Shown here one piece after another: positions 1 to 64,000 of a DNA stretch of 64,000 bases. The DNA lies in NCBI GenBank assembly GCA_951828585.1, contig OX639991.1, positions 1,334,576 to 1,398,575 on the forward strand. The letters are read 5' to 3'. The notes below the pieces were generated by a model. The model made no database searches. It was not told the DNA's origin and saw nothing but the letters and a program-made list of their open reading frames with translations. A program made the position numbers and the translations under genes. This stretch comes from Longimicrobiales bacterium. Lineage in GTDB: Bacteria > Gemmatimonadota > Gemmatimonadetes > Longimicrobiales > Gaopeijiaceae. The stretch's first letter is position 1. Every line of letters begins with the position of its first letter.

Positions 1-33
1 ATGGGCGGCGGCGATGTCGGCAGCGGTGAGCAT
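1..33 (-). CDS. Possible 5' end of a gene leaving the window
   Basis: An ATG on the minus strand at position 33 opens a frame reading MLTAADIAAH before the window ends. It lies downstream of the 2-oxoglutarate dehydrogenase gene on the same strand. No clear ribosome-binding site is visible and ten residues are too few for assignment. It could be a downstream operon member or chance. Confidence 0.2.
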   Translation of the reverse strand, partial: MLTAADIAAAH

Positions 34-83
34 GGCGGAGGCTGGACCGTCAGGAACGCTGGCCCGCGGGCCGGTCAACCGGT

Positions 84-133
84 CCAGCGCCTCGCCGCTC
101 TCGGAGCGCGCTCGGATTCATCCACGGACGGCC
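84..133 (-). repeat. Partial copy of the dispersed GCAGYCCGTGGAC element
   Basis: About 50 bp match one half of the ~172-bp element seen complete at 5981-6152: a CCAGCGCCTC-type block, then CGCTCTCGG, then the terminal TCCACGGAC. It overlaps the last codons of the upstream 2-oxoglutarate dehydrogenase gene, and the TGA stop of that gene lies inside the repeat. The copy is diverged and has no opposite half nearby. Confidence 0.7.
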
Positions 134-2991
134 AGCGCCCTGGCCACGATGTCGCGCTGAGCGACGGCGTGATTGCCGGGGTTGCCCTCGGCCGGGCTCG
201 CCCGCTCGGGGCGCGACACGTGCAGCAGCCGGACCTCACGCGGGAACACGCCCCGCAGGCGCGGCAGGATGTAGGTCAGCGCGCCCATGTTCATCGGCTC
301 CTCCTGGGTCCAGATCACCGCCTCCACATTCGGGTAGCGGTCGTGCAGGGCCCGGATTCCCTCGGTCGGGAAGGGGTAGAGCGTCTCGACGCGCGCGATC
401 GCGGCGTCCTTCGCCTCGGCCCGCTCTTCCGCACCCGCGAGATCGTAGTAGACCTTCCCGCTGCACAGGATCAGCCGCCGTACCCGCTCCGCGTCCTCCG
501 TCCTCTCGATCGCGGCGTCGTCGATCACCTGCCGGAAGCCGCCCTCGGCGAGTTCGCGCACCGCCGACTTCGCTTGGGGATGCCGCAGCAGGCTCTTGGG
601 CGACATGACGATCAGCGGCCGCTCCGGTTCGCTGAAGGCCTGCCAGCGCAGGAGATGGAAAAACTGCGCCGGCGTTGTGGGGTACACCACCCGCATGTTG
701 TCCTCGGCGCAGAGCTGCAGGAAGCGCTCCAGTCGCGCGCTGGAGTGCTCTGGACCCTGGCCCTCGTACCCGTGCGGCAGCAGGAGCGTCAGCCGCGACC
801 GCTGTCCCCACTTCGACCACCCCGACGACAGGAACTGGTCGATCATCACCTGCGCGACGTTGACGAAGTCCCCGAACTGTGCTTCCCAGAGCACGAGATC
901 GCGGTCGGCGGCGACTGCCACGCCGTACTCGAAGCCGATCGTGGCCGCCTCGGTCAGCGGCGAGTTGTAGATCTCGAAGCGCGTGTCCGACACCTCGGCC
1001 AGCGGTGAGTACTTTTCACCGGTCTTGGCGTCGTTGAGCACGAGATGGCGGTGGCTGAAGGTGCCCCGCTCCGAGTCCTGGCCGGAGAGCCGGATCGGGA
1101 TGCCGTCGGCTAGGAGGGACCCGATGCCCAGGGCCTCGGCCTGTCCCCAGGCCACCCGGAAGTCCGGTCCGAAGCCCTTGCCGCGCCTTGCGAGCTGCCG
1201 GGCCAGCTTGGGGTGGACGGTGAACCCGTCGGGAACGGTCAGCAGCGCCCGGTTGATCCGTTCGAGCTCGTCGAACGACACACCGGTGTCCCGCTGGAAC
1301 TCCTGGTCCACGGCGCTGTAGCTGGGCACCTGCCAGGGCGGGGCGGTCTCCTCCGGCGGGCGCTCGCGGCCATCCTTGATCTCACGAAGCCGGTCGGCCA
1401 TCGTGCGGACCCGCTCGTTGGCGTCCTGGGCGGAAATCAGTCCGCGCGCGACGAGTTCCCCGGCCCACTGCATGCGCACGGTCGGGTGGTCGTGGATCCA
1501 TCCGTAGAGGACGGGCTGTGTATACTCGGGCTCGTCGGCCTCGTTGTGGCCGTGGCGCCGGTACCCCATCAGGTCGATCACGGCGTCGGCGCGGAACCGG
1601 GCCCGGTAGGCCATCGCGAGACGCACCGCGGCCAGGCACTCCTCGGGTGCGTCGCCGTTGGCGTGGATGACCGGGATGTCGTACCCCTTGGCGAGGTCGC
1701 TGGAGTAGCGGGTGGAGCGGCCGTCGCCCGGGTTGGTCGTGAAGCCGACCTGGTTGTTGCCGATGATGTGGATGGTTCCTCCGACCTCGTAGCCGCGCAG
1801 ACGGGCCAGGTTGAGGGTCTCGGCCACGACGCCCTCGGCGGCGAAGGCGGCGTCCCCGTGGATGAGGATCGGCACGACCAGCGCCGGATCCCGCTCGCCG
1901 CCACCGTTTCGATCCACGTACTGCTGGGTGCGCGCCATTCCAAGAATGACCGGGTTCACGAATTCGAGATGGCTGGGATTGGGAGCCATGGTCACACGGA
2001 CAGTGCCGCCCGAGCGGAGTGGGTAGTCCCCCGTGGCGCCGTGGTGGTACTTCACGTCCCCTGTGCCGGGGTCGGGCACCCACAGTGCGCTCCCGGGGGC
2101 GGCGCCCTCCTCGAACTCGGCCAGAATCTCCGCGTACGACACCCCCATGATGTGCTTCAGCACGTTGAGGCGGCCGCGGTGCGCCATCCCGATTACGATC
2201 TCGGTCGCGCCCTCCTCCGCCGCCAATTCGATCGCCTCGTCGAGCATGGGGACCACCATGTCGATCCCCTCGATCGAGAAGCGCTTCTGTCCCAGGTAGG
2301 CCCGGTGCAGGAACTGCTCCAGCCCCTCAACCTGGGTGAGCCGGTCGAGCGTCCGCACGCGATCGTCGTCGGTGTAGTCGGCGAAGTGCGTGCCGCGCTC
2401 CACCTGTTCCCAGAGCCACGCCACCTTCACGGGATCTTCGAGGTGCTCGAACTCGTAGCCGAGGTCGCCCCCGTAGATGGCCTTCAGCCGGTCTAGGGTG
2501 AAGGCGAGGGGGGCCTCGCCGCCTTCGGGGAAGAGCACCGAGGTGGGGATCTCTTTCAGCTCCTCCATGGTGGTGCCGAAGTAGGCGGGGTCGAGCTGGG
2601 GGTGACCGGGTGGCTTGCTACCGAGAGGGTCGATGCGCGCGGCCTGGTGGCCGTGTTCGCGGAAGGCCTGGAGGAGGTTCGCGGCGCGGGCGACGAGGGA
2701 GAGGAGGCGGGGGTCGGGTTTGGCGGGTTTGGTGGGGAGGGCGGGTGTGGCAGGTGGCTCCGGCGCGGGTGCGGGAGTCCGGATGGGCTCCGCAGCAGGT
2801 GTCGGGACTGCACCGCCGTCCGTCGAATCCGCCTGACCGTCGGCCACCAGGAGCCCAGCTTCCAGCAGCTCGCGGTGGCCACGGCGGAAGAGGTCACGCC
2901 ACTCGCGCGGCACGGCCTCCGGGTTCCGCGTGAAGTCCTCATAGAGGGCTTGGACGTAGGCCGCATTCTGACTGTCGAAGTAGCTGCTCAT
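118..2991 (-). CDS. sucA: 2-oxoglutarate dehydrogenase E1 component
   Basis: Thiamine-diphosphate-dependent decarboxylase of 2-oxoglutarate in the TCA cycle, cytoplasmic, working with E2 (SucB) and E3. The product is about 957 residues, usual for the family. The chosen ATG gives MSSYFDSQNAAYVQALYEDF, the conserved N-terminal segment that contacts E2; the frame is open further upstream, but that part is not family-like. A proline/alanine-rich linker follows near residues 65-100. Visible motifs include HGDAAFAAEGVV and NNQVGFTT (cofactor and Mg binding) and the late GYEGQGPEHSSARLERF segment. No E2 gene is visible before the window ends. The stop codon lies inside a dispersed repeat, so the last few residues may have been replaced by the insertion. 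Confidence 0.95.
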   Translation of the reverse strand: MSSYFDSQNAAYVQALYEDFTRNPEAVPREWRDLFRRGHRELLEAGLLVADGQADSTDGGAVPTPAAEPIRTPAPAPEPPATPALPTKPAKPDPRLLSLVARAANLLQAFREHGHQAARIDPLGSKPPGHPQLDPAYFGTTMEELKEIPTSVLFPEGGEAPLAFTLDRLKAIYGGDLGYEFEHLEDPVKVAWLWEQVERGTHFADYTDDDRVRTLDRLTQVEGLEQFLHRAYLGQKRFSIEGIDMVVPMLDEAIELAAEEGATEIVIGMAHRGRLNVLKHIMGVSYAEILAEFEEGAAPGSALWVPDPGTGDVKYHHGATGDYPLRSGGTVRVTMAPNPSHLEFVNPVILGMARTQQYVDRNGGGERDPALVVPILIHGDAAFAAEGVVAETLNLARLRGYEVGGTIHIIGNNQVGFTTNPGDGRSTRYSSDLAKGYDIPVIHANGDAPEECLAAVRLAMAYRARFRADAVIDLMGYRRHGHNEADEPEYTQPVLYGWIHDHPTVRMQWAGELVARGLISAQDANERVRTMADRLREIKDGRERPPEETAPPWQVPSYSAVDQEFQRDTGVSFDELERINRALLTVPDGFTVHPKLARQLARRGKGFGPDFRVAWGQAEALGIGSLLADGIPIRLSGQDSERGTFSHRHLVLNDAKTGEKYSPLAEVSDTRFEIYNSPLTEAATIGFEYGVAVAADRDLVLWEAQFGDFVNVAQVMIDQFLSSGWSKWGQRSRLTLLLPHGYEGQGPEHSSARLERFLQLCAEDNMRVVYPTTPAQFFHLLRWQAFSEPERPLIVMSPKSLLRHPQAKSAVRELAEGGFRQVIDDAAIERTEDAERVRRLILCSGKVYYDLAGAEERAEAKDAAIARVETLYPFPTEGIRALHDRYPNVEAVIWTQEEPMNMGALTYILPRLRGVFPREVRLLHVSRPERASPAEGNPGNHAVAQRDIVARALAVRG

Positions 2992-3153
2992 GGTGTGGAG
3001 AAAGCTACTACCTTTTCGGCGCGGGGGGAGAGCCGGGCGGAGGTTGCGCCCGCGCCGAAGCGGTCGGTCAACAGTCGGTTTGAAACCCTGGCCTGTCGTA
3101 GACCATAGGGGCCGACATGAATCGGATTCTCCCACCGGAAGCAGGAGGTTCAC
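2992..3153 (+). promoter_or_regulatory. Divergent upstream region of sucA and the first KRSPFH paralogue
   Basis: 162 bp between divergent starts. TCGGTTTGAA at 3075-3084 recurs at 4696-4705 upstream of the second paralogue, so the control region seems duplicated with the gene. ATGAATCGGATT near 3117 is nearly repeated as ATGAATCGAATT at the real start (3154). Only the second has an AGGAGG Shine-Dalgarno 5 bases upstream (about 3143-3148). Confidence 0.4.
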
Positions 3154-3810
3154 ATGAATCGAATTCCAGGAAAGACAGGGATAACGCTGCTGGGTGTCGC
3201 GTCGGCGGCGCTGTTGTACCCGATCGAGGGGCATGCGCAGAGTGGGCTGGCAGATCAACGGCAGCTGCTTGAAGCGCTCGGCGCGGCGATCGCGGAGGTG
3301 AAGCGGAGTCCGTTTCACCGCGTTGGCCAGACCGGCCCCGGCGTCAACCCGCGGACGGTTGTGAGTGCAGCCTGGCCGCTTCAGGCGGATGGTACCGCGC
3401 TTGCGATCGAATCTGGAGCGTCTTCGCCCCAGGAGGCCGCGCACGCCGATTTGGACGACGGGCCCCGTTACGCGTTTTTTGCGGCGGTGCTTGGGGTCGC
3501 GGCGGGAGATCTTGCGAGCTTTGCTCTCGCGTCAGATTCCGATGGGTTGGGTTTGATCTCCTTTTTCACGCTTTCGCCATCCGTGACTGCACTGGCAACG
3601 ATCTTGGCCGGAGTGTCGCCCGGGGCGTCGTTCGCGTCGTCATTCCTTGGAACCGGGCTGGGGATCGGAACGGGTGTGCTCACGTTGAAAGCGCTGGAAG
3701 AGCCTCTCTACCTGGCGGCGATCATTCCCGCGGCGATCGTCTACTATGGCGTGCGCCTCGGGGTCGGCCTGGCCACGATGAAGTATTTTGAGCGACAGGG
3801 CCGAGGATAG
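3154..3810 (+). CDS. Exported/membrane protein, KRSPFH paralogue 1 (intact)
   Basis: 218 residues, function unknown. A signal-like hydrophobic segment (about residues 9-29) ends at a GHAQ-type cleavage site. It is followed by the shared family motif AIAEVKRSPFH near residue 50, then a variable linker. Three or four hydrophobic segments from about residue 105 to 205 are rich in Gly and Ala. The start is supported by AGGAGG 5 bases upstream. Two further copies follow at 4734 and 5406, both damaged, so this is the only intact member here. The motif is the most conserved part across the three and could be a processing or interaction site. I do not recognise the family. Confidence 0.75.
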   Translation: MNRIPGKTGITLLGVASAALLYPIEGHAQSGLADQRQLLEALGAAIAEVKRSPFHRVGQTGPGVNPRTVVSAAWPLQADGTALAIESGASSPQEAAHADLDDGPRYAFFAAVLGVAAGDLASFALASDSDGLGLISFFTLSPSVTALATILAGVSPGASFASSFLGTGLGIGTGVLTLKALEEPLYLAAIIPAAIVYYGVRLGVGLATMKYFERQGRG

Positions 3811-3815
3811 CGGAC

Positions 3816-4634
3816 GTGGCGGCCCAGGGAACAAATGCCCCGGTATTCGGGCAACAAAGCGTCCGCAGTGGGCCGATGAGCGCCCGGCACTTTCCCATAA
3901 CACCCGTGCCGGAGTGGGAGACTCGCTTCCCGTGGCTGCGGGCGGGAACCACCCGGCCCGCGGATCCGCAGTCCGATGCGAACCCCCTCGGCTCCGAAAC
4001 AGGGCCCGCCACACCCGACTCCGTGGCAGACCCGGGCGTCCCGCCCCTTCAGGACATGCTTCCGCTCACTGCGGGACGGCCCTGGCGTTCGGTCGTCCGC
4101 AACCGGCAGGTGCACGGATCGCTCACGCTGGCGCATGTGGACGTTGCCGCGGGCGCGTGGGAGGTGGGGGAAGCGGACGGGCATGTGACCCGCCTGGCGG
4201 GGGTCCTCCTGACCGTGACGATCGCCGACTGCGTCCCCGTGTTCGTCGCGGACCCGGTGCGCCGGGCCGTCGGGCTGTTCCATGCGGGGTGGCGGGGGAC
4301 GGCGGCGGGAGTGGTCGAGTCGGGGATGGCCGCGCTGGGTGCAACCTTCGGAACCAGGCCGGGGGACCTGACCGTTCATCTCGGGCCAGCCATCTGCGGG
4401 GCATGCTACGAAGTGGGACCCGAGGTCTTCCGGGCAATCGGCGAGCCCACACCGGCGACACCGCGGCCCATCGATCTCCGGGGCGTGATCAAGCGACGGG
4501 CGACACGGTCGGGTGTCCGTCCCGAGCAGGTCTCAGTGAGCGGCGAATGCACCCTGTGTGGCGACGGAAGGTATTTCTCGCACCGGCGCGGTGACGCAGG
4601 TCGCCAGCGGAGCTTCATCGGAGTTGTCGCGTAG
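3816..4634 (+). CDS. pgeF: Multicopper/purine-nucleoside phosphorylase family (YfiH/PgeF-type laccase domain)
   Basis: 272 residues with the Cu-oxidase_4 family signatures: NRQVHG, TIADCVPVFV, HAGWRGTAAG and GPAICGACYEVG, supplying the conserved His and Cys metal ligands. Family members act as purine nucleoside phosphorylases/adenosine deaminases or editing hydrolases; the older polyphenol-oxidase name is less secure. The GTG start has AGGA 7 bases upstream overlapping the stop of the preceding gene, suggesting coupling. An in-frame ATG at 3876 lies nearer the conserved domain but has no ribosome-binding site. The N-terminal ~60 residues are poorly conserved. Confidence 0.88.
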   Translation: MAAQGTNAPVFGQQSVRSGPMSARHFPITPVPEWETRFPWLRAGTTRPADPQSDANPLGSETGPATPDSVADPGVPPLQDMLPLTAGRPWRSVVRNRQVHGSLTLAHVDVAAGAWEVGEADGHVTRLAGVLLTVTIADCVPVFVADPVRRAVGLFHAGWRGTAAGVVESGMAALGATFGTRPGDLTVHLGPAICGACYEVGPEVFRAIGEPTPATPRPIDLRGVIKRRATRSGVRPEQVSVSGECTLCGDGRYFSHRRGDAGRQRSFIGVVA

Positions 4635-4733
4635 CCGGCCTGAGTGGATCGTTTTCGGAACCGCGCGGCCACCAGTCGCGTAGGGCGGTCCAATGTCGGT
4701 TTGAAGGAAAACGGTTGAAGAGGATGGTGGACC

Positions 4734-5409
4734 ATGAATTGGCCTTCGTTGTTCCGAGTCGGTCTGCCCGCGTCCGGGCTTTCGGTTGCCTTGCTCGGGT
4801 CGCTGCCGGGCGGCAGTTGTGCCCAGCACCTGCCTGTCCGGGAGAGCCTGTCCTTGAGCGCGGCGATCGAGGAAGCGAAGCGGAGTCCGTTTCACGCAAC
4901 TTCGCGGTTGAGGGAATCGGCTCGCGCCAGGGTCGCGGGCGGCCACGAGTCCACAGGATCTGTGCCGTGGGGTTGGGCGAGACCATCCGCGGTGGAGCCA
5001 GGAGACATCGGGCGGGGGTCCTGCTCCAGGCCTGTCGGTGGCAAGTGTGTTCCTGACGACGTCGATTGCCGCCGCGGTGTTGGACGCTGCCGCCATCGCC
5101 CTGACATTTACAGCGGCCCATTCGTCGCGCGGTGGTGGAGGGGAATTCCTGGTCGTGAGTGGAGCCGGAGCCGCGGCGATGGTCATCGGTCCTGCATTCG
5201 GAGCGAAACTGGCGGGGGGCCGCTTCTTGCCCGGTGTACTCGGTTCGGTCGTCGGGGCTCTGGGTGGCATCGCCGTGGCAGCCATCGCATACGAACTCGG
5301 AGTCCACGGAGCCGTATCGTTCTCACTCCTTTCGCTGGTGCACGCGGGAACCACGACGTTGTTCGTGATGAAGGCCGAAAAGTACCCAGCCGATGGCCGC
5401 GACGGGTGA
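4734..5409 (+). pseudogene. KRSPFH paralogue 2, frameshifted
   Basis: The 5' part encodes a signal peptide ending GSCAQ and the family motif AIEEAKRSPFHA. After about 4950 the family similarity moves to another frame. That frame reads ...APGLSVASVFLTTSIAAAV and ends in hydrophobic segments and LVHAGTTTLFVMKAEKYP, stopping at 5409. The shift must lie between about 4910 and 4990. The original frame stays open but reads arginine-rich, non-family sequence. This is a real lesion or an assembly indel; the neighbouring paralogue is damaged independently, which favours decay. Confidence 0.7.
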
Positions 5410-6257
5410 GCGAACCCCCGGACAACGTCGGCCTCTGTGCCCGCTGCGTCCGGGCCCTTTTCCCCCGGATTGGCGTGGTCGCCTGCGTGCTTTCGGCCGC
5501 GTTCCTGTTGCCGGCGGAGCAGACATCCGCCCAGCGTGGGCCGCAACGGGAGGGCCAGTCGCTGAGCGCGGCCATCGCGGAAGCGAAACGGAGTCCGTTT
5601 CATGCTCGCGATGATGTGAGTGGCTCGGTCACGCCGGATACCGGGCCTGCGGGCCACTTCCGGAGCGGGGCCAACCTGCTGGTGGGCGGCCAGGAGACGG
5701 GCGATGCAATGCCCTCCGACGGTCCGTCCGCCAGGAGAGTCTTCCTGGCAACGGCGATCGCGGCCCCGGTCGCGAACGTTGTGGGTCTGGCCCTAATCTC
5801 GAGGGGTTTCTGGGCCGATGCCCACGGTGAGTCCGGGTGGGACGATATGGCGGCCTTGAGCGGTGTGGGTATCGCACTCCTCGGGCCTCCGATCGCCGCG
5901 CGGCTGGTCGGGGGAGGCTTTGGTCGCGCCGTGCTGGGGTCGGTGGTGGGGACGGGCCTGGGAATCGCGACCCTTAGGTAGCAGCCCGTGGACAAGACCC
6001 TCACGGCATTCGACCGGCGATGCATCCGGGCTGGGCCGCTTCGCTCTGCGTTGCTCCTCGGGCGAATAGCGATGCTATTCCCCTCTCGTCGCGCCTTGCC
6101 AGCCCGGCGCCTCACCGCTCTCGGTGCTCGCGCGGGTCTATCCACGGACTGCAAGGTGGGGGAAGACAGGAACGACACGACCTGGTTACTGTCCCTTTCC
6201 CTCTATTCCCTCATACACGCCGGCGCGACCACTTTCTTTGAGCAAATCGGACGGTAG
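5406..6257 (+). pseudogene. KRSPFH paralogue 3, interrupted by the dispersed element
   Basis: Starts at a GTG overlapping the TGA of paralogue 2 (GTGA). It reads a signal peptide (to about residue 35, ...EQTSAQ), the motif AIAEAKRSPFHA, and membrane segments up to GTGLGIATLR, then stops at 5979-5981. The family C-terminus reappears after the 172-bp element at 6153-6257 as WLLSLSLYSLIHAGATTFF, matching the end of paralogue 2. The gene was therefore intact before insertion. The truncated 191-residue product may still be made but lacks its last membrane segment. Confidence 0.75.
5981..6152. mobile_element. Full-length dispersed inverted-repeat element (MITE-like), 172 bp
   Basis: The left end GCAGCCCGTGGAC pairs with the right end GTCCACGGACTGC (written as TCCACGGACTGC at 6141-6152). 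Inside are GCGATGCATCCGGGCTGGG, CTCTCGTCGCGCC and CCGGCGCCTCACCGCTCTCGG, blocks that recur in other copies. It carries no gene. AGGT occurs at 5976-5979 and again at 6154-6157, a possible 4-bp target duplication. It splits paralogue 3, direct evidence that this family moves or moved. Confidence 0.75.
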
Positions 6258-6477
6258 GCAGGGGCAGGTGCACGAAAGTGCCGGCTGAGCCCGGCGGTTC
6301 CCCCACGCGAGTTGGCCTCTGCACCCGGTGCGTCCGGATGCGCCGAGTCACCTCCCGGCGAGGCTCGGTCTTCTACCTCTGTGGCCGTCACACCGAAGAC
6401 CCTACCTTCCCCAAGTACCCTCCGCTCCCGGTGCTCCGGTGTCGCGGGTTCGAGCCAACCCCTCCCGACCATCCCGA
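6258..6477. other. Intergenic region, nothing assigned
   Basis: 220 bp between the broken paralogue and the glycosyltransferase start. Open frames cross it but none has family-like content or a convincing start. No hairpin or repeat copy stands out. Confidence 0.4.
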
Positions 6478-8568
6478 ATGACCGACCTCCTCAGCGTCGT
6501 CGCGGTCTCCCTCTACGGCGGCGTCCTCGCCCTCCTCCTTCCCTTCGCGGCGCACCGGATAAGCCTGCTTCTCCTGTCACGACGGCCCGCGCCCGGCAGC
6601 CTGTCCCCCACCCCGCCCCCCCACCCCCGCGTCACCGTCCAGTTGCCCATCTACAACGAGCCGCACGTCGTCGAGCGCCTCATCGACGCCACCTGCCGCC
6701 TCTCCCACCCCCGCCACCTCCTCCAGATCCAGGTCCTCGACGACTCCACCGACGACACCGCCGCCCTCGCCCGCCAACGCGCCCACGAGTGGCGGCGGCG
6801 AGGCATCGACATCACCGTCCTCCACCGCACCAACCGGCACGGCTACAAGGCGGGCGCCCTCGCCGAGGGGCTCGACTCGGCCACCGGCGACTATATCCTG
6901 ATTCTCGACGCCGATTTCGTCCCCCAGCCCGGACTCCTCGAAGAGCTGCTGCCGTCCATGGTCGATCCCCGGGTCGGCATGGTGCAGGCTCGCTGGGAGC
7001 ACCTCAACGAAAACGAATCGTGGCTGACCCGCGCGCAGGCGCTCCTGCTGGACGGGCACTTCCTGGTGGAGCAGAGGGGCCGTTACCGCGGCGGCCGGTT
7101 CTTCAAGTTCAACGGGACGGCGGGGCTGTGGCGCCGAAAGGCGCTCGACGACGCGGGCGGATGGGATCACGACACGCTGACCGAGGACCTCGACATCAGC
7201 TACCGGTCGCAGATGGCGGGATGGCGCTTCGTGCTGCGCGACGAAGTGGGTGTCCCGGCCGAACTCCCGCGCACCTCCGCCGCGCTCCTGGTGCAGCAGA
7301 GGCGCTGGGCCCAGGGCGGTGTTCAAGCCGCGCGCAAGCTGCTTCCCCGCCTGCTCCGCAGCCGCCTTCGCCCCGTCGTCAAGTTCGAGGCCGTCGTGCA
7401 TCTGTGCGGCCAGTTCGCCTACCCCCTGACCTTCGCGCTCGCGCTCCTCATCGTCCCGGCCGCGTTCGCCAGGCGGCAACTGGACATGGACGCGCTCTGG
7501 TGGCTCGACCTGGCCCTCTTCGCCGGTGCGGCCGGCCCGTTCATCGTCTACTACCTCACAGCCGCGAGGCGACGGGGCCGCGCCTGGAACAGGACCCTTC
7601 GGCGAGCGGTGGACGCGCTGGTGCTGGGCGCGGGACTCTCGGCCCTGCTCAGCCGGGCGGTGTTCCGTGGATTTCGGGCCCTCCGGGATCCGTTCGAGCG
7701 GACTCCCAAGACGGGTGCCTCCGCCCGAACGCGAAGAGAATCACCGGGCGGGGCGTTCCCTGGACGCGCGGTGGCGATCGGTGCGGGTGCGTACATGGTG
7801 CTGGGCGGGATGCTCGCACTGTCGGCCGGGTATTGGGCTTCACTGCCCTTCGTGGCGCTCTTCGCGGTCGGGTTCCTCGCGCTCGGGACCGGGGGCCGGG
7901 GACCGCTTGCGACCCGCCGGTACGAGGCGCCAGAGGATAACCCCCCAAACCGGCAGCCACATGGCCGCGCGATTCCAGCCGGGCTGCGGCCAGACCCCGG
8001 TGGCCTCGAACGAGGCAAGTCCCCAGTACCCCAGGAACGCGAGGCCGCCCACCAGGAGGAAGGGGGCGTGGCCCCGCAGCGCGGCCATCGGGAGGACCCA
8101 GAGCACGTACCAGGGGTGAACCGCGGGCGACAACAGCAGCCCGATACCCATGATCCAGAGCAGCGCCCGCTCGACGGAGAAACGCCTCCACGCCGTGTAG
8201 CCGGCGATCGCCAGGACCATGAGGGCAACGGCCGCGCGGGCCAGCACGGGATCCCGCGCCAGATGGAGAACCAGGGAAAAAGCCCCTTCATTGGCCGACC
8301 AGTGCCGCGCATAGGTGCGCAAGCCTCCGGTCAGCGCGGAGACCCCGGCACCTGCGAACGGGAGGTAGAAAACCGCACACACCGCCGCGAAGGCGACCAC
8401 GGCACGCACACCGTAGCGCCGCGCCAGGGGCGGCACGACAGCGGCAGGCGCGAACTTGACCAGGCTGGCCAGGCCCAGAACGGAGCCGAGGATGGCGGGG
8501 TGCTTCCAGACTCGAAGGAAGCGTCCGGGGGAGAACCGGTCCGGGTCCGGAGGCAGTCCCGCGGGTGA
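6478..8568 (+). CDS. Family 2 glycosyltransferase, CESA-like, membrane-bound
   Basis: The product begins MTDLLSVVAVSLYGG with an N-terminal membrane helix, then a processive GT-A catalytic domain. Motifs in order are LPIYNE, LDDSTDDTAALA, LDADFVPQ, FNGTAGLWRRKAL, LTEDLDISYRS and QQRRWAQGG, the D,D,D,Q..RW set of cellulose-synthase-like enzymes. Three or four membrane helices follow, from about residue 305 to 475. It probably transfers a sugar from a nucleotide donor to a lipid or polymer at the inner membrane. From about 7920 to the stop at 8568 the frame reads low-complexity sequence antisense to the convergent glycosyltransferase. A TAA in another frame sits at 7938-7940, so an indel near 7870-7930 may have removed the true stop. 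Confidence 0.85.
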   Translation: MTDLLSVVAVSLYGGVLALLLPFAAHRISLLLLSRRPAPGSLSPTPPPHPRVTVQLPIYNEPHVVERLIDATCRLSHPRHLLQIQVLDDSTDDTAALARQRAHEWRRRGIDITVLHRTNRHGYKAGALAEGLDSATGDYILILDADFVPQPGLLEELLPSMVDPRVGMVQARWEHLNENESWLTRAQALLLDGHFLVEQRGRYRGGRFFKFNGTAGLWRRKALDDAGGWDHDTLTEDLDISYRSQMAGWRFVLRDEVGVPAELPRTSAALLVQQRRWAQGGVQAARKLLPRLLRSRLRPVVKFEAVVHLCGQFAYPLTFALALLIVPAAFARRQLDMDALWWLDLALFAGAAGPFIVYYLTAARRRGRAWNRTLRRAVDALVLGAGLSALLSRAVFRGFRALRDPFERTPKTGASARTRRESPGGAFPGRAVAIGAGAYMVLGGMLALSAGYWASLPFVALFAVGFLALGTGGRGPLATRRYEAPEDNPPNRQPHGRAIPAGLRPDPGGLERGKSPVPQEREAAHQEEGGVAPQRGHREDPEHVPGVNRGRQQQPDTHDPEQRPLDGETPPRRVAGDRQDHEGNGRAGQHGIPRQMENQGKSPFIGRPVPRIGAQASGQRGDPGTCEREVENRTHRREGDHGTHTVAPRQGRHDSGRRELDQAGQAQNGAEDGGVLPDSKEASGGEPVRVRRQSRG

Positions 8569-9291
8569 ACCCGTCCGGCCATCGCCCCGCCTCCCCACCG
8601 CCACCCAGATCAGCGCCGTCACGAAGAAAAGCCCCACCGCGTCGAAGTGTGCGCTCCATGCCGTCTCCACGATCAGGAGCGGCGACCACAGGTACCAGAC
8701 CAGCACCTTGGCCGGGTTCCGTCCGGTGCGGGTGGCGATTCCCTGCAGGAGCGCTGCGCATCCGAGGTCGAAGCACAGCCATACCAGCTTGGCCGCCAGC
8801 ACGGTCCCCCCGGCCAGGTTAACCAGTCCGAACAGCATCTGGGCCAGCGGCGGGTAAATGGTCGGCACGTGGGGGTGGTTGATCTCTCCGTGCCACTCCG
8901 TCCGAATCGCCGCGAGGGCCTCGTGGACGGGTGGATGGGCGTAGGGATTCACGCCTTCCAGGAGCACGTGACCGTCCCACAGGTACCGGTAGATGTCGTC
9001 GGAGAGTTCGGGGGTGAGGGGAAGGAGGGCAAGGCGGGCAACGATGCCGACTCCCCACAGGAGAACCAGGGGAGGGGAACCACGGTTTGCGCCAATCCCC
9101 GCCGCCACGTAGCAGAGGAATGCGGCAGCGGGCAGCAGCAGGCGGGGCAGCGGCAGTGCGATCCCGTCGAGCCACCCGAAGGCTGTGAGGGCGGCGACTT
9201 CGAGGAGGCCGAACAGGAGGAGAGCGACGATGGGAAAGACCGTCGCTCCTCCTGCTCCGGCCGCCGGCCGGATCTCACGGGTGATGGTCAC
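7840..9291 (-). CDS. GT-C type polyprenyl-phosphate-dependent glycosyltransferase (GT87/DUF2029-like)
   Basis: Polytopic protein with about ten membrane helices. After the first helices comes the loop ELSDDIYRYLWDGHVLLEG and then NPYAHPP, the acidic, Asp-rich luminal motif typical of GT-C mannosyltransferases. HVPTIYPPLAQ follows. It probably moves a sugar from a polyprenyl-phosphate carrier on the periplasmic side. The GTG at 9291 precedes TITREIRP and places the first helix about 20 residues in; the frame is open up to 9477 but that stretch is not membrane-like. The last ~25 residues are charged and overlap the convergent glycosyltransferase. The nearby DPM1-like gene could supply the lipid-linked donor. 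Confidence 0.75.
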   Translation of the reverse strand: MTITREIRPAAGAGGATVFPIVALLLFGLLEVAALTAFGWLDGIALPLPRLLLPAAAFLCYVAAGIGANRGSPPLVLLWGVGIVARLALLPLTPELSDDIYRYLWDGHVLLEGVNPYAHPPVHEALAAIRTEWHGEINHPHVPTIYPPLAQMLFGLVNLAGGTVLAAKLVWLCFDLGCAALLQGIATRTGRNPAKVLVWYLWSPLLIVETAWSAHFDAVGLFFVTALIWVAVGRRGDGRTGSPAGLPPDPDRFSPGRFLRVWKHPAILGSVLGLASLVKFAPAAVVPPLARRYGVRAVVAFAAVCAVFYLPFAGAGVSALTGGLRTYARHWSANEGAFSLVLHLARDPVLARAAVALMVLAIAGYTAWRRFSVERALLWIMGIGLLLSPAVHPWYVLWVLPMAALRGHAPFLLVGGLAFLGYWGLASFEATGVWPQPGWNRAAMWLPVWGVILWRLVPAGRKRSPAPGPEREEPDREERHEGQ

Positions 9292-9582
9292 GTTTGTTCG
9301 AAACAATGGGGGCGACGGTGTGGCCACCGGGCCTCTCGCGGGACGGCTCGGTCGATCGGAGGTTTTTGCTTTCGGCTCCGGGAGAACGTTAAGCTGTGAG
9401 CACCCGCCAATAGCAACGCCCGCGGTCGGCCTCTGTCGGGATGCGAAAATGTATTCTGCTGGTCCACTCAACCCCAAGCGAGCGGGGGCTCCCTTGCCCC
9501 GGGCGGCAGTGCTCTGGCGCCCGCTCGTTCTCCTGGCCGACCGGGGCGCTCGCGCCCGTCGCTGAGGACTTCCGCGCCGCCC

Positions 9583-10380
9583 ATGTCGTCCGATCCGGTC
9601 AGGACCACCGATTCAGGCCGACCGACACAGGACGAATGCGGCCAGCTCCGGGGGCGTGACCTGCTCTCCCGGGCCGCCGTCCTCATCCCCGCGCTCAACG
9701 AGGAGCAGGCCCTTCCCGCCGTCCTCGAGGCACTCCCCATCGACCGCCTCCACTCGGTAGTAGTCGCCGACAACGGATCCACCGACAACACGGCCGCCAT
9801 CGCGCGCGCCGCCGGTGCGCTAGTCGTCCAGGAACCGCGGCGCGGCTACGGCGCCGCCTGCCTGGCCGGCATCCGGCACCTGTCGGCGCTCCCCACCCCC
9901 CCCACCACCATCGTGTTCCTCGACGCCGACCACCCCGAGAACGCCAGTCGGCTCCCCATTGTCCTCGAACCCCTGGCGCGGGGCGCCAACCTCGCGCTCG
10001 GCGTTCGCGTGGCACCCGGCGGCGGCACCGGCAACCACCGCGCCCATGCCCGCTGGGGCAACCGGGTCGTCCTTGTCACGGCCCGCCTGCTCTTCGGGCA
10101 CCCCTTCGAGGACCTGGCACCATTCCGCGCCATCCGCCGCGACGCGCTCGAACGCCTTGACATGGACGATCGTGATTGGGGCTGGACGCTCCAGATGCAG
10201 CTGCGCGCGGTGCGCCACGGTCTCGTGATCACGGAGGTCGATGCGCCCCACCTTCCGCGCAGTGGGGGCCGGTCCAAGATCTCCGGGCGTCTGGGGATGT
10301 CGGTTCGCGTAGGGGCGAAGATGTTCTACACGCTGGCGCGGGAGCGTCTGCGTCCCATCGGAACAGCTACCACTTGCTGA
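9583..10380 (+). CDS. Family 2 glycosyltransferase (dolichyl/polyprenyl-phosphate sugar synthase-like)
   Basis: 265 residues. After a ~28-residue polar N-terminus the GT-A fold begins with VLIPALNEEQALPAVLEAL. VVADNGSTDNTA and FLDADHPENASR (nucleotide and metal binding) follow, then a C-terminal region with HLPRSGGRSKISG. There is no C-terminal membrane pair, so it is likely a soluble or peripheral DPM1-type enzyme that loads a sugar on a polyprenyl phosphate. It is transcribed divergently from the GT-C enzyme, a plausible user of the product. The start could be internal; no strong ribosome-binding site decides it. Confidence 0.85.
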   Translation: MSSDPVRTTDSGRPTQDECGQLRGRDLLSRAAVLIPALNEEQALPAVLEALPIDRLHSVVVADNGSTDNTAAIARAAGALVVQEPRRGYGAACLAGIRHLSALPTPPTTIVFLDADHPENASRLPIVLEPLARGANLALGVRVAPGGGTGNHRAHARWGNRVVLVTARLLFGHPFEDLAPFRAIRRDALERLDMDDRDWGWTLQMQLRAVRHGLVITEVDAPHLPRSGGRSKISGRLGMSVRVGAKMFYTLARERLRPIGTATTC

Positions 10381-10623
10381 AGAACCGGAACTCGAGTGAG
10401 GTGCCCGCCCACCCCACGACCCTTCTGAGCCCGCCCCGCGACAGTCCCCGAGGGCGGTCAGATCCAGTGCTACTCAGCGTCAGCCTCCTTTCCGGGTGGG
10501 ACGCGGCCCACGACTGCCGGAACAGGCTTTGCAGACCGCAGTGAGAATCCCGGGTTGCTTGCCGCTGAGCGGTACCCTTCGGCTGCCTGTCCGGCACTCG
10601 CCCCGGGTCGATCCCTCTCCCCG
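10381..10623. other. Intergenic region between convergent genes
   Basis: 243 bp between the 3' ends of the glycosyltransferase and the YhaN-like ATPase. On the minus strand the last ~20 codons before a TAG at 10367 read like an outer-membrane barrel terminus (GTSLEFRFFSKW). The upstream frame is not barrel-like, so this is at most a gene remnant. No clear hairpin terminator was found. Confidence 0.35.
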
Positions 10624-13116
10624 TCACCCCACCCCCAACGCGATAACCCTGGCCCCCCGGTCCTCCAGCTCCGCCGCCATTGCGGGGTGGCAGGTAAAGA
10701 GAAACACCTGGCGATTCTCCGCCACCCGCTCCAGCAACTCGAAAGCCCGATCGCGGCGCCAGGCGTCCCAGTTCACCAGGGTCTCGTCCATGAAGAGGGG
10801 GAGGGTCTCGCCGTCGGCATCCAGATGGTCGACGATCGCGAGTCGCAGCGCCAGGTAGACCTGTTCCCTGGTGCCCTGAGAGAGAGATTCCCCGACCTGT
10901 CTCGGTTCGCCGGCGGCCGGGCCACGCAGGTACAGGGACTCGTCTCCCGGGCCGCCGAGTTCGAGACTGTCGTAGCGGCCCTGGGTGATGTAGCGGAGGT
11001 GGGCCGCGGCGCGAAGCAGCAGGTCGGGCTGGTGCTCGTCCCGGAAGCGGCGGTCGGCCTCGCGGACGAGACGCGCCAGCACGAAGGCGCGGTCGCGGCT
11101 CTCCCGGGCGTCCTGGATGCGCGCCTTGAGGGAATTGATCCTGCCTGCCATGCGGTCGGCCGTCTCGCCTTCCCGCAGGTGCCTGATTTCGGAGTGCAGG
11201 GTGCCGATCGCGCTTTGCAGCTCCTCGGCGCGCCCAATTTGTTCGTCGCGGCGCGTGGCTGAGGCGCCCAGTGATTCGGCCAGGGAGTCCCACCGCTCCC
11301 CGGCCTCGTCGGCCGCGCGGACCTCGGCTTCGATTTCCGCCAGCGCGGGGTGCTCCCGCTCCAGTTCGCCTCTGAGCTGGCGTGCCCGGTCGAGTGCGTC
11401 GCGGCGGCGCTGGGCCAACTCCGCTCCCCGCTCCGCGTCGCCGTCGCCCAAGTCGCGCAGCCGCTCCTCAAGGTCGGCCAGCGCCGCCTTTGTTGCTTCG
11501 TGCCCGGCCTCGGCCCGTTCCCTCCTGTCTCGCATGCGCTCCATCTCCCGCTGTGCCGCCCGGTCGCGGTGTAGCCTGTCGGCCCCCATGTCCGCTAACC
11601 GTTCGAACGCGGCCGGTAGATCGTGCCCCGGATCTTGCAGCAACGAGGTCCGCACGGGAAGCCCGTTCAAGGCCTGCACGACCGCGCGACGTGCCACCTC
11701 CTCGCTCTCTTCGAGCCCCGTCAGTTCCGTGCGCCGCCCTCTCTCCGCGCCCTCGAACGCCCTTCGGTACCGGCGCCGGTGCCGCACCGTGTCGAGCCAG
11801 AGAATCAGGCCGAGCAGGCCCAGGGCGCCCACGCCGAGACCCACGCGAAAAACGATTTCGGGATTCGCCTCGACACCGGGGGCGGGACTGAGGAAGTCGG
11901 GGAAGTAGCGCGCCGCGGCGGCCACGCCCCCGCCCGCCAGGAGGCCCGTCAACCCCAACCCCAACCGCCAGCGGCCGGAGGGCGCCACCTGCCGCAGGCC
12001 GGAAAGCGACTCCTCGCGCAGACCCTCTTCGGCGATACGCCGCTGCTCCCGCTTGGCCTGGTATACCTTCACCATGTCACGCAGGTCATCGACGGAAACA
12101 TCCGCCACCTGTTCGGGGTCGACTTCGTCCCACGGGATCGAGAACAGGCGGCTGCCCTGTTCGGCCAGGCGGGCACCGACCTCGTCCGACTCGCTGTCCG
12201 CAACGGCCACCCCGCCCCCCAGCACCTCCACCCCCTCCTCGGCGCTGCGAGCCGCGCGTCTCAGTTCTGCCAGCCTCGCCAGCGGGTCGATCGACAGCCC
12301 GGCCAGCTCTTCCACGCGCCCCGCGTCCCTGCGCAGCTCCTCGATGCGCTTCAGCGCCCGCCGCACTGGAAACAGGCGGTTCAGACGGTACTCCATCACC
12401 CTGCGGCGTTCGCGTTCCCGCGCCCTCTCTTCGCGGAGCGCCTTCAGCCGCTCCTCCGCAACGGCCAACTCGGCCACCTTCTCCCGCAGCATCCGGTCAC
12501 GCTCCAGCCCGTCGCGACGCTGTTCGTTCAGCTCCCGCAGCCTGTCCTGCAGAATGCGTGCGCGGGGGCGGCCACGCTGGTCCGGCCGCCAGAGCCTGGC
12601 CGCCTCGCCCTCGAGTTCGTCCGCGACCACCCGCGCGGAACGCAGGTCAGGCGCGGCCATGGCGCCTACCAGGCGGTCCTGCACCAGTTCCCAGCTCTCC
12701 CTTTCGAGCCCCGCCAGCTCGGACAACGTCAGCGCGTAGACCTGCCTGAACACGACGCGGCTTACATGCCCTGCGCCGGGGACCGGACGATTGTCGATGC
12801 TCTCGTCCTGGCCGTCCACGGTCAGGCGGGCACGGGCGGTCGACAGCAGGCGCCGATGGATCTCCCGCACCGTGTCGTCGTCCATGCGGAGGCGGGCCCA
12901 CCCTTCGGGATTGCCGCCCGTCCACGGCGTAAAGGGATGCCGGTCACGGGTGGCAGGACGGAAGCCGTAAAGTATAGTTGTCAAGAAGTCAAATAAAGTT
13001 GACTTTCCGCTCTCGTTGGGGCCGAGCACGACGACGATTGAAGGCAGTGCCGAATCACCGGAGGCTACGTCCGCCAGACAGCCGTAGCGGGCGATCCGGA
13101 TGGAGTCGAACCTCAT
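10624..13116 (-). CDS. yhaN: YhaN-like SMC-type ATPase (SbcC-related)
   Basis: About 830 residues, translated after the YhaO-like nuclease with a 4-base ATGA overlap. An N-terminal Walker A, GPNESGKST, is at residues 32-40. Long charged coiled coils flank a central pair of hydrophobic segments (LGLTGLLAGGGVAAA and FRVGLGVGALGLLGLILW), as in YhaN proteins. The C-terminal half brings the ABC signature LSQGTREQVYLALRLA and the Walker B region LPLFMDETLVNWD. With its partner it should form a membrane-associated DNA-end-processing complex analogous to SbcCD/Mre11-Rad50. The start at MRFDSIRIARYG is fixed by the overlap. Confidence 0.88.
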   Translation of the reverse strand: MRFDSIRIARYGCLADVASGDSALPSIVVVLGPNESGKSTLFDFLTTILYGFRPATRDRHPFTPWTGGNPEGWARLRMDDDTVREIHRRLLSTARARLTVDGQDESIDNRPVPGAGHVSRVVFRQVYALTLSELAGLERESWELVQDRLVGAMAAPDLRSARVVADELEGEAARLWRPDQRGRPRARILQDRLRELNEQRRDGLERDRMLREKVAELAVAEERLKALREERARERERRRVMEYRLNRLFPVRRALKRIEELRRDAGRVEELAGLSIDPLARLAELRRAARSAEEGVEVLGGGVAVADSESDEVGARLAEQGSRLFSIPWDEVDPEQVADVSVDDLRDMVKVYQAKREQRRIAEEGLREESLSGLRQVAPSGRWRLGLGLTGLLAGGGVAAAARYFPDFLSPAPGVEANPEIVFRVGLGVGALGLLGLILWLDTVRHRRRYRRAFEGAERGRRTELTGLEESEEVARRAVVQALNGLPVRTSLLQDPGHDLPAAFERLADMGADRLHRDRAAQREMERMRDRRERAEAGHEATKAALADLEERLRDLGDGDAERGAELAQRRRDALDRARQLRGELEREHPALAEIEAEVRAADEAGERWDSLAESLGASATRRDEQIGRAEELQSAIGTLHSEIRHLREGETADRMAGRINSLKARIQDARESRDRAFVLARLVREADRRFRDEHQPDLLLRAAAHLRYITQGRYDSLELGGPGDESLYLRGPAAGEPRQVGESLSQGTREQVYLALRLAIVDHLDADGETLPLFMDETLVNWDAWRRDRAFELLERVAENRQVFLFTCHPAMAAELEDRGARVIALGVG

Positions 13117-14354
13117 TCGGGGGTGAGCATTCGGGTCAGGATCTCCTCGGCGCCGCCTTCCAGCAGGCGGTTGAGGTAGGCGTCCAACGATCCGTCGCGG
13201 TCTGCCTCGTAGCCGGCCAGATCGGTGTCCGAGAGATCGAGCCGCTCCCCTCCGCCCCGCACCTCCGCGCACAGGCGCAGGGCCGCGCCGAGGACATCCT
13301 GGCGACCGGCGTGGTCGGCCACCCGTGCGGGAGAGTGCACATTGCGCGTGCGGACTTCGCAGCCGAGCGCGCCGAGCCGCACCGCCACCTCGTCGACGAT
13401 CGTCTCCAGCTCATCGGGGTCGCGCAGCTGGCGCCAGAGCGGCGATGGGCCGGCCAGGTCCACCGCCACCATCCACTCGGTGTCCTCGTTGCCGGGATCG
13501 TCGGACCGTGCCCGCTCCCAGGCGCCCACCACCTCGCCCGCCAGCTCGTCCAGGGTGTTCGCGCCGCCGATGTCGCCGACGGTTAGGTGTTCCCACCGCA
13601 CCTGCGAGAACTCCCGGAACTCGACCATGGGGTGGCCGGGATCGCTCAGGTCCACCAGCAGGCCTCCCTTGGGGCCCGTTTCGCGCGGGTCGCGCCCCTG
13701 GAGGTTGCCGCTGTAGTGGACCGGGGGGTCGGCGGAGAGTTCCTGGCACTGGTGAACGTGTCCGAGCGCCCAGTAGTGGAAACCCGCGCCGCGCAGGTGC
13801 TCGAGTTGGGAGGGGGCGTAGCGGTGGTGCGTCCCGGAGCCTGCCACCGACATGACCAGGGTGTGCAGGAGCGCGACCTGGGGGAGGGGGGTGTCGGGGG
13901 TGGGGTGGAGGAGTTGGGAGAGGTCGGCCGCAACGCGCCCGGTGGCGTGGCCCGCGCCCGTGACGTACCCCGCGGTGTCGCCGTCGCGGCCCCGGATCGT
14001 AATCGTAACCGGCTCTTCGGCGTCGATGACGGTGACGTTGCCGGGCCAGTCGGGGCCGCCTGCGCGCAGCGCGTTCCCGGGGTCGTGGTTCCCCGTTGCG
14101 TAGACGACCTGGATGTCCGCTTCCGCCAACTCCCCAAGGTGGGACAGCAGGAAGCGCTCGGTCGCGAAGGAGAGCTGCGAGCCGTCGAAGAGGTCGCCGG
14201 CGATAAGGACCGCGTCGACCCTCTCGGCGATCGCGACATCCACGCACCGTGCGAGTGCGTCGCGGGAGGCTTGCCGCAACCTGTTGCGCGTGTCGTCCGA
14301 CCGTCCGGCGAAGGCGGTGTCGAGGTGAACATCGGCGATGTGTATGAAGCGCAT
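13113..14354 (-). CDS. yhaO: YhaO/SbcD-like metallophosphoesterase (DNA repair exonuclease)
   Basis: 413 residues. A calcineurin-like phosphoesterase domain starts at the first codon. Metal-binding motifs in order are IADVHLD (residues 6-12), IAGDLFDG, TGNHDPGN, and later LLHTLV and LGHVHQ. A C-terminal capping domain follows from about residue 285. It is the nuclease partner of the overlapping YhaN-like ATPase and probably trims double-strand breaks or protein-blocked ends. The ATG at 14354 places MRFIHIADVHLD at the N-terminus as in relatives. Confidence 0.9.
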   Translation of the reverse strand: MRFIHIADVHLDTAFAGRSDDTRNRLRQASRDALARCVDVAIAERVDAVLIAGDLFDGSQLSFATERFLLSHLGELAEADIQVVYATGNHDPGNALRAGGPDWPGNVTVIDAEEPVTITIRGRDGDTAGYVTGAGHATGRVAADLSQLLHPTPDTPLPQVALLHTLVMSVAGSGTHHRYAPSQLEHLRGAGFHYWALGHVHQCQELSADPPVHYSGNLQGRDPRETGPKGGLLVDLSDPGHPMVEFREFSQVRWEHLTVGDIGGANTLDELAGEVVGAWERARSDDPGNEDTEWMVAVDLAGPSPLWRQLRDPDELETIVDEVAVRLGALGCEVRTRNVHSPARVADHAGRQDVLGAALRLCAEVRGGGERLDLSDTDLAGYEADRDGSLDAYLNRLLEGGAEEILTRMLTPE

Positions 14355-14492
14355 CGGGGGACTCGGGGGGTGGGGTTGGGCCGATGGTTCAAAGGTAACG
14401 TCTGGCGGTGAGGGTGGGGGGTGGTTTAACGTTGGGCGCCGTTCCCCTCTCGCCCGCTTCACACTGCATCTCCATCGTGAGCCCGTGAAGAC
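14355..14492. promoter_or_regulatory. Divergent promoter region yhaO / NAD-glutamate dehydrogenase
   Basis: 138 bp separating two divergent starts. It must hold promoters for both, but I see no convincing -10/-35 pair; a G-rich/C-rich stretch dominates the yhaO side. Confidence 0.4.
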
Positions 14493-17400
14493 ATGATCCA
14501 ACCAGACGGTGCCTCCCGGTCCCCGACCGATCCGGCCGTCACGGAAGAAGTGCTTCAGGCCCTGCGGGACACTGTCGGCGACAACCGGTATCGCCTGCTC
14601 CAAAAGTTTGTGCCCTTCTTCCTCGGCAAGGCGACCGCCGAGCTCCTGGAGGAGCGGGCGACCGAGGACCTGGCCCGTATGTGCCTTGACTCGCTTGACT
14701 TCCTGAACCGGAGCCGTCCAGATCGTATCGACGTCGAGGTCGTGAATCCCGATCAGGAAGGAGGCAGCTGGACGGCCCCGGTCACCATCATCCGCACCAA
14801 CGTCTCGGAGCGGCCCTTCATCGTGGACACGATCCGCGAGTTCCTCTCCTCCGAGGACCTGCAGATCGCGCACTTCGTCTATCCGCTCATGACGGTCGAG
14901 CGCGACGAGGACGGATGGATCACCGATCTGCTTCCCTCCGGGGAGCGCACCCGCACCGAGTCCATGGTCTATGCCGAGGTGGCCCAGGTCGTCGATTCGG
15001 AGGTGCGCGAATCATTGCGGGCCGAGACCGCGCGCCGCCTCGAAGACGTGGTCAAGGCCACCGACGACTTCGGCCTCATGATCGACAAGATCGGGGACGT
15101 GGTCTCGGAACTGGGCTTCCGCATGCGCGACGTGCGCGAACGGCGGGACGAGTTCCGCGAGATCCAGGCGTTCCTGCGCTGGCTGCGCGACGGGGGGTTC
15201 GTCTTCCTGGGCTACCGCTCCTACACCTTCCAGCCGCCGGAGCCGGGGGGCGAGGACGCGGTTGCGGTCGACCCCGGTTCGGGACTGGGCATACTGCAGG
15301 ACGAGGAGAGGTCGAACTACGCGCGTCCCGTTTTCATCAGCGAGATGGCGGACGAAATGCGCGAGAGAGCGCTCTCGGGCCCCGTCCTGATCATCAGCAA
15401 GACCAACGCGGAATCGACCGTCCACCGGCGTGCGCGCATGGACTACATCGGCGTCAAGAAGCTGCGGCGTGACGGCACCGTGGCCGGCGAGCACCGCTTC
15501 CTGGGGCTCTTCACCTCGGCCGCCTACGCGGAGCCCGCACAGGACATTCCCATCCTTCGGCAGAAGTTGGCGGACATCATCGAGCATGCCGGTGCCGCCG
15601 AGGGATCGCACGACTACAAGGAGATCATCACGATCTTCAGCTCCCTTCCCAAAGAGGAGCTCTTCCTGGCCTCGGCGGAGGAGATCGCGACGGACATTCG
15701 CACGATTCTCATCCGCTACAACACCTCGGAGGTCTTCGTTTCGGTGCGCCGCGATGCGCTCGGGCGGGGCGTGTCCATCATGGTCGTGCTGCCGCGCACC
15801 CGGTTTTCCGGCACTTTCCGCCGCGAGTTCGAGGGCGTGCTGGTGCAGCGCTACAAGGCCGAGATCCTGAACTATCACCTGGCCATGGGGGCGGGGGACC
15901 AGGCCCGCCTGCACTTCTACCTGGGCGGCCCGCCCGAGCGCCTGGCCAAGATCGAATGGCCCGACCTGAAGGCCACGGTCACGAGTCTCACGCGGTCCTG
16001 GCTCGACGAGGTGAGGGATCTGCTGAGCGAGGTGCGCCCCGCCGAAGAGGCGGTCCGCATGGCGCGCCACTACGCCAACGCCTTCGCGCCGGAGTATCAG
16101 GCCGCGACCGACGCGGCTTCGGCGGTGCGCGACATCGTTGAACTGGAAGCCATGAAGGCCCAGGGGCGCATGGAATCGGTCCTCTTTTTCGACGACACGA
16201 GGCACGGCGGCAAGTTCGACCTCAAGGTGTACATCCGCGAACACCGGATCATCCTCTCGGACTTCATGCCGGTGCTGGAGAACTGCGGCCTCCAGGTGAT
16301 CGCGGTTTCCCTCTTCGAACTCCGCGAGGGCAGCGGTGAGGCCGAGTCGTCGATCTACAGCTTCGACGTGCAGACTTCTGCCGGCGACCGCATCGACGTG
16401 GACGCTCTTGGCGGCGTTCTTGCGGAAGCAATCCTGGCTGTGCGTGCCGGCGATGCCACCAACGACTCCTTCAACCGCCTGGTCCGGCGCGCCGGGATGG
16501 CGTGGCGCGAGGTGGAGGTGCTGCGCGCGTATGCACACTACGCCTTCCAGATCGGAGCCGTGCCGAGCCGGCAGGTTCTTCGCTCCGCGCTGAAGAACCA
16601 CCCCACGATCGGCCTCCTCTTCTTCCGCCTCTTCGAAGCCCGCTTCGATCCCGGGAGCGGCGACAGCCTGAGCGAGCGCGAGGCGAAGGCCGCCGCACTG
16701 AGGAGCGAGATCAGCCAGAAGCTTGTAGGGGTGAGCTCCCTCGCCTTCGACCGGGCGCTGCGCGCCTACCAGACGGTGATCGACAGCACGATACGGACGA
16801 ACTACTACCGGGGCGGTGGCCGCGCGCCGACGGTCAGCTCAGGGGGCGTTCCGTACATATCCTTCAAATTCGAATCCGAGCGGTTGCTGGCGGTGTCAAA
16901 GAGCCGGCTGAAGTACGAGGTGTGGGTGCGGTCGTCGCGGATGGAGGGGATCCATCTGCGGGGGGCTCCCGTTGCGCGCGGCGGAATCCGTCACTCGGAC
17001 CGTCCCGACGACTTCCGTACCGAAGTGATGGGCCTGGTACTCACCCAGATGGTGAAGAACGCCCTGATCGTTCCGAGCGGGTCAAAGGGAGGTTTCGTCT
17101 GCCTGCGCTCGCTGGCCGACCTTGAAGCCATGGCCCACGAGGCCCGCGAGCAGTACTGCACGCTCATGCGGGGCCTGCTGGATATCACCGACAATCTCGA
17201 CGGCGAGGACGCGCCTCCCCGGTGCGTCGTGCGCCATGACGGGTTCGACCCCTATCTGGTCGTGGCCGCCGACAAGGGGACCGCGCGCTACTCGGACACG
17301 GCCAACGCGGTGGCCGCCGATTACGACTTCTGGCTCGACGATGCCTTCGCCTCGGGCGGCTCGAACGGCTACGACCACAAGGAGGTGGGCATCACGGCGC

Positions 17401-19361
17401 AGGGGGCGTGGGAGTCCGTGAAGCGACACTTCCGCGAGATGGGCCGCGACATTCAGCAGGAGCCCTTCACCGTGGCGGGCATCGGCGACATGAGCGGCGA
17501 CGTCTTCGGCAACGGGATGCTGCTGTCGCGCCAGACCCGTCTGGTGGCCGCCTTCGACCACCGGCACGTCTTCATCGATCCCGACCCGGACCCGGAGATC
17601 TCCTTTGCGGAGCGCGAGCGGCTCTTCCAAATGGGCCGTTCCTCGTGGGACGACTACGACCGCGAGAAGCTGTCACCGGGAGGAATGATCGTGCCCCGGG
17701 GCGTCAAGTCGGTGGAGCTCAGCGAAGAGGTCCGCACGGCGCTCGGCCTCCGCTCCGACGAAGCCACCCTGGACGGCGAGAGCCTCATCCGGGCCGTCCT
17801 GTCCGCGCCCGTCGACCTGCTCTGGAACGGGGGGATCGGCACCTACGTGAAGGCGGACCACGAGAGCCACGCCGACGCGGGCGACGCCTCTAACGACGCC
17901 GTGCGCATCGACGCGACGGACCTCCGCGCCAAGGTGGTGGGCGAGGGCGGCAACCTCGGATTCACCCAGGCGGCGCGGGTGGAGTACGCGCTCGGCGGCG
18001 GCCGCATCAACACCGACGCGCTTGACAATTCCGGCGGCGTGAACCTCTCCGACCGTGAAGTCAATCTGAAGATCCTCCTGAAACAGGCGCTGAACGCCGG
18101 TCTTGTGTCCCGCGAGGATCGGAACCGTCTCCTTGAGCGGCTGACCGACACCGTCGCCGCGCTGGTGGTGCGCGACAACGAGTCCGGGTGTCAGGCCGTG
18201 TCGCTTGACGAGTACCGCGCCCGCCGCGGCATGGACCACTACTGGGCGCTCATGGGCGACCTGAGCCGTATCGGCCTCCTCGACCGCGACGCCGAGGGGC
18301 TCCCATCCTGGGACGAACTCACCGCCCGCAAGGAAGCGAACCAGTCGCTCACCCGGCCGGAGCTGTCGGTTCTGCTCTCCTACGCCAAGCTGCACCTCAA
18401 GGCGGCGCTCCTGGCATCCGATCTCCCCGACGATCCGTCGGCTGAAGACTATTTCTTCGGCTACCTCCCGCAAGAGGCGGTCGAGGCGGTCCCGCGCGAG
18501 TTGGCGATCAATCATCGTCTGCGCCGCGAGATCGTCGCCTGCCAGCTGACCAACGACCTGGTCGACCTGATGGGCTCGGCCTTCATCGGCCGACTGGTCC
18601 GCGAGACGGGAAGGGACGCTGCGGAGATCGCTCGTGCCTGGCTGGTAGCCGCCAGGCTGACCAGACACGACTCGCTGCTCGCGCAGATCCGCTCCCGCGA
18701 GGCTAGGATGTCGGCCGCAGTGACCTATCGCTGGACAATGGGGCTGGCACGCGTGCTTGAGCGCACCACCCGCTGGGTGCTCGCGAACTGCGACCCCGAG
18801 GAACCCACCAGCGCGCTGATCGAGGAGAGCCTGGACGGCCTGGAGGCACTACGGCGGAAGTTCCACGAGATCGTGGCCGGCGAGGACCGGGAGAACTTCC
18901 AGAACCGGGTGGCCGCGCTCATGCCCCAGGTGGGCGACGAGGCGTTCGTACGCAACCTCGTCGCGCTGCGCTTCCTGGACCACCTGCTCGAAATCCTGCG
19001 CCTGGCCCGGGACAGCGATACCGACCCCATGAGGGCGGCTCGCATGTATTACTGGGTCACCGAAGAGTTGCGCATTCCGTGGCTCGTGGCGTGCATCGAG
19101 AGGACGAGCGGGGAGGGGAAGTGGCAGCAGCGTTGGGCGCTGGGCCTGATCAACGACCTGGGAGCGATCCGGCGGAATCTGACCGCGGGGGCGCTAAATG
19201 GAGAGGGGTTGCTGGCGGACGCCCAGAGGTTCAGAGGTGAAGACGTACAGTTGGACCGGTTCCACCAGATCTTGCAGGAGGTGGAGACGGAAGAGCCGAT
19301 CAGCCTGGCGGGGCTGTCGGTGGCGATCCAGCATATACGGTATCTGGCAGCCCGTGGATAG
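14493..19361 (+). CDS. gdhB: NAD-specific glutamate dehydrogenase, large bacterial type
   Basis: Oxidative deamination of glutamate to 2-oxoglutarate and ammonia, cytoplasmic, feeding the TCA cycle. It has 1,622 residues, the size of the ~180-kDa L-GDH class. The N-terminal ~700 residues hold ACT-like regulatory segments and helical domains. The catalytic domain lies around residues 800-1200: RGGIRHSDRPDDFRTEV, then MVKNALIVPSGSKGGFV with the active-site lysine, then GIGDMSGDVFGNGML (dinucleotide-binding region) and LLWNGGIGTYVKA. A helical C-terminal domain follows. The ATG lies 5-10 bases after a weak GTGAAG. The final codons GCA GCC CGT GGA TAG lie within a copy of the dispersed repeat, so the natural C-terminus may have been altered by a few residues. 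Allosteric control is likely from the family, not shown here. Confidence 0.95.
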   Translation: MIQPDGASRSPTDPAVTEEVLQALRDTVGDNRYRLLQKFVPFFLGKATAELLEERATEDLARMCLDSLDFLNRSRPDRIDVEVVNPDQEGGSWTAPVTIIRTNVSERPFIVDTIREFLSSEDLQIAHFVYPLMTVERDEDGWITDLLPSGERTRTESMVYAEVAQVVDSEVRESLRAETARRLEDVVKATDDFGLMIDKIGDVVSELGFRMRDVRERRDEFREIQAFLRWLRDGGFVFLGYRSYTFQPPEPGGEDAVAVDPGSGLGILQDEERSNYARPVFISEMADEMRERALSGPVLIISKTNAESTVHRRARMDYIGVKKLRRDGTVAGEHRFLGLFTSAAYAEPAQDIPILRQKLADIIEHAGAAEGSHDYKEIITIFSSLPKEELFLASAEEIATDIRTILIRYNTSEVFVSVRRDALGRGVSIMVVLPRTRFSGTFRREFEGVLVQRYKAEILNYHLAMGAGDQARLHFYLGGPPERLAKIEWPDLKATVTSLTRSWLDEVRDLLSEVRPAEEAVRMARHYANAFAPEYQAATDAASAVRDIVELEAMKAQGRMESVLFFDDTRHGGKFDLKVYIREHRIILSDFMPVLENCGLQVIAVSLFELREGSGEAESSIYSFDVQTSAGDRIDVDALGGVLAEAILAVRAGDATNDSFNRLVRRAGMAWREVEVLRAYAHYAFQIGAVPSRQVLRSALKNHPTIGLLFFRLFEARFDPGSGDSLSEREAKAAALRSEISQKLVGVSSLAFDRALRAYQTVIDSTIRTNYYRGGGRAPTVSSGGVPYISFKFESERLLAVSKSRLKYEVWVRSSRMEGIHLRGAPVARGGIRHSDRPDDFRTEVMGLVLTQMVKNALIVPSGSKGGFVCLRSLADLEAMAHEAREQYCTLMRGLLDITDNLDGEDAPPRCVVRHDGFDPYLVVAADKGTARYSDTANAVAADYDFWLDDAFASGGSNGYDHKEVGITAQGAWESVKRHFREMGRDIQQEPFTVAGIGDMSGDVFGNGMLLSRQTRLVAAFDHRHVFIDPDPDPEISFAERERLFQMGRSSWDDYDREKLSPGGMIVPRGVKSVELSEEVRTALGLRSDEATLDGESLIRAVLSAPVDLLWNGGIGTYVKADHESHADAGDASNDAVRIDATDLRAKVVGEGGNLGFTQAARVEYALGGGRINTDALDNSGGVNLSDREVNLKILLKQALNAGLVSREDRNRLLERLTDTVAALVVRDNESGCQAVSLDEYRARRGMDHYWALMGDLSRIGLLDRDAEGLPSWDELTARKEANQSLTRPELSVLLSYAKLHLKAALLASDLPDDPSAEDYFFGYLPQEAVEAVPRELAINHRLRREIVACQLTNDLVDLMGSAFIGRLVRETGRDAAEIARAWLVAARLTRHDSLLAQIRSREARMSAAVTYRWTMGLARVLERTTRWVLANCDPEEPTSALIEESLDGLEALRRKFHEIVAGEDRENFQNRVAALMPQVGDEAFVRNLVALRFLDHLLEILRLARDSDTDPMRAARMYYWVTEELRIPWLVACIERTSGEGKWQQRWALGLINDLGAIRRNLTAGALNGEGLLADAQRFRGEDVQLDRFHQILQEVETEEPISLAGLSVAIQHIRYLAARG

Positions 19362-19402
19362 AGCCGACCGCGCACCGAGAGCGGTGAGACGCCGGGCCGG
19401 CA
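19347..19402 (-). repeat. Partial dispersed element overlapping the gdh stop codon
   Basis: GCAGCCCGTGGATAG begins inside the glutamate dehydrogenase gene and supplies its stop. It continues as GCACCGAGAGCGG, GAGACGCCGGGCCGGCA. This is one half of the element in the orientation opposite to the right half of the 5981-6152 copy. No second half follows. Confidence 0.75.
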
Positions 19403-19686
19403 TGGTGTCTGAGGACGTAGATACGCACCGCCCGGTTGTCGAAGATGTAGAGGTGATCCGCCGGGCTGGCGGGACGTGACTTGACGACGAATTCCCCCGG
19501 CGCCCCCTGATCACCCGGATCGGGCTGGGATAGCGTCCCACGGTCCGGTCCGCGGTCAGCAGCAAGACCCCCTTTGTCGATCAGGTCGCGTGTCCAGCTG
19601 GCGAGCCCCAACTCTGCTCCCAGGGTGCGGCGGCGCAGAAACCGAATGCCCCCGGTAAGGATCCTGAAGGCTGCCCCTGATCCCGA
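19403..19686 (-). other. Intergenic region with a possible minus-strand gene remnant
   Basis: 284 bp. On the minus strand one frame reads LGLASWTRDLIDKGG and, in continuation, EFVVKSRPASPADHLYIFDNR with VRIYVLRH, which looks protein-like. It runs into the repeat copy at its 3' side and has no good start. I cannot name a family; it may be a short gene truncated by the repeat. Confidence 0.35.
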
Positions 19687-20616
19687 TCAACCTGGAGTTC
19701 TCCGAACACCCAACCCCGCCGCCACATCCAGCAAGACGCCCTCCTTCACCCCCACGCTCGGCACCACGACCTGTCCCGTGCCCACCATCTGTGCGAAGTG
19801 CCTGTAGACCAGCGCCGCGGGCAGGATCACGTCGGCGCGGTCGGGGCGCAGTTGCAGTTCGTGAATCCTCTCCGGGACGGTCATGCCCGACAGCATGTGG
19901 ATCACCGCGTCAAGCCGGTTGGAGGGCAGAATTGCGATCTTGAGCGGATCCAGATAGCTCAGTGCCAATCGGGCGATGGCTTCGATATTGCCGCCGGTGG
20001 CGGCGAAGGCGGTGGGACCCGGATACCCGTTTGCGGGCGGAATGGTGAGGGGACGGAGCTGGAGGCGCACCCAGGCGAGCAGCGAGTCGTGGCAGCCTCT
20101 TGCTTCCGTCAGAGTTTCCAGGAGACGGACGGTACCAACCCGGTAAGACTCGCTCCACAGGATGCCGGCCTCGTCCACCAGCGAGACCTCGACGCTGCCG
20201 CCCCCGAGATCGACCAGGATCCAGCGGCCCTCCGAGAGGTCGACGCGGCTGCCGGCGGCCAAGTGGACAAGGCGCGCCTCCTCCCGCCCGCTGATCGGTT
20301 CCAGGGTGATGCCGGACTCCGCCAGGATTCTGCCCAGGAACACATCGCGGTTCGCCGCTTCGCGGGTTGCGCTGGTGGCGACCGCCCGGAAGCCCTTCAC
20401 GCCGAACGCGTCGATGTCGCGGCGAAACCGGCGGAAGGCCTCCACGGCCCGGTCCATCGCCTCCTCGTCGAGGCCGCCCCCGGTGAAGACGTTGTGACCG
20501 AGCCGGATCGGTTCGCGGATCTTGTGGAGGACGTTGTACGACAGCGGTCCGTCGAAGTCGGCCACGACGAAGCGGATCGCGTTCGACCCGGCGTCGATGG
20601 CGGCGATGCGGGTCAT
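19687..20616 (-). CDS. Ppx/GppA-family phosphatase
   Basis: 309 residues of the ASKHA fold. The start MTRIAAIDAGSNAIRFVVAD is the phosphate-1 motif. ATSATREAANR, then ILVDLGGGSVEVSLV (phosphate-2) and FAATGGNIEAIARL (adenosine-type motif) follow. Family members hydrolyse polyphosphate from the end or convert pppGpp to ppGpp. At ~310 residues it matches the short form without the extra HD domain of longer Ppx proteins, so which activity dominates cannot be told. The ATG at 20616 is fixed by the motif. It lies 28 bases downstream of the PIN toxin gene's stop on the same strand. Confidence 0.85.
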   Translation of the reverse strand: MTRIAAIDAGSNAIRFVVADFDGPLSYNVLHKIREPIRLGHNVFTGGGLDEEAMDRAVEAFRRFRRDIDAFGVKGFRAVATSATREAANRDVFLGRILAESGITLEPISGREEARLVHLAAGSRVDLSEGRWILVDLGGGSVEVSLVDEAGILWSESYRVGTVRLLETLTEARGCHDSLLAWVRLQLRPLTIPPANGYPGPTAFAATGGNIEAIARLALSYLDPLKIAILPSNRLDAVIHMLSGMTVPERIHELQLRPDRADVILPAALVYRHFAQMVGTGQVVVPSVGVKEGVLLDVAAGLGVRRTPG

Positions 20617-20644
20617 GCGGGGCGCGTGTTGCGCGCGCTGGCTG

Positions 20645-21049
20645 TCACCAGTACTCCACTGTGAGGCCTTCGACCCGGTGGAAGCTCTTGCGGTCCCGCG
20701 TGGCCACTCGGTAGCCGAGGTGCACGGCCGTGGCCGCAACCATCAGGTCGTGCGGACCGATCGGGGTACCGGTACGCGCCAGCCGGACGCCGAGGGTCGC
20801 GTATACTCGGGCGACCTCCAGACCGAAAGGTATCACAGGTAGCTCCTCGAGCCACCGGCGGGCGAACTTTTCTGCGCTGACGCGCCGGACCCCGCCCAGC
20901 CGATGGAGACCGTGGAACATTTCGGACGCGGTGATCGCGGCAATCGCCACGGGCCGCTGTCGCCGGTCTGGCCTGCCGAACACTCGATCCGTTGCGAGTA
21001 GGCCCTGTTCCACCGCGATCAGGACGCTCGCGTCGATCAGCGTTCCCAA
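20645..21049 (-). CDS. vapC: PIN-domain toxin (VapC-like)
   Basis: 134 residues, a ribonuclease toxin by family. The PIN core is visible: LIDASVLI with Asp6, AITASEMFHGLHR with the conserved acidic residue, and PHDLMVAATAVHLGYRVATRD near the C-terminus with two further Asp. It overlaps the upstream antitoxin gene by 13 bases, implying translational coupling. Targets in VapC families are usually tRNA or rRNA; nothing here shows which. Expression is probably governed by the palindrome in front of the antitoxin. Confidence 0.88.
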   Translation of the reverse strand: MGTLIDASVLIAVEQGLLATDRVFGRPDRRQRPVAIAAITASEMFHGLHRLGGVRRVSAEKFARRWLEELPVIPFGLEVARVYATLGVRLARTGTPIGPHDLMVAATAVHLGYRVATRDRKSFHRVEGLTVEYW

Positions 21050-21342
21050 GGACTCTTCGGCACCTCGGCCCGGTTGAGGAACGCAATCCCTTCCTCCACC
21101 GCACGAGCGTATTCCGGACCTGCCGACGGATCCGAGGTGGAACGAACAAGCTCGACGAAGTCCGCACCCGTGAATGCCTTTTCCTCCACCGGACCGATCT
21201 GCGCAACCGGCTTCCCCCGCCGCTCCACGACGTAGACCGCACCGTCCTCGCGGACACGCGCAAGAACCTCGCCGAAGTTCTTCGCGGCTTCGGTGGCACT
21301 GACGATTCGCGGGCGGCCGGACGGTATGATGGGTTTCGACAT
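21037..21342 (-). CDS. Phd/YefM-type antitoxin
   Basis: 101 residues. The N-terminal DNA-binding/dimerisation fold reads VSATEAAKNFGEVLARV, then VYVVERRGKPVAQIGPVE, typical of Phd/YefM. The C-terminal acidic/helical part is the presumed toxin-binding segment. It is the first gene of a two-gene operon, overlapping the PIN toxin by 13 bases. The ATG is preceded by GAGGGC. The palindrome at 21361-21377 starts 18 bases upstream, consistent with autorepression. Confidence 0.87.
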   Translation of the reverse strand: MSKPIIPSGRPRIVSATEAAKNFGEVLARVREDGAVYVVERRGKPVAQIGPVEEKAFTGADFVELVRSTSDPSAGPEYARAVEEGIAFLNRAEVPKSPWER

Positions 21343-21360
21343 GCCCTCAGCTTACGGAAT

Positions 21361-21377
21361 TTGCGGATATTCCGCAA
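21361..21377. promoter_or_regulatory. Palindromic operator of the Phd-VapC operon
   Basis: TTGCGGATATTCCGCAA is a perfect inverted repeat with 7-bp arms and a 3-bp spacer. It lies 18 bases upstream of the antitoxin start on the minus strand, where antitoxin-toxin complexes usually bind. It also lies just past the 3' end of the CPBP gene (21381), so it could double as a short hairpin; no T-run follows. Confidence 0.65.
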
Positions 21378-21380
21378 TCT

Positions 21381-22499
21381 CTAATCTTCCGCCGCCTGGT
21401 CTTCGGCACCCTGGTCTTCCGCCCCTGGGTCTTCAACTGCCCGGTCATCCGCGACCCGGTCATCCGCCAGGTACGGAATCCCCGCCCCCCGGCCCGGCCA
21501 GTGGCGCCGCAAGTACCACACCAGCACGGGCAGGGTCACCGCCGCGATGCCAAGCCCTGGAAGCGCCATGGCCTCGATCTCCTGCAACTCGGTGGCCAAG
21601 TCTCCCGGCCCCTCCGACGGGTAGACGAAGTCGAGCAGGACGGCCACCACGTTGTTCGCGGCGTGGACAGCGATCGGGACGATCAGCGTTCGCGTCCGGA
21701 GGTACAGAATGGTGGCGATCAGGGCGAAGACTGTGGCCCCCGCCATGTCGATCAGGTGGCACACCCCGAAGAGTACCGCCGAAGCCATGATCCCGGTCCT
21801 GATCCCCCACTTCACGCCCCAGCGGTTCACCAGGATGCCGCGAAAGACCACCTCTTCCAGCAGCGGCGCGAGCACGACCGCCGTCAACGTCCACATGACC
21901 GCGGCGGCTGCCGATTCGGTGACCGCCGGATCCGAAACCTCGAAGATCCACTCGAACATCCCGGGCGCGGCCAGCGACAGGCCATACGCGGCAACATACC
22001 ACGATCCAAGTGAAAACAGGCCCGCGACGCCGAGGAGTCCCAGCACCGGGTACCAGTTGTATCCGCCAGGCACCCGGCCCACGAGGCGGCGGATGCCGGT
22101 GCCCGACCTGCGGCAGGCCCACAGGACCCACAGTGCGATGGCTCCGTAGCCTGCCATCATTGACGCAATCTCGTACACCGCGGGGTCCTCGGGGCCAATC
22201 GGCGTCATGGTGGCGACGATGCGAAAGGCCCCGTAGAGGACGATTCCACCGAAGAAGGCGAACGGGATGAGCGTTCGGGTGCGAAGGGTCTGGAAAGGGT
22301 TGTCGGGTCTTGCCCCCGCGCTGGGCACGAAATTGCCCCCGGGTGGGTCAGCGAACCCCGAGAGGCCTGTCGTGAAACCGGGCTCGTCTCCGGGTAGATC
22401 CGGCGTCACCCCGGAGTCCGCCGCCGGCCCGGCCCCCTCGCCAGCTTGGCCCACCGTCCCCCCGGTACCCGCCCCCGGCCCGCCGTGTGCTTCTGTCAC
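21381..22499 (-). CDS. CPBP-family intramembrane metalloprotease
   Basis: 372 residues. A ~85-residue Gly/Pro-rich cytoplasmic N-terminus precedes about eight membrane helices. The CPBP (Abi) motifs are EEVVFRGILVNRW, FGVCHLIDM and VHAANNVVAV, giving the Glu-Glu, His and His/Asn metal-site residues. Members resemble Rce1 CAAX proteases; bacterial roles are diverse (bacteriocin self-immunity, protein maturation). The stop of the M14 peptidase gene is 10 bases upstream, so the two are probably co-transcribed. Confidence 0.85.
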   Translation of the reverse strand: MTEAHGGPGAGTGGTVGQAGEGAGPAADSGVTPDLPGDEPGFTTGLSGFADPPGGNFVPSAGARPDNPFQTLRTRTLIPFAFFGGIVLYGAFRIVATMTPIGPEDPAVYEIASMMAGYGAIALWVLWACRRSGTGIRRLVGRVPGGYNWYPVLGLLGVAGLFSLGSWYVAAYGLSLAAPGMFEWIFEVSDPAVTESAAAAVMWTLTAVVLAPLLEEVVFRGILVNRWGVKWGIRTGIMASAVLFGVCHLIDMAGATVFALIATILYLRTRTLIVPIAVHAANNVVAVLLDFVYPSEGPGDLATELQEIEAMALPGLGIAAVTLPVLVWYLRRHWPGRGAGIPYLADDRVADDRAVEDPGAEDQGAEDQAAED

Positions 22500-22509
22500 G
22501 CCCTCCCCG

Positions 22510-25254
22510 TCAACTCACCGGCCCGGGCCGCTTGGCCGCCCCGTAATGAATCCCGTTGAAGAGCAGCGGAAACGTCCCGTGGGGCTGCGACCGGAAGGTG
22601 ATCTTGGGGCCGAAAAGGAAGAGCTTTCCGGCCCCGATGTCGGCCTCGATCATGCTGGTGCCGCCCTCCAGGTGGTGCTGTCCCCACGCCCAGCCGCTCA
22701 CCAGCGGTTCAGCCGAATCGTACCAGGCCAGGCGCCGCACGTCGGCCGCGCCCTCCTCGATCCGGTAGACCGGGCTGTGGCTGTGCAGCACGTTGACGCG
22801 CTCGCCCAACCCGTGGGTGACCGGGCTGCCGTGCTCGACGCGGATGTCGTGGATCGAGCCGGGGGTAAAGTAGTCGTCCCGGCTGAGCGGCCTGCCGTCA
22901 TCGCCGACCATGAAGTTGGCGAGAGGAAGGCCGAGATCCGGCCCCAGCGCGGTGGACGACCCGATCGCCACGACCGCGCCGCCGTTCTCGATGAATTCGC
23001 GAAGCGCGGGGACGCTGGTGTCCCGCGACAGACTTCCCAGTCGGTCGCGGAGCGAGTCCGGCAGGCTGGCCGCCAGGTTCCCGCCGCCGCCACCGAATCT
23101 CCCGAATCCGCCCCCACCCCCCGCGTTCATCGCACCGTCGGGCAGGATGATCACGTCGAAACGGTCATTCAGCGACCCCGCGTCGATCTCGGGCGGGTAG
23201 ACCACCTCGAAGTTGAACTCGAAGTCCTCCAGCACCAAGCGGGTCCAGCCCGACGGCATCGAGCCGCCGTAGCGGTCCCAGAGGCCCACCCTCGCATGCG
23301 TCAGCTCGAAGGCGCCCTCGGGCGCGGCCGCGACCCCGTGGAAAGTCACCCCCAGCTGCGCGGCCCATTCTTCCAGCTGGGACCGCGTCGTGGCCGCCGC
23401 CGGGATGTAGAACGCCCCCGGCTGGAGCGACACCCCCCCCGCGTCGAACGTCCCTTCAACCCAGAAAACCTGTCCCCCACCCGCCAACACCCGATTCACC
23501 GCGGTGAAGGCCGCGTTCACATGGTCCACCACGTAGCCGGCTGGCGACCCGGCGCCCGCCACCATCCCCGCCATCGGTTCGGCCAGCCACTCGATCTCCT
23601 CGAAGGGACCGCTGAAGCCGTCCAGGATCCGGTCGAACTCGACCCCCATCTGGAGCGCCAGCGTCCACCCGGCGTTGTCGTAGGGCGCGATCGGCGGCCC
23701 GCCCGGGTACTGGAAGTCGTTCGGGTGGTTCTGCGGCTCGAACATGTCGAGCACATGTGGCCGGAAGGCCTGCGCCGCGGTGACCACGTACGAGCCGGTG
23801 GGGTAATCCTTCCCGGCCACGTTGAAGTCCGCGACCGCTTGGTGCACCTTCACACCGCCCTTCAAGAGCGCGTTTACGAAGCGCGTCGCGGAGGGGAAGT
23901 CGCGCTGGTCGGCGGGCAGGATGTAGCCGCGTGCATCGCGCTTGTCGGGGTCGCGCAGGTAGCGGTCGTAGTCCTCCTGCGAGGGACGGCCGCTGACCTC
24001 GTCGGCCACCCGGTCGATCCAGCTCGGCAGCACCGTCCACGAGTCGCGGCCGCCCCGCTCGATCGAGTTCATTCCCATGCGCCAGATGTTGAACAGAAGG
24101 TGTTCGCGGTTGCGCGACGCGTAGTCGAGCACGGCCCGGTTGGCGGTCTGCGAGTAGTCCACCGACTGCCGGAAGAGCCACGTGCCCGGCGTGACGGGAA
24201 GCGGCAGGTCGGCGTGGGTGATCTGACGGTTGGGCAGGAAGGGGATTTCGATCGGTGTGGGGTGGCCGATGGTCTCGGTCAGCAGCCCGATCATGTTCTT
24301 GAAGTAGGGCGTGGTGCGCAGGCCGCCGTTCCACCAGGTGGAATAGCTGGCGCCGCGCCGCATGGTGGTGCCGCCCTTGCCCTCGACGACCATGCGGTGG
24401 TGCATGGCCGAGCCAACCTGGTCCAGGCTGGTGATGATGATGGGGTCGAGGTTGTGGTTCGGCGGATCGCGGAAGGGCGGCGCGAACATGACGGTGCCCG
24501 ACGGCCCGGTCTGGTGGTGGTTGTAGACGATCTGCGGGAACCACTCGCGGTACATGACCCGGTTCATGTTCTCGGTCTCGGCGAGCGAGGCCATGTAGAA
24601 GTCGCGGTTGTTGTCGTGGCCGGCGTACTTCTGGTAGAGGACCGGAATGCCGCGCGAGGAGCGCTCGAGCGGGTCGTCGCTGCGCATGTACCAGTTGGCG
24701 ACCAGGGCGTGGCCGTCCGGGTTGGCGTGCGTGGCCAGGAGGATGACGTCGTCCAGGAAGCGCATCGTCTCGGCGTCGTCCCGGCTGACCATCTGCCACA
24801 CGAGCTCCATGAGCTGCTGGATGCCGAGCACCTCGGTGGCGTGCAGGCCGCCGTCGATCCAGATGACGGCCTTGCCCCCGGCGGCCAGCGCGCGCGCCTC
24901 CTCCTCGGTGACGCCCTCGGCCTGCGCCAGACGCCGCGCGATCTCCTTGTAGCGTTCCAGGTTGGGCCGGTTGGCGGGCGAGGTGATCGTCGCCATCCAC
25001 TGCTCGCGCCCTTCCGAGGTCTTGCCGATCGACTCCAGCGTCATGCGGTCGGACTGCTCGGCGAGCAGGTGCCAGTAGTCGGTGAGGCCCTGGTAGTTGA
25101 CGAGCTGGTAGTCCGTGCCGATCCGGTAGCCGAACTGCTCCTCGGGCGTGGTGAGCTGGGCGGTGGCGGGGGTGGCGAGGGCGGCGAGGGTGAGGAGGGC
25201 CGCGATGGTGGTGGGGAGACGGAACGGGGAAGGCGTGGCAGGGCCAGTGTTCAT
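22510..25254 (-). CDS. Secreted M14-family zinc carboxypeptidase, large form
   Basis: 914 residues with a signal peptide (hydrophobic TIAALLTLAALATPATAQ). The M14 domain occupies about residues 50-400. DGGLHATEV supplies the His and Glu zinc ligands, LATHANPDGHALV the third His region, and GHDNNRDFYM a substrate-binding segment. A long C-terminal part has a class I glutamine-amidotransferase-like fold at about 640-890, seen in related large M14 proteins. It probably digests peptides in the periplasm or outside the cell. The ATG directly precedes the signal peptide. It starts an apparent operon with the CPBP protease. Confidence 0.88.
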   Translation of the reverse strand: MNTGPATPSPFRLPTTIAALLTLAALATPATAQLTTPEEQFGYRIGTDYQLVNYQGLTDYWHLLAEQSDRMTLESIGKTSEGREQWMATITSPANRPNLERYKEIARRLAQAEGVTEEEARALAAGGKAVIWIDGGLHATEVLGIQQLMELVWQMVSRDDAETMRFLDDVILLATHANPDGHALVANWYMRSDDPLERSSRGIPVLYQKYAGHDNNRDFYMASLAETENMNRVMYREWFPQIVYNHHQTGPSGTVMFAPPFRDPPNHNLDPIIITSLDQVGSAMHHRMVVEGKGGTTMRRGASYSTWWNGGLRTTPYFKNMIGLLTETIGHPTPIEIPFLPNRQITHADLPLPVTPGTWLFRQSVDYSQTANRAVLDYASRNREHLLFNIWRMGMNSIERGGRDSWTVLPSWIDRVADEVSGRPSQEDYDRYLRDPDKRDARGYILPADQRDFPSATRFVNALLKGGVKVHQAVADFNVAGKDYPTGSYVVTAAQAFRPHVLDMFEPQNHPNDFQYPGGPPIAPYDNAGWTLALQMGVEFDRILDGFSGPFEEIEWLAEPMAGMVAGAGSPAGYVVDHVNAAFTAVNRVLAGGGQVFWVEGTFDAGGVSLQPGAFYIPAAATTRSQLEEWAAQLGVTFHGVAAAPEGAFELTHARVGLWDRYGGSMPSGWTRLVLEDFEFNFEVVYPPEIDAGSLNDRFDVIILPDGAMNAGGGGGFGRFGGGGGNLAASLPDSLRDRLGSLSRDTSVPALREFIENGGAVVAIGSSTALGPDLGLPLANFMVGDDGRPLSRDDYFTPGSIHDIRVEHGSPVTHGLGERVNVLHSHSPVYRIEEGAADVRRLAWYDSAEPLVSGWAWGQHHLEGGTSMIEADIGAGKLFLFGPKITFRSQPHGTFPLLFNGIHYGAAKRPGPVS

Positions 25255-25370
25255 GGGGTTTTCTCGGCGCTGGGGCGATCTTCTGATGGGGGATGGGGCC
25301 CCGTTACAGTAGCGCGGGAAACGCCCGGTTGCCAGCTATGCCCGGCCCTTGGTCTCACCCGGCTTCCGGC

Positions 25371-25841
25371 TCAGACGGGCCGCTCCCTGAACAGCACGTG
25401 TATGGCGAGAGCCCGCTTTTCGGCGGAAGTCGTACCTTGGAGATCCCAAAGGACACGATTCGCTCTCGCCAGGAAGGCCGTAACGTCACCCTTCGAGAAC
25501 CGCGTGTCCGGGTCGTAGTCCGCCTTGTGCCTCCTGGCTTGCATTGCAACGATCTCCGCAGCAAACCGGCGAATCGATGATGGAATGCCACCGGGCAGTC
25601 GTCTCTTGCGGCACTGTTCGCGCACCTGGCGATGCTGAAGGCCGCGATACACCCGTATCCAACTACGATCTCGCGGCTTCGTGGCACCGGCGAGTGCGTC
25701 AGCAGCGCAATTCGCCAACCAGTGGAAGAGGGCGTAGTAGACAATACTCACGGCGCATCGAAGGTCGACCTGGCGGGGCGCTCCCCGTCGAGGCCGATGC
25801 AGGAGCTGCTCGGCTACATCAAGCCAGTGTTCAGGATTCAT
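25371..25841 (-). CDS. HEPN-domain protein (UPF0332-like), second gene of a two-gene cassette
   Basis: 156 residues, helical. The N-terminal helix pair reads MNPEHWLDVAEQLL and VSIVYYALFHWLANCAA, the latter the characteristic HEPN helix. Near the C-terminus comes ARRHKADYDPDTRFS, the ADYDP block of UPF0332 proteins, then AIHVLFRERP. The canonical RX4-6H RNase motif is not evident. HEPN proteins often work as toxins or ribonucleases in toxin-antitoxin or defence modules; that role here is inference. It overlaps the upstream partner gene by 11 bases. A decayed homologue of the whole cassette lies at 33021-33595. Confidence 0.7.
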   Translation of the reverse strand: MNPEHWLDVAEQLLHRPRRGAPRQVDLRCAVSIVYYALFHWLANCAADALAGATKPRDRSWIRVYRGLQHRQVREQCRKRRLPGGIPSSIRRFAAEIVAMQARRHKADYDPDTRFSKGDVTAFLARANRVLWDLQGTTSAEKRALAIHVLFRERPV

Positions 25842-26142
25842 GACTCGTCCCTTCCGCCATCGCCTCTTCCAATTCCGCCCGCAGGTGATATTGAAAGCTA
25901 GTGTCGATGAGCAGATCCTCTTCGATCATCTCGTCATCCACCTGCCCCTCGAAATCCACCAACTCCCTGCCCCCCATCCGGGGCGGCAACTCGTCGAACA
26001 CGAAGATGACGTCCACCATGTCATACCCGTAGTGATCCACGAACTGCGTTAGCGTGAGTTCCTTTTCGTGCTCGCCGAAGTGGTCGGCATAGGCACGCTC
26101 CACAAGGGTCCTGATTCTCGCCAGACTTTCCTGGGTCACCAT
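25831..26142 (-). CDS. Small acidic partner of the HEPN protein, unknown family
   Basis: 103 residues. It opens MVTQESLARIRTLVERAYADH, has a hydrophobic strand VDVIFVFDELPPRMGG in the middle, and a strongly acidic C-terminal half. It lacks the GS...SD.D signature of the MNT nucleotidyltransferases that usually accompany HEPN proteins. Gene order (small acidic protein first, HEPN second, 11-base overlap) resembles an antitoxin-toxin operon. Conservation of the pair in the decayed copy at 33308-33595 supports a functional unit. Confidence 0.6.
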   Translation of the reverse strand: MVTQESLARIRTLVERAYADHFGEHEKELTLTQFVDHYGYDMVDVIFVFDELPPRMGGRELVDFEGQVDDEMIEEDLLIDTSFQYHLRAELEEAMAEGTSHES

Positions 26143-26247
26143 GTCGTCCTCCCACGCTATTGAGGCGAAGGAATCTAACGCGCGGCGATCACCGTCGCGT
26201 CATTGGGGGATGTCCGCTGGCCCAAGAGGCCCTCCGTCCGCCCGCAG

Positions 26248-27282
26248 TCAATCCAGCGCGATCAGATACACCCGCCGCGGATCGTTCGGCCCGGTCCCCA
26301 CCTCGCGCACCAGCCCGCGCTTCACCAGGCGGGCCAGCCGAGTCCGGGTGGAACGCGTCGAAAGCCCGATGGCGCCGGCGATCTCGCGGGTGGCCCGCCC
26401 CTCGCCGCCCTCCAGCAGACCGAGAATCGTCCGGTCCTTCGGATCGATGCTCGGCGAACGGATTGCCTCGGTCCGCAGGGTGACCCGGACACGGAACCCG
26501 ATCTCCTCCCAAGCCGGTGCGGGCAATCCGTCTTCGCGGCAGGCGGCGATCATCCGCTGCACCCCGCTTCCCCACTGCTCCACCAGTCCCAGTTCCTGGA
26601 AGACCCGGCCGATCACCCGGTTCCGCACCTTGGAGACACCGAGCGGGAGGTCCTCCAGAGTCAGCCCGAAGGGGAGGAGGCCCAGGTTCTCGACCTCCAG
26701 CCGATCGTCTAAGATCGCGACCCGGATCGGCATGCCGCGCTGCGAATAGTCCGCGTGGACGACCGCGTTGATGATCGCCTCGCGCACCGCCTCCGGGGGC
26801 AGGCTCCAACGGTCCCGGCGCCGCACGCGACCGATCACGGCTCCGCGCATCGAGTGCTTTTCGACGAACGCCACCGCTTCGTCAATGGCCCGCACGGGGT
26901 GCATCTCAAGTCGCGTGTGGTCCAGGATCGTCTCCTTGTCCTTCCCGGCGAAGCGCCCCGCCTGGATCCAGGCGTCGGGGAAGCGGTCGAGCCGGTCGCG
27001 TCCGAAGAGGAGGATGCCGCCCACCGTCGGCACCAGCCGGCCCTGGTGGGGGGTCAGGAGACGGAGGGTCTCCAGGTCCCGGCGTCTCAGCTTCCGCACA
27101 GGTGCGAAGGACTCGGAAGCAAGTCGGAAGTCCAGCGCTTCCGAGTTCGCTTCAGGGATCGGCCCTTCGTCGAAGGACTCGCCGATGGAGAACCGCTGCA
27201 TCTCGGCGATGAGCTGCGCGTCGGCCTGGCGGTTGGTGGAACCGACCCGCACATAGGTGCCACTTCTGCGGCAAAACCCCAC
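26248..27282 (-). CDS. Truncated Schlafen/AlbA_2-type ATP-binding transcriptional regulator
   Basis: The frame has 344 residues. Its recognisable start is the end of an AlbA_2 domain (TYVRVGSTNRQADAQLI), so the N-terminal ~100-120 residues expected for the family are missing. The remainder is typical: the GHKL-like ATPase segment PPEAVREAIINAVVHADYSQRG, then VENLGLLPFGLT, and a C-terminal winged helix (ATREIAGAIGLSTRSTRTRL). Upstream the sequence turns into the 3' end of a TonB receptor near 27260, so the truncation and the receptor damage share a junction. No ribosome-binding site supports the annotated ATG. It may be expressed as a fragment or be a pseudogene. Confidence 0.65.
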   Translation of the reverse strand: MGFCRRSGTYVRVGSTNRQADAQLIAEMQRFSIGESFDEGPIPEANSEALDFRLASESFAPVRKLRRRDLETLRLLTPHQGRLVPTVGGILLFGRDRLDRFPDAWIQAGRFAGKDKETILDHTRLEMHPVRAIDEAVAFVEKHSMRGAVIGRVRRRDRWSLPPEAVREAIINAVVHADYSQRGMPIRVAILDDRLEVENLGLLPFGLTLEDLPLGVSKVRNRVIGRVFQELGLVEQWGSGVQRMIAACREDGLPAPAWEEIGFRVRVTLRTEAIRSPSIDPKDRTILGLLEGGEGRATREIAGAIGLSTRSTRTRLARLVKRGLVREVGTGPNDPRRVYLIALD

Positions 27283-28029
27283 ACTTCCTGGTACTCCGCA
27301 CCCAGCAGGTTTTCGCCCCGCACGGTCAGCGCGAATCCCGGCCTCCCCCCGCGTCCCCCCGCGATCCCGGCCTCGGCCGACAGATCCACCACGGTGTAGG
27401 CCGCCAACGTCACCGGAGTCGCCGGATACGTCGAAAAGTCCCGGTCCGAACGCTCACCGGTACGGCGCGCACTCAGCTGCAGCCCCACCGCCTCCGCCAC
27501 CCGCACGAACGCCGTCGCGCCTGCCGCATGCCGCGGACGCCGCAGCAACGGCTCGCCCTCCACGAAGGTCGCCCCGGCACCCTCGTCGAACCCGGCGTCC
27601 TCGACCTCGGTGTCCAGCCAGGCGTAGCTGGCCGTCAGTTGCACCGGCCCGCCCCCGGCCTCCACCTCCAGCCCCCTGCTCCGCGCCTTCGCCACGTTGA
27701 AATAGTTGGGATCCCCTTGGGCCAGCGGCGAAAACGTGTACTGGATCAGGTCGCGATAGTCCTGGCTGAACCCGGTCAGCGACAGCCGGGACCGTCGCAT
27801 GGGCGGCCACGGTCCAGGCGGGCTCGGCCCAGCGGTTCGCGGTGACCACGAGGCCCTCCAGCTCGATGGGGTCCTGGGCGGTGAGGGGTTGGGGTGTGGC
27901 GGTGGCCAGTGCCAGGGTGGCGAAGGTGGCCGCGAGCGCGAGGCTGGTGCGGCTGCTGCTGCGGGTTTGGCCGACCGAGCGGTGGTCAGCGAGGGCGGGG
28001 GCGGTGGCGCGGTTCACGGTGTGTGTCAT
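27260..28029 (-). pseudogene. btuB: BtuB-like TonB-dependent receptor with a large internal deletion
   Basis: The 5' part encodes a signal peptide and, just after ...PLTAQDP, the motif IELEGLVVTANRWAEP followed by TVAAH, the plug start of BtuB-type receptors. At about 27800 it changes frame straight into C-terminal barrel sequence: LSLTGFSQDYRDLIQYTF, then FNVAKARSRGLEVEAGG, and LTVRGENLLGAEYQEVWGF. Some 350-450 residues of plug and barrel are missing and the two parts are out of frame. The very end, normally an aromatic strand, is lost at the junction with the Schlafen-type gene. The cobalamin riboswitch upstream shows its former substrate. Confidence 0.8.
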
Positions 28030-28195
28030 TTAGGCTCTCCCTCCCCGCGCGGAAGATCGAGGGAGATGCCGGGGCATCCGGTGCAGCCGTCATGAGATCC
28101 CCACGTCGGGGGTCTTTGCCACGAGCTGCTTCACCCTCACCTCCCCGCGGAGGTTCTTGGCGGCGCGCGGATCTGGCCGCGCGGGGCGCGTGTGG

Positions 28196-28372
28196 GTGCC
28201 GGACAAGCACGTCTCCTGGCTCGAGGCCGCCTGACCCGCCTTCCCAGGATCGTAGTTGGTCCCAGTGGCGTGTCGGATCGGCGTTCCGGGGAATCCCGGA
28301 CCTCTCACAGTGGCGGGGCCGCGCCGGACTTGCACCGGCTTCCGTTGGCCCCTCCGGCCGATTCGTGTTGTG
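28196..28372 (-). promoter_or_regulatory. Cobalamin riboswitch
   Basis: Read on the minus strand, the segment contains the class signature: GCCGGTGCAAGTCCGGC, then GGCCCCGCCACTGTGA, and towards the 3' end the B12 box GAGCCAGGAGACGTGC. These are the conserved core elements of adenosylcobalamin aptamers. It lies about 165 bases upstream of the BtuB-like receptor start on the same strand and should repress it when cobalamin is abundant. The receptor is a deletion pseudogene, so the riboswitch now controls a broken message, or transcripts reading into the Schlafen-type fragment. Confidence 0.88.
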
Positions 28373-28479
28373 GTGAGGATGGTAGTGGCGAGGGAGAGGG
28401 TGGGCAAGGGGACGGTGAAGCGGACCCCTGCTCGCATGTCTCACAGCCCGGGACGCCACTTGCTCCGACAATACAGAAC

Positions 28480-28489
28480 ATGATATCAT
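28480..28489. promoter_or_regulatory. Palindrome ATGATATCAT, candidate HipB operator
   Basis: Perfect 10-bp palindrome in an unusually AT-rich stretch, about 24 bases upstream of a consensus -10 box and 41 bases before the HipB-like start. HipB proteins bind inverted repeats in their own promoter; the match here is positional only. Confidence 0.4.
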
Positions 28490-28512
28490 ACAATCCACCG
28501 TTCACCGTCCAG

Positions 28513-28518
28513 TATAAT
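28513..28518 (+). promoter_or_regulatory. Consensus -10 box of the hipBA operon
   Basis: TATAAT, a perfect consensus in a GC-rich genome. The ATG of the HipB-like gene begins 11 bases after the box, so the transcript would start at or next to the start codon and may be leaderless. The -35 region is weak (ACAATC near 28490). Confidence 0.6.
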
Positions 28519-28529
28519 GGTCATAAAAC

Positions 28530-28880
28530 ATGCCAACATTTATCAAGGGCACGATCCCGCTCCCTGTCCTCCGTCTTCTCGGGAAACTCGGCAGCGACAT
28601 CAGGGATGCACGGCTTCGCCGGCGCATTCGCACGGTAACCCTGGCGGAGCGGGCACTGATCAGCCGAACCACGCTGCACAGGATCGAGCGGGGCGACCCG
28701 GGTGTCTCGATGGGCAACTACTCGACCGTCCTCTTCGTGCTCGGTCTGCACGACGGGATCTCGGAGCTGGCCGATCGCAGCCGCGATTCACTGGGTCTCG
28801 ACCTCCTGGAGGAACGGCTGCCGCAACGCGTCCGGTTGCCTCTCAGGAGCGGCGGACCCCGATCGCCCGCCGGGGAGTAG
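28530..28880 (+). CDS. hipB: HipB-like XRE-family antitoxin/repressor
   Basis: 116 residues. The helix-turn-helix lies around residues 22-75: LGSDIRDARLRRRI, TLAERALISRTTLHRIERG, then SMGNYSTVLFVLGL. It directly precedes a HipA-type kinase gene with a 12-base gap, the usual antitoxin-toxin order. It should repress the operon and neutralise the kinase. The last ~15 residues are Arg/Pro-rich and dispensable-looking. The chosen ATG is 11 bases past the -10 box, hence possibly leaderless. Confidence 0.82.
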   Translation: MPTFIKGTIPLPVLRLLGKLGSDIRDARLRRRIRTVTLAERALISRTTLHRIERGDPGVSMGNYSTVLFVLGLHDGISELADRSRDSLGLDLLEERLPQRVRLPLRSGGPRSPAGE

Positions 28881-28892
28881 GACGCTGTCGCC

Positions 28893-30143
28893 ATGGAGCG
28901 CGAGATTCTGGTCCACGCGGAGATGGAGGGCACTCCCGTCCTGGTGGGGCGGCTATGGGTCCGGGTGCGCCGGGGTCGCGAGAGTGCATCCTTCGAATAC
29001 GACCGCGCGTGGCTGAGGCGCCCCGACAGCTATTCCCTGGAGCCGGCGCTTTCGAGCGGGCCCGGTGCGTTTCACACCCGCAAGGCCCTCTTCGGCGCAA
29101 TCGGCGACTCGGCACCCGACCGGTGGGGACGCGTCCTGCTGCGCCGCGCCGAAGTCCGCCGCGCAAGGATGGAAGGGCGGGCGCCCCGGACACTCTTCGA
29201 GTCCGACTTTCTCCTCCTCGTGGACGACGAACTCCGCACGGGTGCCCTGCGGTTCCGGACCGACCCCGATGGACCGTTCCTGGAAGAGCCACGCCCCGGC
29301 CGGGTCCCCCCGCTCGTGGGACTCGGCCGGCTGCTGGACGCGTGCGACCGGGTAACCCGGCGGGATGAGTTGGACGAGGACCTGCGGCTTCTCATCGGCC
29401 CTGGATCGTCGCTCGGTGGCGCCCGCCCGAAGGCGGCCATCCGGGACCGGGACGGCGCGTTGGCGATCGCGAAGTTCCCCCATGCTGACGATGACCGGGA
29501 CATCGTGCTGTGGGAGGCCGTGGCGCTCGAGCTGGCCGACCGGGCCGGGATCGCGGTGCCCGACTGGCGCATCGAAAGGGTGGCCGGGCGGCGAGTCCTC
29601 GTCGTGCGGCGTTTCGACCGAAGGGGTGGGTCGCGAGTGCCCTTCCTGTCCGCGATGAGCATGCTGGGAGCCGCTGACAACGAGCGGCGCTCGTACCTGG
29701 AGATCGCCGACGCGGTCCGGTCGCACGGAGCTGCCCCGAGAAAGGATCTCCAGGAGCTGTGGAAGCGGGTGGTCTTCAGCGTTCTTGTCTCGAACACCGA
29801 CGACCATCTGCGGAATCATGGATTCCTGTACGAGCGCGACAAGGGCTGGCGCTTGTCTCCAGCCTTCGATCTGAACCCGACCCCCACGGACGAACGCGCG
29901 CGGGTACTCGCCACGAACATTGACGAGCACGATGGCACGGCTTCGCTGGATCTGGCGTTGGGGACCGCCACGTACTATGGCCTTGGTCCGGGTGATGCCG
30001 GGCGCATTGCGGGTGAAGTCGGTCGGGCGGTTGGGGGATGGAGGGAGGTGGCGGCGCAAATGGGTGCGACGCGACGGGAGACCGACCGGATGGAGTCGGC
30101 GTTCTCGCATGAGGATCTGGAGGGGGCGCAGGGATTGGGTTAG
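28893..30143 (+). CDS. hipA: HipA-family serine/threonine kinase toxin
   Basis: 416 residues. The N-terminal HipA subdomain has FEYDRAWLRRPDSYSLEPAL and FGAIGDSAPDRWGR. The nucleotide-binding region includes SSLGGARPKAAIRD and LAIAKFPHADDDRD. The catalytic loop is SNTDDHLRNHGFLY and the metal motif AFDLNPTPT, both typical of HipA kinases. E. coli HipA phosphorylates glutamyl-tRNA synthetase and induces growth arrest; the target of this homologue is unknown. Catalytic residues appear intact. It is co-transcribed with HipB from the promoter at 28513. Confidence 0.88.
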   Translation: MEREILVHAEMEGTPVLVGRLWVRVRRGRESASFEYDRAWLRRPDSYSLEPALSSGPGAFHTRKALFGAIGDSAPDRWGRVLLRRAEVRRARMEGRAPRTLFESDFLLLVDDELRTGALRFRTDPDGPFLEEPRPGRVPPLVGLGRLLDACDRVTRRDELDEDLRLLIGPGSSLGGARPKAAIRDRDGALAIAKFPHADDDRDIVLWEAVALELADRAGIAVPDWRIERVAGRRVLVVRRFDRRGGSRVPFLSAMSMLGAADNERRSYLEIADAVRSHGAAPRKDLQELWKRVVFSVLVSNTDDHLRNHGFLYERDKGWRLSPAFDLNPTPTDERARVLATNIDEHDGTASLDLALGTATYYGLGPGDAGRIAGEVGRAVGGWREVAAQMGATRRETDRMESAFSHEDLEGAQGLG

Positions 30144-30162
30144 GGGCGCCGGGTCCTCCGAG

Positions 30163-30612
30163 TCAACCTTCCTCGGCGTTCTGCGGCAGAGCCAACGCCT
30201 CCTCCAGCGCATCGAACGGCAGCACCGCGCACCTCACCCGGCTGGGGAATCGCCTGACCCCCGCCAGCGCCCGCAAGTCCCCCAGCTTCTTCGGGAACTC
30301 GGGACCTTCCGGGGCCAGCCCTTCGGTGAAGGCGTGCCGCAGATCGCCGACCGCACCGACCTCCTTCCCCGTCACCAGCGCGGTGAGCATCGAGGCCGCC
30401 GCCTGCGAGATCGAGCAGCCGCGGCCGTCGAAGCTCGCCTCGGCGATGAGTCCGTCCTCGACCCGTGCCCAGACCCTCACCGTGTCTCCGCAGAACGGAT
30501 TGTGGGCGTGGCCGCTGGTGGCCGGTGGGTCCAGAGGACCGCGGTTGCGGGGCCGCCTGAAGTGATCGCGGATCACCGCCTGGTGGAGTTCGTCGCCTGA
30601 GTTCGCCGCCAA
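30163..30612 (-). CDS. sufU: SufU/IscU-like iron-sulfur cluster scaffold
   Basis: About 149 residues. It begins DELHQAVIRDHFRRPRNRG, the usual SufU N-terminal helix. The three cluster/zinc Cys are at NPFCGDTV (residue 41), DGRGCSIS (66) and RVRCAVLPF near the end. GKEVGAVGDLRHAFTEG corresponds to the SufU-specific insertion. It accepts sulfur from a SufS-type desulfurase for cluster assembly. The TTG start at 30612 is chosen because upstream frame content is not family-like; GAGG lies about 11 bases before. It is divergent from the XdhC-like gene, 38 bases apart. No other suf genes are nearby. Confidence 0.82.
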   Translation of the reverse strand: MAANSGDELHQAVIRDHFRRPRNRGPLDPPATSGHAHNPFCGDTVRVWARVEDGLIAEASFDGRGCSISQAAASMLTALVTGKEVGAVGDLRHAFTEGLAPEGPEFPKKLGDLRALAGVRRFPSRVRCAVLPFDALEEALALPQNAEEG

Positions 30613-30650
30613 TTGTTGCGTGCCTCGCCGGGAGGTTAGCTTCCGGTCCC

Positions 30651-31727
30651 ATGGACCAGCCGAACAGCAGACACACGAACGCCGATCCGGTCCTCGCGCA
30701 AGCGGCCGAGTGGCTGGACGAGGGGCGCCGGATCGCCCTGGCAACCGTCACGCGCACGTGGGGGTCGGCGCCGCGCCGCGCCGGGAGCCACATGGTGATT
30801 GCCGACAACGGTGACTTTTCGGGGTCGGTCTCGGGGGGGTGTATCGAGGGGGCGGTGATCCAGACGGCGCTCGAGGTGATCGAAGCGGGGGAGGGGCGTA
30901 CGCTGGAATTCGGGGTGACCAACGAGATGGCGTGGGAGGTGGGGCTGGCGTGCGGAGGGAGGGTGCATCTGTTTGTGGAGCCGGTGGTGTAGCAGGGTGC
31001 GGATGCCCTGCGCTGGTTCCGGTGCTGGTCCGGGAAGGACTGGCGGATGAAGGCGAGCGTTCTGCTCGGGGTGGTCGCGGCCCAGAAATCGGGTCGCGAC
31101 GTGGTGCTTGCGACGCGACCTGGCGACGGCAAACAGGAGCTGATTGAAGCCGGGAGCGGCGTGGGCAATCTCGGAGTGGACGGCGATGTGCTGGCCGATG
31201 TCCTCCGGGTCGGCGAGTCGCGCACGATCGAGACCCAGGATGGGCCCGTCTTCCTTCGCCCCTACATCCGGCCACCGCGGCTGATCGTCGTCGGGGCGGT
31301 GCACATCGCGCAGTCGTTGGTCCCGATGGCGACCGTGGCGGGATTTCAGGTGACGGTGCTGGACCCGCGAGAGGGGTTCGCGACGGAGGATCGGTTCCCG
31401 GGCGCGGTGCTGGTGCGGGAGTGGCCGGACCAGGCCATGGCGGCGCTGGGACTCGACGGTCGCACGGCCATCGTCGCCCTCACCCACGACCCCAAGATCG
31501 ACGACCCTGCATTGATTGCGGCGCTGGAGAGCGACGCGTTCTACCTGGGTGCGCTCGGGAGCCGGAAAACGCAGGGCGCGCGGCGGGAGAGGCTGGGGGA
31601 GGCGGGGTTCACGGACGGGGACCTTGACCGGATCCACGGGCCGATCGGGCTGCCGATCGGGGCACGCACGCCGGAGGAGATCGCGGTGGCGGTGTTGGCG
31701 CAGGTGATCGGGGCGTTGCGGCTGTAG
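30651..31727 (+). pseudogene. xdhC: XdhC-family molybdoenzyme maturation factor, interrupted
   Basis: XdhC proteins bind molybdenum cofactor and insert it after sulfuration into xanthine-dehydrogenase-type enzymes. The N-terminal part (30651-30992) has LATVTRTWGSAPRRAG and SGSVSGGCIEGAV; the C-terminal part (31047-31727) has RLIVVGAVHIAQSLVP, LDPREGF and FYLGALGSRKT. Between them an in-frame TAG ends the first part at 30990. The family-like linker PALVPVLVREGLADEGER is readable only in another frame (about 31009-31065). So two nearby, opposite shifts, or sequencing errors, separate the halves. The first part has GGGAGG before its ATG. Confidence 0.72.
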
Positions 31728-31787
31728 GGGCCGCGGTGTAGTCTTTACGGGCTACGAAATGTTTCGCAGTTCCGGGAGGGTACCGTC

Positions 31788-33002
31788 GTGGGAGACTCGC
31801 GCTTGTCGTGGGGGATGTTTGTGCTGGCGCTGGCGTCGGGGCTCACCGGCGTGGCGGCGGTGCTGGAGGGATTCCGTGGCCCGGATGCCGACGCCCTCCA
31901 GCCCTGCGAGTCGGAGTTGAACGAAGAGATGCGAATCGGGTCGCTTGGCGGCCCCGCCGAATATTCGTTCTCGGACATCAACTCCATCGCGGTCTCGCAG
32001 TCCGGAGCGGTCTACGTCGACGATGCACACCCGCCCACCATCCGGGAGTTCGACCCGGACGGGCGGTTTGTACGGTCGATTGGCCGCGAGGGCGAAGGCC
32101 CGGGGGAGTTCAGGTCGATTGCGGGCGTATCGGTGCTGCCGGACGGGAAGGTCGCGTTCTGGGACCGCGGCGCTCGCCGGATCACCGTGTACCGAACCGA
32201 CGGGGAGTTCGACGAGACCCTCCGCATCGAGGGGGTGAATCCCCCCTATCCCTTTGCCGAACGCTCCTTCCTGACGGATGTGGAAGGGGATTACTACCTC
32301 AGGATCTTCGTCGAACCTGCGTCCTCCGGGCGCGACTTGGCGGCAATGCGGTACGGCTACGCGCGGATTTCACCGGACGGCACCGTGCTCGATACCCTTG
32401 CGGTACCCGAAGCGCCCGGGACCAGCGGCCAGTCGATCGTGATCCACACCCGTGCGGGCGACCGCAATCCGTTTCTGGAGGAAGCGCTGGACGCGCTGAG
32501 CCCGTTCGGCTATCTGGTGGCCGGGTTCAACGGGGCCTACGAGTTCTCGATCCTGGATCCGGCCGGCACGATCCAGGTGGAACGGGAGGGATTCCAGCCG
32601 GTGGAGGTGAAAACCGGCGAACGCGCCGAGTGGCGGGCCCGGGTGGCGCATGCCGAGCGCAGGTCCGGGGGGTCGTTAGCGGAAGTCCCGCGCAGGAAGC
32701 CGGCGTACCGGGACCTGTGGGTCGACTCGGACGGACGCATTTGGGTCCATCGTTACGCGGAAGCCGTGCGGCGGGATGAGCCGATTCCGGAGCTGTGGCC
32801 CGAGGTTCTCGAGGGCACCGAGCCCCCGATGACATGGGAGGAGCCGACGCTCTACGACGTCTTCGGGGCGGACGGCCGGCTGCTCAGGTGCGTCAGGGTT
32901 CCCGCTGACTCGGAAGTGATGGCGAGCCGGGGGTCACTGGTCTGGGGGATTTCTCGCGGTGACCTGGACGAGGAATACGTGGTGCGGTGGCGGATCGAGT
33001 AG
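31788..33002 (+). CDS. Secreted/anchored six-bladed beta-propeller protein
   Basis: 404 residues. An N-terminal hydrophobic segment (about 8-26) targets it to or across the inner membrane. Propeller repeats follow, for example INSIAVSQSGAVYVDD, IREFDPDGRFVRSIGREG, and GEGPGEFRSIAGVSVLPDG. Such NHL-like propellers are common, multi-copy and largely uncharacterised in this group; ligand or partner cannot be inferred. The GTG start has GGGAGGG 7 bases upstream. A distant paralogue lies at 36062. Confidence 0.78.
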   Translation: MGDSRLSWGMFVLALASGLTGVAAVLEGFRGPDADALQPCESELNEEMRIGSLGGPAEYSFSDINSIAVSQSGAVYVDDAHPPTIREFDPDGRFVRSIGREGEGPGEFRSIAGVSVLPDGKVAFWDRGARRITVYRTDGEFDETLRIEGVNPPYPFAERSFLTDVEGDYYLRIFVEPASSGRDLAAMRYGYARISPDGTVLDTLAVPEAPGTSGQSIVIHTRAGDRNPFLEEALDALSPFGYLVAGFNGAYEFSILDPAGTIQVEREGFQPVEVKTGERAEWRARVAHAERRSGGSLAEVPRRKPAYRDLWVDSDGRIWVHRYAEAVRRDEPIPELWPEVLEGTEPPMTWEEPTLYDVFGADGRLLRCVRVPADSEVMASRGSLVWGISRGDLDEEYVVRWRIE

Positions 33003-33020
33003 CGAGAGTGGGGGATCCGA

Positions 33021-33302
33021 TCAGGGTGCGCCGGGGCGCTCCTCGAAGAGGACGTGGATGGCGAAAGCTCGCTTTTCGGCGGGATTCGCGGCTTCTACCG
33101 CGGCGAGGATGCTGCTTCCGGTGGCGATGTGCTTGATGGCGTCCGCCTTGGAGAATCGTACGTCCGGATCGTAGTCGGCCTGATGCCTCCACGCTCACCG
33201 CACACCGCAGACCGCGTACCGCAGATTGACTTGCCGCGGGGCCCCACGTCGTCTCTCATGAACGAGCTGTTCGGCGGCTTCCAGCCAGTGGCGCGGATTC
33301 AT
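33021..33302 (-). pseudogene. Decayed copy of the HEPN gene
   Basis: The 5' end reads MNPRHWLEAAEQLVHERRRG and then VNLRYAV, matching the intact HEPN gene at 25371-25841. A stop follows, about 50-60 codons are missing, and the C-terminal block resumes as RHQADYDPDVRFSKADAI and RAFAIHVLFEERP. The YYALFH helix has been deleted. It is clearly homologous along both ends and clearly non-functional. Confidence 0.8.
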
Positions 33303-33307
33303 GGCGA

Positions 33308-33595
33308 CTATTCTCTCATCGCTTCTTCGAGTTCGGTCCGCAGGTGGAACCGAAAGAGTGTATCGATGAGGAGTTCCCCTTCCCATTTCACCGTCAATCT
33401 GTACGCGGAAATCCAGCATCTTCTGCCCCCCCAATTCGGGAGGCATCTCGTCGAACACGAAGGCGACTTCCACGATGCCGTAGCCGTGGTGGTCCACCCA
33501 TCGAGGGTGAGATCCCCTTCGCGCTTACCGAATTGGTCAGCGCAAGCACGCTCGACGATGGCTCTGATTCTTGCGAGTTCTTCCTTTGTCACCAT
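33308..33595 (-). pseudogene. Decayed copy of the HEPN partner gene
   Basis: Begins MVTKEELARIRAIVERACADQ and ends LLIDTLFRFHLRTELEEAMRE, both matching the intact partner at 25831-26142. The middle (DHHGYGIVEVAFVFDEMPP) is readable only in another frame, so two compensating shifts near 33500 and 33385 separate it. The frame stays open, giving a 95-residue product with a scrambled centre. It lies just upstream of the decayed HEPN gene, preserving the cassette order. Confidence 0.75.
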
Positions 33596-33664
33596 CTCGC
33601 CCCTCCTCGATCGTAAGGCGGGAAAGGTAACGGCGGGCCATCACCACCACATCATCGTTCCCTG

Positions 33665-33722
33665 GCAGTCCGTGGACAAAGCCGCCCGAGCACCGAGAGC
33701 GGCGAGGCGCCGGGCTGGCAAG
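33665..33722 (-). repeat. Partial copy of the dispersed GCAGYCCGTGGAC element
   Basis: GCAGTCCGTGGACAAAG begins the copy; GCACCGAGAGCGGCGAG and GCGCCGGGCTGGCA follow, one half of the element. It lies about 70 bases upstream of the decayed partner gene. No matching second half was found nearby. Confidence 0.75.
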
Positions 33723-34411
33723 TCGCAGGTAGGGCCAATCACGGCAAGAAATCACGTAAGTTCAATAGGGACTGCATGATCTGCGCTTCTTGCCGTTAGA
33801 CTGTGTCCGGTTCCATCGTGTCACGATAGCGGGAAAGACGCAGTCGATTGGCGGGGATCCAAAGTTCCCGATGCCGAGCGTCCATTCGATGTCCCCAGGG
33901 TAGGTAGCGGCGTACCAAGGATCGGTCAACGGTGCAGGTATCTATGCCTCCCGATCCGCGCGACACGCGGTCGCCGCTTCCTGCGGAAACGCCAACACTC
34001 CCCCCCTTGGGGCTGGCAAATCATGAAGCACGGCTTACCGGCGAGTCGAACTCCGCCCCCTTCTTCCCCCGGGTTCCTGCGTTCGTATGGAATACCCGGC
34101 CAAGGGAGTTTGCTTCCTTTCGCGAGTGCGCATCGAGCCCCCCGTCGTTTTCGCCCCCCAAGTGCGGTCGTGAGTCGGAGTAGCTCGGCACAGCCAGCGC
34201 GAGGGCGGTCGATTGCTGATACCATGGAGAGAACTATGGACACACTTCGGGTTCCGTCGGCTTCACCATGTTCGCCGCATTGACCGTGGCGAGAAGGCGG
34301 CACGCGAGTTCCTGAACGACGCCGTCTCCGTGGTCCCCGCCCCACGCCCACTGCGTACCGACGCTGGCGAGGGGCCGGAAACAAAATTGCCGGGAGAGAG
34401 AGTTGACTTGA
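33723..34411. other. Region without recognisable genes
   Basis: About 690 bp. Several overlapping frames are open in both strands, but none has a start, composition or motifs that I can support. Codon-position bias is weaker than in neighbouring genes. It lies between a repeat copy and an insertion-sequence remnant, and is probably degraded mobile or accessory DNA. Confidence 0.4.
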
Positions 34412-35465
34412 CCCTGCATTATTCATGAACTTACTCATGGAAAGCAATATGGGGGGTTGACGGGGCTTGGGCAAGACGGGAGGTCCGCCGAACGGGGTTT
34501 TGGGGGCGGTGCGAGCGGGGGCCGGGGTCGGAACACGCAGTTCACCCGGCGCAGATGGGCGATTTTCGGCACGAGGAGACACCTCTGTGCCGTGCAGGCC
34601 GCCGGGGCCGGGAAAGGGTTCGGCGTCTGGCAGCACCCGTGCTATCCGGAGGGCCCGTGCAGGGTCGCGAGCCCGCGGGCGAGCATGCGCCAGGGCGCCG
34701 AGGCGCCTCCTGTGGTCATCGTGATCCGGCGGCCCGATGCGGTGAAGCGCGCCGGGGTGCGAAGCACGCGTTCAGCGAGGCGCCGCAGGCTCCAGCCGGT
34801 GCCGGTCGCGCGCTCCAGCAGGGCGCGCTGAACGTGCATGATCTGGTAGCCGAAGCCTGCGAGCAGCAGGCGCACCTGGTTGCACGCGAAGGGGTCCACA
34901 CCCTTCTCGCGGTTCCTGATCTCCCTGCCCCGGTAGTGCTCTTGCGGCGCGACGTGGACGACAAGGCCGGGGAGACGACGCTCATCAGCTCGCCCAGGTG
35001 GCCCTCCGCCTTGCCCGTCCTTGCCCAGCGGAGCCGTGCCCGCCCGGTCGCCGGTGGCCAGCCGCAGCGCCGGATCGTCGCGCAGCTCCGTCGCGTCGCT
35101 ATGGTCCCGGCGGCCCTGCCCCGCCAGCAGCAGAAGCGTCCGCGCCAGCCGCCTCTGAGAATGCCGGATCCGGCACCCGTCCCGCTTGTCCGGCAGCCCT
35201 TCCGCCAGAAACCGCGCCACCCCGCTGCGCCGCAGCAGCTCGCGCCCCGTCAAAGCCCCCGAATCCCCCGTGATCCGGTCCCGGCCGGACCCGATCCTGA
35301 TCGACACCCGATCCTGATCGACCTGTTGAAGCTGAACGGCGCATCCACTATCTTCACCCCCGACGTGATGGCTGGCAGGTGCTCGCGATCTTTCTAACAC
35401 TCTGAATCTAAGGCACTTGCCGCCTCACGTCGCCTCGCCTCCCGGCCATTCGTGAATAAGGGGGG
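34412..35465 (-). mobile_element. IS1380-like insertion sequence with deleted transposase core
   Basis: About 1,054 bp with imperfect inverted ends: TTATTCATGAA at 34419-34429 and TTCGTGAATAA at 35449-35459, bordered by CCC/GGG runs. TTGA flanks it on both sides (34408-34411 and 35466-35469), the 4-bp duplication expected of IS1380. The minus-strand frame 34642-35400 carries the transposase N-terminus (LLRRSGVARFLAEGLP, TELRDDPALRLATGDRAG) joined to its C-terminus (FACNQVRLLLAGFGYQIM, TGTGWSLRRLAERVLRTP). The roughly 250-residue DDE core between them is gone. It could move only with help from an intact relative. Confidence 0.75.
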
Positions 35466-35494
35466 TTGACATGAGCCCACCCTGGTGGTAGCGT
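35466..35494 (+). promoter_or_regulatory. Candidate promoter at the IS boundary
   Basis: TTGACA (35466-35471), a perfect -35 hexamer, is followed after 17 bases by TAGCGT (35489-35494), a weak -10. It begins in the TTGA flank of the IS1380-like element and points at the secreted-protein gene at 35544. The pairing is inferred from spacing only. Confidence 0.4.
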
Positions 35495-35543
35495 CGTGAG
35501 TTGACCCTCTCACCCCCAACCCCCTGATTCAGGAGGGGTCGTC

Positions 35544-36053
35544 GTGCGCTATTCGAAGATTGTTTTGTCCCCGGTTTTCCTCATCGCTGCCTTGGCAGGT
35601 GTCGGAGAGCACGGTAGCGATCCCAACGTTACGAATCCGACTCGGGCGTGGATTGCGTCCGTGCTCTCTTACGATACCTCTCGCTGCATCAAGGCATGCA
35701 ACGAATGTCCGCCGCCGGGTTGGGAACACGAAATCACGCTGGCACCGGGCGGTGGCGACCATTCTGGACGGACACACCCATGCGAGGACTTTCATTCAGG
35801 ATGCAACTCGAAATACCATGAGTGCGGCGTGAAGATGGCCAGGAGCGACCGGGACACCCTGATCCGCCTCATCAGGATGATGCCTGCGGACGAGCTAGTG
35901 GCGATCGACACCGCCGAGCCCAACCTCTTGGTCAACTGGAAGCGTCGGGCAGTTCAGATCCTCGGTTGTAGCGGCACGGTTGTGGCGTCGCTGGGATGGA
36001 CGCCGACTCAGAGTGTAGGATTTGATGCTCTGGGTTATGTGGCACCGAACTAG
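35544..36053 (+). CDS. Small secreted Cys-rich protein, unknown family
   Basis: 169 residues. A short signal-like hydrophobic segment (IVLSPVFLIAALAGVG) is followed by a segment with seven Cys in about 50 residues (RCIKACNECPPPG, HPCEDFHSGCNSKYHEC) and several His. This could bind metal or be disulfide-linked. The C-terminal half is helical. The GTG start is well supported by AGGAGG 7 bases upstream. It is followed 8 bases later by a propeller protein, so the two are probably one transcript. I recognise no family. Confidence 0.65.
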   Translation: MRYSKIVLSPVFLIAALAGVGEHGSDPNVTNPTRAWIASVLSYDTSRCIKACNECPPPGWEHEITLAPGGGDHSGRTHPCEDFHSGCNSKYHECGVKMARSDRDTLIRLIRMMPADELVAIDTAEPNLLVNWKRRAVQILGCSGTVVASLGWTPTQSVGFDALGYVAPN

Positions 36054-36061
36054 ACAACTGA

Positions 36062-37219
36062 ATGCCGTCGCTTGTGGCCTACTGGCAGAGGTCTGTGCCA
36101 CGAATCGCCCTACTCCTGCTCAGCCCTTCCATCGGTATCGTCTTGCCGACCAAAGAGGCTCAGGAGGTCATCGACCTTTCTGATTTCGACCTGTGTGCCG
36201 ACTGTCGCCTTCCCTTGCAACGTATCGTTAGCCTCGGCACGGCCACGGGTCGCGGCATGATCGAGGAGGAGTGGACCCGGGTCATTTGGGACGCCGAGAT
36301 GGGGTATCTGACATTTGCCGGTGCCACGATCAAGCGGTTTGATGAACACGGTGAGTTCTTCGGCCAGATCGGTCGGACGGGGGAGGGTCCGGGGGAATTC
36401 CGAGCGATTACCGATGTCCAGATCGTGCAGGGTGCCATCGTAGCGCTGGACTACCGCAATCGCTCGTGGTCAGTCTTTGACAGGGACGGTAGCTTCTTGC
36501 GGCTGCACCGATACTCTGGTGCCTTGGGACGCGGACGCTTCCATGTGGCGGGCCAGGACACCGTCGTGGTTGCGGGAATGGATACGAGTTCCCCTGATGT
36601 CGTTGGGTATCCGCTTCACCTCACCACGCTGGCTTCTGCCTCGCCGATCATGCATTTCGGTGCGGAGTCGCCCGAATATATTCCGGACGAACCCTACGCG
36701 AGATCCATCGTGCTTGGCACAATGAGCCGCTCTGGTACAGTATGGTGGGGCAAACCTGCGCGACCGCACTGGGAAGAATGGTCGCTTGACGGTGACCACC
36801 TCCGGACGGTGGTTGGAGACCTGCCATGGTTCCCTGACGAGCTGCCAGGGCAGCTGGAAGGCCCACGGCCCATGTCACGAATGGGCTACTTCGGCGTTGA
36901 CGCGCAGGAGCGGCTCTGGATAGTCACGGAGGTTGCAGACCCGGGATGGGAGGAGATCGAGTTTGCGCGGACGGATGAGGGCTGGGTTCCAGTGGACGAT
37001 ATCACACCTAGTGAGTTGCGTGACGCCCGGCTCGACGTGTTCGACCTGAAGGCCCGCCGCCATTTGGGTCATTTTCGGTGGGACGGCGTATTTCCGGCAC
37101 TTACGATCATGGCGGGCGACATGGCCGTCAGTTCTGTGGAGTACGATGCCGACTATACGCCGCGCTTGGTAATCGACCGTTTGCCACGAGACTTTCCCGA
37201 ACGCAAGGACTCGCCATGA
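36062..37219 (+). CDS. Six-bladed beta-propeller protein, secreted
   Basis: 385 residues. An N-terminal hydrophobic segment (RIALLLLSPSIGIVL) precedes DFDLCADCRLPLQRI, and then propeller blades: IKRFDEHGEFFGQIGRTG, GEGPGEFRAITDVQ and WSVFDRDGSFLRLHRY. The blade motif matches the propeller at 31788, though overall identity looks low. Function is unknown. The close spacing to the Cys-rich secreted protein suggests joint expression and perhaps a complex. G+C at third positions is somewhat lower than in the housekeeping genes, consistent with an accessory locus. Confidence 0.75.
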   Translation: MPSLVAYWQRSVPRIALLLLSPSIGIVLPTKEAQEVIDLSDFDLCADCRLPLQRIVSLGTATGRGMIEEEWTRVIWDAEMGYLTFAGATIKRFDEHGEFFGQIGRTGEGPGEFRAITDVQIVQGAIVALDYRNRSWSVFDRDGSFLRLHRYSGALGRGRFHVAGQDTVVVAGMDTSSPDVVGYPLHLTTLASASPIMHFGAESPEYIPDEPYARSIVLGTMSRSGTVWWGKPARPHWEEWSLDGDHLRTVVGDLPWFPDELPGQLEGPRPMSRMGYFGVDAQERLWIVTEVADPGWEEIEFARTDEGWVPVDDITPSELRDARLDVFDLKARRHLGHFRWDGVFPALTIMAGDMAVSSVEYDADYTPRLVIDRLPRDFPERKDSP

Positions 37220-38394
37220 GTGAGTTGGGATTGGAGGGCATTGCGGGTCAGCGAAGACGAATCAGAGGTTTCCCGGCGTGGCCGAAGCGGCGGACGCCCG
37301 ACACCCGGTTGGTGCGGATGGTGTAGTGGCTGAAGGCGGCCTCGTCCCGAGGTTCGGATCCCCGTTACGGCGGCGCCCGCCGCTTCCACTTACGACCGCA
37401 CTGGAGCGTGAAATCGACACGAGGCGTCGTTTCACACTTTGGCCTTCGGGCGATGCACACTGGCAATCCTGGCTTATCCGCCAGCGCAGCAACATCTTGT
37501 GGCCTCCAACGCCCGGTAGCCGTGGCACACGAGCGGCCCGGTGTGTGGCGGGAGCGACCCCCCTCGCCGAGGGCTCGGTGCGGCATAGCGCCGAGTGTGT
37601 TTTCACACGCTCGTCCCTTCCCGACCAAGGGTCGCTCCCGAACCAAATATCCCTGCGGGAAGGCCATCCGAAACGCCGCCGTATGACGGCGACGGATCAA
37701 CCGATCCTCCTCCGACTGGCGCCGTTGCCCAAGCGGCGCGGGCCGGTTCGCCTGCCCGCGCGCGAAGCCGGAGTCGCTGGCCCCGGCCACCCGCAGCGAC
37801 GTTGGCCCCGACACCGCGATCAAGCGTCTGCCACTACGCAGCGCCCTCCGGCTGGGTTTCGCCGCCGGTCCATGGAGACCGCCGCCACTTCGAGGTGACA
37901 CGCCACCTGAACGCCGTCCCGTTCCTTGGCGGAACCGTCGGGCATCGGGGTGAGGCCGACAGCGATACCTTGGTCGAGGTAACCCCGCCACCAAGTCGGG
38001 ATGCAGCCGCTTCGAGCGCGCGCTGGCCTTCCTGCAAAGGACTGATGGACTCGGAGCGACCCCCGGGGAGGTTGGGATGGCGTGCACATCCCAAACCTCC
38101 CTGATGCCACACCGGGCATCGAAAAAGGGGGGTCGCTCCGGTCACGGCCTCCGGTTCCGGCGCGGCATAGCCGCCCCGGAGGCCGTGGTGCAACCACAAT
38201 CCGGACAACGACATACGCAGTCGCCGACCTGCACGTCCGATCCGGGGTTTCGCGCACATCGGGGTCTGTTTCACATGTGCGGCCCTCGCACGGCGCCGGA
38301 CGCGTCCCGATTCCGAACAACCGTCTCTCAAATTGCGTCGTACGCGCCACGCCGTTCGCTCCGGGACGAACCGGACCTGGACGACCGGCCACTG
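37220..38394. other. Decayed accessory DNA without intact genes
   Basis: About 1.2 kb after the propeller gene. All six frames have long open stretches with arginine- and proline-rich, non-protein-like content and no supported starts. The only recognisable piece is a possible prohead-protease fragment on the minus strand (37820-38008). The region leads into the first, broken copy of the recombinase module. Confidence 0.5.
37820..38008 (-). pseudogene. Possible fragment of an HK97-type prohead protease
   Basis: The last ~60 codons of a minus-strand frame read WWRGYLDQGIAVGLTPMPDG, then RDGVQVACHLEVAAVSMDR and NPAG. This resembles the conserved end of HK97 prohead proteases (strand, 'G(I/V)SVGF', 'L.EVSLVP..ANP'). 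The catalytic N-terminal part is absent. Short and diverged; it could be chance. Confidence 0.3.
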
Positions 38395-38560
38395 GTCGAA
38401 CAACCCTTCGCGGGCGAACTTTCCTTCGCGCAGATCGTGCAGTCCATCAACCAGAAATCGAATGATGGCGCGTACCGAGAAAACGTCGGCGCTTCCTACG
38501 GCGCGAGCGAATGGGGGGCCGGAACCGAGTGAGAAGTGTGATTCCTTGATCGGCAAACCG
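38395..38560 (+). pseudogene. Decayed duplicate of the recombinase 5' module
   Basis: Matches the sequence before and at the start of the recombinase at 39735-39900. The shared block reads FAGEL, FAQIVQSI, then ATGATGGCNCG at the start codon, then SYGA(S/G)EWG. After the start the frame is broken within 20 codons; short matches continue (LERKTAAGFTRPPGQRN against LEWRENGRRLTRSLGHREW). The rest of the gene is missing. This indicates a second, older integration or a duplication of the module. Confidence 0.6.
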
Positions 38561-38638
38561 GCATTGGAGCGAAAAACGGCGGCAGGCTTCACCCGGCCTC
38601 CGGGACAGCGGAACTGCGGATCCGAGTTCCGTGACGGC

Positions 38639-39076
38639 TCATCGGACTTGTACTTCCCCACTCCTGCCGGCACAACGGTCCAGGAGTTGCTCGGCGTTCG
38701 CCAAGCCCTCGCCGCTCGGGCCCTCGTCGCGCGGGCCGTCGTCATGCTCGACGACGCGGGACGCCGTGACGTTCAACTGGGGCTTCGACCCCTCGGAAGC
38801 AGTCTCGCTCACCATAAGGATGTCTGTGCTTCGATGGGCGCAGAAAAGCCCACACCGCCGATGACGCTCGCCTCTAACAAAGCCTGTCGCGCGGTCCCCG
38901 TCCGTGATCGTATACCTCAGCTCAACAAGCGTCGCGCTAGCGCAATCGAGCCCTCCCGCCTGAACGCCAACTGGCCGATTCAGCATCCGCGGTGCACCAA
39001 CGCACCCAGCTAACGCCACCACGCCTGCCGCCACTATCATCGGCCGCGTCAACGCGGCGGCGGTCTTTTTCGTCAT
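38639..39076 (-). CDS. Small predicted lipoprotein, unknown function
   Basis: About 145 residues. MTKKTAAALTRPMIVAAGVV is a clear lipoprotein signal ending in the lipobox LAGC, so it should be lipid-anchored. The mature part contains VELRYTITDGDRATGF and RSTDILMVSETA. GGAGAGG lies 7 bases upstream of the ATG at 39076; an in-frame ATG 6 bases earlier is too close to it. It sits alone on the minus strand between two mobile-element remnants, so it may be cargo. The C-terminus is Glu/Gly-rich. Confidence 0.6.
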   Translation of the reverse strand: MTKKTAAALTRPMIVAAGVVALAGCVGAPRMLNRPVGVQAGGLDCASATLVELRYTITDGDRATGFVRGERHRRCGLFCAHRSTDILMVSETASEGSKPQLNVTASRVVEHDDGPRDEGPSGEGLANAEQLLDRCAGRSGEVQVR

Positions 39077-39339
39077 TTCCATTTCCTCTCCTACCAAGTT
39101 GTGGCTGGGAAACTGAAGGATTCCGGCACGGATGCCGCCTTGCTCGCGCAGCGCCTCGATGCTCGTCACGCAACGCTCGATTTCGCTGTGGGATCTCCAT
39201 GCGCTCTATACCATCGGGGTCACTGTTGAGTTCCGCGAGTTCGTTGCCCGGCGATTCTAACCCCGGACGATGACGGAGGTGAGGGACCGGGGGTTGCCGA
39301 GCTGCGTGAGCGAGCCCGACCGGGGACGGCGCAACTGGA
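39077..39339. other. Intergenic region, nothing assigned
   Basis: About 260 bp between the lipoprotein start and the transposase remnant. It should hold the promoter of the lipoprotein gene, but I see no clear boxes. Confidence 0.35.
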
Positions 39340-39600
39340 AGCGGAACCGGGACGCCCATACTTCGCGCACATGCTGGAGACGGGAGGACTCCGCCGCGGT
39401 TCAAGTTCGCGGCCGGGAGGAGATCCGAAGACGGATCCAGATTCACGCCGCCGCCTTCAACCTCGGGCTTCTGATGCGCAGCCTATACGGGATCGGCACC
39501 CCGCGCGGCCTCCAAGGCTTCGCCGGGGCACCCTCAGCCCTCGCTCGGCACCTCGGCTCCGCCATCGGGCACCTCCTCGGCCTCGTTCGCCGCCGTCTCG
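39340..39600 (+). pseudogene. 3' remnant of an IS1182/IS5-type transposase
   Basis: Reads GRPYFAHMLETGGLRR in one frame and, after a shift near 39400, VRGREEIRRRIQIHAAAFNL then GLLMRSLYGIGTPRGLQG in another. This is the conserved C-terminal block of IS1182-like transposases (R(G)xENIxKR, HxxxFNLxLxMR, GxGTPR). Everything upstream of the last ~90 residues is missing. Confidence 0.7.
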
Positions 39601-39790
39601 GTCCTCTCGACGCGATTCTTCGGCTCTGCAACCCCCAAGACCCGCGGCGGCCACCTCTCCAGCCCGGCCCTTCAGCTACCCCGTTGGATGACCTGCCACA
39701 TGGACGACCTGCCACAGTCTGGCCAAACACCCCATCGCAGGCGAACTTTGGTTCGCGCAGATCGTGCAGTCCATCGTCGAAAGGAATCGA

Positions 39791-40954
39791 ATGATGGCAC
39801 GCACGAAACGAAGTCGGCGCTCGTACGGCGCCGGCGAATGGGGCCGGAACCGGGTGAGGGTGTTCCCCGACTCGAAAACCGGCCTGTATTAGTTGGAGTG
39901 GCGCGAGAACGGTCGCAGGCTCACTCGGTCGCTGGGACACCGCGAATGGGTGAAGGCGAAAAAGCAGGCAGACGAGTTAGCCGCCGGTTTCGTTGGCCCG
40001 GAGATCGGGGGCAAGGCGGAAGCCGAGCCGGAGCCGCTCACGCTGGGACGGCTTCTTGACATTTACGGTGCGGAAGTGACGCCCACCAAGGGCGCACATA
40101 CGCGGGGGCACGACCGGGCTGCCACGCACATGTTCCTCCGCTTCTTCGGACGGAACCGCGACCCGGCCACCCTGTCCCAAAGGGATTGGGACCGCTTCAT
40201 TCGCGAACGCCGGGCGGGCAGGATCGGACCGAGCGGAAGGCCCGTGTCCGACCGGACGGTCGAATACGACCTCAAGTTCCTGATCGCGGTTCTGAATTGG
40301 GCCGCGAGGTCGAGGGACGAGCGGGGCAGGTTGCTGCTGGATCGGAATCCGCTCCAGGGCCTCAGGAAGCCCTCGGAGAAGAACCCGACCCGGGTGGTGC
40401 TCGGCGAGGACGAGTACCGGGCGCTTCTGAAGGTGGCACGCGAGGTGGACTGGCGGTTCCACCTCGCGCTCGTGCTCGCGCACGACACCGGACACCGGAT
40501 CGGAGCCATACGCCAGCTTCGGTGGGGCGACATCGACTTCGAGGGCGGGACGATCCTCTGGCGTGCCGAGCACGACAAGTCGGGCCACGAACACGTCACG
40601 CCCGTCACCGCCGAAGCGCTCTCCGCGCTGAAGGAGGCGCGCAGGAGTCAACTCGGAGCAGGGGAAGCGCCGGTGCTGCCCGCGCCCAGGAATCCGTTGG
40701 CATGCACGGGTGCCGCACGGTTGCACGCTTGGTGGAGCAAGGCCCAGATTCTTGTGGGGCTGGACCCGCTGCCCGGTAGGGGCTGGCACTCGCTGAGGCG
40801 GAAGTTCGCCAGCGACCTGATGGATCAGCCGCTCAAAGTGCTTTGCGCATTGGGAGGCTGGAAGACCGCCAAGACGGTGCTCGAATGCTACCAGCGACCG
40901 GATGCAGGACAGCTTCGGAAGGCACTGGAAGCTCGGCGGCGGTCTCGCGGCTGA
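39791..40954 (+). pseudogene. Tyrosine-type site-specific recombinase with an in-frame amber codon
   Basis: From the ATG pair at 39791/39794 the frame reads MARTKRSRRSYGAGEWGRN to GLY, hits TAG at 39890-39892, and continues LEWRENGRRLTRSLGHREW in the same frame to 40954. The catalytic domain is intact: DTGHRIGAIRQLRWGDID (Arg region), HVTPVTAEAL, WHSLRRKFASDL (H-x-x-R) and the late YQRPD tyrosine. Relatives usually have a tyrosine at the amber position, so TAC to TAG is likely. Restart at TTG 39893 or GTG 39899 could give a protein lacking only the first ~35 residues, so function is not excluded. It closes the accessory region. Confidence 0.75.
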
Positions 40955-41127
40955 GGCCGCGAATCGGCGGGAGTCAAACGGCGGGAATCGGGCCTGTCAA
41001 GCTCCCAAGTTCAATACCCGCAACGGATTGTGAGCATGCGACCACCTGCCGGGCTGGCACGTTACCTTCCCGGTGCCGGTTCGTGCGAGGGCGGCCCGGC
41101 CGACCCAACGACCGGGGACGAGGACCC
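40955..41127. other. Intergenic region downstream of the recombinase
   Basis: 173 bp. I looked here for an attachment site but found no tRNA and no convincing direct repeat of a sequence at the other side of the accessory region. GAGG lies 5 bases before the next start. Confidence 0.4.
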
Positions 41128-43866
41128 ATGAAGTACTGCAAGATTCTGATTGCGGCAGCACTCACGGCGCTGGCCGGGTGGCAAGTCACCCCCGCCACCG
41201 CCCAGCAGGAACACGGCGTTGCCGCCACCGCACTCCACCTGCGCCAGCTCGACGGCGTGAAACGCGTCCTGATGATCGCCGCCCACCCCGACGACGAGGA
41301 TACCAGCCTGCTGGCCACGCTCGCCCGGGGGATGGGCGCCGAGACCGCGTACCTGTCGCTCAGCAGGGGCGAGGGCGGGCAGAACTTCATCGGTCCGCGG
41401 CTGCACGAGGGACTCGGGGTGATCCGCACGGGGGAGCTCGTCGCGGCGCGCGCCCTGGACGGCGGCGAGCAGTACTTCACCCGGGCCTTCGACTTCGGCT
41501 ACTCGAAGAGCCTGGACGAGGCGGTCGAGTTCTGGCCTCCGGAGGAGGTGCTCCGCGACGTGGTCTTCGTGATACGGAAGTTCCGGCCGCATGTGATCGT
41601 GTCGGTGTTTTCGGGGACTCGTCGGGACGGGCACGGGCAGCACCAGCTTGCGGGGGTGGCGGCCAGGGAGGCGTTCGAGGCGGCCGGCGACCCGGATCGC
41701 TTTCCGGAGTTGGCCGCGGCCGGGGTCACCCCGTGGGAGCCGGCCAAACTGTACCGTTCGGTTCGATTCTCCCCACAGGAAGCGACGCTGAGCGTGCCGT
41801 CGGGTGAGTTCGATCCCGTGCTGGGGCGCTCGCACTTCCAGCTGGCCATGAAGAGCCGCAGCCGGCATCGCTCCCAGGAGATGGGGTCGGGCCAGGCGAT
41901 GGGGCCGCGCGCGAGTTCGCTGCGACTTGAGGAGACTCGGGTGGAAGGGGTGGAGGATGATGGGGTCTTCGCAGGAGTGGATACCACGCTGTTCGGGCAG
42001 TTGGGCACACCGTTGCCTGCGGGATGGCCGGCGGACACGGAGGAGCGGCTGGGCCGGTATCGTGAGGCGCTGGCAGAGGCGGCGTACGGGCTCTCGGGGA
42101 CGCGGTCGGAAGGGGCCGTGGGGGGGCTGGTGCAGGGGGCGGGGATCCTGCGGGGGTTGCTGGCGGAGGCTCCAGAGGGCGAAGCGAAGCACGTGCTGGA
42201 GCGGCGTCTGGCGCAGGCGTCCGAGGCGGTGCTGGCCGCAGCGGGAGTCGTGACGGAGGTGAGGGTCGGCCGTGATCTGCTGACTCCGGGCGAATCCGTT
42301 GTGGTGGACGTCACGGTTTGGAACGGCGGGCGGGCCGGGTTGGCGGGGGTGGATCCCGCGCTGCTGCTTCCCCCGGGTTGGGCGGCGTCGCGCACCGAGG
42401 AGTCGGCGCAGGGGTCGTCCCGGTCCCGTTTCTTCCGGGGCCCGTCGGTCGGGGCCCCCGCCGACGGGCGGATCCACGCGGGACAGCTGGGCAGGTGGAG
42501 CTGGCGCGTGACCGTGCCCCCGGACGCGCCGCCATCGGCGCCGTACTACTTGGCCGATGAGCGTGCCGGCGCGATGTACCGGTGGCCGGACGAGGCGGAG
42601 TTGTGGGCGCTGCCCTTCGACCCCGCCCCGGTGCGGGCCGGGATCGCGCTGGAGCTGGACGGGGTGGCCATGCGCGTGGAACGCGACGGCGAGTTCATCG
42701 GCGTGGACCGCGCAACCGGCGAGTACCGCAAGCGTGTCCTGGTCGCGCTGGCGATCGACGTGGCGGTGGATCCTCCGTGGATGGTGTGGCCGAGCGGGGT
42801 GACCGAGGCGAGGGAGATCGGTGTAGCCCTCACCAATACCTCCGCCTCGCCGCGTTCCGGATCGCTGCACCTGGAGGTCCCCGATGGGTGGTCGGTCGAG
42901 CCCGCCACAGTGCCATTCGCGCTGGAACCGGACGGTGCGAGCGGGTCTTTCGCCTTCGCGGTGAAGCCTCCCCGTGACAGATTCAGGGGGGAATTTGGCA
43001 TCCGCGCAATCGCGAGCGAAGAGATGCCCCCGCCAGAAGGCTCCACAGAGCCCCGTGACAGATTCCCGGACAGATTCGGGGTAGAATTTGTCACCGAGGC
43101 CGACATCATCGACTATCCGCACATTTCGCGCGCCATGATGGTCCGCGAAGCCGCCGTGCGCGTTTCGGTCGTCCCGGTCACGGCCGACACCAGGTTGCGC
43201 GTGGGTTACATCATGGGCTCCGGAGACGATGGCGCCACCGTGCTGCGCCAGATCGGCATGCAGGTGGACGAGCTCGGGCCGGCGGTGGTGCACGCGGGTG
43301 ACTTCGCCAGCTACGACGTGCTCGTCCTCGGCATCCGGGCCTACGAGACGCGGCCGAATCTGGTCGCCGCCAACGAGGCGGTCCTCGACTTCGCTCGTGC
43401 GGGCGGCACGGTGATCGTCCAGTACAACAAGTACGAGTTCCCCGCGGGCGGGTTCGCCCCGTATCCCGTCACGATCAACAGGCCCCACGACCGCGTGACC
43501 GACGAGACCGCGCCGGTGACGCTCCTGGCGTCCGGATCACCCATCTTCGAAGGGCCGAATGCGATCGGTCCGGCCGACTTCGAGGGATGGGTGCAGGAGC
43601 GGGGGCTCTACTTTCTCGGTGAATGGGACGAGCGCTACACGCCCGTCATGGAGATGGCCGACCCGGGCGAGGATCCGAAGCGGGGGGGATTGCTGGTGGC
43701 TCCGGTGGGGGACGGGCTCTACGTGTACACGGGGCTGGCGTTTTTCCGGCAGTTTCCGGCGGGGGTGGCGGGTGCGTACCGGCTGTTCGCGAATCTGGTG
43801 TCGCTGAGGGCGGGGGACTGGGGGCGGGGGGTGTCGGATGGGGGCGGCGGGCCAAGCGGATCTTGA
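41128..43866 (+). CDS. Large secreted PIG-L/LmbE-family deacetylase
   Basis: 912 residues with a signal peptide (ILIAAALTALAGWQV, cleavage near ATAQQ). The PIG-L domain (about 40-250) has the zinc motif IAAHPDDED, then LSRGEGGQN and the later HGQHQLAG histidines. PIG-L enzymes remove N-acetyl groups from sugars (GlcNAc-PI, mycothiol or bacillithiol precursors); large secreted forms have unknown glycan substrates. The C-terminal ~550 residues contain beta-sandwich segments (around 420-680) and a final glutamine-amidotransferase-like region with VLVLGIRAYETRPN and VQYNKYEFP. The ATG has GAGG 5 bases upstream. Confidence 0.85.
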   Translation: MKYCKILIAAALTALAGWQVTPATAQQEHGVAATALHLRQLDGVKRVLMIAAHPDDEDTSLLATLARGMGAETAYLSLSRGEGGQNFIGPRLHEGLGVIRTGELVAARALDGGEQYFTRAFDFGYSKSLDEAVEFWPPEEVLRDVVFVIRKFRPHVIVSVFSGTRRDGHGQHQLAGVAAREAFEAAGDPDRFPELAAAGVTPWEPAKLYRSVRFSPQEATLSVPSGEFDPVLGRSHFQLAMKSRSRHRSQEMGSGQAMGPRASSLRLEETRVEGVEDDGVFAGVDTTLFGQLGTPLPAGWPADTEERLGRYREALAEAAYGLSGTRSEGAVGGLVQGAGILRGLLAEAPEGEAKHVLERRLAQASEAVLAAAGVVTEVRVGRDLLTPGESVVVDVTVWNGGRAGLAGVDPALLLPPGWAASRTEESAQGSSRSRFFRGPSVGAPADGRIHAGQLGRWSWRVTVPPDAPPSAPYYLADERAGAMYRWPDEAELWALPFDPAPVRAGIALELDGVAMRVERDGEFIGVDRATGEYRKRVLVALAIDVAVDPPWMVWPSGVTEAREIGVALTNTSASPRSGSLHLEVPDGWSVEPATVPFALEPDGASGSFAFAVKPPRDRFRGEFGIRAIASEEMPPPEGSTEPRDRFPDRFGVEFVTEADIIDYPHISRAMMVREAAVRVSVVPVTADTRLRVGYIMGSGDDGATVLRQIGMQVDELGPAVVHAGDFASYDVLVLGIRAYETRPNLVAANEAVLDFARAGGTVIVQYNKYEFPAGGFAPYPVTINRPHDRVTDETAPVTLLASGSPIFEGPNAIGPADFEGWVQERGLYFLGEWDERYTPVMEMADPGEDPKRGGLLVAPVGDGLYVYTGLAFFRQFPAGVAGAYRLFANLVSLRAGDWGRGVSDGGGGPSGS

Positions 43867-44105
43867 CGTAGGGCACGGGCTGCTGGCCCTTAGCAGCTGA
43901 GCAGCGTTGCCAGCGCGAGGGGCTCGCAAGGTGCGGGCGATAGCCGCGAGGTACTGAGCAAGCGCGAGTTGGCCCGAGGAGAAGGACGGCCAACATGCTC
44001 CCAGACTTCCTGGTCAATGTCGAATACCACCGAGACGGCTTGTGGATCCTCCGATGGCTTCGTCGCCAGTGAGACCGTTGCCACAACACGATCATCGCCC
44101 CTCCC
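43867..44105. other. Intergenic region between convergent genes
   Basis: 239 bp. A minus-strand frame of 64 codons (43890-44084, MATVSLATKPSEDPQAVS) is open but has no ribosome-binding site and I do not support it. CAGCTGAGCAGCGTTGC and a GCGAG-rich stretch have partial dyad symmetry and may act as terminators. Confidence 0.35.
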
Positions 44106-45185
44106 TCAATCCCCAAACGAAATCCCCATCCCCCGCGCCGCCATCACCACCTCGTGCTCCTGCGGCACCGTCTTGATCCTGGCCACAGCCTCGGCCAGTG
44201 GCACCGCCTTCACGACCGGCGCATCCAGTGCCACCATGCACCCGAACCTCCCCTCCGCCGCCAGCTCGATCGCCGCACTCCCGAAACGCAGCGACAACAG
44301 CCGGTCGAAGGCGATGGGCCGGCCACCCCGCTGCAGGTGGCCCAGCACCAGGCTCCGCGATTCGTGTCCAGTGAGCTCCTGGAGCTGGCGGGACACGCGC
44401 TTCGCCACGCCCCCCAGCCGCCGCCCCCCACCCGGGCCGGTCTCTTCCAGGTAGGAGACCTCGCCACCCTTCGGCTTCGCCCCCTCGGCCACCACGACGA
44501 TCGCGAACTCCGGGCCCTCCCGGTACCGCTGCCGGATCTTCGCCGCGACCTTCTCGATGTCGTAGGGGACCTCGGGAATGAGGATCGCGTCGGCGGTGGC
44601 CGCGAAGCCCGCGAAGAGAGCGATCCACCCGGCGTGCCGCCCCATGAGTTCGACCACCATGATGCGCTGGTGCGCCTCGGCGGTCGAATGGAGCTTGTCG
44701 ATGGCGTCCGTGGCGGTCTGCACGGCGGTGTGGAAGCCGAAGGTGACCTGCGTGGCGTGCAGGTCGTTGTCGATGGTCTTGGGCACCCCGATGACGTTGA
44801 GGCCCTTCCCGGCCAGCTCGCTCGCGATCCGGAGCGATCCGTCGCCCCCCACCGCGATCAGACAGTCGATCCTGAGCCTCTTCATCCGCTCGATCACCTC
44901 GTCCGACCGGTCGACCAGTCGCACGCTGCCATCGGGCTGCTCCACCGGGAAGGAGAAGGGGCTGCCGCGGTTGGTGGTCCCGAGGATGGTGCCGCCCAGG
45001 TGGGTGATCCCCCGCACCGCCGTGCCGTCCAGAGGCACCACGCCCCCGAGATTGAAGAGCCCGTCGTACCCGCGCCGGATGCCGACGACGTCCCAGCCGC
45101 GCCGTTCGGCGGACAGAACCGCGGCCCGGACGACCGCGTTCAGGCCCGGGGCGTCCCCGCCGCCGGTGTTGATGGCTATGCGCAT
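44106..45185 (-). CDS. pfkA: 6-phosphofructokinase, group III
   Basis: 359 residues, glycolysis, cytoplasmic. It begins TGGGDAPGLNAVVRA, the nucleotide-phosphate loop. The phosphoryl-donor site reads AVGGDGSLRIA, with Gly where PPi-dependent enzymes have Asp. The substrate/catalytic motif is GVPKTIDNDLHAT, with Lys where classic bacterial ATP enzymes have Gly. MGRHAGWIAL and LGHLQRGGRP (sugar binding) follow. The Gly/Lys combination is known from actinobacterial and trypanosomal ATP-dependent enzymes, so ATP use is likely. It is divergent from the phenylacetate operon. Confidence 0.93.
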   Translation of the reverse strand: MRIAINTGGGDAPGLNAVVRAAVLSAERRGWDVVGIRRGYDGLFNLGGVVPLDGTAVRGITHLGGTILGTTNRGSPFSFPVEQPDGSVRLVDRSDEVIERMKRLRIDCLIAVGGDGSLRIASELAGKGLNVIGVPKTIDNDLHATQVTFGFHTAVQTATDAIDKLHSTAEAHQRIMVVELMGRHAGWIALFAGFAATADAILIPEVPYDIEKVAAKIRQRYREGPEFAIVVVAEGAKPKGGEVSYLEETGPGGGRRLGGVAKRVSRQLQELTGHESRSLVLGHLQRGGRPIAFDRLLSLRFGSAAIELAAEGRFGCMVALDAPVVKAVPLAEAVARIKTVPQEHEVVMAARGMGISFGD

Positions 45186-45349
45186 GGTTCCTCTTGTTGG
45201 CTGGGGTCAGGGCGAATGTACCCGTGTAGGGTCGGGCATTCAAAGGACACCGGCCTTGTCCGCCCCGCTAACTTGCACGGGCCCCGGCGCGCGCGGCATC
45301 TTGGCCGTCCCCGTCGGGTATACGACCCAGGCTGCCGGAGGTCCGCAAC
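45186..45349. promoter_or_regulatory. Divergent region pfkA / paa operon
   Basis: 164 bp between divergent starts; must carry both promoters. No consensus boxes or PaaR/PaaX-type palindrome could be read with confidence. Confidence 0.35.
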
Positions 45350-45649
45350 GTGCCCGTAACCGAAAAAGCCGTCCGCAACGCCCTCAAGACCGTGAAGGAT
45401 CCGGAACTCAACCTGGACCTTGTGGTGCTGGGGCTGGTATATGACATCGAGGTGGAGGGAAGCAGCGCCAGGGCCACCATCTCGCTCACGACGCCGATGT
45501 GCCCGGCCGCGGAGCAGATCGTGGAGGATGCGCGCGCCGCGGTGGCGGGCGTGGATGGCGTCGAGGACGCGCAGGTAGACTTGACCTTCGACCCGCCCTG
45601 GACCCCCGAGAGGATCAGCCCGTTGATCCGTTCGGCGCTGGGGATCTGA
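45350..45649 (+). CDS. MIP18/DUF59 iron-sulfur assembly protein
   Basis: 99 residues, one DUF59 domain: VRNALKTVKDPELNLDLVVLG and LTTPMCPAAEQIVEDARA, with the conserved Cys, ending FDPPWTPERI. Relatives (SufT, PaaD N-domain) assist Fe-S or di-iron protein maturation. It heads the phenylacetyl-CoA epoxidase operon with an 11-base gap to paaA. A second DUF59 gene (PaaD proper) lies further on, so this one may be a SufT-like housekeeping factor or a specialised copy. GTG start. Confidence 0.82.
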   Translation: MPVTEKAVRNALKTVKDPELNLDLVVLGLVYDIEVEGSSARATISLTTPMCPAAEQIVEDARAAVAGVDGVEDAQVDLTFDPPWTPERISPLIRSALGI

Positions 45650-45660
45650 GAGGAGCGCAC

Positions 45661-46599
45661 ATGTCCCCGTACACCGAAGACGAACTGAAGGCGAAGATCC
45701 ACGGCGGCTACATCCTCGAGTCCCCCGAGGAGATGACGCCCGGCTACCGCAAGGCGATCATCGTTCAGCTGACCGTCCAGGCGGACACGGAGCTCATGAG
45801 CGCCCCCGCCTACTGGCTCGCCGCCCGGCACGCGCCCTCCACCAACACCCAGGTGAGCGCGCACGCCATCATCCAGGACGAGCTGGCGCACGCCAACATC
45901 GCCTACCGGCTCCTGGAGGACATGGGCGTGTCGAAGGAGCATCTCGTGTACGGGCGCGAACCGCACGAGTTCAAGCACCCCTACGGCTTCGACCAACCGC
46001 TGGACAACTGGGCCGAGCTGGTGGTGGCCAACGGCTTCTTCGACCGGGCCGGCATCTGTCTGCTGGGGGACGTGCACCGCAACACCTCGTACGGGCCGCT
46101 GAAGCGCGCGCTCGTCAAGGTGGACATGGAGGAGACCTTCCACCTGCGCCACGGCGAGGTGTGGATGCGCCGCCTGGCGCGGGCCGGGGGCGCGGCGACC
46201 GAGCTGCTGCAGCGCTGCGTGGACTGGATGTTCCCGATGACGATCGAGTGGTTCGGTCTGCCGGACGGCCTGAAGCGCCACAGCGGCCAGCTCGACTACA
46301 AGCTGAAGGGGCTCACCAACGACGAGCTGCGGCAACTGTGGATGTCGTCGACGGTCCCGCTGTGCGAGGGTCTGGGGCTGAAGGCGCCGGCCCACTACGA
46401 CGAGCAGAAGGAAGAGTACGTGCTGGAGTATCCGTTCCCGTGCCAGTACGACCCCGAGGTGAAGCGGTGGCTCTTCGAGGACGGGGAGATTACGTGGCAG
46501 GCGGTGTTCGAGCGGTGGAAGGGACGGGGGCCGATGAACGAGCGGTATGTGGAGTCGGTGCGGCGGTCGCGTGGGGCGGTGGGCTCGTGGCTGAATTGA
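45661..46599 (+). CDS. paaA: Phenylacetyl-CoA epoxidase catalytic subunit PaaA
   Basis: 312 residues. PaaA carries the di-iron centre that epoxidises the ring of phenylacetyl-CoA with O2, the committing step of aerobic phenylacetate catabolism. The ferritin-like E/ExxH motifs are visible: IIQDELAHANIAYRLLE, and VDMEETFHLRHGEVWM. SPYTEDELKAKIHGGYIL and PLDNWAELVVANGFFDRAG are conserved. ATG preceded by GAGAGGAG. It is part of a tightly packed A-D-B-C operon. The PaaE reductase that passes electrons to it is not in the window. Confidence 0.95.
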   Translation: MSPYTEDELKAKIHGGYILESPEEMTPGYRKAIIVQLTVQADTELMSAPAYWLAARHAPSTNTQVSAHAIIQDELAHANIAYRLLEDMGVSKEHLVYGREPHEFKHPYGFDQPLDNWAELVVANGFFDRAGICLLGDVHRNTSYGPLKRALVKVDMEETFHLRHGEVWMRRLARAGGAATELLQRCVDWMFPMTIEWFGLPDGLKRHSGQLDYKLKGLTNDELRQLWMSSTVPLCEGLGLKAPAHYDEQKEEYVLEYPFPCQYDPEVKRWLFEDGEITWQAVFERWKGRGPMNERYVESVRRSRGAVGSWLN

Positions 46600-46613
46600 G
46601 GGGGGGCGGGGGG

Positions 46614-47036
46614 GTGGCCCGTCCCCGGCGCCGGCTGAAGACGCTGCTGGCCGAGCAGCCGGCGCCGATGGTTCATGCTTCGGGGGGGCGCGACCAGTGG
46701 TCCGCTCCGCTTTCGGTGGCGCCGGTGGACAAGCGGGGGGCGTTGCGCGCGGCGTTGGGTGAAGTGCTGGATCCGGAGCTGCCGATTTCGCTGGTGGAGC
46801 TCGGTCTGGTCTACGGGGTGGACTTCGCCGACGGGACTGCGCGGGTGGACCTGACCTTTACGGCCACCGCGTGTCCCTGCATGGACTTCATCAAGGAGGA
46901 CGTGCGCGACCGGATCGGGAGCGAGCCGTGGGTGGACGCGGTCGAGATCAACGAGGTGTGGGATCCGCCGTGGACGACCGCGCGGATCAGCGAAGCCGGG
47001 CGCCGGAAGCTGGGGCGGCTGGGGGTGGGGGCGTGA
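46614..47036 (+). CDS. paaD: PaaD-type DUF59 protein
   Basis: About 140 residues. DUF59 domain: LRAALGEVLDPELPISLVELG and ATACPCMDFIKEDVRD, ending EVWDPPWTTARIS. PaaD is needed for maturation of the PaaABC complex. Canonical PaaD ends with a zinc ribbon; that is absent here and appears as a separate gene at 48044. GTG at 46614 is chosen because of the G-rich Shine-Dalgarno just upstream; a second in-frame GTG at 46587 overlaps paaA. Its stop overlaps the paaB start (GTGA). Confidence 0.85.
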   Translation: MARPRRRLKTLLAEQPAPMVHASGGRDQWSAPLSVAPVDKRGALRAALGEVLDPELPISLVELGLVYGVDFADGTARVDLTFTATACPCMDFIKEDVRDRIGSEPWVDAVEINEVWDPPWTTARISEAGRRKLGRLGVGA

Positions 47037-47278
47037 GTCCGCCGCTGGGCGAGAGCGTGTACGAGGTCTTCGCGCGCAAGAGCCGGGGGGACCCGCTGCG
47101 CCACATCGGGTACGTCGACGCGCCCGGGGTGGAGCTGGCCCGGGTCTATGCGTGGAAGACCTACGACGAGGAGAACTGGTTCGAGATGTGCGTGGTGCCG
47201 AGGGGCGCGGTCATCCCCGTCAACCGGCCGGAGGGACCATGGGCGCGGAACCTGCCGAAGGAGGGGGACGAGCGGTGA
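47033..47278 (+). CDS. paaB: Phenylacetyl-CoA epoxidase subunit PaaB
   Basis: 81 residues, the small subunit linking PaaAC units. ESVYEVFARKSRGDPLRHIG and ARVYAWKTYDEENWFEMCVV are family-typical, with VPRGAVIPVNRPE near the end. The GTG start and the GTG of paaC each overlap the neighbouring stop by 4 bases, implying coupled translation and a fixed stoichiometry. Confidence 0.88.
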   Translation: MSPPLGESVYEVFARKSRGDPLRHIGYVDAPGVELARVYAWKTYDEENWFEMCVVPRGAVIPVNRPEGPWARNLPKEGDER

Positions 47279-48039
47279 CGGACAGCGTCCCCCCACCCCT
47301 CTCCCGCCACATCCTGACCCTGGCCGACACCAAGCGTTTGCTCGGAATCCGCTACAGCGACTGGATCCTCGGCAGCCCCTCGATCGAGACGGGGATCGCC
47401 GCCTCGTCAATGGCGCAGGACGAATGGGGGCACGCACGCCTCCTCTACGCCATGCTGAAGAAGCTCGGTTACGACCCTTTCGTGGTGGAGCACACGCGCC
47501 CGGCCGACCGCTATTACTCGGCCCCCGCGCTGGACCGCCCCTTCGCCGACTGGGCGGACTTCACCGCCGCGGTCGTCGTGGTGGACGGTGCGCTCGCGGT
47601 CGCCCTGGAGAGCTTCGCCGCGGGGAACTTCGCGCTGGCGCGCACCCGCGTCCCCAAGATGCTCGCCGAGGAGGAGTACCACCGGCAGTTCGGCTCCGCC
47701 TGGTTCGCCCGCCTGGCCGAAGCGGGAGGGGTTGCGGAGGCGCGCGTGAGCGAGGCGGCCATGGCCATGCTCCCCTCCACCCTCGCCTGGCTGCTGCCCG
47801 GCGACGATGTCTACGACGACCTGGTGGCCGAGGAACGCGTCCGGCCCGCCGAGCAGGTGCGGGAACGCTGCCGGGACCGGCTCGCTGCCACCCTGGCCCG
47901 GGCGGGCATCACGCTTGCCGACATCGAGCCGGCCCGCGACGGCTGGGACGCGGAACGCCGCCGCGGCCCCGGAGCCCCCGGCGAGGAAGCCGTCGAGCGT
48001 GCCCGGGGCGACCGCAACCGCGACCTCTTCGTCGAGTAG
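47275..48039 (+). CDS. paaC: Phenylacetyl-CoA epoxidase structural subunit PaaC
   Basis: 254 residues, ferritin-like fold, structural partner of PaaA. Conserved segments: LSRHILTLADTKRLLGIRYS, MAQDEWGHARLLYAML, RVPKMLAEEEYHRQFG. It keeps E/H residues resembling a metal site, but PaaC is non-catalytic in characterised complexes. GTG start overlaps the paaB stop. A zinc-ribbon gene follows 4 bases later. Confidence 0.92.
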   Translation: MTDSVPPPLSRHILTLADTKRLLGIRYSDWILGSPSIETGIAASSMAQDEWGHARLLYAMLKKLGYDPFVVEHTRPADRYYSAPALDRPFADWADFTAAVVVVDGALAVALESFAAGNFALARTRVPKMLAEEEYHRQFGSAWFARLAEAGGVAEARVSEAAMAMLPSTLAWLLPGDDVYDDLVAEERVRPAEQVRERCRDRLAATLARAGITLADIEPARDGWDAERRRGPGAPGEEAVERARGDRNRDLFVE

Positions 48040-48043
48040 AGCC

Positions 48044-48316
48044 GTGTCGGACAAGCCCGAGGCGTCCGCCTTCGCCAAATCGCCCCCGTGCCCCTTCTGT
48101 GGAGGCGAACGCACCGAGGTCATGTCCCTCTTCGGCAGCCACGCTTCGCTCACGACCTGCTGGTGCGCGGACTGCCGCAGCCCGTTCGAGTTTCTGCGCT
48201 GGCGGGACGCGGCCCCGAGCGGTGACGGTGGAGGCCAGCCTGCTGTGGACCGCGCCCCGGACCGCCATATTTCCCCCGGGCAACGGAACATGGACCCTGG
48301 GCGCGGGGTTGAGTAA
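48044..48316 (+). CDS. Free-standing zinc ribbon, detached C-terminal domain of PaaD
   Basis: 90 residues. PCPFCGGERTEVMSLFGSH and CWCADCRSPFEFLRW give a CxxC...CxxC zinc ribbon (Cys 16, 19, 41, 44). This matches the C-terminal domain of classical PaaD (CPxCGS..T...S.FGST...Y.C..C..PF), here encoded separately after paaC. The GTG start lies 4 bases after the paaC stop. The last ~35 residues are disordered and run into the promoter area of the next gene. Confidence 0.75.
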   Translation: MSDKPEASAFAKSPPCPFCGGERTEVMSLFGSHASLTTCWCADCRSPFEFLRWRDAAPSGDGGGQPAVDRAPDRHISPGQRNMDPGRGVE

Positions 48317-48364
48317 AGTTGCCTGCCATTCTCCCCTGATCCCGCGGAAACCGACTGGCCCGAC

Positions 48365-49189
48365 ATGAGCACAACACACGATCACAGTGCCGCGACCACC
48401 GCTCCGGGCGGCGCAACCCTTTCGACGGCCCGAGCCGGAAATCGCCGCCCCCGGCAGCCCGTGGACAAAATCCCCCCGGCACTCGAGCGGCGATGCATCC
48501 GCGCTGGGGGATGGACTCGTCGCGCCCCGCTCGCCGTCATCGTTTTGACGGCCGCGGCCTGTGCCGGCGTGGAACCCGTGCTGCGCGACCCGCGTCGCCT
48601 GGTCATCCATTCGGGCGAGCGCCTGGCGCCCACCAGGGAGCGCATGGAGGAGATCGACGTCTGGGTCACCGAGCAAAGGGACAGCATCCGGGATGACCCT
48701 TCCTTCATGATCAACCACGGTACTCAGGAAGGGCCGGCCTACCCTTGGGAGACCCTGGAACTCAACGAGGCCGGCGACACGGCCCACATCAACTACCAGA
48801 TGCCCGGGCTCATGGGTCCGTACCTCGTCTATGCCCACCTGCACCTCATGGCGGGGCAGGACAGACTGGACAGGTGGCTGCCCGAGGCCGACGGAGCCAC
48901 TCCCTACGAGATCGAGCGGGCGATCCTGTCCAGGGTGGCCGATGTGTGGCTGTACCTGCGGTCGATTTTCGACGCCCGGCCCTACGACCTCCTGGAAGAG
49001 CTGCTCTACTCGAAGGAGAACGACCACCTGGACGCCTACATCCTCACCGCCCGCCCCGATGAATTCGTCGACGCAAGGCGGGTCTGGATGGAGGAGAATC
49101 CGGGTGCGCGCGATGCCTTCATCGCCTGGTTCCGCACGGCCTTCGAACGCGATCCGCCGGGTGTGCGGGGGGGTACCGGAGAGCGCTGA
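48365..49189 (+). CDS. Predicted lipoprotein, unknown function, with repeat in its 5' end
   Basis: 274 codons. The believable protein begins around codon 50: APLAVIVLTAAACAGVEP is a lipoprotein signal with lipobox AAAC. Mature segments DDPSFMINHGTQEGPAYPW and AYILTARPDEFVDARRVWM look conserved but match no family I know. Codons 30-48 derive from a copy of the dispersed repeat (48454-48508), and no good start codon exists between the repeat and the signal. The insertion has therefore replaced the original start, and translation depends on the upstream ATG or a rare codon. Confidence 0.6.
   Translation: MSTTHDHSAATTAPGGATLSTARAGNRRPRQPVDKIPPALERRCIRAGGWTRRAPLAVIVLTAAACAGVEPVLRDPRRLVIHSGERLAPTRERMEEIDVWVTEQRDSIRDDPSFMINHGTQEGPAYPWETLELNEAGDTAHINYQMPGLMGPYLVYAHLHLMAGQDRLDRWLPEADGATPYEIERAILSRVADVWLYLRSIFDARPYDLLEELLYSKENDHLDAYILTARPDEFVDARRVWMEENPGARDAFIAWFRTAFERDPPGVRGGTGER
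48454..48508 (+). repeat. Partial copy of the dispersed element (left half)
   Basis: GCAGCCCGTGGACAAAATC, then CACTCGAGCGGCGATGCATC and CGCGCTGGG, matching the left half of the copies at 5981 and 62950. It lies in frame within the 5' end of a lipoprotein gene and contributes about 18 codons. Confidence 0.75.
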
Positions 49190-49232
49190 CGGGGGCGGAG
49201 AAGGACCGATTTCCGGGGGCTGCGCCGGCGGA

Positions 49233-49544
49233 CTACCCGGGGCCGGCCAACGTCCAGCCGGGGCCCACGTCCCGCGCGGCGGCATCCCGCACATGGACAT
49301 CTGCGCGGCCGGTGCGCGCGAGCCGGGCGTTGCCGGGCTTGCCTCCGAATAGCGCGAACCCCTCCACGCGGATGGACGACTCCGAGCCGTCGGGGGCCGT
49401 GGCGACCATGGTCCCGCCCTTCAGTTCCTTCACCGTCAAGGCCTCGCCGCGGTTGAGACGCAACCGCAGAATGCAACCGCCGTGGGGGTGGTCGTAGTTG
49501 TCGATGACGCGGTAGCTGGCTTTGGCTGGTGCCGATGTCGTCAC
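49233..49544 (-). CDS. Small conserved protein, unknown function
   Basis: 103 residues, no signal peptide. YRVIDNYDHPHGGCILRLRL and GEALTVKELKGGTMVATAPD suggest a small beta-barrel; the C-terminus is VHVRDAAARDVGP. The GTG at 49544 has GAGG 7 bases upstream. It lies alone on the minus strand between plus-strand genes. I do not recognise it. Confidence 0.6.
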   Translation of the reverse strand: MTTSAPAKASYRVIDNYDHPHGGCILRLRLNRGEALTVKELKGGTMVATAPDGSESSIRVEGFALFGGKPGNARLARTGRADVHVRDAAARDVGPGWTLAGPG

Positions 49545-49671
49545 GGTCGTCCTCGGTTGCGGTGATATCGGGTTGGCCCGGCGTTTTCGCGGCGAAGAGG
49601 CGACCGCGTCACGCCGGCAGGGGTTGACCGGTGTCCCAATGTGGCCAGAATCCCGTGCGTGACCAACACTA

Positions 49672-49711
49672 GCAGTCCTTGGACAAATCCGCACCAGCGG
49701 CGAGGCGCCAG
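49672..49711 (-). repeat. Short diverged copy of the dispersed element
   Basis: GCAGTCCTTGGACAAATCC followed by GCGGCGAGGCGCCAG; about 40 bp remain of one half, with internal deletion of the CACCGAGA block. It lies 41 bases upstream of the CPBP gene. Confidence 0.55.
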
Positions 49712-49751
49712 ACAACATGAGAGATGATCGGACCAGGGAGTTGAGCCAGCC

Positions 49752-50531
49752 ATGACCCGGGAGCGCCGAGGTGTCCTGGCGGCGGCCGCCGGGAGTGCCG
49801 TTCTTGCCGCCGCTTTCGTCCTTGCGGACACAGGCGGCGTCGCGGCCTCGGTCGTCGCAGCCGTCTGGCTCGTCCTCATCCCGGCTGTGGCCCTCCTGCA
49901 GCGACCGCCACCCCTGGACGAGATCCGCGCACACCGCTTGGGCTTCTACGCCGCTTCGATCGTGTTCCTCGCGGCGGGCGGGCTCCTGACCTTCGCGGTC
50001 GCGCCGGAACTCCGCCAACCGTCGGGCCTTCTCCGCACATGGCCATCGCCGCCGGGTGCCCTCCTTCTTCCCGCAGTCCTGCTCACGGCGGGCGGACTCG
50101 GCGTCGTCTACGCCTTCCGGGGACTCACCGCGCGGTTCGGGTGGCGGGAGACGGGCGTGGTGCGGGCGATCATGCCGGTCACGGGGGCCGAGAAGGGCGT
50201 GTTCGCGCTCCTGTCCCTCGCGGCGGGCGTGTTCGAGGAAGTGGTCTTTCGGGGATTCCTGCCGCTGTTCCTGGTGCCATGGACGGGCTCCTACCTGGCG
50301 GGCGCCTTGCCAGTCGCGGTGGTTTTCGGCTTCCTTCATGCCTATCAGGGTCGTCACGGGATCGCACGCACCGCGGTCATGGGCGGGATCCTGGCGGCGG
50401 GAGTCGTCTGGACGGAAAGCCTCTGGCCGTCGATCTTCGCGCATGCGGCACTGGACCTGATCCTGGGACTGGTCCTCGCCAAGTCACTTCTGGGAGAACC
50501 GCCGGCCGGGCCGGCTATGGGAGGAGTGTAG
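49752..50531 (+). CDS. CPBP-family intramembrane protease
   Basis: 259 residues, about seven membrane helices. Motifs: GVFEEVVFRGFLPLFLVP (Glu-Glu and Arg), VVFGFLHAYQG (His) and IFAHAALDLILG (His). The second CPBP gene in the window but not closely similar to the one at 21381. The substrate is unknown. ATG preceded by GAGTTGAGCC. DUF6941 and MOSC genes follow tightly on the same strand. Confidence 0.85.
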   Translation: MTRERRGVLAAAAGSAVLAAAFVLADTGGVAASVVAAVWLVLIPAVALLQRPPPLDEIRAHRLGFYAASIVFLAAGGLLTFAVAPELRQPSGLLRTWPSPPGALLLPAVLLTAGGLGVVYAFRGLTARFGWRETGVVRAIMPVTGAEKGVFALLSLAAGVFEEVVFRGFLPLFLVPWTGSYLAGALPVAVVFGFLHAYQGRHGIARTAVMGGILAAGVVWTESLWPSIFAHAALDLILGLVLAKSLLGEPPAGPAMGGV

Positions 50532-50537
50532 CAGCCA

Positions 50538-50954
50538 GTGGACGTAGACCTCGTGCTCACCGCCGACGCCGCAACCATTGACGGGTCGGGGAAGCTCAAT
50601 CTTCTCGGCGTATTCGACCAGATCAGCGTGCGCCGTTTCCCGGCCCGGCACGGCCGTCTGTCGCTGGTCTTGCGCTTCCTGGGCGGCGCCGACGACGCGG
50701 GCACCCACAAGCTGACGATCAAGCTGTCGAGTCCGAAGGGGAAGGAACTGGTCTCTCTGAGCGGCGAGCTCAAGGTTTCGCCCGGACGGCAGAGCCTGCA
50801 GACGGGCATCCGCGTCCCGCATGTGATCAACCTCGACGGGATCGTCTTCCAGGAGGAGGGAATCCACACCTTCCACATCCTCGTCAACGGGCGTCACCAG
50901 GCGACCCTGCCGCTGTCGATCGTCGGTCGGCGGATGGGCGGGGCGATGGCGTGA
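50538..50954 (+). CDS. DUF6941-family protein
   Basis: 138 residues, cytoplasmic beta-rich. VDLVLTADAATIDGSGKLNL, LGVFDQI and the later VFQEEGIHTFHILVNG are the features of DUF6941 (small conserved proteins found widely in high-GC bacteria, function unknown). GTG start 6 bases after the CPBP stop; its own stop overlaps the next gene's GTG. The start overlaps GCAGCCAGTGGAC, resembling the dispersed element's end, but no further match exists. Confidence 0.72.
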   Translation: MDVDLVLTADAATIDGSGKLNLLGVFDQISVRRFPARHGRLSLVLRFLGGADDAGTHKLTIKLSSPKGKELVSLSGELKVSPGRQSLQTGIRVPHVINLDGIVFQEEGIHTFHILVNGRHQATLPLSIVGRRMGGAMA

Positions 50955-51823
50955 CCGGGCCGACCGTGAACCCCCGCGCTCCCGGATCCGCCGGACGCGT
51001 CACCCGTCTCCGGATCCACCCGCTCAAGGGGGCGCGTGCGACCGAACTTCAATCCATGGAGTTCGACGCGATGGGGCCGCAGTGGGACCGGCGCTGGATG
51101 GTGGTCAGGGCCGACGGCGGGATGGTCACCCAGCGGGATACGCCCCGGCTGGCCACCGTCCATCCCCACCTGGACAACGGGGCACTCCGGCTCGAGACCG
51201 ACAGCATGGAGCCGCTGGACCTGCCGGTCTCTCCGGCCGGCGACCCCGTCCGCGTAGTCATCCACGGGAGCGACGCGGTGGGTTGCGCGGTATCTCCCGA
51301 CGCCGACGCATGGATCTCCACGGTTCTCGGCGCCGACCTTCGGCTGGTCTTCATGCGGGACGAGGACGCGCGCGCCACGGATCCGGCTTACGCCGAGGGC
51401 CACCGCGTCAGCTTCGCCGACGGGTTTCCGGCGCTCCTGGTCAGCGAACGATCCGTGGAGGAGCTGGCGCGACGCGGCGGGCGCGAGATCCCGGTCGAGC
51501 GCTTCCGGCCCAACATCGTCGTGACCGGCGCGCACCCCCACGACGAGGACCAGTGGCAGCGCTTCACCCTCGGCGCCATGAACTTCAGCGGGGTCAAGCT
51601 CTGCACCCGCTGCAAGGTCACCACCACCGACCAGAAGACCGGCGTGCGCGACCCCGATCGCGAGCCGCTCCGGACCCTGGCCCTCTACCGGCGCATTGAG
51701 TCGGCGGTGTACTTCGGGGTGAATGTGGTGCACGACGGGCCGGGCCGGATTTCGGTGGGGGATCCGGTGGAGGTGCTGGAGAGGGGGATTATTCCGGGCG
51801 CGGGGCTTGTGGCCCGTGTATGA
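50951..51823 (+). CDS. MOSC-domain protein (YcbX/mARC-like)
   Basis: 290 residues. The N-terminal MOSC beta-barrel begins VTRLRIHPLKGARATELQSM. The MOSC domain carries ERFRPNIVVTG and SGVKLCTRCKVTTTDQKTG, with the Cys expected to bind molybdenum cofactor. Relatives reduce N-hydroxylated compounds. The sequence covers both MOSC_N and MOSC and lacks the ferredoxin domain of YcbX, so an external electron donor is needed. GTG start overlapping the DUF6941 stop. Confidence 0.87.
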   Translation: MTGPTVNPRAPGSAGRVTRLRIHPLKGARATELQSMEFDAMGPQWDRRWMVVRADGGMVTQRDTPRLATVHPHLDNGALRLETDSMEPLDLPVSPAGDPVRVVIHGSDAVGCAVSPDADAWISTVLGADLRLVFMRDEDARATDPAYAEGHRVSFADGFPALLVSERSVEELARRGGREIPVERFRPNIVVTGAHPHDEDQWQRFTLGAMNFSGVKLCTRCKVTTTDQKTGVRDPDREPLRTLALYRRIESAVYFGVNVVHDGPGRISVGDPVEVLERGIIPGAGLVARV

Positions 51824-51872
51824 CGTCTTCGCGAAATTCGCACGGCAAGTTACCCACGGGCCGGGAGGCTGA

Positions 51873-54356
51873 ATGACCGTATCCCGCATGCGCGACCGCA
51901 TCGTCCCCCGTCTGATCGAGGAGGAGATGCGCGAGTCGTTCATCGACTACTCGATGAGCGTGATCGTGCGGCGGGCGCTTCCCGACGTGAGGGATGGTCT
52001 GAAGCCGGTTCACCGGCGGATTCTGGTCGCCATGCACGGGCTGTCCCTGAACCCGGACCGGGCCTACAAGAAGAGCGCCACGGTGGTGGGCGAGGTGCTG
52101 GGCAAGTACCACCCGCACGGCGACTCCGCGGTGTACGACGCACTGGTGCGCATGGTGCAGGATTTCTCGCTGCGCTATCCCCTGGTGGACGGGCAAGGCA
52201 ACTTCGGCTCGATCGATGGGGATCCCGCCGCCGCGTACCGCTACACCGAGGCGAGGCTGGCCAGGGTGGCCACCGAGATCCTGGCCGAGATCGAGAAGGA
52301 CACGGTCGAGTGGGAGAACAACTTCGACGACCGCCTGCAGGAGCCGGCGGTGCTCCCCTGCCGCATCCCCAACCTGCTGGTCAACGGAAGCTCCGGCATC
52401 GCGGTAGGGATGAGCACCAACGTGCCGCCGCACAACCTGCGCGAGGTCGCCGCGGCGCTGCGCATACTGGTCGCGGATCCGGACTGCGGCGCAGAGGAGC
52501 TGATGGAGGTGCTGCCGGGTCCGGATTTCCCGACGGGCGGGTACATCGTGGGGCGGGCGGGGATCCGTTCGATGTACGAGACAGGGCGTGGCCGCATGAC
52601 GATGCGGGCGCGCGTTGTGACGGAGGCCGTGCGGGGGGGGCGGAAGCAGCTCGTGGTGACCGAGTTGCCGTACGCGGTCTCCAAGTCGCGGATCATCGCG
52701 CGGATCGCCGCGCTGTCGCGCAAGGGCGCGCTTCCCGACGTGGCGGATCTGCGCGACGAGTCCGACCGCGAAGGCATCCGCCTGGTGGTGGAGCTCAAGC
52801 GCGGCTCCGACGCCGGCAAGATCATGGCGACGCTCTTCAGGAAGACCCCGCTCCAGTGCACCTTCGGCGCGATCCTGCTGGCGCTGGAAGGGGGACGACA
52901 GCCGCGCGAATTCACCCTCAAGGAGCTGCTCGGCCACTACCGCGACCACCGTCTCCAGGTCATCCGCAGGCGTTCGCGGTTCGATCTGGAAAAGGCCGAA
53001 ACCGACCTGCACATCACCCAGGGGCTGCTGCTCGCGCTGGCGCACATCGACGAGGTGATCGCCGAAATCAAGCGCTCCGCCGACCGCGCCGAGGCCTCAC
53101 GGCGGCTGCGCGACCGGTTCGGACTGAGCGAGGTGCAGGCCGAGGCTATTCTGCGCATGCGGCTGGCCAGACTCACCGCGCTGGAAGGGGACCAGCTGCG
53201 GGCGCGGGAAGCTTCGCTGCGAGCGGCGATCCGCGAACTGCGCGCGCTGCTGGCGGACGAGGCGCTCCAGATTGGAGTCATGCTTGGGGAACTGGACCAG
53301 GTCGTCGAGCGCTATGGCGACGCGCGCCGCACCGTGATTCTGGAGGGGAAGGACAAGAGCGGGTTCGCCTACGTGGCGACCGAGGTAGCGGACGAGGACG
53401 TCGTGGTCACCCTGTCGCGCCAGGGGTACCTGAAGCGGATTCCCATGCACCTCTACCGCCGCCGCGTGGCCGCCGGTCTGGCGCTGGCCGCCATGGAGCG
53501 ATTTGCGGGAGACTACCTCGAGACGGTGGTGGTCGCGCGAACGCGGGGCTGGCTTCTCTCGTTCACCAGTTCGGGCCAGGTGTATTTCCTGCGCGTGGAG
53601 GACATCCCCGAGGGGTCACGTGTGTCCCGGGGCAAGTCGGTCTGGGCGTTGCTGGGGATCGACCGGCGCGACCCGATCGTGGCGACCCGCACCGTCGACG
53701 ACCTCGAAGAAGACCGTTTCGTCGCCTTCGTGACGCGCATGGGGCTCATGAAGCGCACCCGGCTCGGCGAGTTCTCGAACCCCAGGAGCGGCGCCCTCAT
53801 TGCGGCCGGGGTGCGGCCCGGCGACGCGCTCCTCGACGTCAACACCACCACCGGCGACACCGAGTTCCTGCTCGTGACGCGGGACGGCCGCGCGATCCGC
53901 TTCCCGGAGCGCCAGGTCACGGTGGTGGGCCGCACCGCGCAGGGGGTGAAGGGGATCGGGCTGCGGGGGGACGACGAGGTGATCGCGCTGATCGTGGCGC
54001 AACGCGAGGCGCCGGTCCTGATGGTGGCCGAGACGGGAGCCGGCAAGCGCACGCTGATTTCGGCGTTTCCGGTGCAGGGGCGGGGGGGGTTGGGGACGCT
54101 CGCCATGCCGGCGAAGGAGGGTGGCGCGAGGCTGGTGGCGGCGCTCGAGGCGCTGGACGACGACAAAGTCGTGCTCGTCTCGGCGGCCGGCGCGGTAACG
54201 GGCGTCGAGGCGGCCACGGTGCCGGTGCGGCGCCGCAACGCGCCGGTGCGCGCGATCGTCGCCCCGGGTCCCGGCGACCGTATCGTGGACGTCACCCGTC
54301 TCTCCGGCGACGCGCCCGAAAGCGAACCTCGTTTCGACCTCCTGTCACCGGCGTGA
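51873..54356 (+). CDS. gyrA: DNA gyrase/topoisomerase IV subunit A
   Basis: 827 residues. The breakage-reunion domain begins ERL-like with [20 protein letters not shown]. The quinolone region is [18 protein letters not shown], carrying the susceptible-type Ser and Asp. The active-site Tyr lies in [15 protein letters not shown]-terminal beta-pinwheel of about six blades follows from residue 490. The GyrA box is degenerate (QGRGGLG rather than QRRGGKG), so wrapping activity and the choice between gyrase and topoisomerase IV are uncertain; a second type IIA gene elsewhere would settle it. GGGAGG 5 bases before the ATG. Confidence 0.9.
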
Positions 54357-54360
54357 GCGA

Positions 54361-54495
54361 CGCCATGCAATTCCTCCACCGCTCCCGCCCGCGTGAGCCC
54401 GCCATGCAGTTCCTCCACCACCCGCCATCCCCGGTTGGCGCCGCGTGTGGTGCGCTTGGCGTCGTGACCACCCCATGAAGTTCCTCGTGCTGGGC
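54361..54495 (+). repeat. Three spaced start-like repeats ahead of the dehydrogenase
   Basis: CCATGCAATTCCTCCACC (about 54364), CCATGCAGTTCCTCCACC (about 54403) and CCATGAAGTTCCTC (54473) share one pattern. The last is the true start of the next gene. The first two follow the gyrA stop and open short frames that do not continue in phase. Confidence 0.5.
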
Positions 54496-55647
54496 GGGGG
54501 CACCCAGGGGTCCGCCGCAGCGTACGACCTGCTGCGCAGCGACCACGACTGCGAAGTGGTCATCGCGGACTTGCGCACCGATTCGCTTCAACCCGCTCTC
54601 CTGCCGTACGTCGGCAACCGTCTGACCACCGTGCGCGCCAACGCCACCTGCGAATGGGAGGTAGCCGCCGCGATGGAGGGCGCCGCCGCCGTGCTCTGCG
54701 CCTTTCCCTACTACTTCAACTACGACATGACCCGCCTCGCGCTCGAGGCCGGCGCCCACTTCACCGACCTGGGCGGCAACACCGCGATCGTGGAGCGGCA
54801 GCGGGGGCTCGACGCCCGCGCCCGCGGGGCCGGACTCTCGATCGTCCCCGACGTGGGGCTCGCCCCGGGCATGGTCAACATCCTGGCGCAGGGCGGGATC
54901 GACCGGCTCGACACTACCGACTCGGTGCGCCTTTGGGTGGGCGGACTCCCCCAGAACCCCAAGCCGCCGCTCAACTACCAGATCGTCTACTCGCTCGAGG
55001 GCATGCTCGACTACTACGTGACGCCCGCCGAGATCCTGAAGGACGGCAGACGCGCCACCGTCGAGGCACTGTCCGAGATCGAGCCCCTAGATTTCCCCGA
55101 CCCGATCGGCCAACTGGAAGCCTTTCACACCGGCGGCGGCACCTCCACCCTGCCGTCCCGATACGAGGGGAGGGTCCGGTCGCTCGAATACAAGACGCTC
55201 AGGTACCCCGGCCACGCGCACATCATGCGGGCGATCCGCGCGCTGGGCCTCCTGAGCGCCACCGACGTCGATCACCAGGGGGCGCAGGTCAACCCGCGCC
55301 GGTTCTTCATCGAGCAGGTCACGCCCCTGCTCACCAACGAAGACGGGGACGACATGGTGATTGCGCGCGTCGAGGCGGTCGGCGAGCGCAACGGACGGCC
55401 CGCGCGGATCCGCTACGATGTCATCGACTATCACGACCCGGTAAAGGGGATCACGGCCATGGCCCGCACAACCGGGTTTTCCCTCGCGATCGTGGCGCGG
55501 ATGCAGGCGCGTGGGGAGGTGGCCGCGCCCGGTGTCGGCACTCCCGACGAGGTGATCCCGCCTGATGCCTTCGTGGCCGAGCTGCGGCGGCGGGATATCC
55601 GGGTCGACTTCTCCGAGACCGATGCGGACGCTAGCGCTAGCGGATAG
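54475..55647 (+). CDS. Saccharopine dehydrogenase-like NAD(P)-dependent oxidoreductase
   Basis: 390 residues. N-terminal Rossmann fold with the dinucleotide loop VLGGGTQGSAAAYDLL (residues 4-19) and CAFPYYFNYDMTRLALEAG; catalytic/dimer domain with VGLAPGMVNILAQGG and the closing IDYHDPVKGITAMARTTG. This pattern matches saccharopine dehydrogenase C-terminal/lysine 6-dehydrogenase-type enzymes. The exact substrate (lysine, saccharopine, carboxynorspermidine) cannot be told. The ATG gives MKFLVLGGGTQG at the N-terminus. Confidence 0.82.
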   Translation: MKFLVLGGGTQGSAAAYDLLRSDHDCEVVIADLRTDSLQPALLPYVGNRLTTVRANATCEWEVAAAMEGAAAVLCAFPYYFNYDMTRLALEAGAHFTDLGGNTAIVERQRGLDARARGAGLSIVPDVGLAPGMVNILAQGGIDRLDTTDSVRLWVGGLPQNPKPPLNYQIVYSLEGMLDYYVTPAEILKDGRRATVEALSEIEPLDFPDPIGQLEAFHTGGGTSTLPSRYEGRVRSLEYKTLRYPGHAHIMRAIRALGLLSATDVDHQGAQVNPRRFFIEQVTPLLTNEDGDDMVIARVEAVGERNGRPARIRYDVIDYHDPVKGITAMARTTGFSLAIVARMQARGEVAAPGVGTPDEVIPPDAFVAELRRRDIRVDFSETDADASASG

Positions 55648-55860
55648 GCTCTTCGCCCACCCTGGCATCAGACGAGTTGCTTGCGCCTGGCGGGCCGAGT
55701 CCGGGCTTCATATGCCGTTGGACGAGGCTCCCGAGTTCCGGCTGGCGTGCCCTGGACACGGGACCGGGCCCCGGTGATACGCCGCCCGATGTTAACTTGG
55801 TCGGCTGCGTCGCTTCATGCAGACCGCACCCACACACAAACCGAGCGACCCCGGATCCCA
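55648..55860. other. Intergenic region, nothing assigned
   Basis: 213 bp upstream of the PD40 lipoprotein. The frame is open on the plus strand but not protein-like. A possible promoter stretch (GTTAACTTGG near 55792) has no matching -10. Confidence 0.3.
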
Positions 55861-56976
55861 ATGGCCCACCCCTCCCCTCTTCCCCTCCTGGCCCTGTTGG
55901 CCATGGCCTTGCCCACCGCCGCTTGCCGTGAATCAGGCGACGGCCAACCGGACGACGGCCAGCCCGCCGACGCCCAGCCCGAGACCAACAACCCCAACCT
56001 CGTCCACCCCGACGAAACCCGCTTCGGCGCCATCCAACAGCTCACCTTCGAGGGCGAAAACGCCGAAGGCTACTGGGCCTTCGGCGGCACCTCGCTGATC
56101 TTCCAGTCGACCCCCGTCCCCGGCGAGGGCTGCGACCAGATCTACACCCTCGACCCCGCCACCGGCGCCCGCCAACTTGTCAGCACCGGCCAGGGCCGAA
56201 CCACCTGCGCCTACTACTACCCGGCCGGCGACCGAATCCTCTATTCCTCGACCCACCACCACGACCCCACCTGCCCCACCCCACCCGATCGTTCGCGCGG
56301 CTACGTGTGGGCGCTCTACCCCTCCTACGACATCTTCGCCGCCGACGCCGACGGCGCGAACCCCGTCCAGCTCACCACCGAGCCCGGCTACGACGCCGAA
56401 GCCACCTTCTCGCCCACCGGCCACCGTATCATCTTCACCTCGGTCCGCGACGGCGACCTCGACCTCTACTCCATGCTCCCCGACGGCTCGGACGTGCAGC
56501 GCCTGACCAACAAGCTCGGCTACGACGGCGGCGCCTTCTATAGCCCCGACGGCACGAAGATCGTGTGGCGCGCGCACTACCCCGACACCCCCGAGGCCCG
56601 CGACGACTACCTGTCGCTCCTCGTCGACGGCCTCATCCGCCCCTCGGCCCTCGAGATCTACGTGGCCGACGCGGACGGCTCCAACCCGCGCCAGCTCACC
56701 GACAACGGCGCCGCCAACTTCGCCCCGTACTGGCACCCCTCGGGGGAGCAGATCATCTTCTCGTCGAACATGGATGACCCGCGGGGCCGCAACTTCGAGA
56801 TCTACATCATCAACATCGATGGCACCGGCCAGGAGCGCGTGACGTACTCGGAGGGCTTCGACGGCTTCCCCGTCTTCCACCCCGACGGCACCCGGCTCGC
56901 ATTCGCGTCCAACCGCAACATGTCGCACGAGGGCAACACGAACCTGTTCCTGGTGGAATGGGTGGATGGGAACTGA
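55861..56976 (+). CDS. PD40/TolB-like beta-propeller lipoprotein
   Basis: 371 residues. Signal LPLLALLAMALPTAAC is a lipoprotein signal with Cys at the lipobox. A low-complexity Gln/Pro/Asp tether follows, then WD40-like PD40 repeats: YDAEATFSPTGHRIIFTSVR, YDGGAFYSPDGTKIVWRA, ANFAPYWHPSGEQIIFSSN, and FPVFHPDGTRLAFASNRN. It resembles the TolB propeller without the TolB N-terminal domain, so a binding/scaffolding role in the periplasm is likely. ATG directly precedes the signal; codon use is strongly C-ending. Confidence 0.82.
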   Translation: MAHPSPLPLLALLAMALPTAACRESGDGQPDDGQPADAQPETNNPNLVHPDETRFGAIQQLTFEGENAEGYWAFGGTSLIFQSTPVPGEGCDQIYTLDPATGARQLVSTGQGRTTCAYYYPAGDRILYSSTHHHDPTCPTPPDRSRGYVWALYPSYDIFAADADGANPVQLTTEPGYDAEATFSPTGHRIIFTSVRDGDLDLYSMLPDGSDVQRLTNKLGYDGGAFYSPDGTKIVWRAHYPDTPEARDDYLSLLVDGLIRPSALEIYVADADGSNPRQLTDNGAANFAPYWHPSGEQIIFSSNMDDPRGRNFEIYIINIDGTGQERVTYSEGFDGFPVFHPDGTRLAFASNRNMSHEGNTNLFLVEWVDGN

Positions 56977-57089
56977 GCGGTCAAAAGTCGCCTGGAGTTT
57001 CCATAAAGTAAACTGTAGTTGACAAGAAGCACGGCGGCGTTCGTTCCCCGCCAGCCCCTCAACCCCCCCAGTCGCAAGCTGACGGGCCG
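56977..57089. other. Convergent intergenic region
   Basis: 113 bp, AT-richer than its surroundings, with TTGACAAGAAGC near 57017. No strong hairpin with a T-run is seen, so terminators are not identified. Confidence 0.35.
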
Positions 57090-57767
57090 CTACTCCCCCG
57101 CCAACTCCAGAAACCCCGTCAGAATCCGGTACGTCAGCCCCCAGATCACCCGCCCCTCCACCTCGATACAGGGAAACCGCCGCATCAGTCCGCCCTCTCT
57201 CCACGGGTAGGACCCCCGGTTTCCCGCATCGGCCAGGTCCCGCACCCGAAACCAGTGCACCGACGCCACCTCCGCGCTCCCCACCCGGGCCAACGAATCG
57301 GGCGCGACCCGGAAGACGAACGGCCAGATCGTGATCACGGGCAGCCGTACCCCCACGGGCCGCGCGGTTTCCACACGGCCGAGCAGATCCCGGCGACCGT
57401 CCAGGCGCAGTCCCGTCTCCTCATGCGTCTCCCGTACCGCCGTGGCGACGAGCCCGTCGTCCGCCTCGTCGACGCTCCCCCCCGGCAGCGCCATCTGGCC
57501 CGACCACGGGTCGCGCGGCGACTCGCTTCTCCTGATGACGAGGACCTCGCAGTCGCGCACGGGCGGGTCGGCCTTACCCGGCGGCCCCCGCAGCACCAGC
57601 GCGACGGAGGCGTTGCGGCGGTTGCTGTCCGGCACGGCCGATTCAATGGACGCGAAGCGTTCGGCCAGCGCTCCGGAGAGTTCGGACAGGCGCAACGGTG
57701 GCTCCTTTCCGCCGGCGGGGCCGTCCCCGGTCACTCCGCCGCCGCGAGAAAGCTCGTTTTCGCTCAC
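57090..57767 (-). CDS. Nudix hydrolase, CoA-pyrophosphatase type
   Basis: 225 residues. After a ~35-residue N-terminus, VALVLRGPP begins the fold. The Nudix box reads LPGGSVDEADDGLVATAVRE and THEETGL, with the one-residue insertion of the CoA-diphosphatase subfamily. ASVHWFRVRDL and GRVIWGLTYRILTGFLEL close it. It would cleave CoA or related nucleoside-diphosphate derivatives. The GTG start overlaps the queE stop by 4 bases (GTGA), so the pair is co-translated. Confidence 0.85.
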   Translation of the reverse strand: MSENELSRGGGVTGDGPAGGKEPPLRLSELSGALAERFASIESAVPDSNRRNASVALVLRGPPGKADPPVRDCEVLVIRRSESPRDPWSGQMALPGGSVDEADDGLVATAVRETHEETGLRLDGRRDLLGRVETARPVGVRLPVITIWPFVFRVAPDSLARVGSAEVASVHWFRVRDLADAGNRGSYPWREGGLMRRFPCIEVEGRVIWGLTYRILTGFLELAGE

Positions 57768-58441
57768 ACCCCCGCCCGGTCCGGCCCCCAGATGTGCTTG
57801 TGCAGCTGCGTCTGGAACCTGACCGGCAACCCGCTCTCCAGGATGGCCCCGGCCAGCTCTTCGAGCTCTTCCAGCCCCCACACCGGCGACACGAGCAGGC
57901 TCCCCAGCGACCCCTCGCGCACCCGTTCGTCCAGCCCGTGGCGCCGGATGGTCTCGGCGGCCCACTCGAAGTCCCCCAGGCCCGCCACCACGAACTTCAC
58001 CTCGTCGCGCCCGGTCAGGTGATCTAGGTTCGACCAGAGGTTGCGGTGCTCCTCGCCCGATCCCGGACACTTGAGGTCCATGATGCGGTGCACGCGGTCG
58101 TCCAGGACGCTCACGTCCACCGCGCCGGAGGTCTCCACCAGCACGGTGTAGCCGTCGTCAACCAGGCGGCGGGCCAGCACGGCCGCGCCCGGCTGTACGA
58201 GCGGCTCCCCGCCCGTGATCTCGACGAGGCGGCATCCCGTTTCGGCCACCTTCGCCACGATCTCGTCGATCGTGCGACGCGTCCCGCCGTGGAAGGCGTA
58301 GGCGGTGTCGCACCAGACGCAGCGCAGCGGACATCCGGTGAGACGCACGAAGGTGCAGGGCAGTCCGGCCCGGGTGGATTCGCCCTGGATCGAGTGGAAG
58401 ATCTCGGTGATCCGGATGGAGTCGTGGCGGCCACGCATCAT
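57764..58441 (-). CDS. queE: 7-carboxy-7-deazaguanine synthase (radical SAM)
   Basis: 225 residues. QueE makes CDG from carboxytetrahydropterin in queuosine/7-deazaguanine biosynthesis. ITEIFHSIQGESTRAGLPC is the family start. The radical SAM cluster motif is CPLRCVWC (Cys at spacing 3+2), followed by DTAYAFHGG and EITGGEPLVQ (SAM binding). LHKHIWGPD ends the protein. The ATG at 58441 overlaps the stop of the preceding gene (ATGA). No queC, queD or queF is visible here. Confidence 0.93.
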   Translation of the reverse strand: MMRGRHDSIRITEIFHSIQGESTRAGLPCTFVRLTGCPLRCVWCDTAYAFHGGTRRTIDEIVAKVAETGCRLVEITGGEPLVQPGAAVLARRLVDDGYTVLVETSGAVDVSVLDDRVHRIMDLKCPGSGEEHRNLWSNLDHLTGRDEVKFVVAGLGDFEWAAETIRRHGLDERVREGSLGSLLVSPVWGLEELEELAGAILESGLPVRFQTQLHKHIWGPDRAGV

Positions 58442-58800
58442 GCCGTCCCCCCATCCCCCATTTGCTTCGCCACCGCCTCGTTCAACAGGCGCTGAACCTC
58501 GTGCAGGGTCAGGGCGCCCGCCTCTTCCGCCACCGCCTGCCGACTCGCCCCCCGCCAGAGCACCGGGGTCTCCACGTGGCCCACGATGCCCAGGCCTGTC
58601 GCGGCCCAGCGCGGGAACACCAGGTATCCGGCCACCGGCGCCTTCAGATCGCCGGTCCGTTCCGTCTCGATGGAGACGGTGTACGGCTGGCCGTCGACCG
58701 CCTCGAAGCCGGGCGGACGGGTATGGACCGCAAAATATCCTCCCAGGGTGTGGTCTTCCTCGCCCTTGCCGGCCTCGGGCTTGCCCGCGGGTTTGGTCAT
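58438..58800 (-). CDS. Small conserved protein upstream of queE, unknown function
   Basis: 120 residues, no signal. TLGGYFAVHTRPPGFEAVDG, PYTVSIETERTGDLKAPVAG and GLGIVGHVETPVLWRG suggest a small beta-fold; the C-terminus is helical. Overlaps queE by 4 bases, so it is the first gene of an operon with queE and the Nudix hydrolase. I do not recognise the family; a role linked to deazaguanine or translation quality is guessed only from position. Confidence 0.65.
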   Translation of the reverse strand: MTKPAGKPEAGKGEEDHTLGGYFAVHTRPPGFEAVDGQPYTVSIETERTGDLKAPVAGYLVFPRWAATGLGIVGHVETPVLWRGASRQAVAEEAGALTLHEVQRLLNEAVAKQMGDGGTA

Positions 58801-59000
58801 TCGTGGTTCGCTCCCGTGCTTGCGGCGCCGGGTCCCCGGTCGGTCCGGTTCCGGCGCCCATCGGCCCGAAAAGTAAACGATCCGTCGTGGCGACATCGCC
58901 GTTTGCGGGCGCCATGCCCTATCTTCATCACGTTCCGGGGCGGGCATTCCCACCGGACCCGCTCCCACAATCCCCCCTTGCACAAAGGTTGGTCTCCACG

Positions 59001-60038
59001 GTGCTGGCTGCGGTCTTTCACGAAAACGGCGGCCCCGAAGTCATCAGGGTCGAAGAGATGGACGCTCCCCGTCCCGGGCCGGCAGAAGTCCGGATCCGGG
59101 TCGAGGCCTCCTCCATGAACCACCTGGACCTGTGGATGCGCCGCGGTCTCCCGATCGAGATCCCGATGCCGCACATCGGCGGGTCGGACATCGTGGGGAC
59201 CGTGGAGAAGTGCGGGGCCGGGACCGTGCGTTCCCTGCTCGGCAAACGGGTGGTGGTCGATCCGTCGCTGGACTACGACTGGTACCGGCTCGCGCGACTG
59301 CGCGGGTATGACGGGGAGCCTTTTCGGGTCATCGGCGAGCATACGCAGGGGGGATTTGCGGAGTTCGCGGTGGTGCCGGCGGCGAATGTGGTGGAACTGC
59401 CGGACGGGTTCCCGGCGGAGACGGCGGCGGCGGCAGCGCTGGCCGGGGTGACCGCGTGGCGCGGGCTCATGACGCGCGGCGGGCTCCGGAAGGGCGACCG
59501 AGTGCTGATCACGGGCGCGAGCGGGGGCGTGTCGGCGATGGCGGTGCAGTTCGCCAACGAGGCGGGCGCGGAGGTCTTCGCGGTGACATCGGGCTCGGAG
59601 AATGTGCGGCACGTGCGCGGACTGGGCGCTGACCACGTTTTCGATCGCACCACCACCGACTGGGGCCGCGAGATCCACCGAATCACCAACAAGAGGGGCG
59701 TGGACCTCTGCCTGGACTCCGTCGGCGAGGCGATCTGGCCGCAACTTCTGCGGGCGCTCGCCGTCAGGGGCCGGCTGGTATCGTTCGGGGCGACGACCGG
59801 GCCCGCCGCGAAGGTCGACATCCGGCTCCTCTTCTGGCGGCAGCTCTCGATTCTGGGATCCACGATGGGTACCCCGGCAGAGTTCCGCGACGCCATGGAC
59901 ATGGTGTTCCGCGGGAAGATCACCCCGCCGATCCACGCCGTGCTGCCGCTCCACGAAGCGCGGCGGGCACACGAAATGCTCGAGGCGGGCGAGGTGTTCG
60001 GCAAGCTGGTGCTCGATCCCCGCGAGGCCCGTCCATGA
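59001..60038 (+). CDS. Zinc-independent MDR oxidoreductase (quinone reductase-like)
   Basis: About 345 residues of the medium-chain dehydrogenase/reductase superfamily. LAAVFHENGGPEVIRVEEMD is the usual start; MRRGLPIEIPMPHIGGSDIVG replaces the zinc ligands, so no catalytic zinc is expected. The Rossmann loop is ITGASGGVSAMAVQ, followed by GLGADHVFDR and LDSVGE. Probably NADPH-dependent reduction of a quinone or enone. GTG 59001 is preferred on homology; an in-frame ATG at 58914 would add 29 non-family residues. Its stop overlaps the MazG start. Confidence 0.83.
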   Translation: MLAAVFHENGGPEVIRVEEMDAPRPGPAEVRIRVEASSMNHLDLWMRRGLPIEIPMPHIGGSDIVGTVEKCGAGTVRSLLGKRVVVDPSLDYDWYRLARLRGYDGEPFRVIGEHTQGGFAEFAVVPAANVVELPDGFPAETAAAAALAGVTAWRGLMTRGGLRKGDRVLITGASGGVSAMAVQFANEAGAEVFAVTSGSENVRHVRGLGADHVFDRTTTDWGREIHRITNKRGVDLCLDSVGEAIWPQLLRALAVRGRLVSFGATTGPAAKVDIRLLFWRQLSILGSTMGTPAEFRDAMDMVFRGKITPPIHAVLPLHEARRAHEMLEAGEVFGKLVLDPREARP

Positions 60039-60355
60039 CCTTCCGCGATGCGCAGGACCGGGTCGACCGCTGGATCAGCCGTTTCGAAGAGGGCTACTGG
60101 CCGCCGCTGGCGATCCTGGCCCGGCTCATGGAGGAGGTCGGCGAACTGTCGCGCGAGATCAATCACCGTTTCGGTTCCAAGCCCAAGCGGGACGACGAGG
60201 CGCCGGCCGAGATGGAACTGGAAATTGCAGACATCCTCTTCGTGCTGATCTCCCTGGCCAATCAGCAGGGAATCGACCTGGACCGGGCCTTCGACCGGGC
60301 CATGGACAAGTACGAGGAGCGCGACAGCAATCGCTGGACGCCCAGGGTGCGCTAA
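60035..60355 (+). CDS. MazG-like nucleotide pyrophosphohydrolase
   Basis: 106 residues, all-alpha MazG fold. The metal-binding set is visible: LMEEVGELSREINHRFG (ExxE) and ELEIADILFVLISLAN (ExxD). Such single-domain enzymes hydrolyse non-canonical or modified NTPs. It overlaps the oxidoreductase by 4 bases (ATGA). Length matches the short MazG/RS21-C6 class. Confidence 0.88.
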   Translation: MTFRDAQDRVDRWISRFEEGYWPPLAILARLMEEVGELSREINHRFGSKPKRDDEAPAEMELEIADILFVLISLANQQGIDLDRAFDRAMDKYEERDSNRWTPRVR

Positions 60356-60428
60356 CGCTTCGCCCCTCCCGTCTGTCCGAAGGAAGAGGGCACGCTTCGT
60401 TCGACTCACTTCAACCAGCCGCACCTGA

Positions 60429-60989
60429 ATGGACAACGGGGAGACCGACGGACTCCTGGTCGCTCGGGTCCGGCGCGGAGACAGCAGGGCGTTCGACCAG
60501 TTGGTCCGGCGGCATCTCAGGACGGCTCACGCCGTCGCCCGGGCCACGCTGGACAACCCCGACGATGCGGACGATGTGTGCCAGGACGCGTTCATCCGGG
60601 CGTTGCAGCAGATCGACAACTGCCGCAACCCCGACCGCTTCAAGGCGTGGCTCATGGCGATCGTTCGCAACACGGCCCACAACCGGAGGCAGTACAACCA
60701 GGTCCGCGCGGCGGTGCCCCTGGAGAAGGCCGTGTCGGCCGCTTCGGGCGACGATCCCCTGGCGGACGCCGGGCGGTCCGAGTTGCGCACCCACCTCACG
60801 GAAGCGATGACCCACTTGACCGACCTGCAGAGGAAGGTCCTCGTACTATACGACATGGAGGGCTGGAGCCACGGCGAGATCGCGAGCAAGCTCGGGATCT
60901 CGGCCGGCTCTTCCCGTGTCCACCTGCACGTCGCCAGGAAGGCGATGCGACGGCTTCTATCGGGCCGTTTCGCTCTGGGGAGCATGTGA
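60429..60989 (+). CDS. ECF-family RNA polymerase sigma factor
   Basis: 186 residues. Region 2: DSRAFDQLVRRHLRTAHAVA and DDADDVCQDAFIRALQQID (-10 recognition). Region 4: MTHLTDLQRKVLVLYDMEG and SHGEIASKLGISAGSSRVHL (HTH, -35 recognition). Regions 1.1 and 3 are absent, as in ECF sigmas. The next two genes overlap or follow within 4 bases and are probably co-regulated; the first may be its anti-sigma factor. Confidence 0.92.
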   Translation: MDNGETDGLLVARVRRGDSRAFDQLVRRHLRTAHAVARATLDNPDDADDVCQDAFIRALQQIDNCRNPDRFKAWLMAIVRNTAHNRRQYNQVRAAVPLEKAVSAASGDDPLADAGRSELRTHLTEAMTHLTDLQRKVLVLYDMEGWSHGEIASKLGISAGSSRVHLHVARKAMRRLLSGRFALGSM

Positions 60990-60992
60990 CAG

Positions 60993-61391
60993 ATGAACAG
61001 ACGGAATGACCAGACGAACGGACGCGCCGGGCGCGGCGGTCCGGATTCGGAGACGGTGGTGTTCGAACTCGATCCCGAGTCGCACCCGGACCGCTGGGAG
61101 TCGATGATGGCCCGGATCATGGAGCGGGCCCAACCGATTCTCGAGGCGCGGTGGCAACAGACCCTCGAGGGAACGCTCTCGCGCTGGCGGCGCCCGGTTA
61201 TGCTGGGTTCGGCAGGACTGGCCGCCGCCGCGGCCGCCGTGCTTGTGCTTCTGCCCGGGGGAGACGCCGGGGCCGAGGAGGTCTCATTCGCCGAGGTGAT
61301 GATGCCGTGGTCCGTGGCGGTGTGGATGGAGGGAAGCTACGCGCCCACGGCGGGCGAACTGGTGCTGGCCGTCGAGGAGTATGTGCCATGA
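60993..61391 (+). CDS. Single-pass membrane protein, candidate anti-sigma partner
   Basis: 132 residues. The cytoplasmic N-terminus has helical DRWESMMARIMERAQPILEA. One membrane helix follows (MLGSAGLAAAAAAVLVLLP, about 75-93), then a short periplasmic tail. Anti-sigma factors show this topology, but no zinc-binding HxxxCxxC motif (ZAS) is present. The gene follows the ECF sigma by 3 bases and overlaps the next by 4. Function is inferred from position. Confidence 0.65.
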   Translation: MNRRNDQTNGRAGRGGPDSETVVFELDPESHPDRWESMMARIMERAQPILEARWQQTLEGTLSRWRRPVMLGSAGLAAAAAAVLVLLPGGDAGAEEVSFAEVMMPWSVAVWMEGSYAPTAGELVLAVEEYVP

Positions 61392-61888
61392 ACCGCAGAT
61401 GGACTGCTGCTCTAGTGCTTGCCGCTGTCTTCGTCGCCGGCGCAGCCGCGACCCTGGGAGTCCTGCGGATCGTCGAGCACCGGGGTGATCGCCCCGGCGA
61501 GTACTTCGACCGCACCGGGTCCCGCGATTTCCGGCCCGATCGTACACGGGGCGACCGTTCTCGCGTTGAACGTCCCGGAGGTTCGCGCGGTGAGCGGCAG
61601 TGGTCGGAGCTTGCGCGGCTGCGTGTCACCGAACGCCTTACCAGAACACTCGACCTGACCGAGGAGCAGGTCGAGGATATCCGCGAGGCCATGGATCGGC
61701 ACCAGGCCGATGCCCAGGAGGTCTGGGACGAGGTTCTTCCCGTTCTGGCCGCTCAGCGCGACTCGCTCGACGCGGAGTTCGAGCGCATCCTCACGCCGGA
61801 GCAACACGAGGAGTTCCTCGGGTTCCTTAGGGCCGACCGCGAGCGCGGACTGTCGGACCACCGCTCCCGGGGGCGGGACAGACGGTAG
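61388..61888 (+). CDS. CpxP/Spy/ZraP-like periplasmic sensor protein
   Basis: 166 residues. A signal anchor (ALVLAAVFVAGAAATLGVL) is followed by an Arg/Asp-rich linker. A helical domain with LTRTLDLTEEQVEDIREAM and FERILTPEQHEEFLGFL follows, the LTxxQ repeats of Spy/CpxP-type proteins. It may sense envelope or metal stress and modulate the ECF sigma factor two genes upstream. ATG overlaps the previous stop. Confidence 0.75.
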   Translation: MNRRWTAALVLAAVFVAGAAATLGVLRIVEHRGDRPGEYFDRTGSRDFRPDRTRGDRSRVERPGGSRGERQWSELARLRVTERLTRTLDLTEEQVEDIREAMDRHQADAQEVWDEVLPVLAAQRDSLDAEFERILTPEQHEEFLGFLRADRERGLSDHRSRGRDRR

Positions 61889-61908
61889 ACAGGCGGGTCA
61901 GTTCAAAC

Positions 61909-61927
61909 TGACTAAGTAAGTTAGTCA
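61909..61927. promoter_or_regulatory. Palindrome upstream of threonine dehydrogenase
   Basis: TGACTAAGTAAGTTAGTCA, perfect 7-bp arms with a 5-bp spacer, in an AT-rich island. It lies 49 bases before the threonine dehydrogenase ATG and 21 bases after the previous stop. No T-run follows, so an operator is more likely than a terminator. The regulator is unknown. Confidence 0.6.
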
Positions 61928-61975
61928 AGTTGATCAGCCTTGCCCCCAGGCCGATTCGGGTAATCTTGTCCCCAC

Positions 61976-62947
61976 ATGAAGCGCATCCTCATCACCGGCG
62001 CCGCCGGCCAGATTGGCACCGAGCTGGCCTCGCGCTTGCGGGACCGCTACGGGCCCGGCGCGACCCTGTCGACGGACATCCGCGATCCCGCCGCCTGGGC
62101 GTCCATCGGCCCGGCCGAGCAACTGGACTGTCTGGACCTGGACGCGCTGCGTGGAGCGGTGAAGCGTTTCGGCGCCACCGACATCTTCCATCTGGCCGCC
62201 ATCCTGTCGGCGGCCGCCGAGGACAATCCGCTCAGGGCGTACCAGATCAACATGGACGGTCTGGTGAACGTCCTGCAGGTGGCGGCCGAGACCGACTGCC
62301 GCGTCTTCACCCCCAGCTCGATCGCCGCCTTCGGCCCCGAGACCCCCCGCGACCCCGCCCCCCAGTCCACGCTGCAGCGCCCCACGACCATGTACGGCGT
62401 CACCAAGGTGGCGGGCGAGCTGCTCTGCGACTACTACCACGCGCGCTTCGGCGTCGACGCACGCGGCCTGCGCTTTCCCGGCCTCGTCTCCTACACGGCG
62501 CCACCCGGCGGCGGCACCACCGACTATGCCGTCGACATCTTCCACGCCGCCCTCGACCGGGGCCGCTACACCTGCTTCCTGAAGCCGGACACGCGCATGG
62601 ACATGATGTACATGCCCGACGCGATCCGCGCGATCATCGAGCTCATGGAGGCGCCTTCCCCGTCGCTGGTGCACCGCAACGCCTTCAACGTGACGGCCAT
62701 GCACTTCACCCCGGCCGAGCTGGCGGCGGAGATCCGGGTTCACGTGCCCGGCTTCCAGATTGACTACGACCCCGACCCCGTGCGCCAGGCGATCGCCGAC
62801 TCGTGGCCCGAGCGCCTCGACGACTCCGAGGCCCGCGAGCAGTGGGACTGGCACCACGAATACGAGCTTCCGGACATGGTGGCGGACATGTTCCGGGGAC
62901 TGAGGACGCACCTCGCCCGGGAAACTGCGGGCGCCGCCGCGAGATAG
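61976..62947 (+). CDS. tdh: SDR-type L-threonine 3-dehydrogenase
   Basis: 323 residues, extended SDR fold. NAD loop ILITGAAGQIGTELA, then FHLAAILSAAAEDNP, catalytic Ser region TPSSIAAFG and YGVTKVAGE (YxxxK). FPGLVSYTAPPGGGTTDYAV and MMYMPDAIRA are typical of threonine dehydrogenases of this class, distinct from UDP-galactose epimerases. It oxidises threonine to 2-amino-3-ketobutyrate, which the next gene's enzyme cleaves. A repeat element separates the two genes. Confidence 0.87.
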   Translation: MKRILITGAAGQIGTELASRLRDRYGPGATLSTDIRDPAAWASIGPAEQLDCLDLDALRGAVKRFGATDIFHLAAILSAAAEDNPLRAYQINMDGLVNVLQVAAETDCRVFTPSSIAAFGPETPRDPAPQSTLQRPTTMYGVTKVAGELLCDYYHARFGVDARGLRFPGLVSYTAPPGGGTTDYAVDIFHAALDRGRYTCFLKPDTRMDMMYMPDAIRAIIELMEAPSPSLVHRNAFNVTAMHFTPAELAAEIRVHVPGFQIDYDPDPVRQAIADSWPERLDDSEAREQWDWHHEYELPDMVADMFRGLRTHLARETAGAAAR

Positions 62948-62949
62948 GT

Positions 62950-63198
62950 GCAGCCCGCGGACAAAGTCCCCGCGGCATTCGAGCGGCGATGCATCCGCGC
63001 TGGGCCGCTTCGCTGTGCCCTGTTGGCAATGTAATGACAACGTTACAATTAGTCATGTATAGTATACATTGTTCCTCTCCAGTGGTTCGCTCTGCGTTGC
63101 TCCTCGGGCGATTAGCTCTGCTATTCACCTCTCGTCGCGCCTTGCCAGCCCGGCGCCTCACCGCTCTCGGTGCTCGCGCGGATTTGTCCACGGACTGC
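62950..63198. mobile_element. Full dispersed element with nested insertion, between tdh and kbl
   Basis: Left end GCAGCCCGCGGACAAAG, right end TTTGTCCACGGACTGC. Internal blocks match the copy at 5981-6152, except for about 77 extra bases. The element starts 2 bases after the tdh stop and ends 5 bases before the kbl start, so it is transcribed within the operon and could affect the kbl message. Confidence 0.78.
63015..63091. repeat. AT-rich nested insertion with 6-bp flanking repeat
   Basis: TTCGCT occurs at 63009-63014 and again at 63086-63091, bracketing ~71 bp absent from the other full copy. The insert holds ATGTATAGTATACAT, a near-perfect palindrome (63055-63069), and a second dyad GTAATGACAACGTTAC. 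It has the look of a small transposon remnant and could supply a promoter or hairpin. Confidence 0.6.
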
Positions 63199-63203
63199 TG
63201 ACG

Positions 63204-64000
63204 ATGCCGATGGACCGGCTGACCGGCGTGCTGAACGAACTGGTCGCGCGCATGGAGGAGCAGGGCACCGCGAAGGGCGCCGAGGTGGTGGTGCGCGAGG
63301 TGATCCCGGCGGCGGATGGGCAGGGGCCGCGTTTCCTGCTCGAGGGGCAGGGCGACAAGCGGTTCATCCGCATGAACGCGAACTCGTACCTGGGCCTGAG
63401 TCTCCACCCCGAGGTGATCGAGGCGGAGGAGGCTACCGCTCGCGCGATGGGGGCGGGGCCGGGGGCGGTGCGGTTCATCGCGGGGACGCACACGCCGCAT
63501 GTGGCGCTGGAGCGGGATCTGGCCGCGTTTCACGGCCGCGAGGAGGGGATGATCTTTTCGTCGGCCTACGCGGCCGTGGTGAGCGCGCTCGTCTCGCTCA
63601 CCGGCAAGTCGACCTTCGTGATCTCCGACGAGCTCAACCACAACTGCATCATCAACGCGATCCGCATGTCGCGGCCTGCGGGGAAGGCCATCTATCCGCA
63701 CCTGGATCTGGCAGCGCTGGACCGCCATCTGGAAGAGGCGAAGGGGCGAGCGCGGCGGGTGATCGTGGTAACCGACGGGATTTTCTCGATGCGCGGCGAT
63801 CACGCGCCGGTGGACGAGATCATGGCCATCGCCGAGCGTCACGACGGCGACTTCCCGGAGAACGTGGTCGTGGTGGTGGACGATTCGCACGGGGTGGGGT
63901 CGTTCGGGGCGACCGGGCGCGGCACCGAGGAGTACACGAAGAGCCCGCCCTGCGACATTCTGGTGGGCACGCTGGGCAAGGCCTTCGGGGTGAACGGAGG
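63204..64000 (+). CDS. kbl: 2-amino-3-ketobutyrate CoA ligase, cut by the window end
   Basis: 265 residues to the window edge, no stop. Aminotransferase fold I, PLP-dependent alpha-oxoamine synthase: NANSYLGLSLHPEVIEA, FIAGTHTPHVALE, VVDDSHGVGSFGATGRG, and GTLGKAFG with the likely PLP lysine just before the end. The two enzymes convert threonine to glycine and acetyl-CoA. ATG 63204 or the ATG 6 bases later could be used; the upstream side is the repeat element, with no strong Shine-Dalgarno. Confidence 0.9.
   Translation, partial: MPMDRLTGVLNELVARMEEQGTAKGAEVVVREVIPAADGQGPRFLLEGQGDKRFIRMNANSYLGLSLHPEVIEAEEATARAMGAGPGAVRFIAGTHTPHVALERDLAAFHGREEGMIFSSAYAAVVSALVSLTGKSTFVISDELNHNCIINAIRMSRPAGKAIYPHLDLAALDRHLEEAKGRARRVIVVTDGIFSMRGDHAPVDEIMAIAERHDGDFPENVVVVVDDSHGVGSFGATGRGTEEYTKSPPCDILVGTLGKAFGVNG

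Follow-up and report, generated by a model that had tools for sequence, protein, structure and literature searches.

Cobalamin riboswitches of the RF00174 family upstream of btuB, the gene of the outer-membrane B12 receptor, are the closest described counterpart of the locus analysed here, which lies in a 64-kb stretch of a bacterial genome (G000; the whole stretch is referred to as the window). Like that system, the locus has the aptamer core and, before the BtuB start, a ribosome-binding site that is probably sequestered; it differs in that the controlled gene is broken. A comparable case comes from Cutibacterium acnes KPA171202, in which cobalamin riboswitches lie upstream of pseudogenes (PMC9600381). 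In both organisms the riboswitch remains above gene fragments; those of C. acnes are adhesin-like in the parts of that paper considered here, whereas in the window the fragments are those of the B12 receptor itself, and an intact form exists in relatives. No prior report of this locus was found in the literature searched. The change is ordinary gene decay of a known kind, riboswitches above pseudogenes being already in print for C. acnes. What is mildly surprising is that the receptor should be missing from an organism that likely depends on B12. We consider the locus very probably to be a recently decayed B12-import locus, with the riboswitch intact and both btuB and the following AlbA gene cut by two deletions.

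The near relatives used for comparison are Gemmatimonadota metagenome-assembled genomes, and those of the same genus carry the riboswitch, a full BtuB and then a Schlafen/AlbA_2-HATPase-HTH gene. In G021 (locus L086) a BtuB frame of 676 aa (3384-5414) precedes, in the same orientation, a gene of 451 aa (5562-6917) with SLFN_AlbA_2, HATPase_c_4 and HTH domains. The intact BtuB resembles the known receptor in that TIGR01779 is its best NCBIfam match, over the full length (E 4e-88), and E. coli BtuB (1nqe) its best PDB match; it differs in scoring 296.5 bits, under the curated cut-off of 599.7, and the window copy additionally lacks residues 75-482. In G020 two type A btuB genes, as we call this form of the receptor gene, stand in tandem (L090, 3082-7344) and share about 65% and 82% identity with the copy of G021. 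Directly beside the riboswitch of the window, in divergent orientation, lies a HipBA-like pair of HTH (28530-28880, plus strand) and HipA_C (28893-30143, plus strand) genes; the DNA near the riboswitch, this pair included, also has matches in several relatives. The ancestor of the window's locus would thus have had a cobalamin riboswitch, then btuB, then an AlbA_2/Schlafen-type regulator gene.

A search of the window against Rfam with cmscan found the RF00174 aptamer, intact, at 28345-28209 of the minus strand with 77.3 bits (E 2.6e-17; gathering threshold 31.5), in agreement with the initial annotation, which had recognised the aptamer signatures on that strand and proposed this covariance-model run. 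No other Rfam family reached its gathering threshold in the 64 kb. The riboswitch tops the score ranking of the 40 cobalamin riboswitch matches in 23 genomes of the genus, its own included, and its aptamer core is unchanged in an alignment with nine relatives. Between the aptamer and the btuB start, at 28033-28078 of the minus strand, the alignment points to a putative expression platform. An inverted repeat, GGC(A)TCTCCCT / AGGGAGAGCC, sits just 5' of the btuB start at 28029 and would cover the Shine-Dalgarno sequence as a sequestor; a GATGCC / GGCATC hairpin would compete with it as an anti-sequestor. The sequestor pairing occurs in all 10 sequences, a single G-U pair included, and the anti-sequestor is fully paired in 9 of 10 when G-U pairs are counted, the window among them, with a single mismatch in G021. 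With pairs this close to invariant, covariation speaks neither for nor against the pairing, and folding of 28000-28110 and of 28020-28082 in the window alone gave results no better than shuffled sequences (z -0.69 for the platform). Given invariant pairs and an unremarkable fold, it is the conservation of the platform that suggests control at translation. In form, the conserved platform resembles one that sequesters the ribosome-binding site and acts on the btuB start; when B12 was bound, the riboswitch most likely hid this site. Terminator-based control was set aside as a reading, the search having turned up no terminator-like site. Binding of cobalamin by the window's riboswitch and a resulting change of expression are predictions from the sequence.

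Below this riboswitch the receptor gene is reduced to two pieces. With the intact BtuB of G021 as query, tblastn recovers residues 1-74 in one frame and residues 483-659 (72% identity) in another, so that residues 75-482 are missing, the frame is broken and no continuous plug with a full barrel is left. The 5' remnant (27790-28029, minus strand) comprises what we take to be a signal peptide and a TonB box (the TonB-box-like stretch ELEGLVVTANR), followed by the plug start. The 3' remnant (27268-27790, minus strand) holds the last strands of the barrel but has lost the 17 C-terminal residues and the stop codon; it matches the TonB_dep_Rec_b-barrel family (PF00593) with an E value of 7.3e-18. 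The 5' frame slips out of register and stops at 27454 after 191 codons in total, about 80 of them native and about 110 shifted, and the riboswitch would be left controlling only this short dead-end frame, probably with no functional product.

Distances between flanking anchors locate both losses. Across the first junction (27783-27805, minus strand) the anchors are 23 nt apart in the window and exactly 1249 nt apart in eight of nine relatives, which means that 1226 bp were lost inside btuB and the frame was shifted; in the ninth, G020, the left anchor fell in the first of the tandem copies, and the second copy gives the same distance from BLAST positions. The second junction (27263-27283, minus strand) fuses the btuB 3' end to the AlbA gene through a deletion of about 508-563 bp that takes the stop codon of btuB along with AlbA codons 1-111. 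Its anchors are 21 nt apart in the window, compared with 529 nt in G013, 559 nt in G021 and about 584 nt in G020, the relatives that make up this comparison, each of which has an entire AlbA gene downstream. G018 and G017, whose own AlbA genes are truncated or mostly lost, were left out of this count, as were G003, G005, G011 and G001, in which the AlbA gene was not found directly downstream in the stretch covered (the G003 contig ends there). The sequence GCCGC at 27272-27268 matches both sides of the second deletion as a microhomology. The two deletions, 1226 bp inside btuB and about 0.5 kb over the btuB end and the AlbA start, would be separate events with little or no end homology. The initial annotation had described a BtuB gene cut to its start and C-terminal barrel strands, joined out of frame near 27800, and a B12 importer lost with its regulator kept, and these points are borne out; it missed the second deletion, with which the feature is closer to 26248-28345 than to the 27260-28372 first given.

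A pair of deletions lying within 550 bp of each other in a single genome, with relatives intact, could also be the trace of an assembly or consensus error, in which living cells carry the full locus and the deletions are a minority variant or a misassembly. This is very unlikely. The genome is one contig that closes on itself, which makes an assembly collapse less likely; its ends (L187, L188) are identical over 10,982 bases, as in an untrimmed circle with a true size of about 4,461,333. The two junctions are clean, and one shows the microhomology that often accompanies real deletions; the missing middle of BtuB has no near copy at the G000 loci examined. Moreover, G022, the other single-contig genome of the genus, also has a broken B12 receptor.

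The downstream fragment (26248-27267, minus strand) is the 3' part, codons 112-451, of the Schlafen AlbA_2-HATPase_c_4-HTH gene, as identified by tblastn, which picks the gene up only from residue 112 of 451, and by domain search. AlbA_2 (PF04326) spans residues 11-127 in the intact relative and has no match in the fragment, which by the loss of residues 1-111 is without almost all of this domain. The initial annotation had suggested that the fragment could now be under B12 control. The fragment lies on the same strand as the riboswitch with no terminator-like site between, and an open frame of 344 codons remains from a GTG at 27282 and shows a dN/dS like that of intact copies. The AlbA gene, however, already starts about 117-172 nt past the btuB stop on the same strand in G021, G013 and G020, so that the deletion did not first place it under the riboswitch. 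Furthermore, the target of the platform is the btuB start, the fragment's start lies about 170 nt past the stop of the btuB remnant, where no coupling is expected, and the AlbA_2 domain is gone. Full-length AlbA genes also occur in six genomes without a type A btuB match (G002, G004, G006, G008, G009 and G019), so the riboswitch is dispensable for this gene. We regard new B12 control of the fragment as very unlikely. Eleven further SLFN_AlbA_2 genes lie elsewhere in the window's genome. Behind btuB, G018 (L087) has a truncated AlbA_2 gene and G017 (L093) has lost most of it, which indicates that this gene decays independently.

Peptides that carry a TonB box are able to inhibit TonB, and trans action is possible for riboswitch RNAs. 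The retained part of btuB comprises the signal peptide and the TonB-box-like stretch, and conservation of the RNA is complete, as would be expected if the remnant were kept as a secreted, B12-controlled peptide with a TonB box that competes for TonB, or if the riboswitch served as a regulatory RNA in its own right. Out-of-frame sequence nevertheless makes up over half of the 191-codon product, and the same arrangement occurs in none of the relatives examined, which makes this reading extremely improbable.

Recent decay of the import locus, the preferred reading, agrees with the state of the fragments. The btuB and AlbA pieces have zero internal stops. The dN/dS of the barrel piece is 0.17-0.29 against eight relatives (G003, G010 and G014 being left out), slightly above the 0.14-0.26 of intact copies among themselves, and that of the AlbA piece is 0.13-0.18 against six chosen relatives, compared with 0.12-0.17 for intact copies. 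These near-intact values and the undamaged riboswitch indicate that the loss is probably recent; weak residual selection, or a fragment that is still doing something, would fit the same low dN/dS. Likewise, the perfect riboswitch could reflect retained function or merely too little time to decay.

A search of the window's genome for a second BtuB, as proposed in the initial annotation, recognised none: the other riboswitch of the genome lies upstream of btuC and btuD-like genes, and the TonB receptors examined are not near copies of the type A receptor or of a second receptor form, type B. PF00593 has 24 matches in the genome, two of which represent one place (overlapping contig ends) and one the window remnant, in a screen that is blind to receptors without a PF00593 match, such as type B itself. 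When the intact type A receptor was compared with the loci of all 24 matches, the best other place reached 36% over 188 aa, and a type B search of the genome found no type B gene. In an NCBIfam scan of five receptors of G000, a B12 receptor was the best family for none. One receptor locus (L005, at C1:194445) scores 101.7 bits against TIGR01779, compared with 91.8 for type B, and is a possible candidate for a substitute B12 receptor, as judged from this score.

Intact receptors were found in 19 of the 23 genomes of the genus, 11 with type A (G001, G003, G005, G010, G011, G013, G014, G017, G018, G020 and G021; the G003 gene ends within a few codons of the contig end) and 8 with type B (G002, G004, G006, G007, G009, G012, G016 and G019). 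None has both, and four have neither, namely the closed G000 together with G008, G015 and G022; G008 and G015 are drafts from which the gene may simply be missing. The type B receptor, of about 800 aa, adjoins btuCD, and each gene set has its own riboswitch; its sequence is that of a distant BtuB relative, and its riboswitch and place suggest that it imports B12. A type A relic stands beside the intact type B gene in G012, and the single contig of G022 holds a type B relic, so that B12 receptor decay is independent in these two genomes. A tree of BtuC, an ABC protein and a RidA-like protein, built for 19 genomes out of the 23, places G000 close to type A genomes at low support values (0.57-0.69). 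The receptor types are intermixed in this tree, and several losses or exchanges are therefore likely.

CbiC, a single and thin marker of B12 synthesis, and MetE were each found in none of the 23 genomes (controls matched in 7 and 10 of 14, respectively). A B12 pathway was likewise not found for the order Palauibacterales, for which btuB and btuF are reported, in the parts of PMC10469786 considered here. The window's genome encodes a full-length MetH as well as another B12-binding protein, and keeps BtuCD. Its btuCD riboswitch operon (L104, 4170-7566) contains no Peripla_BP_2 (btuF-like) gene; such a gene lies directly behind the btuCD riboswitch in 12 of the 23 genomes, and both Peripla_BP_2 genes of G000 lie elsewhere. 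The cell appears to be unable to make B12, and the genome probably needs external B12 and has no recognised BtuB. Its B12 may enter through a TonB receptor annotated as something else, for which L005 is a candidate, or by another route. More tentatively, and with considerable doubt, the genus as a whole, with no B12 synthesis and a B12-requiring methionine synthase, may have repeatedly lost or exchanged its riboswitch-linked receptor, some members, G000 included, using an unrecognised outer-membrane route. The bacterium is presumably sponge-associated and a Palauibacter, judging from the isolate names of near relatives and the parts of the paper on that group considered here (PMC10469786).

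For annotation, it follows that the presence of an intact riboswitch must not by itself be taken for that of an intact B12 importer. The window captures a B12-import locus early in its decay, with a perfect regulator, in a lineage whose members probably must import B12, and raises the question of how B12 passes through the outer membrane of this bacterium.
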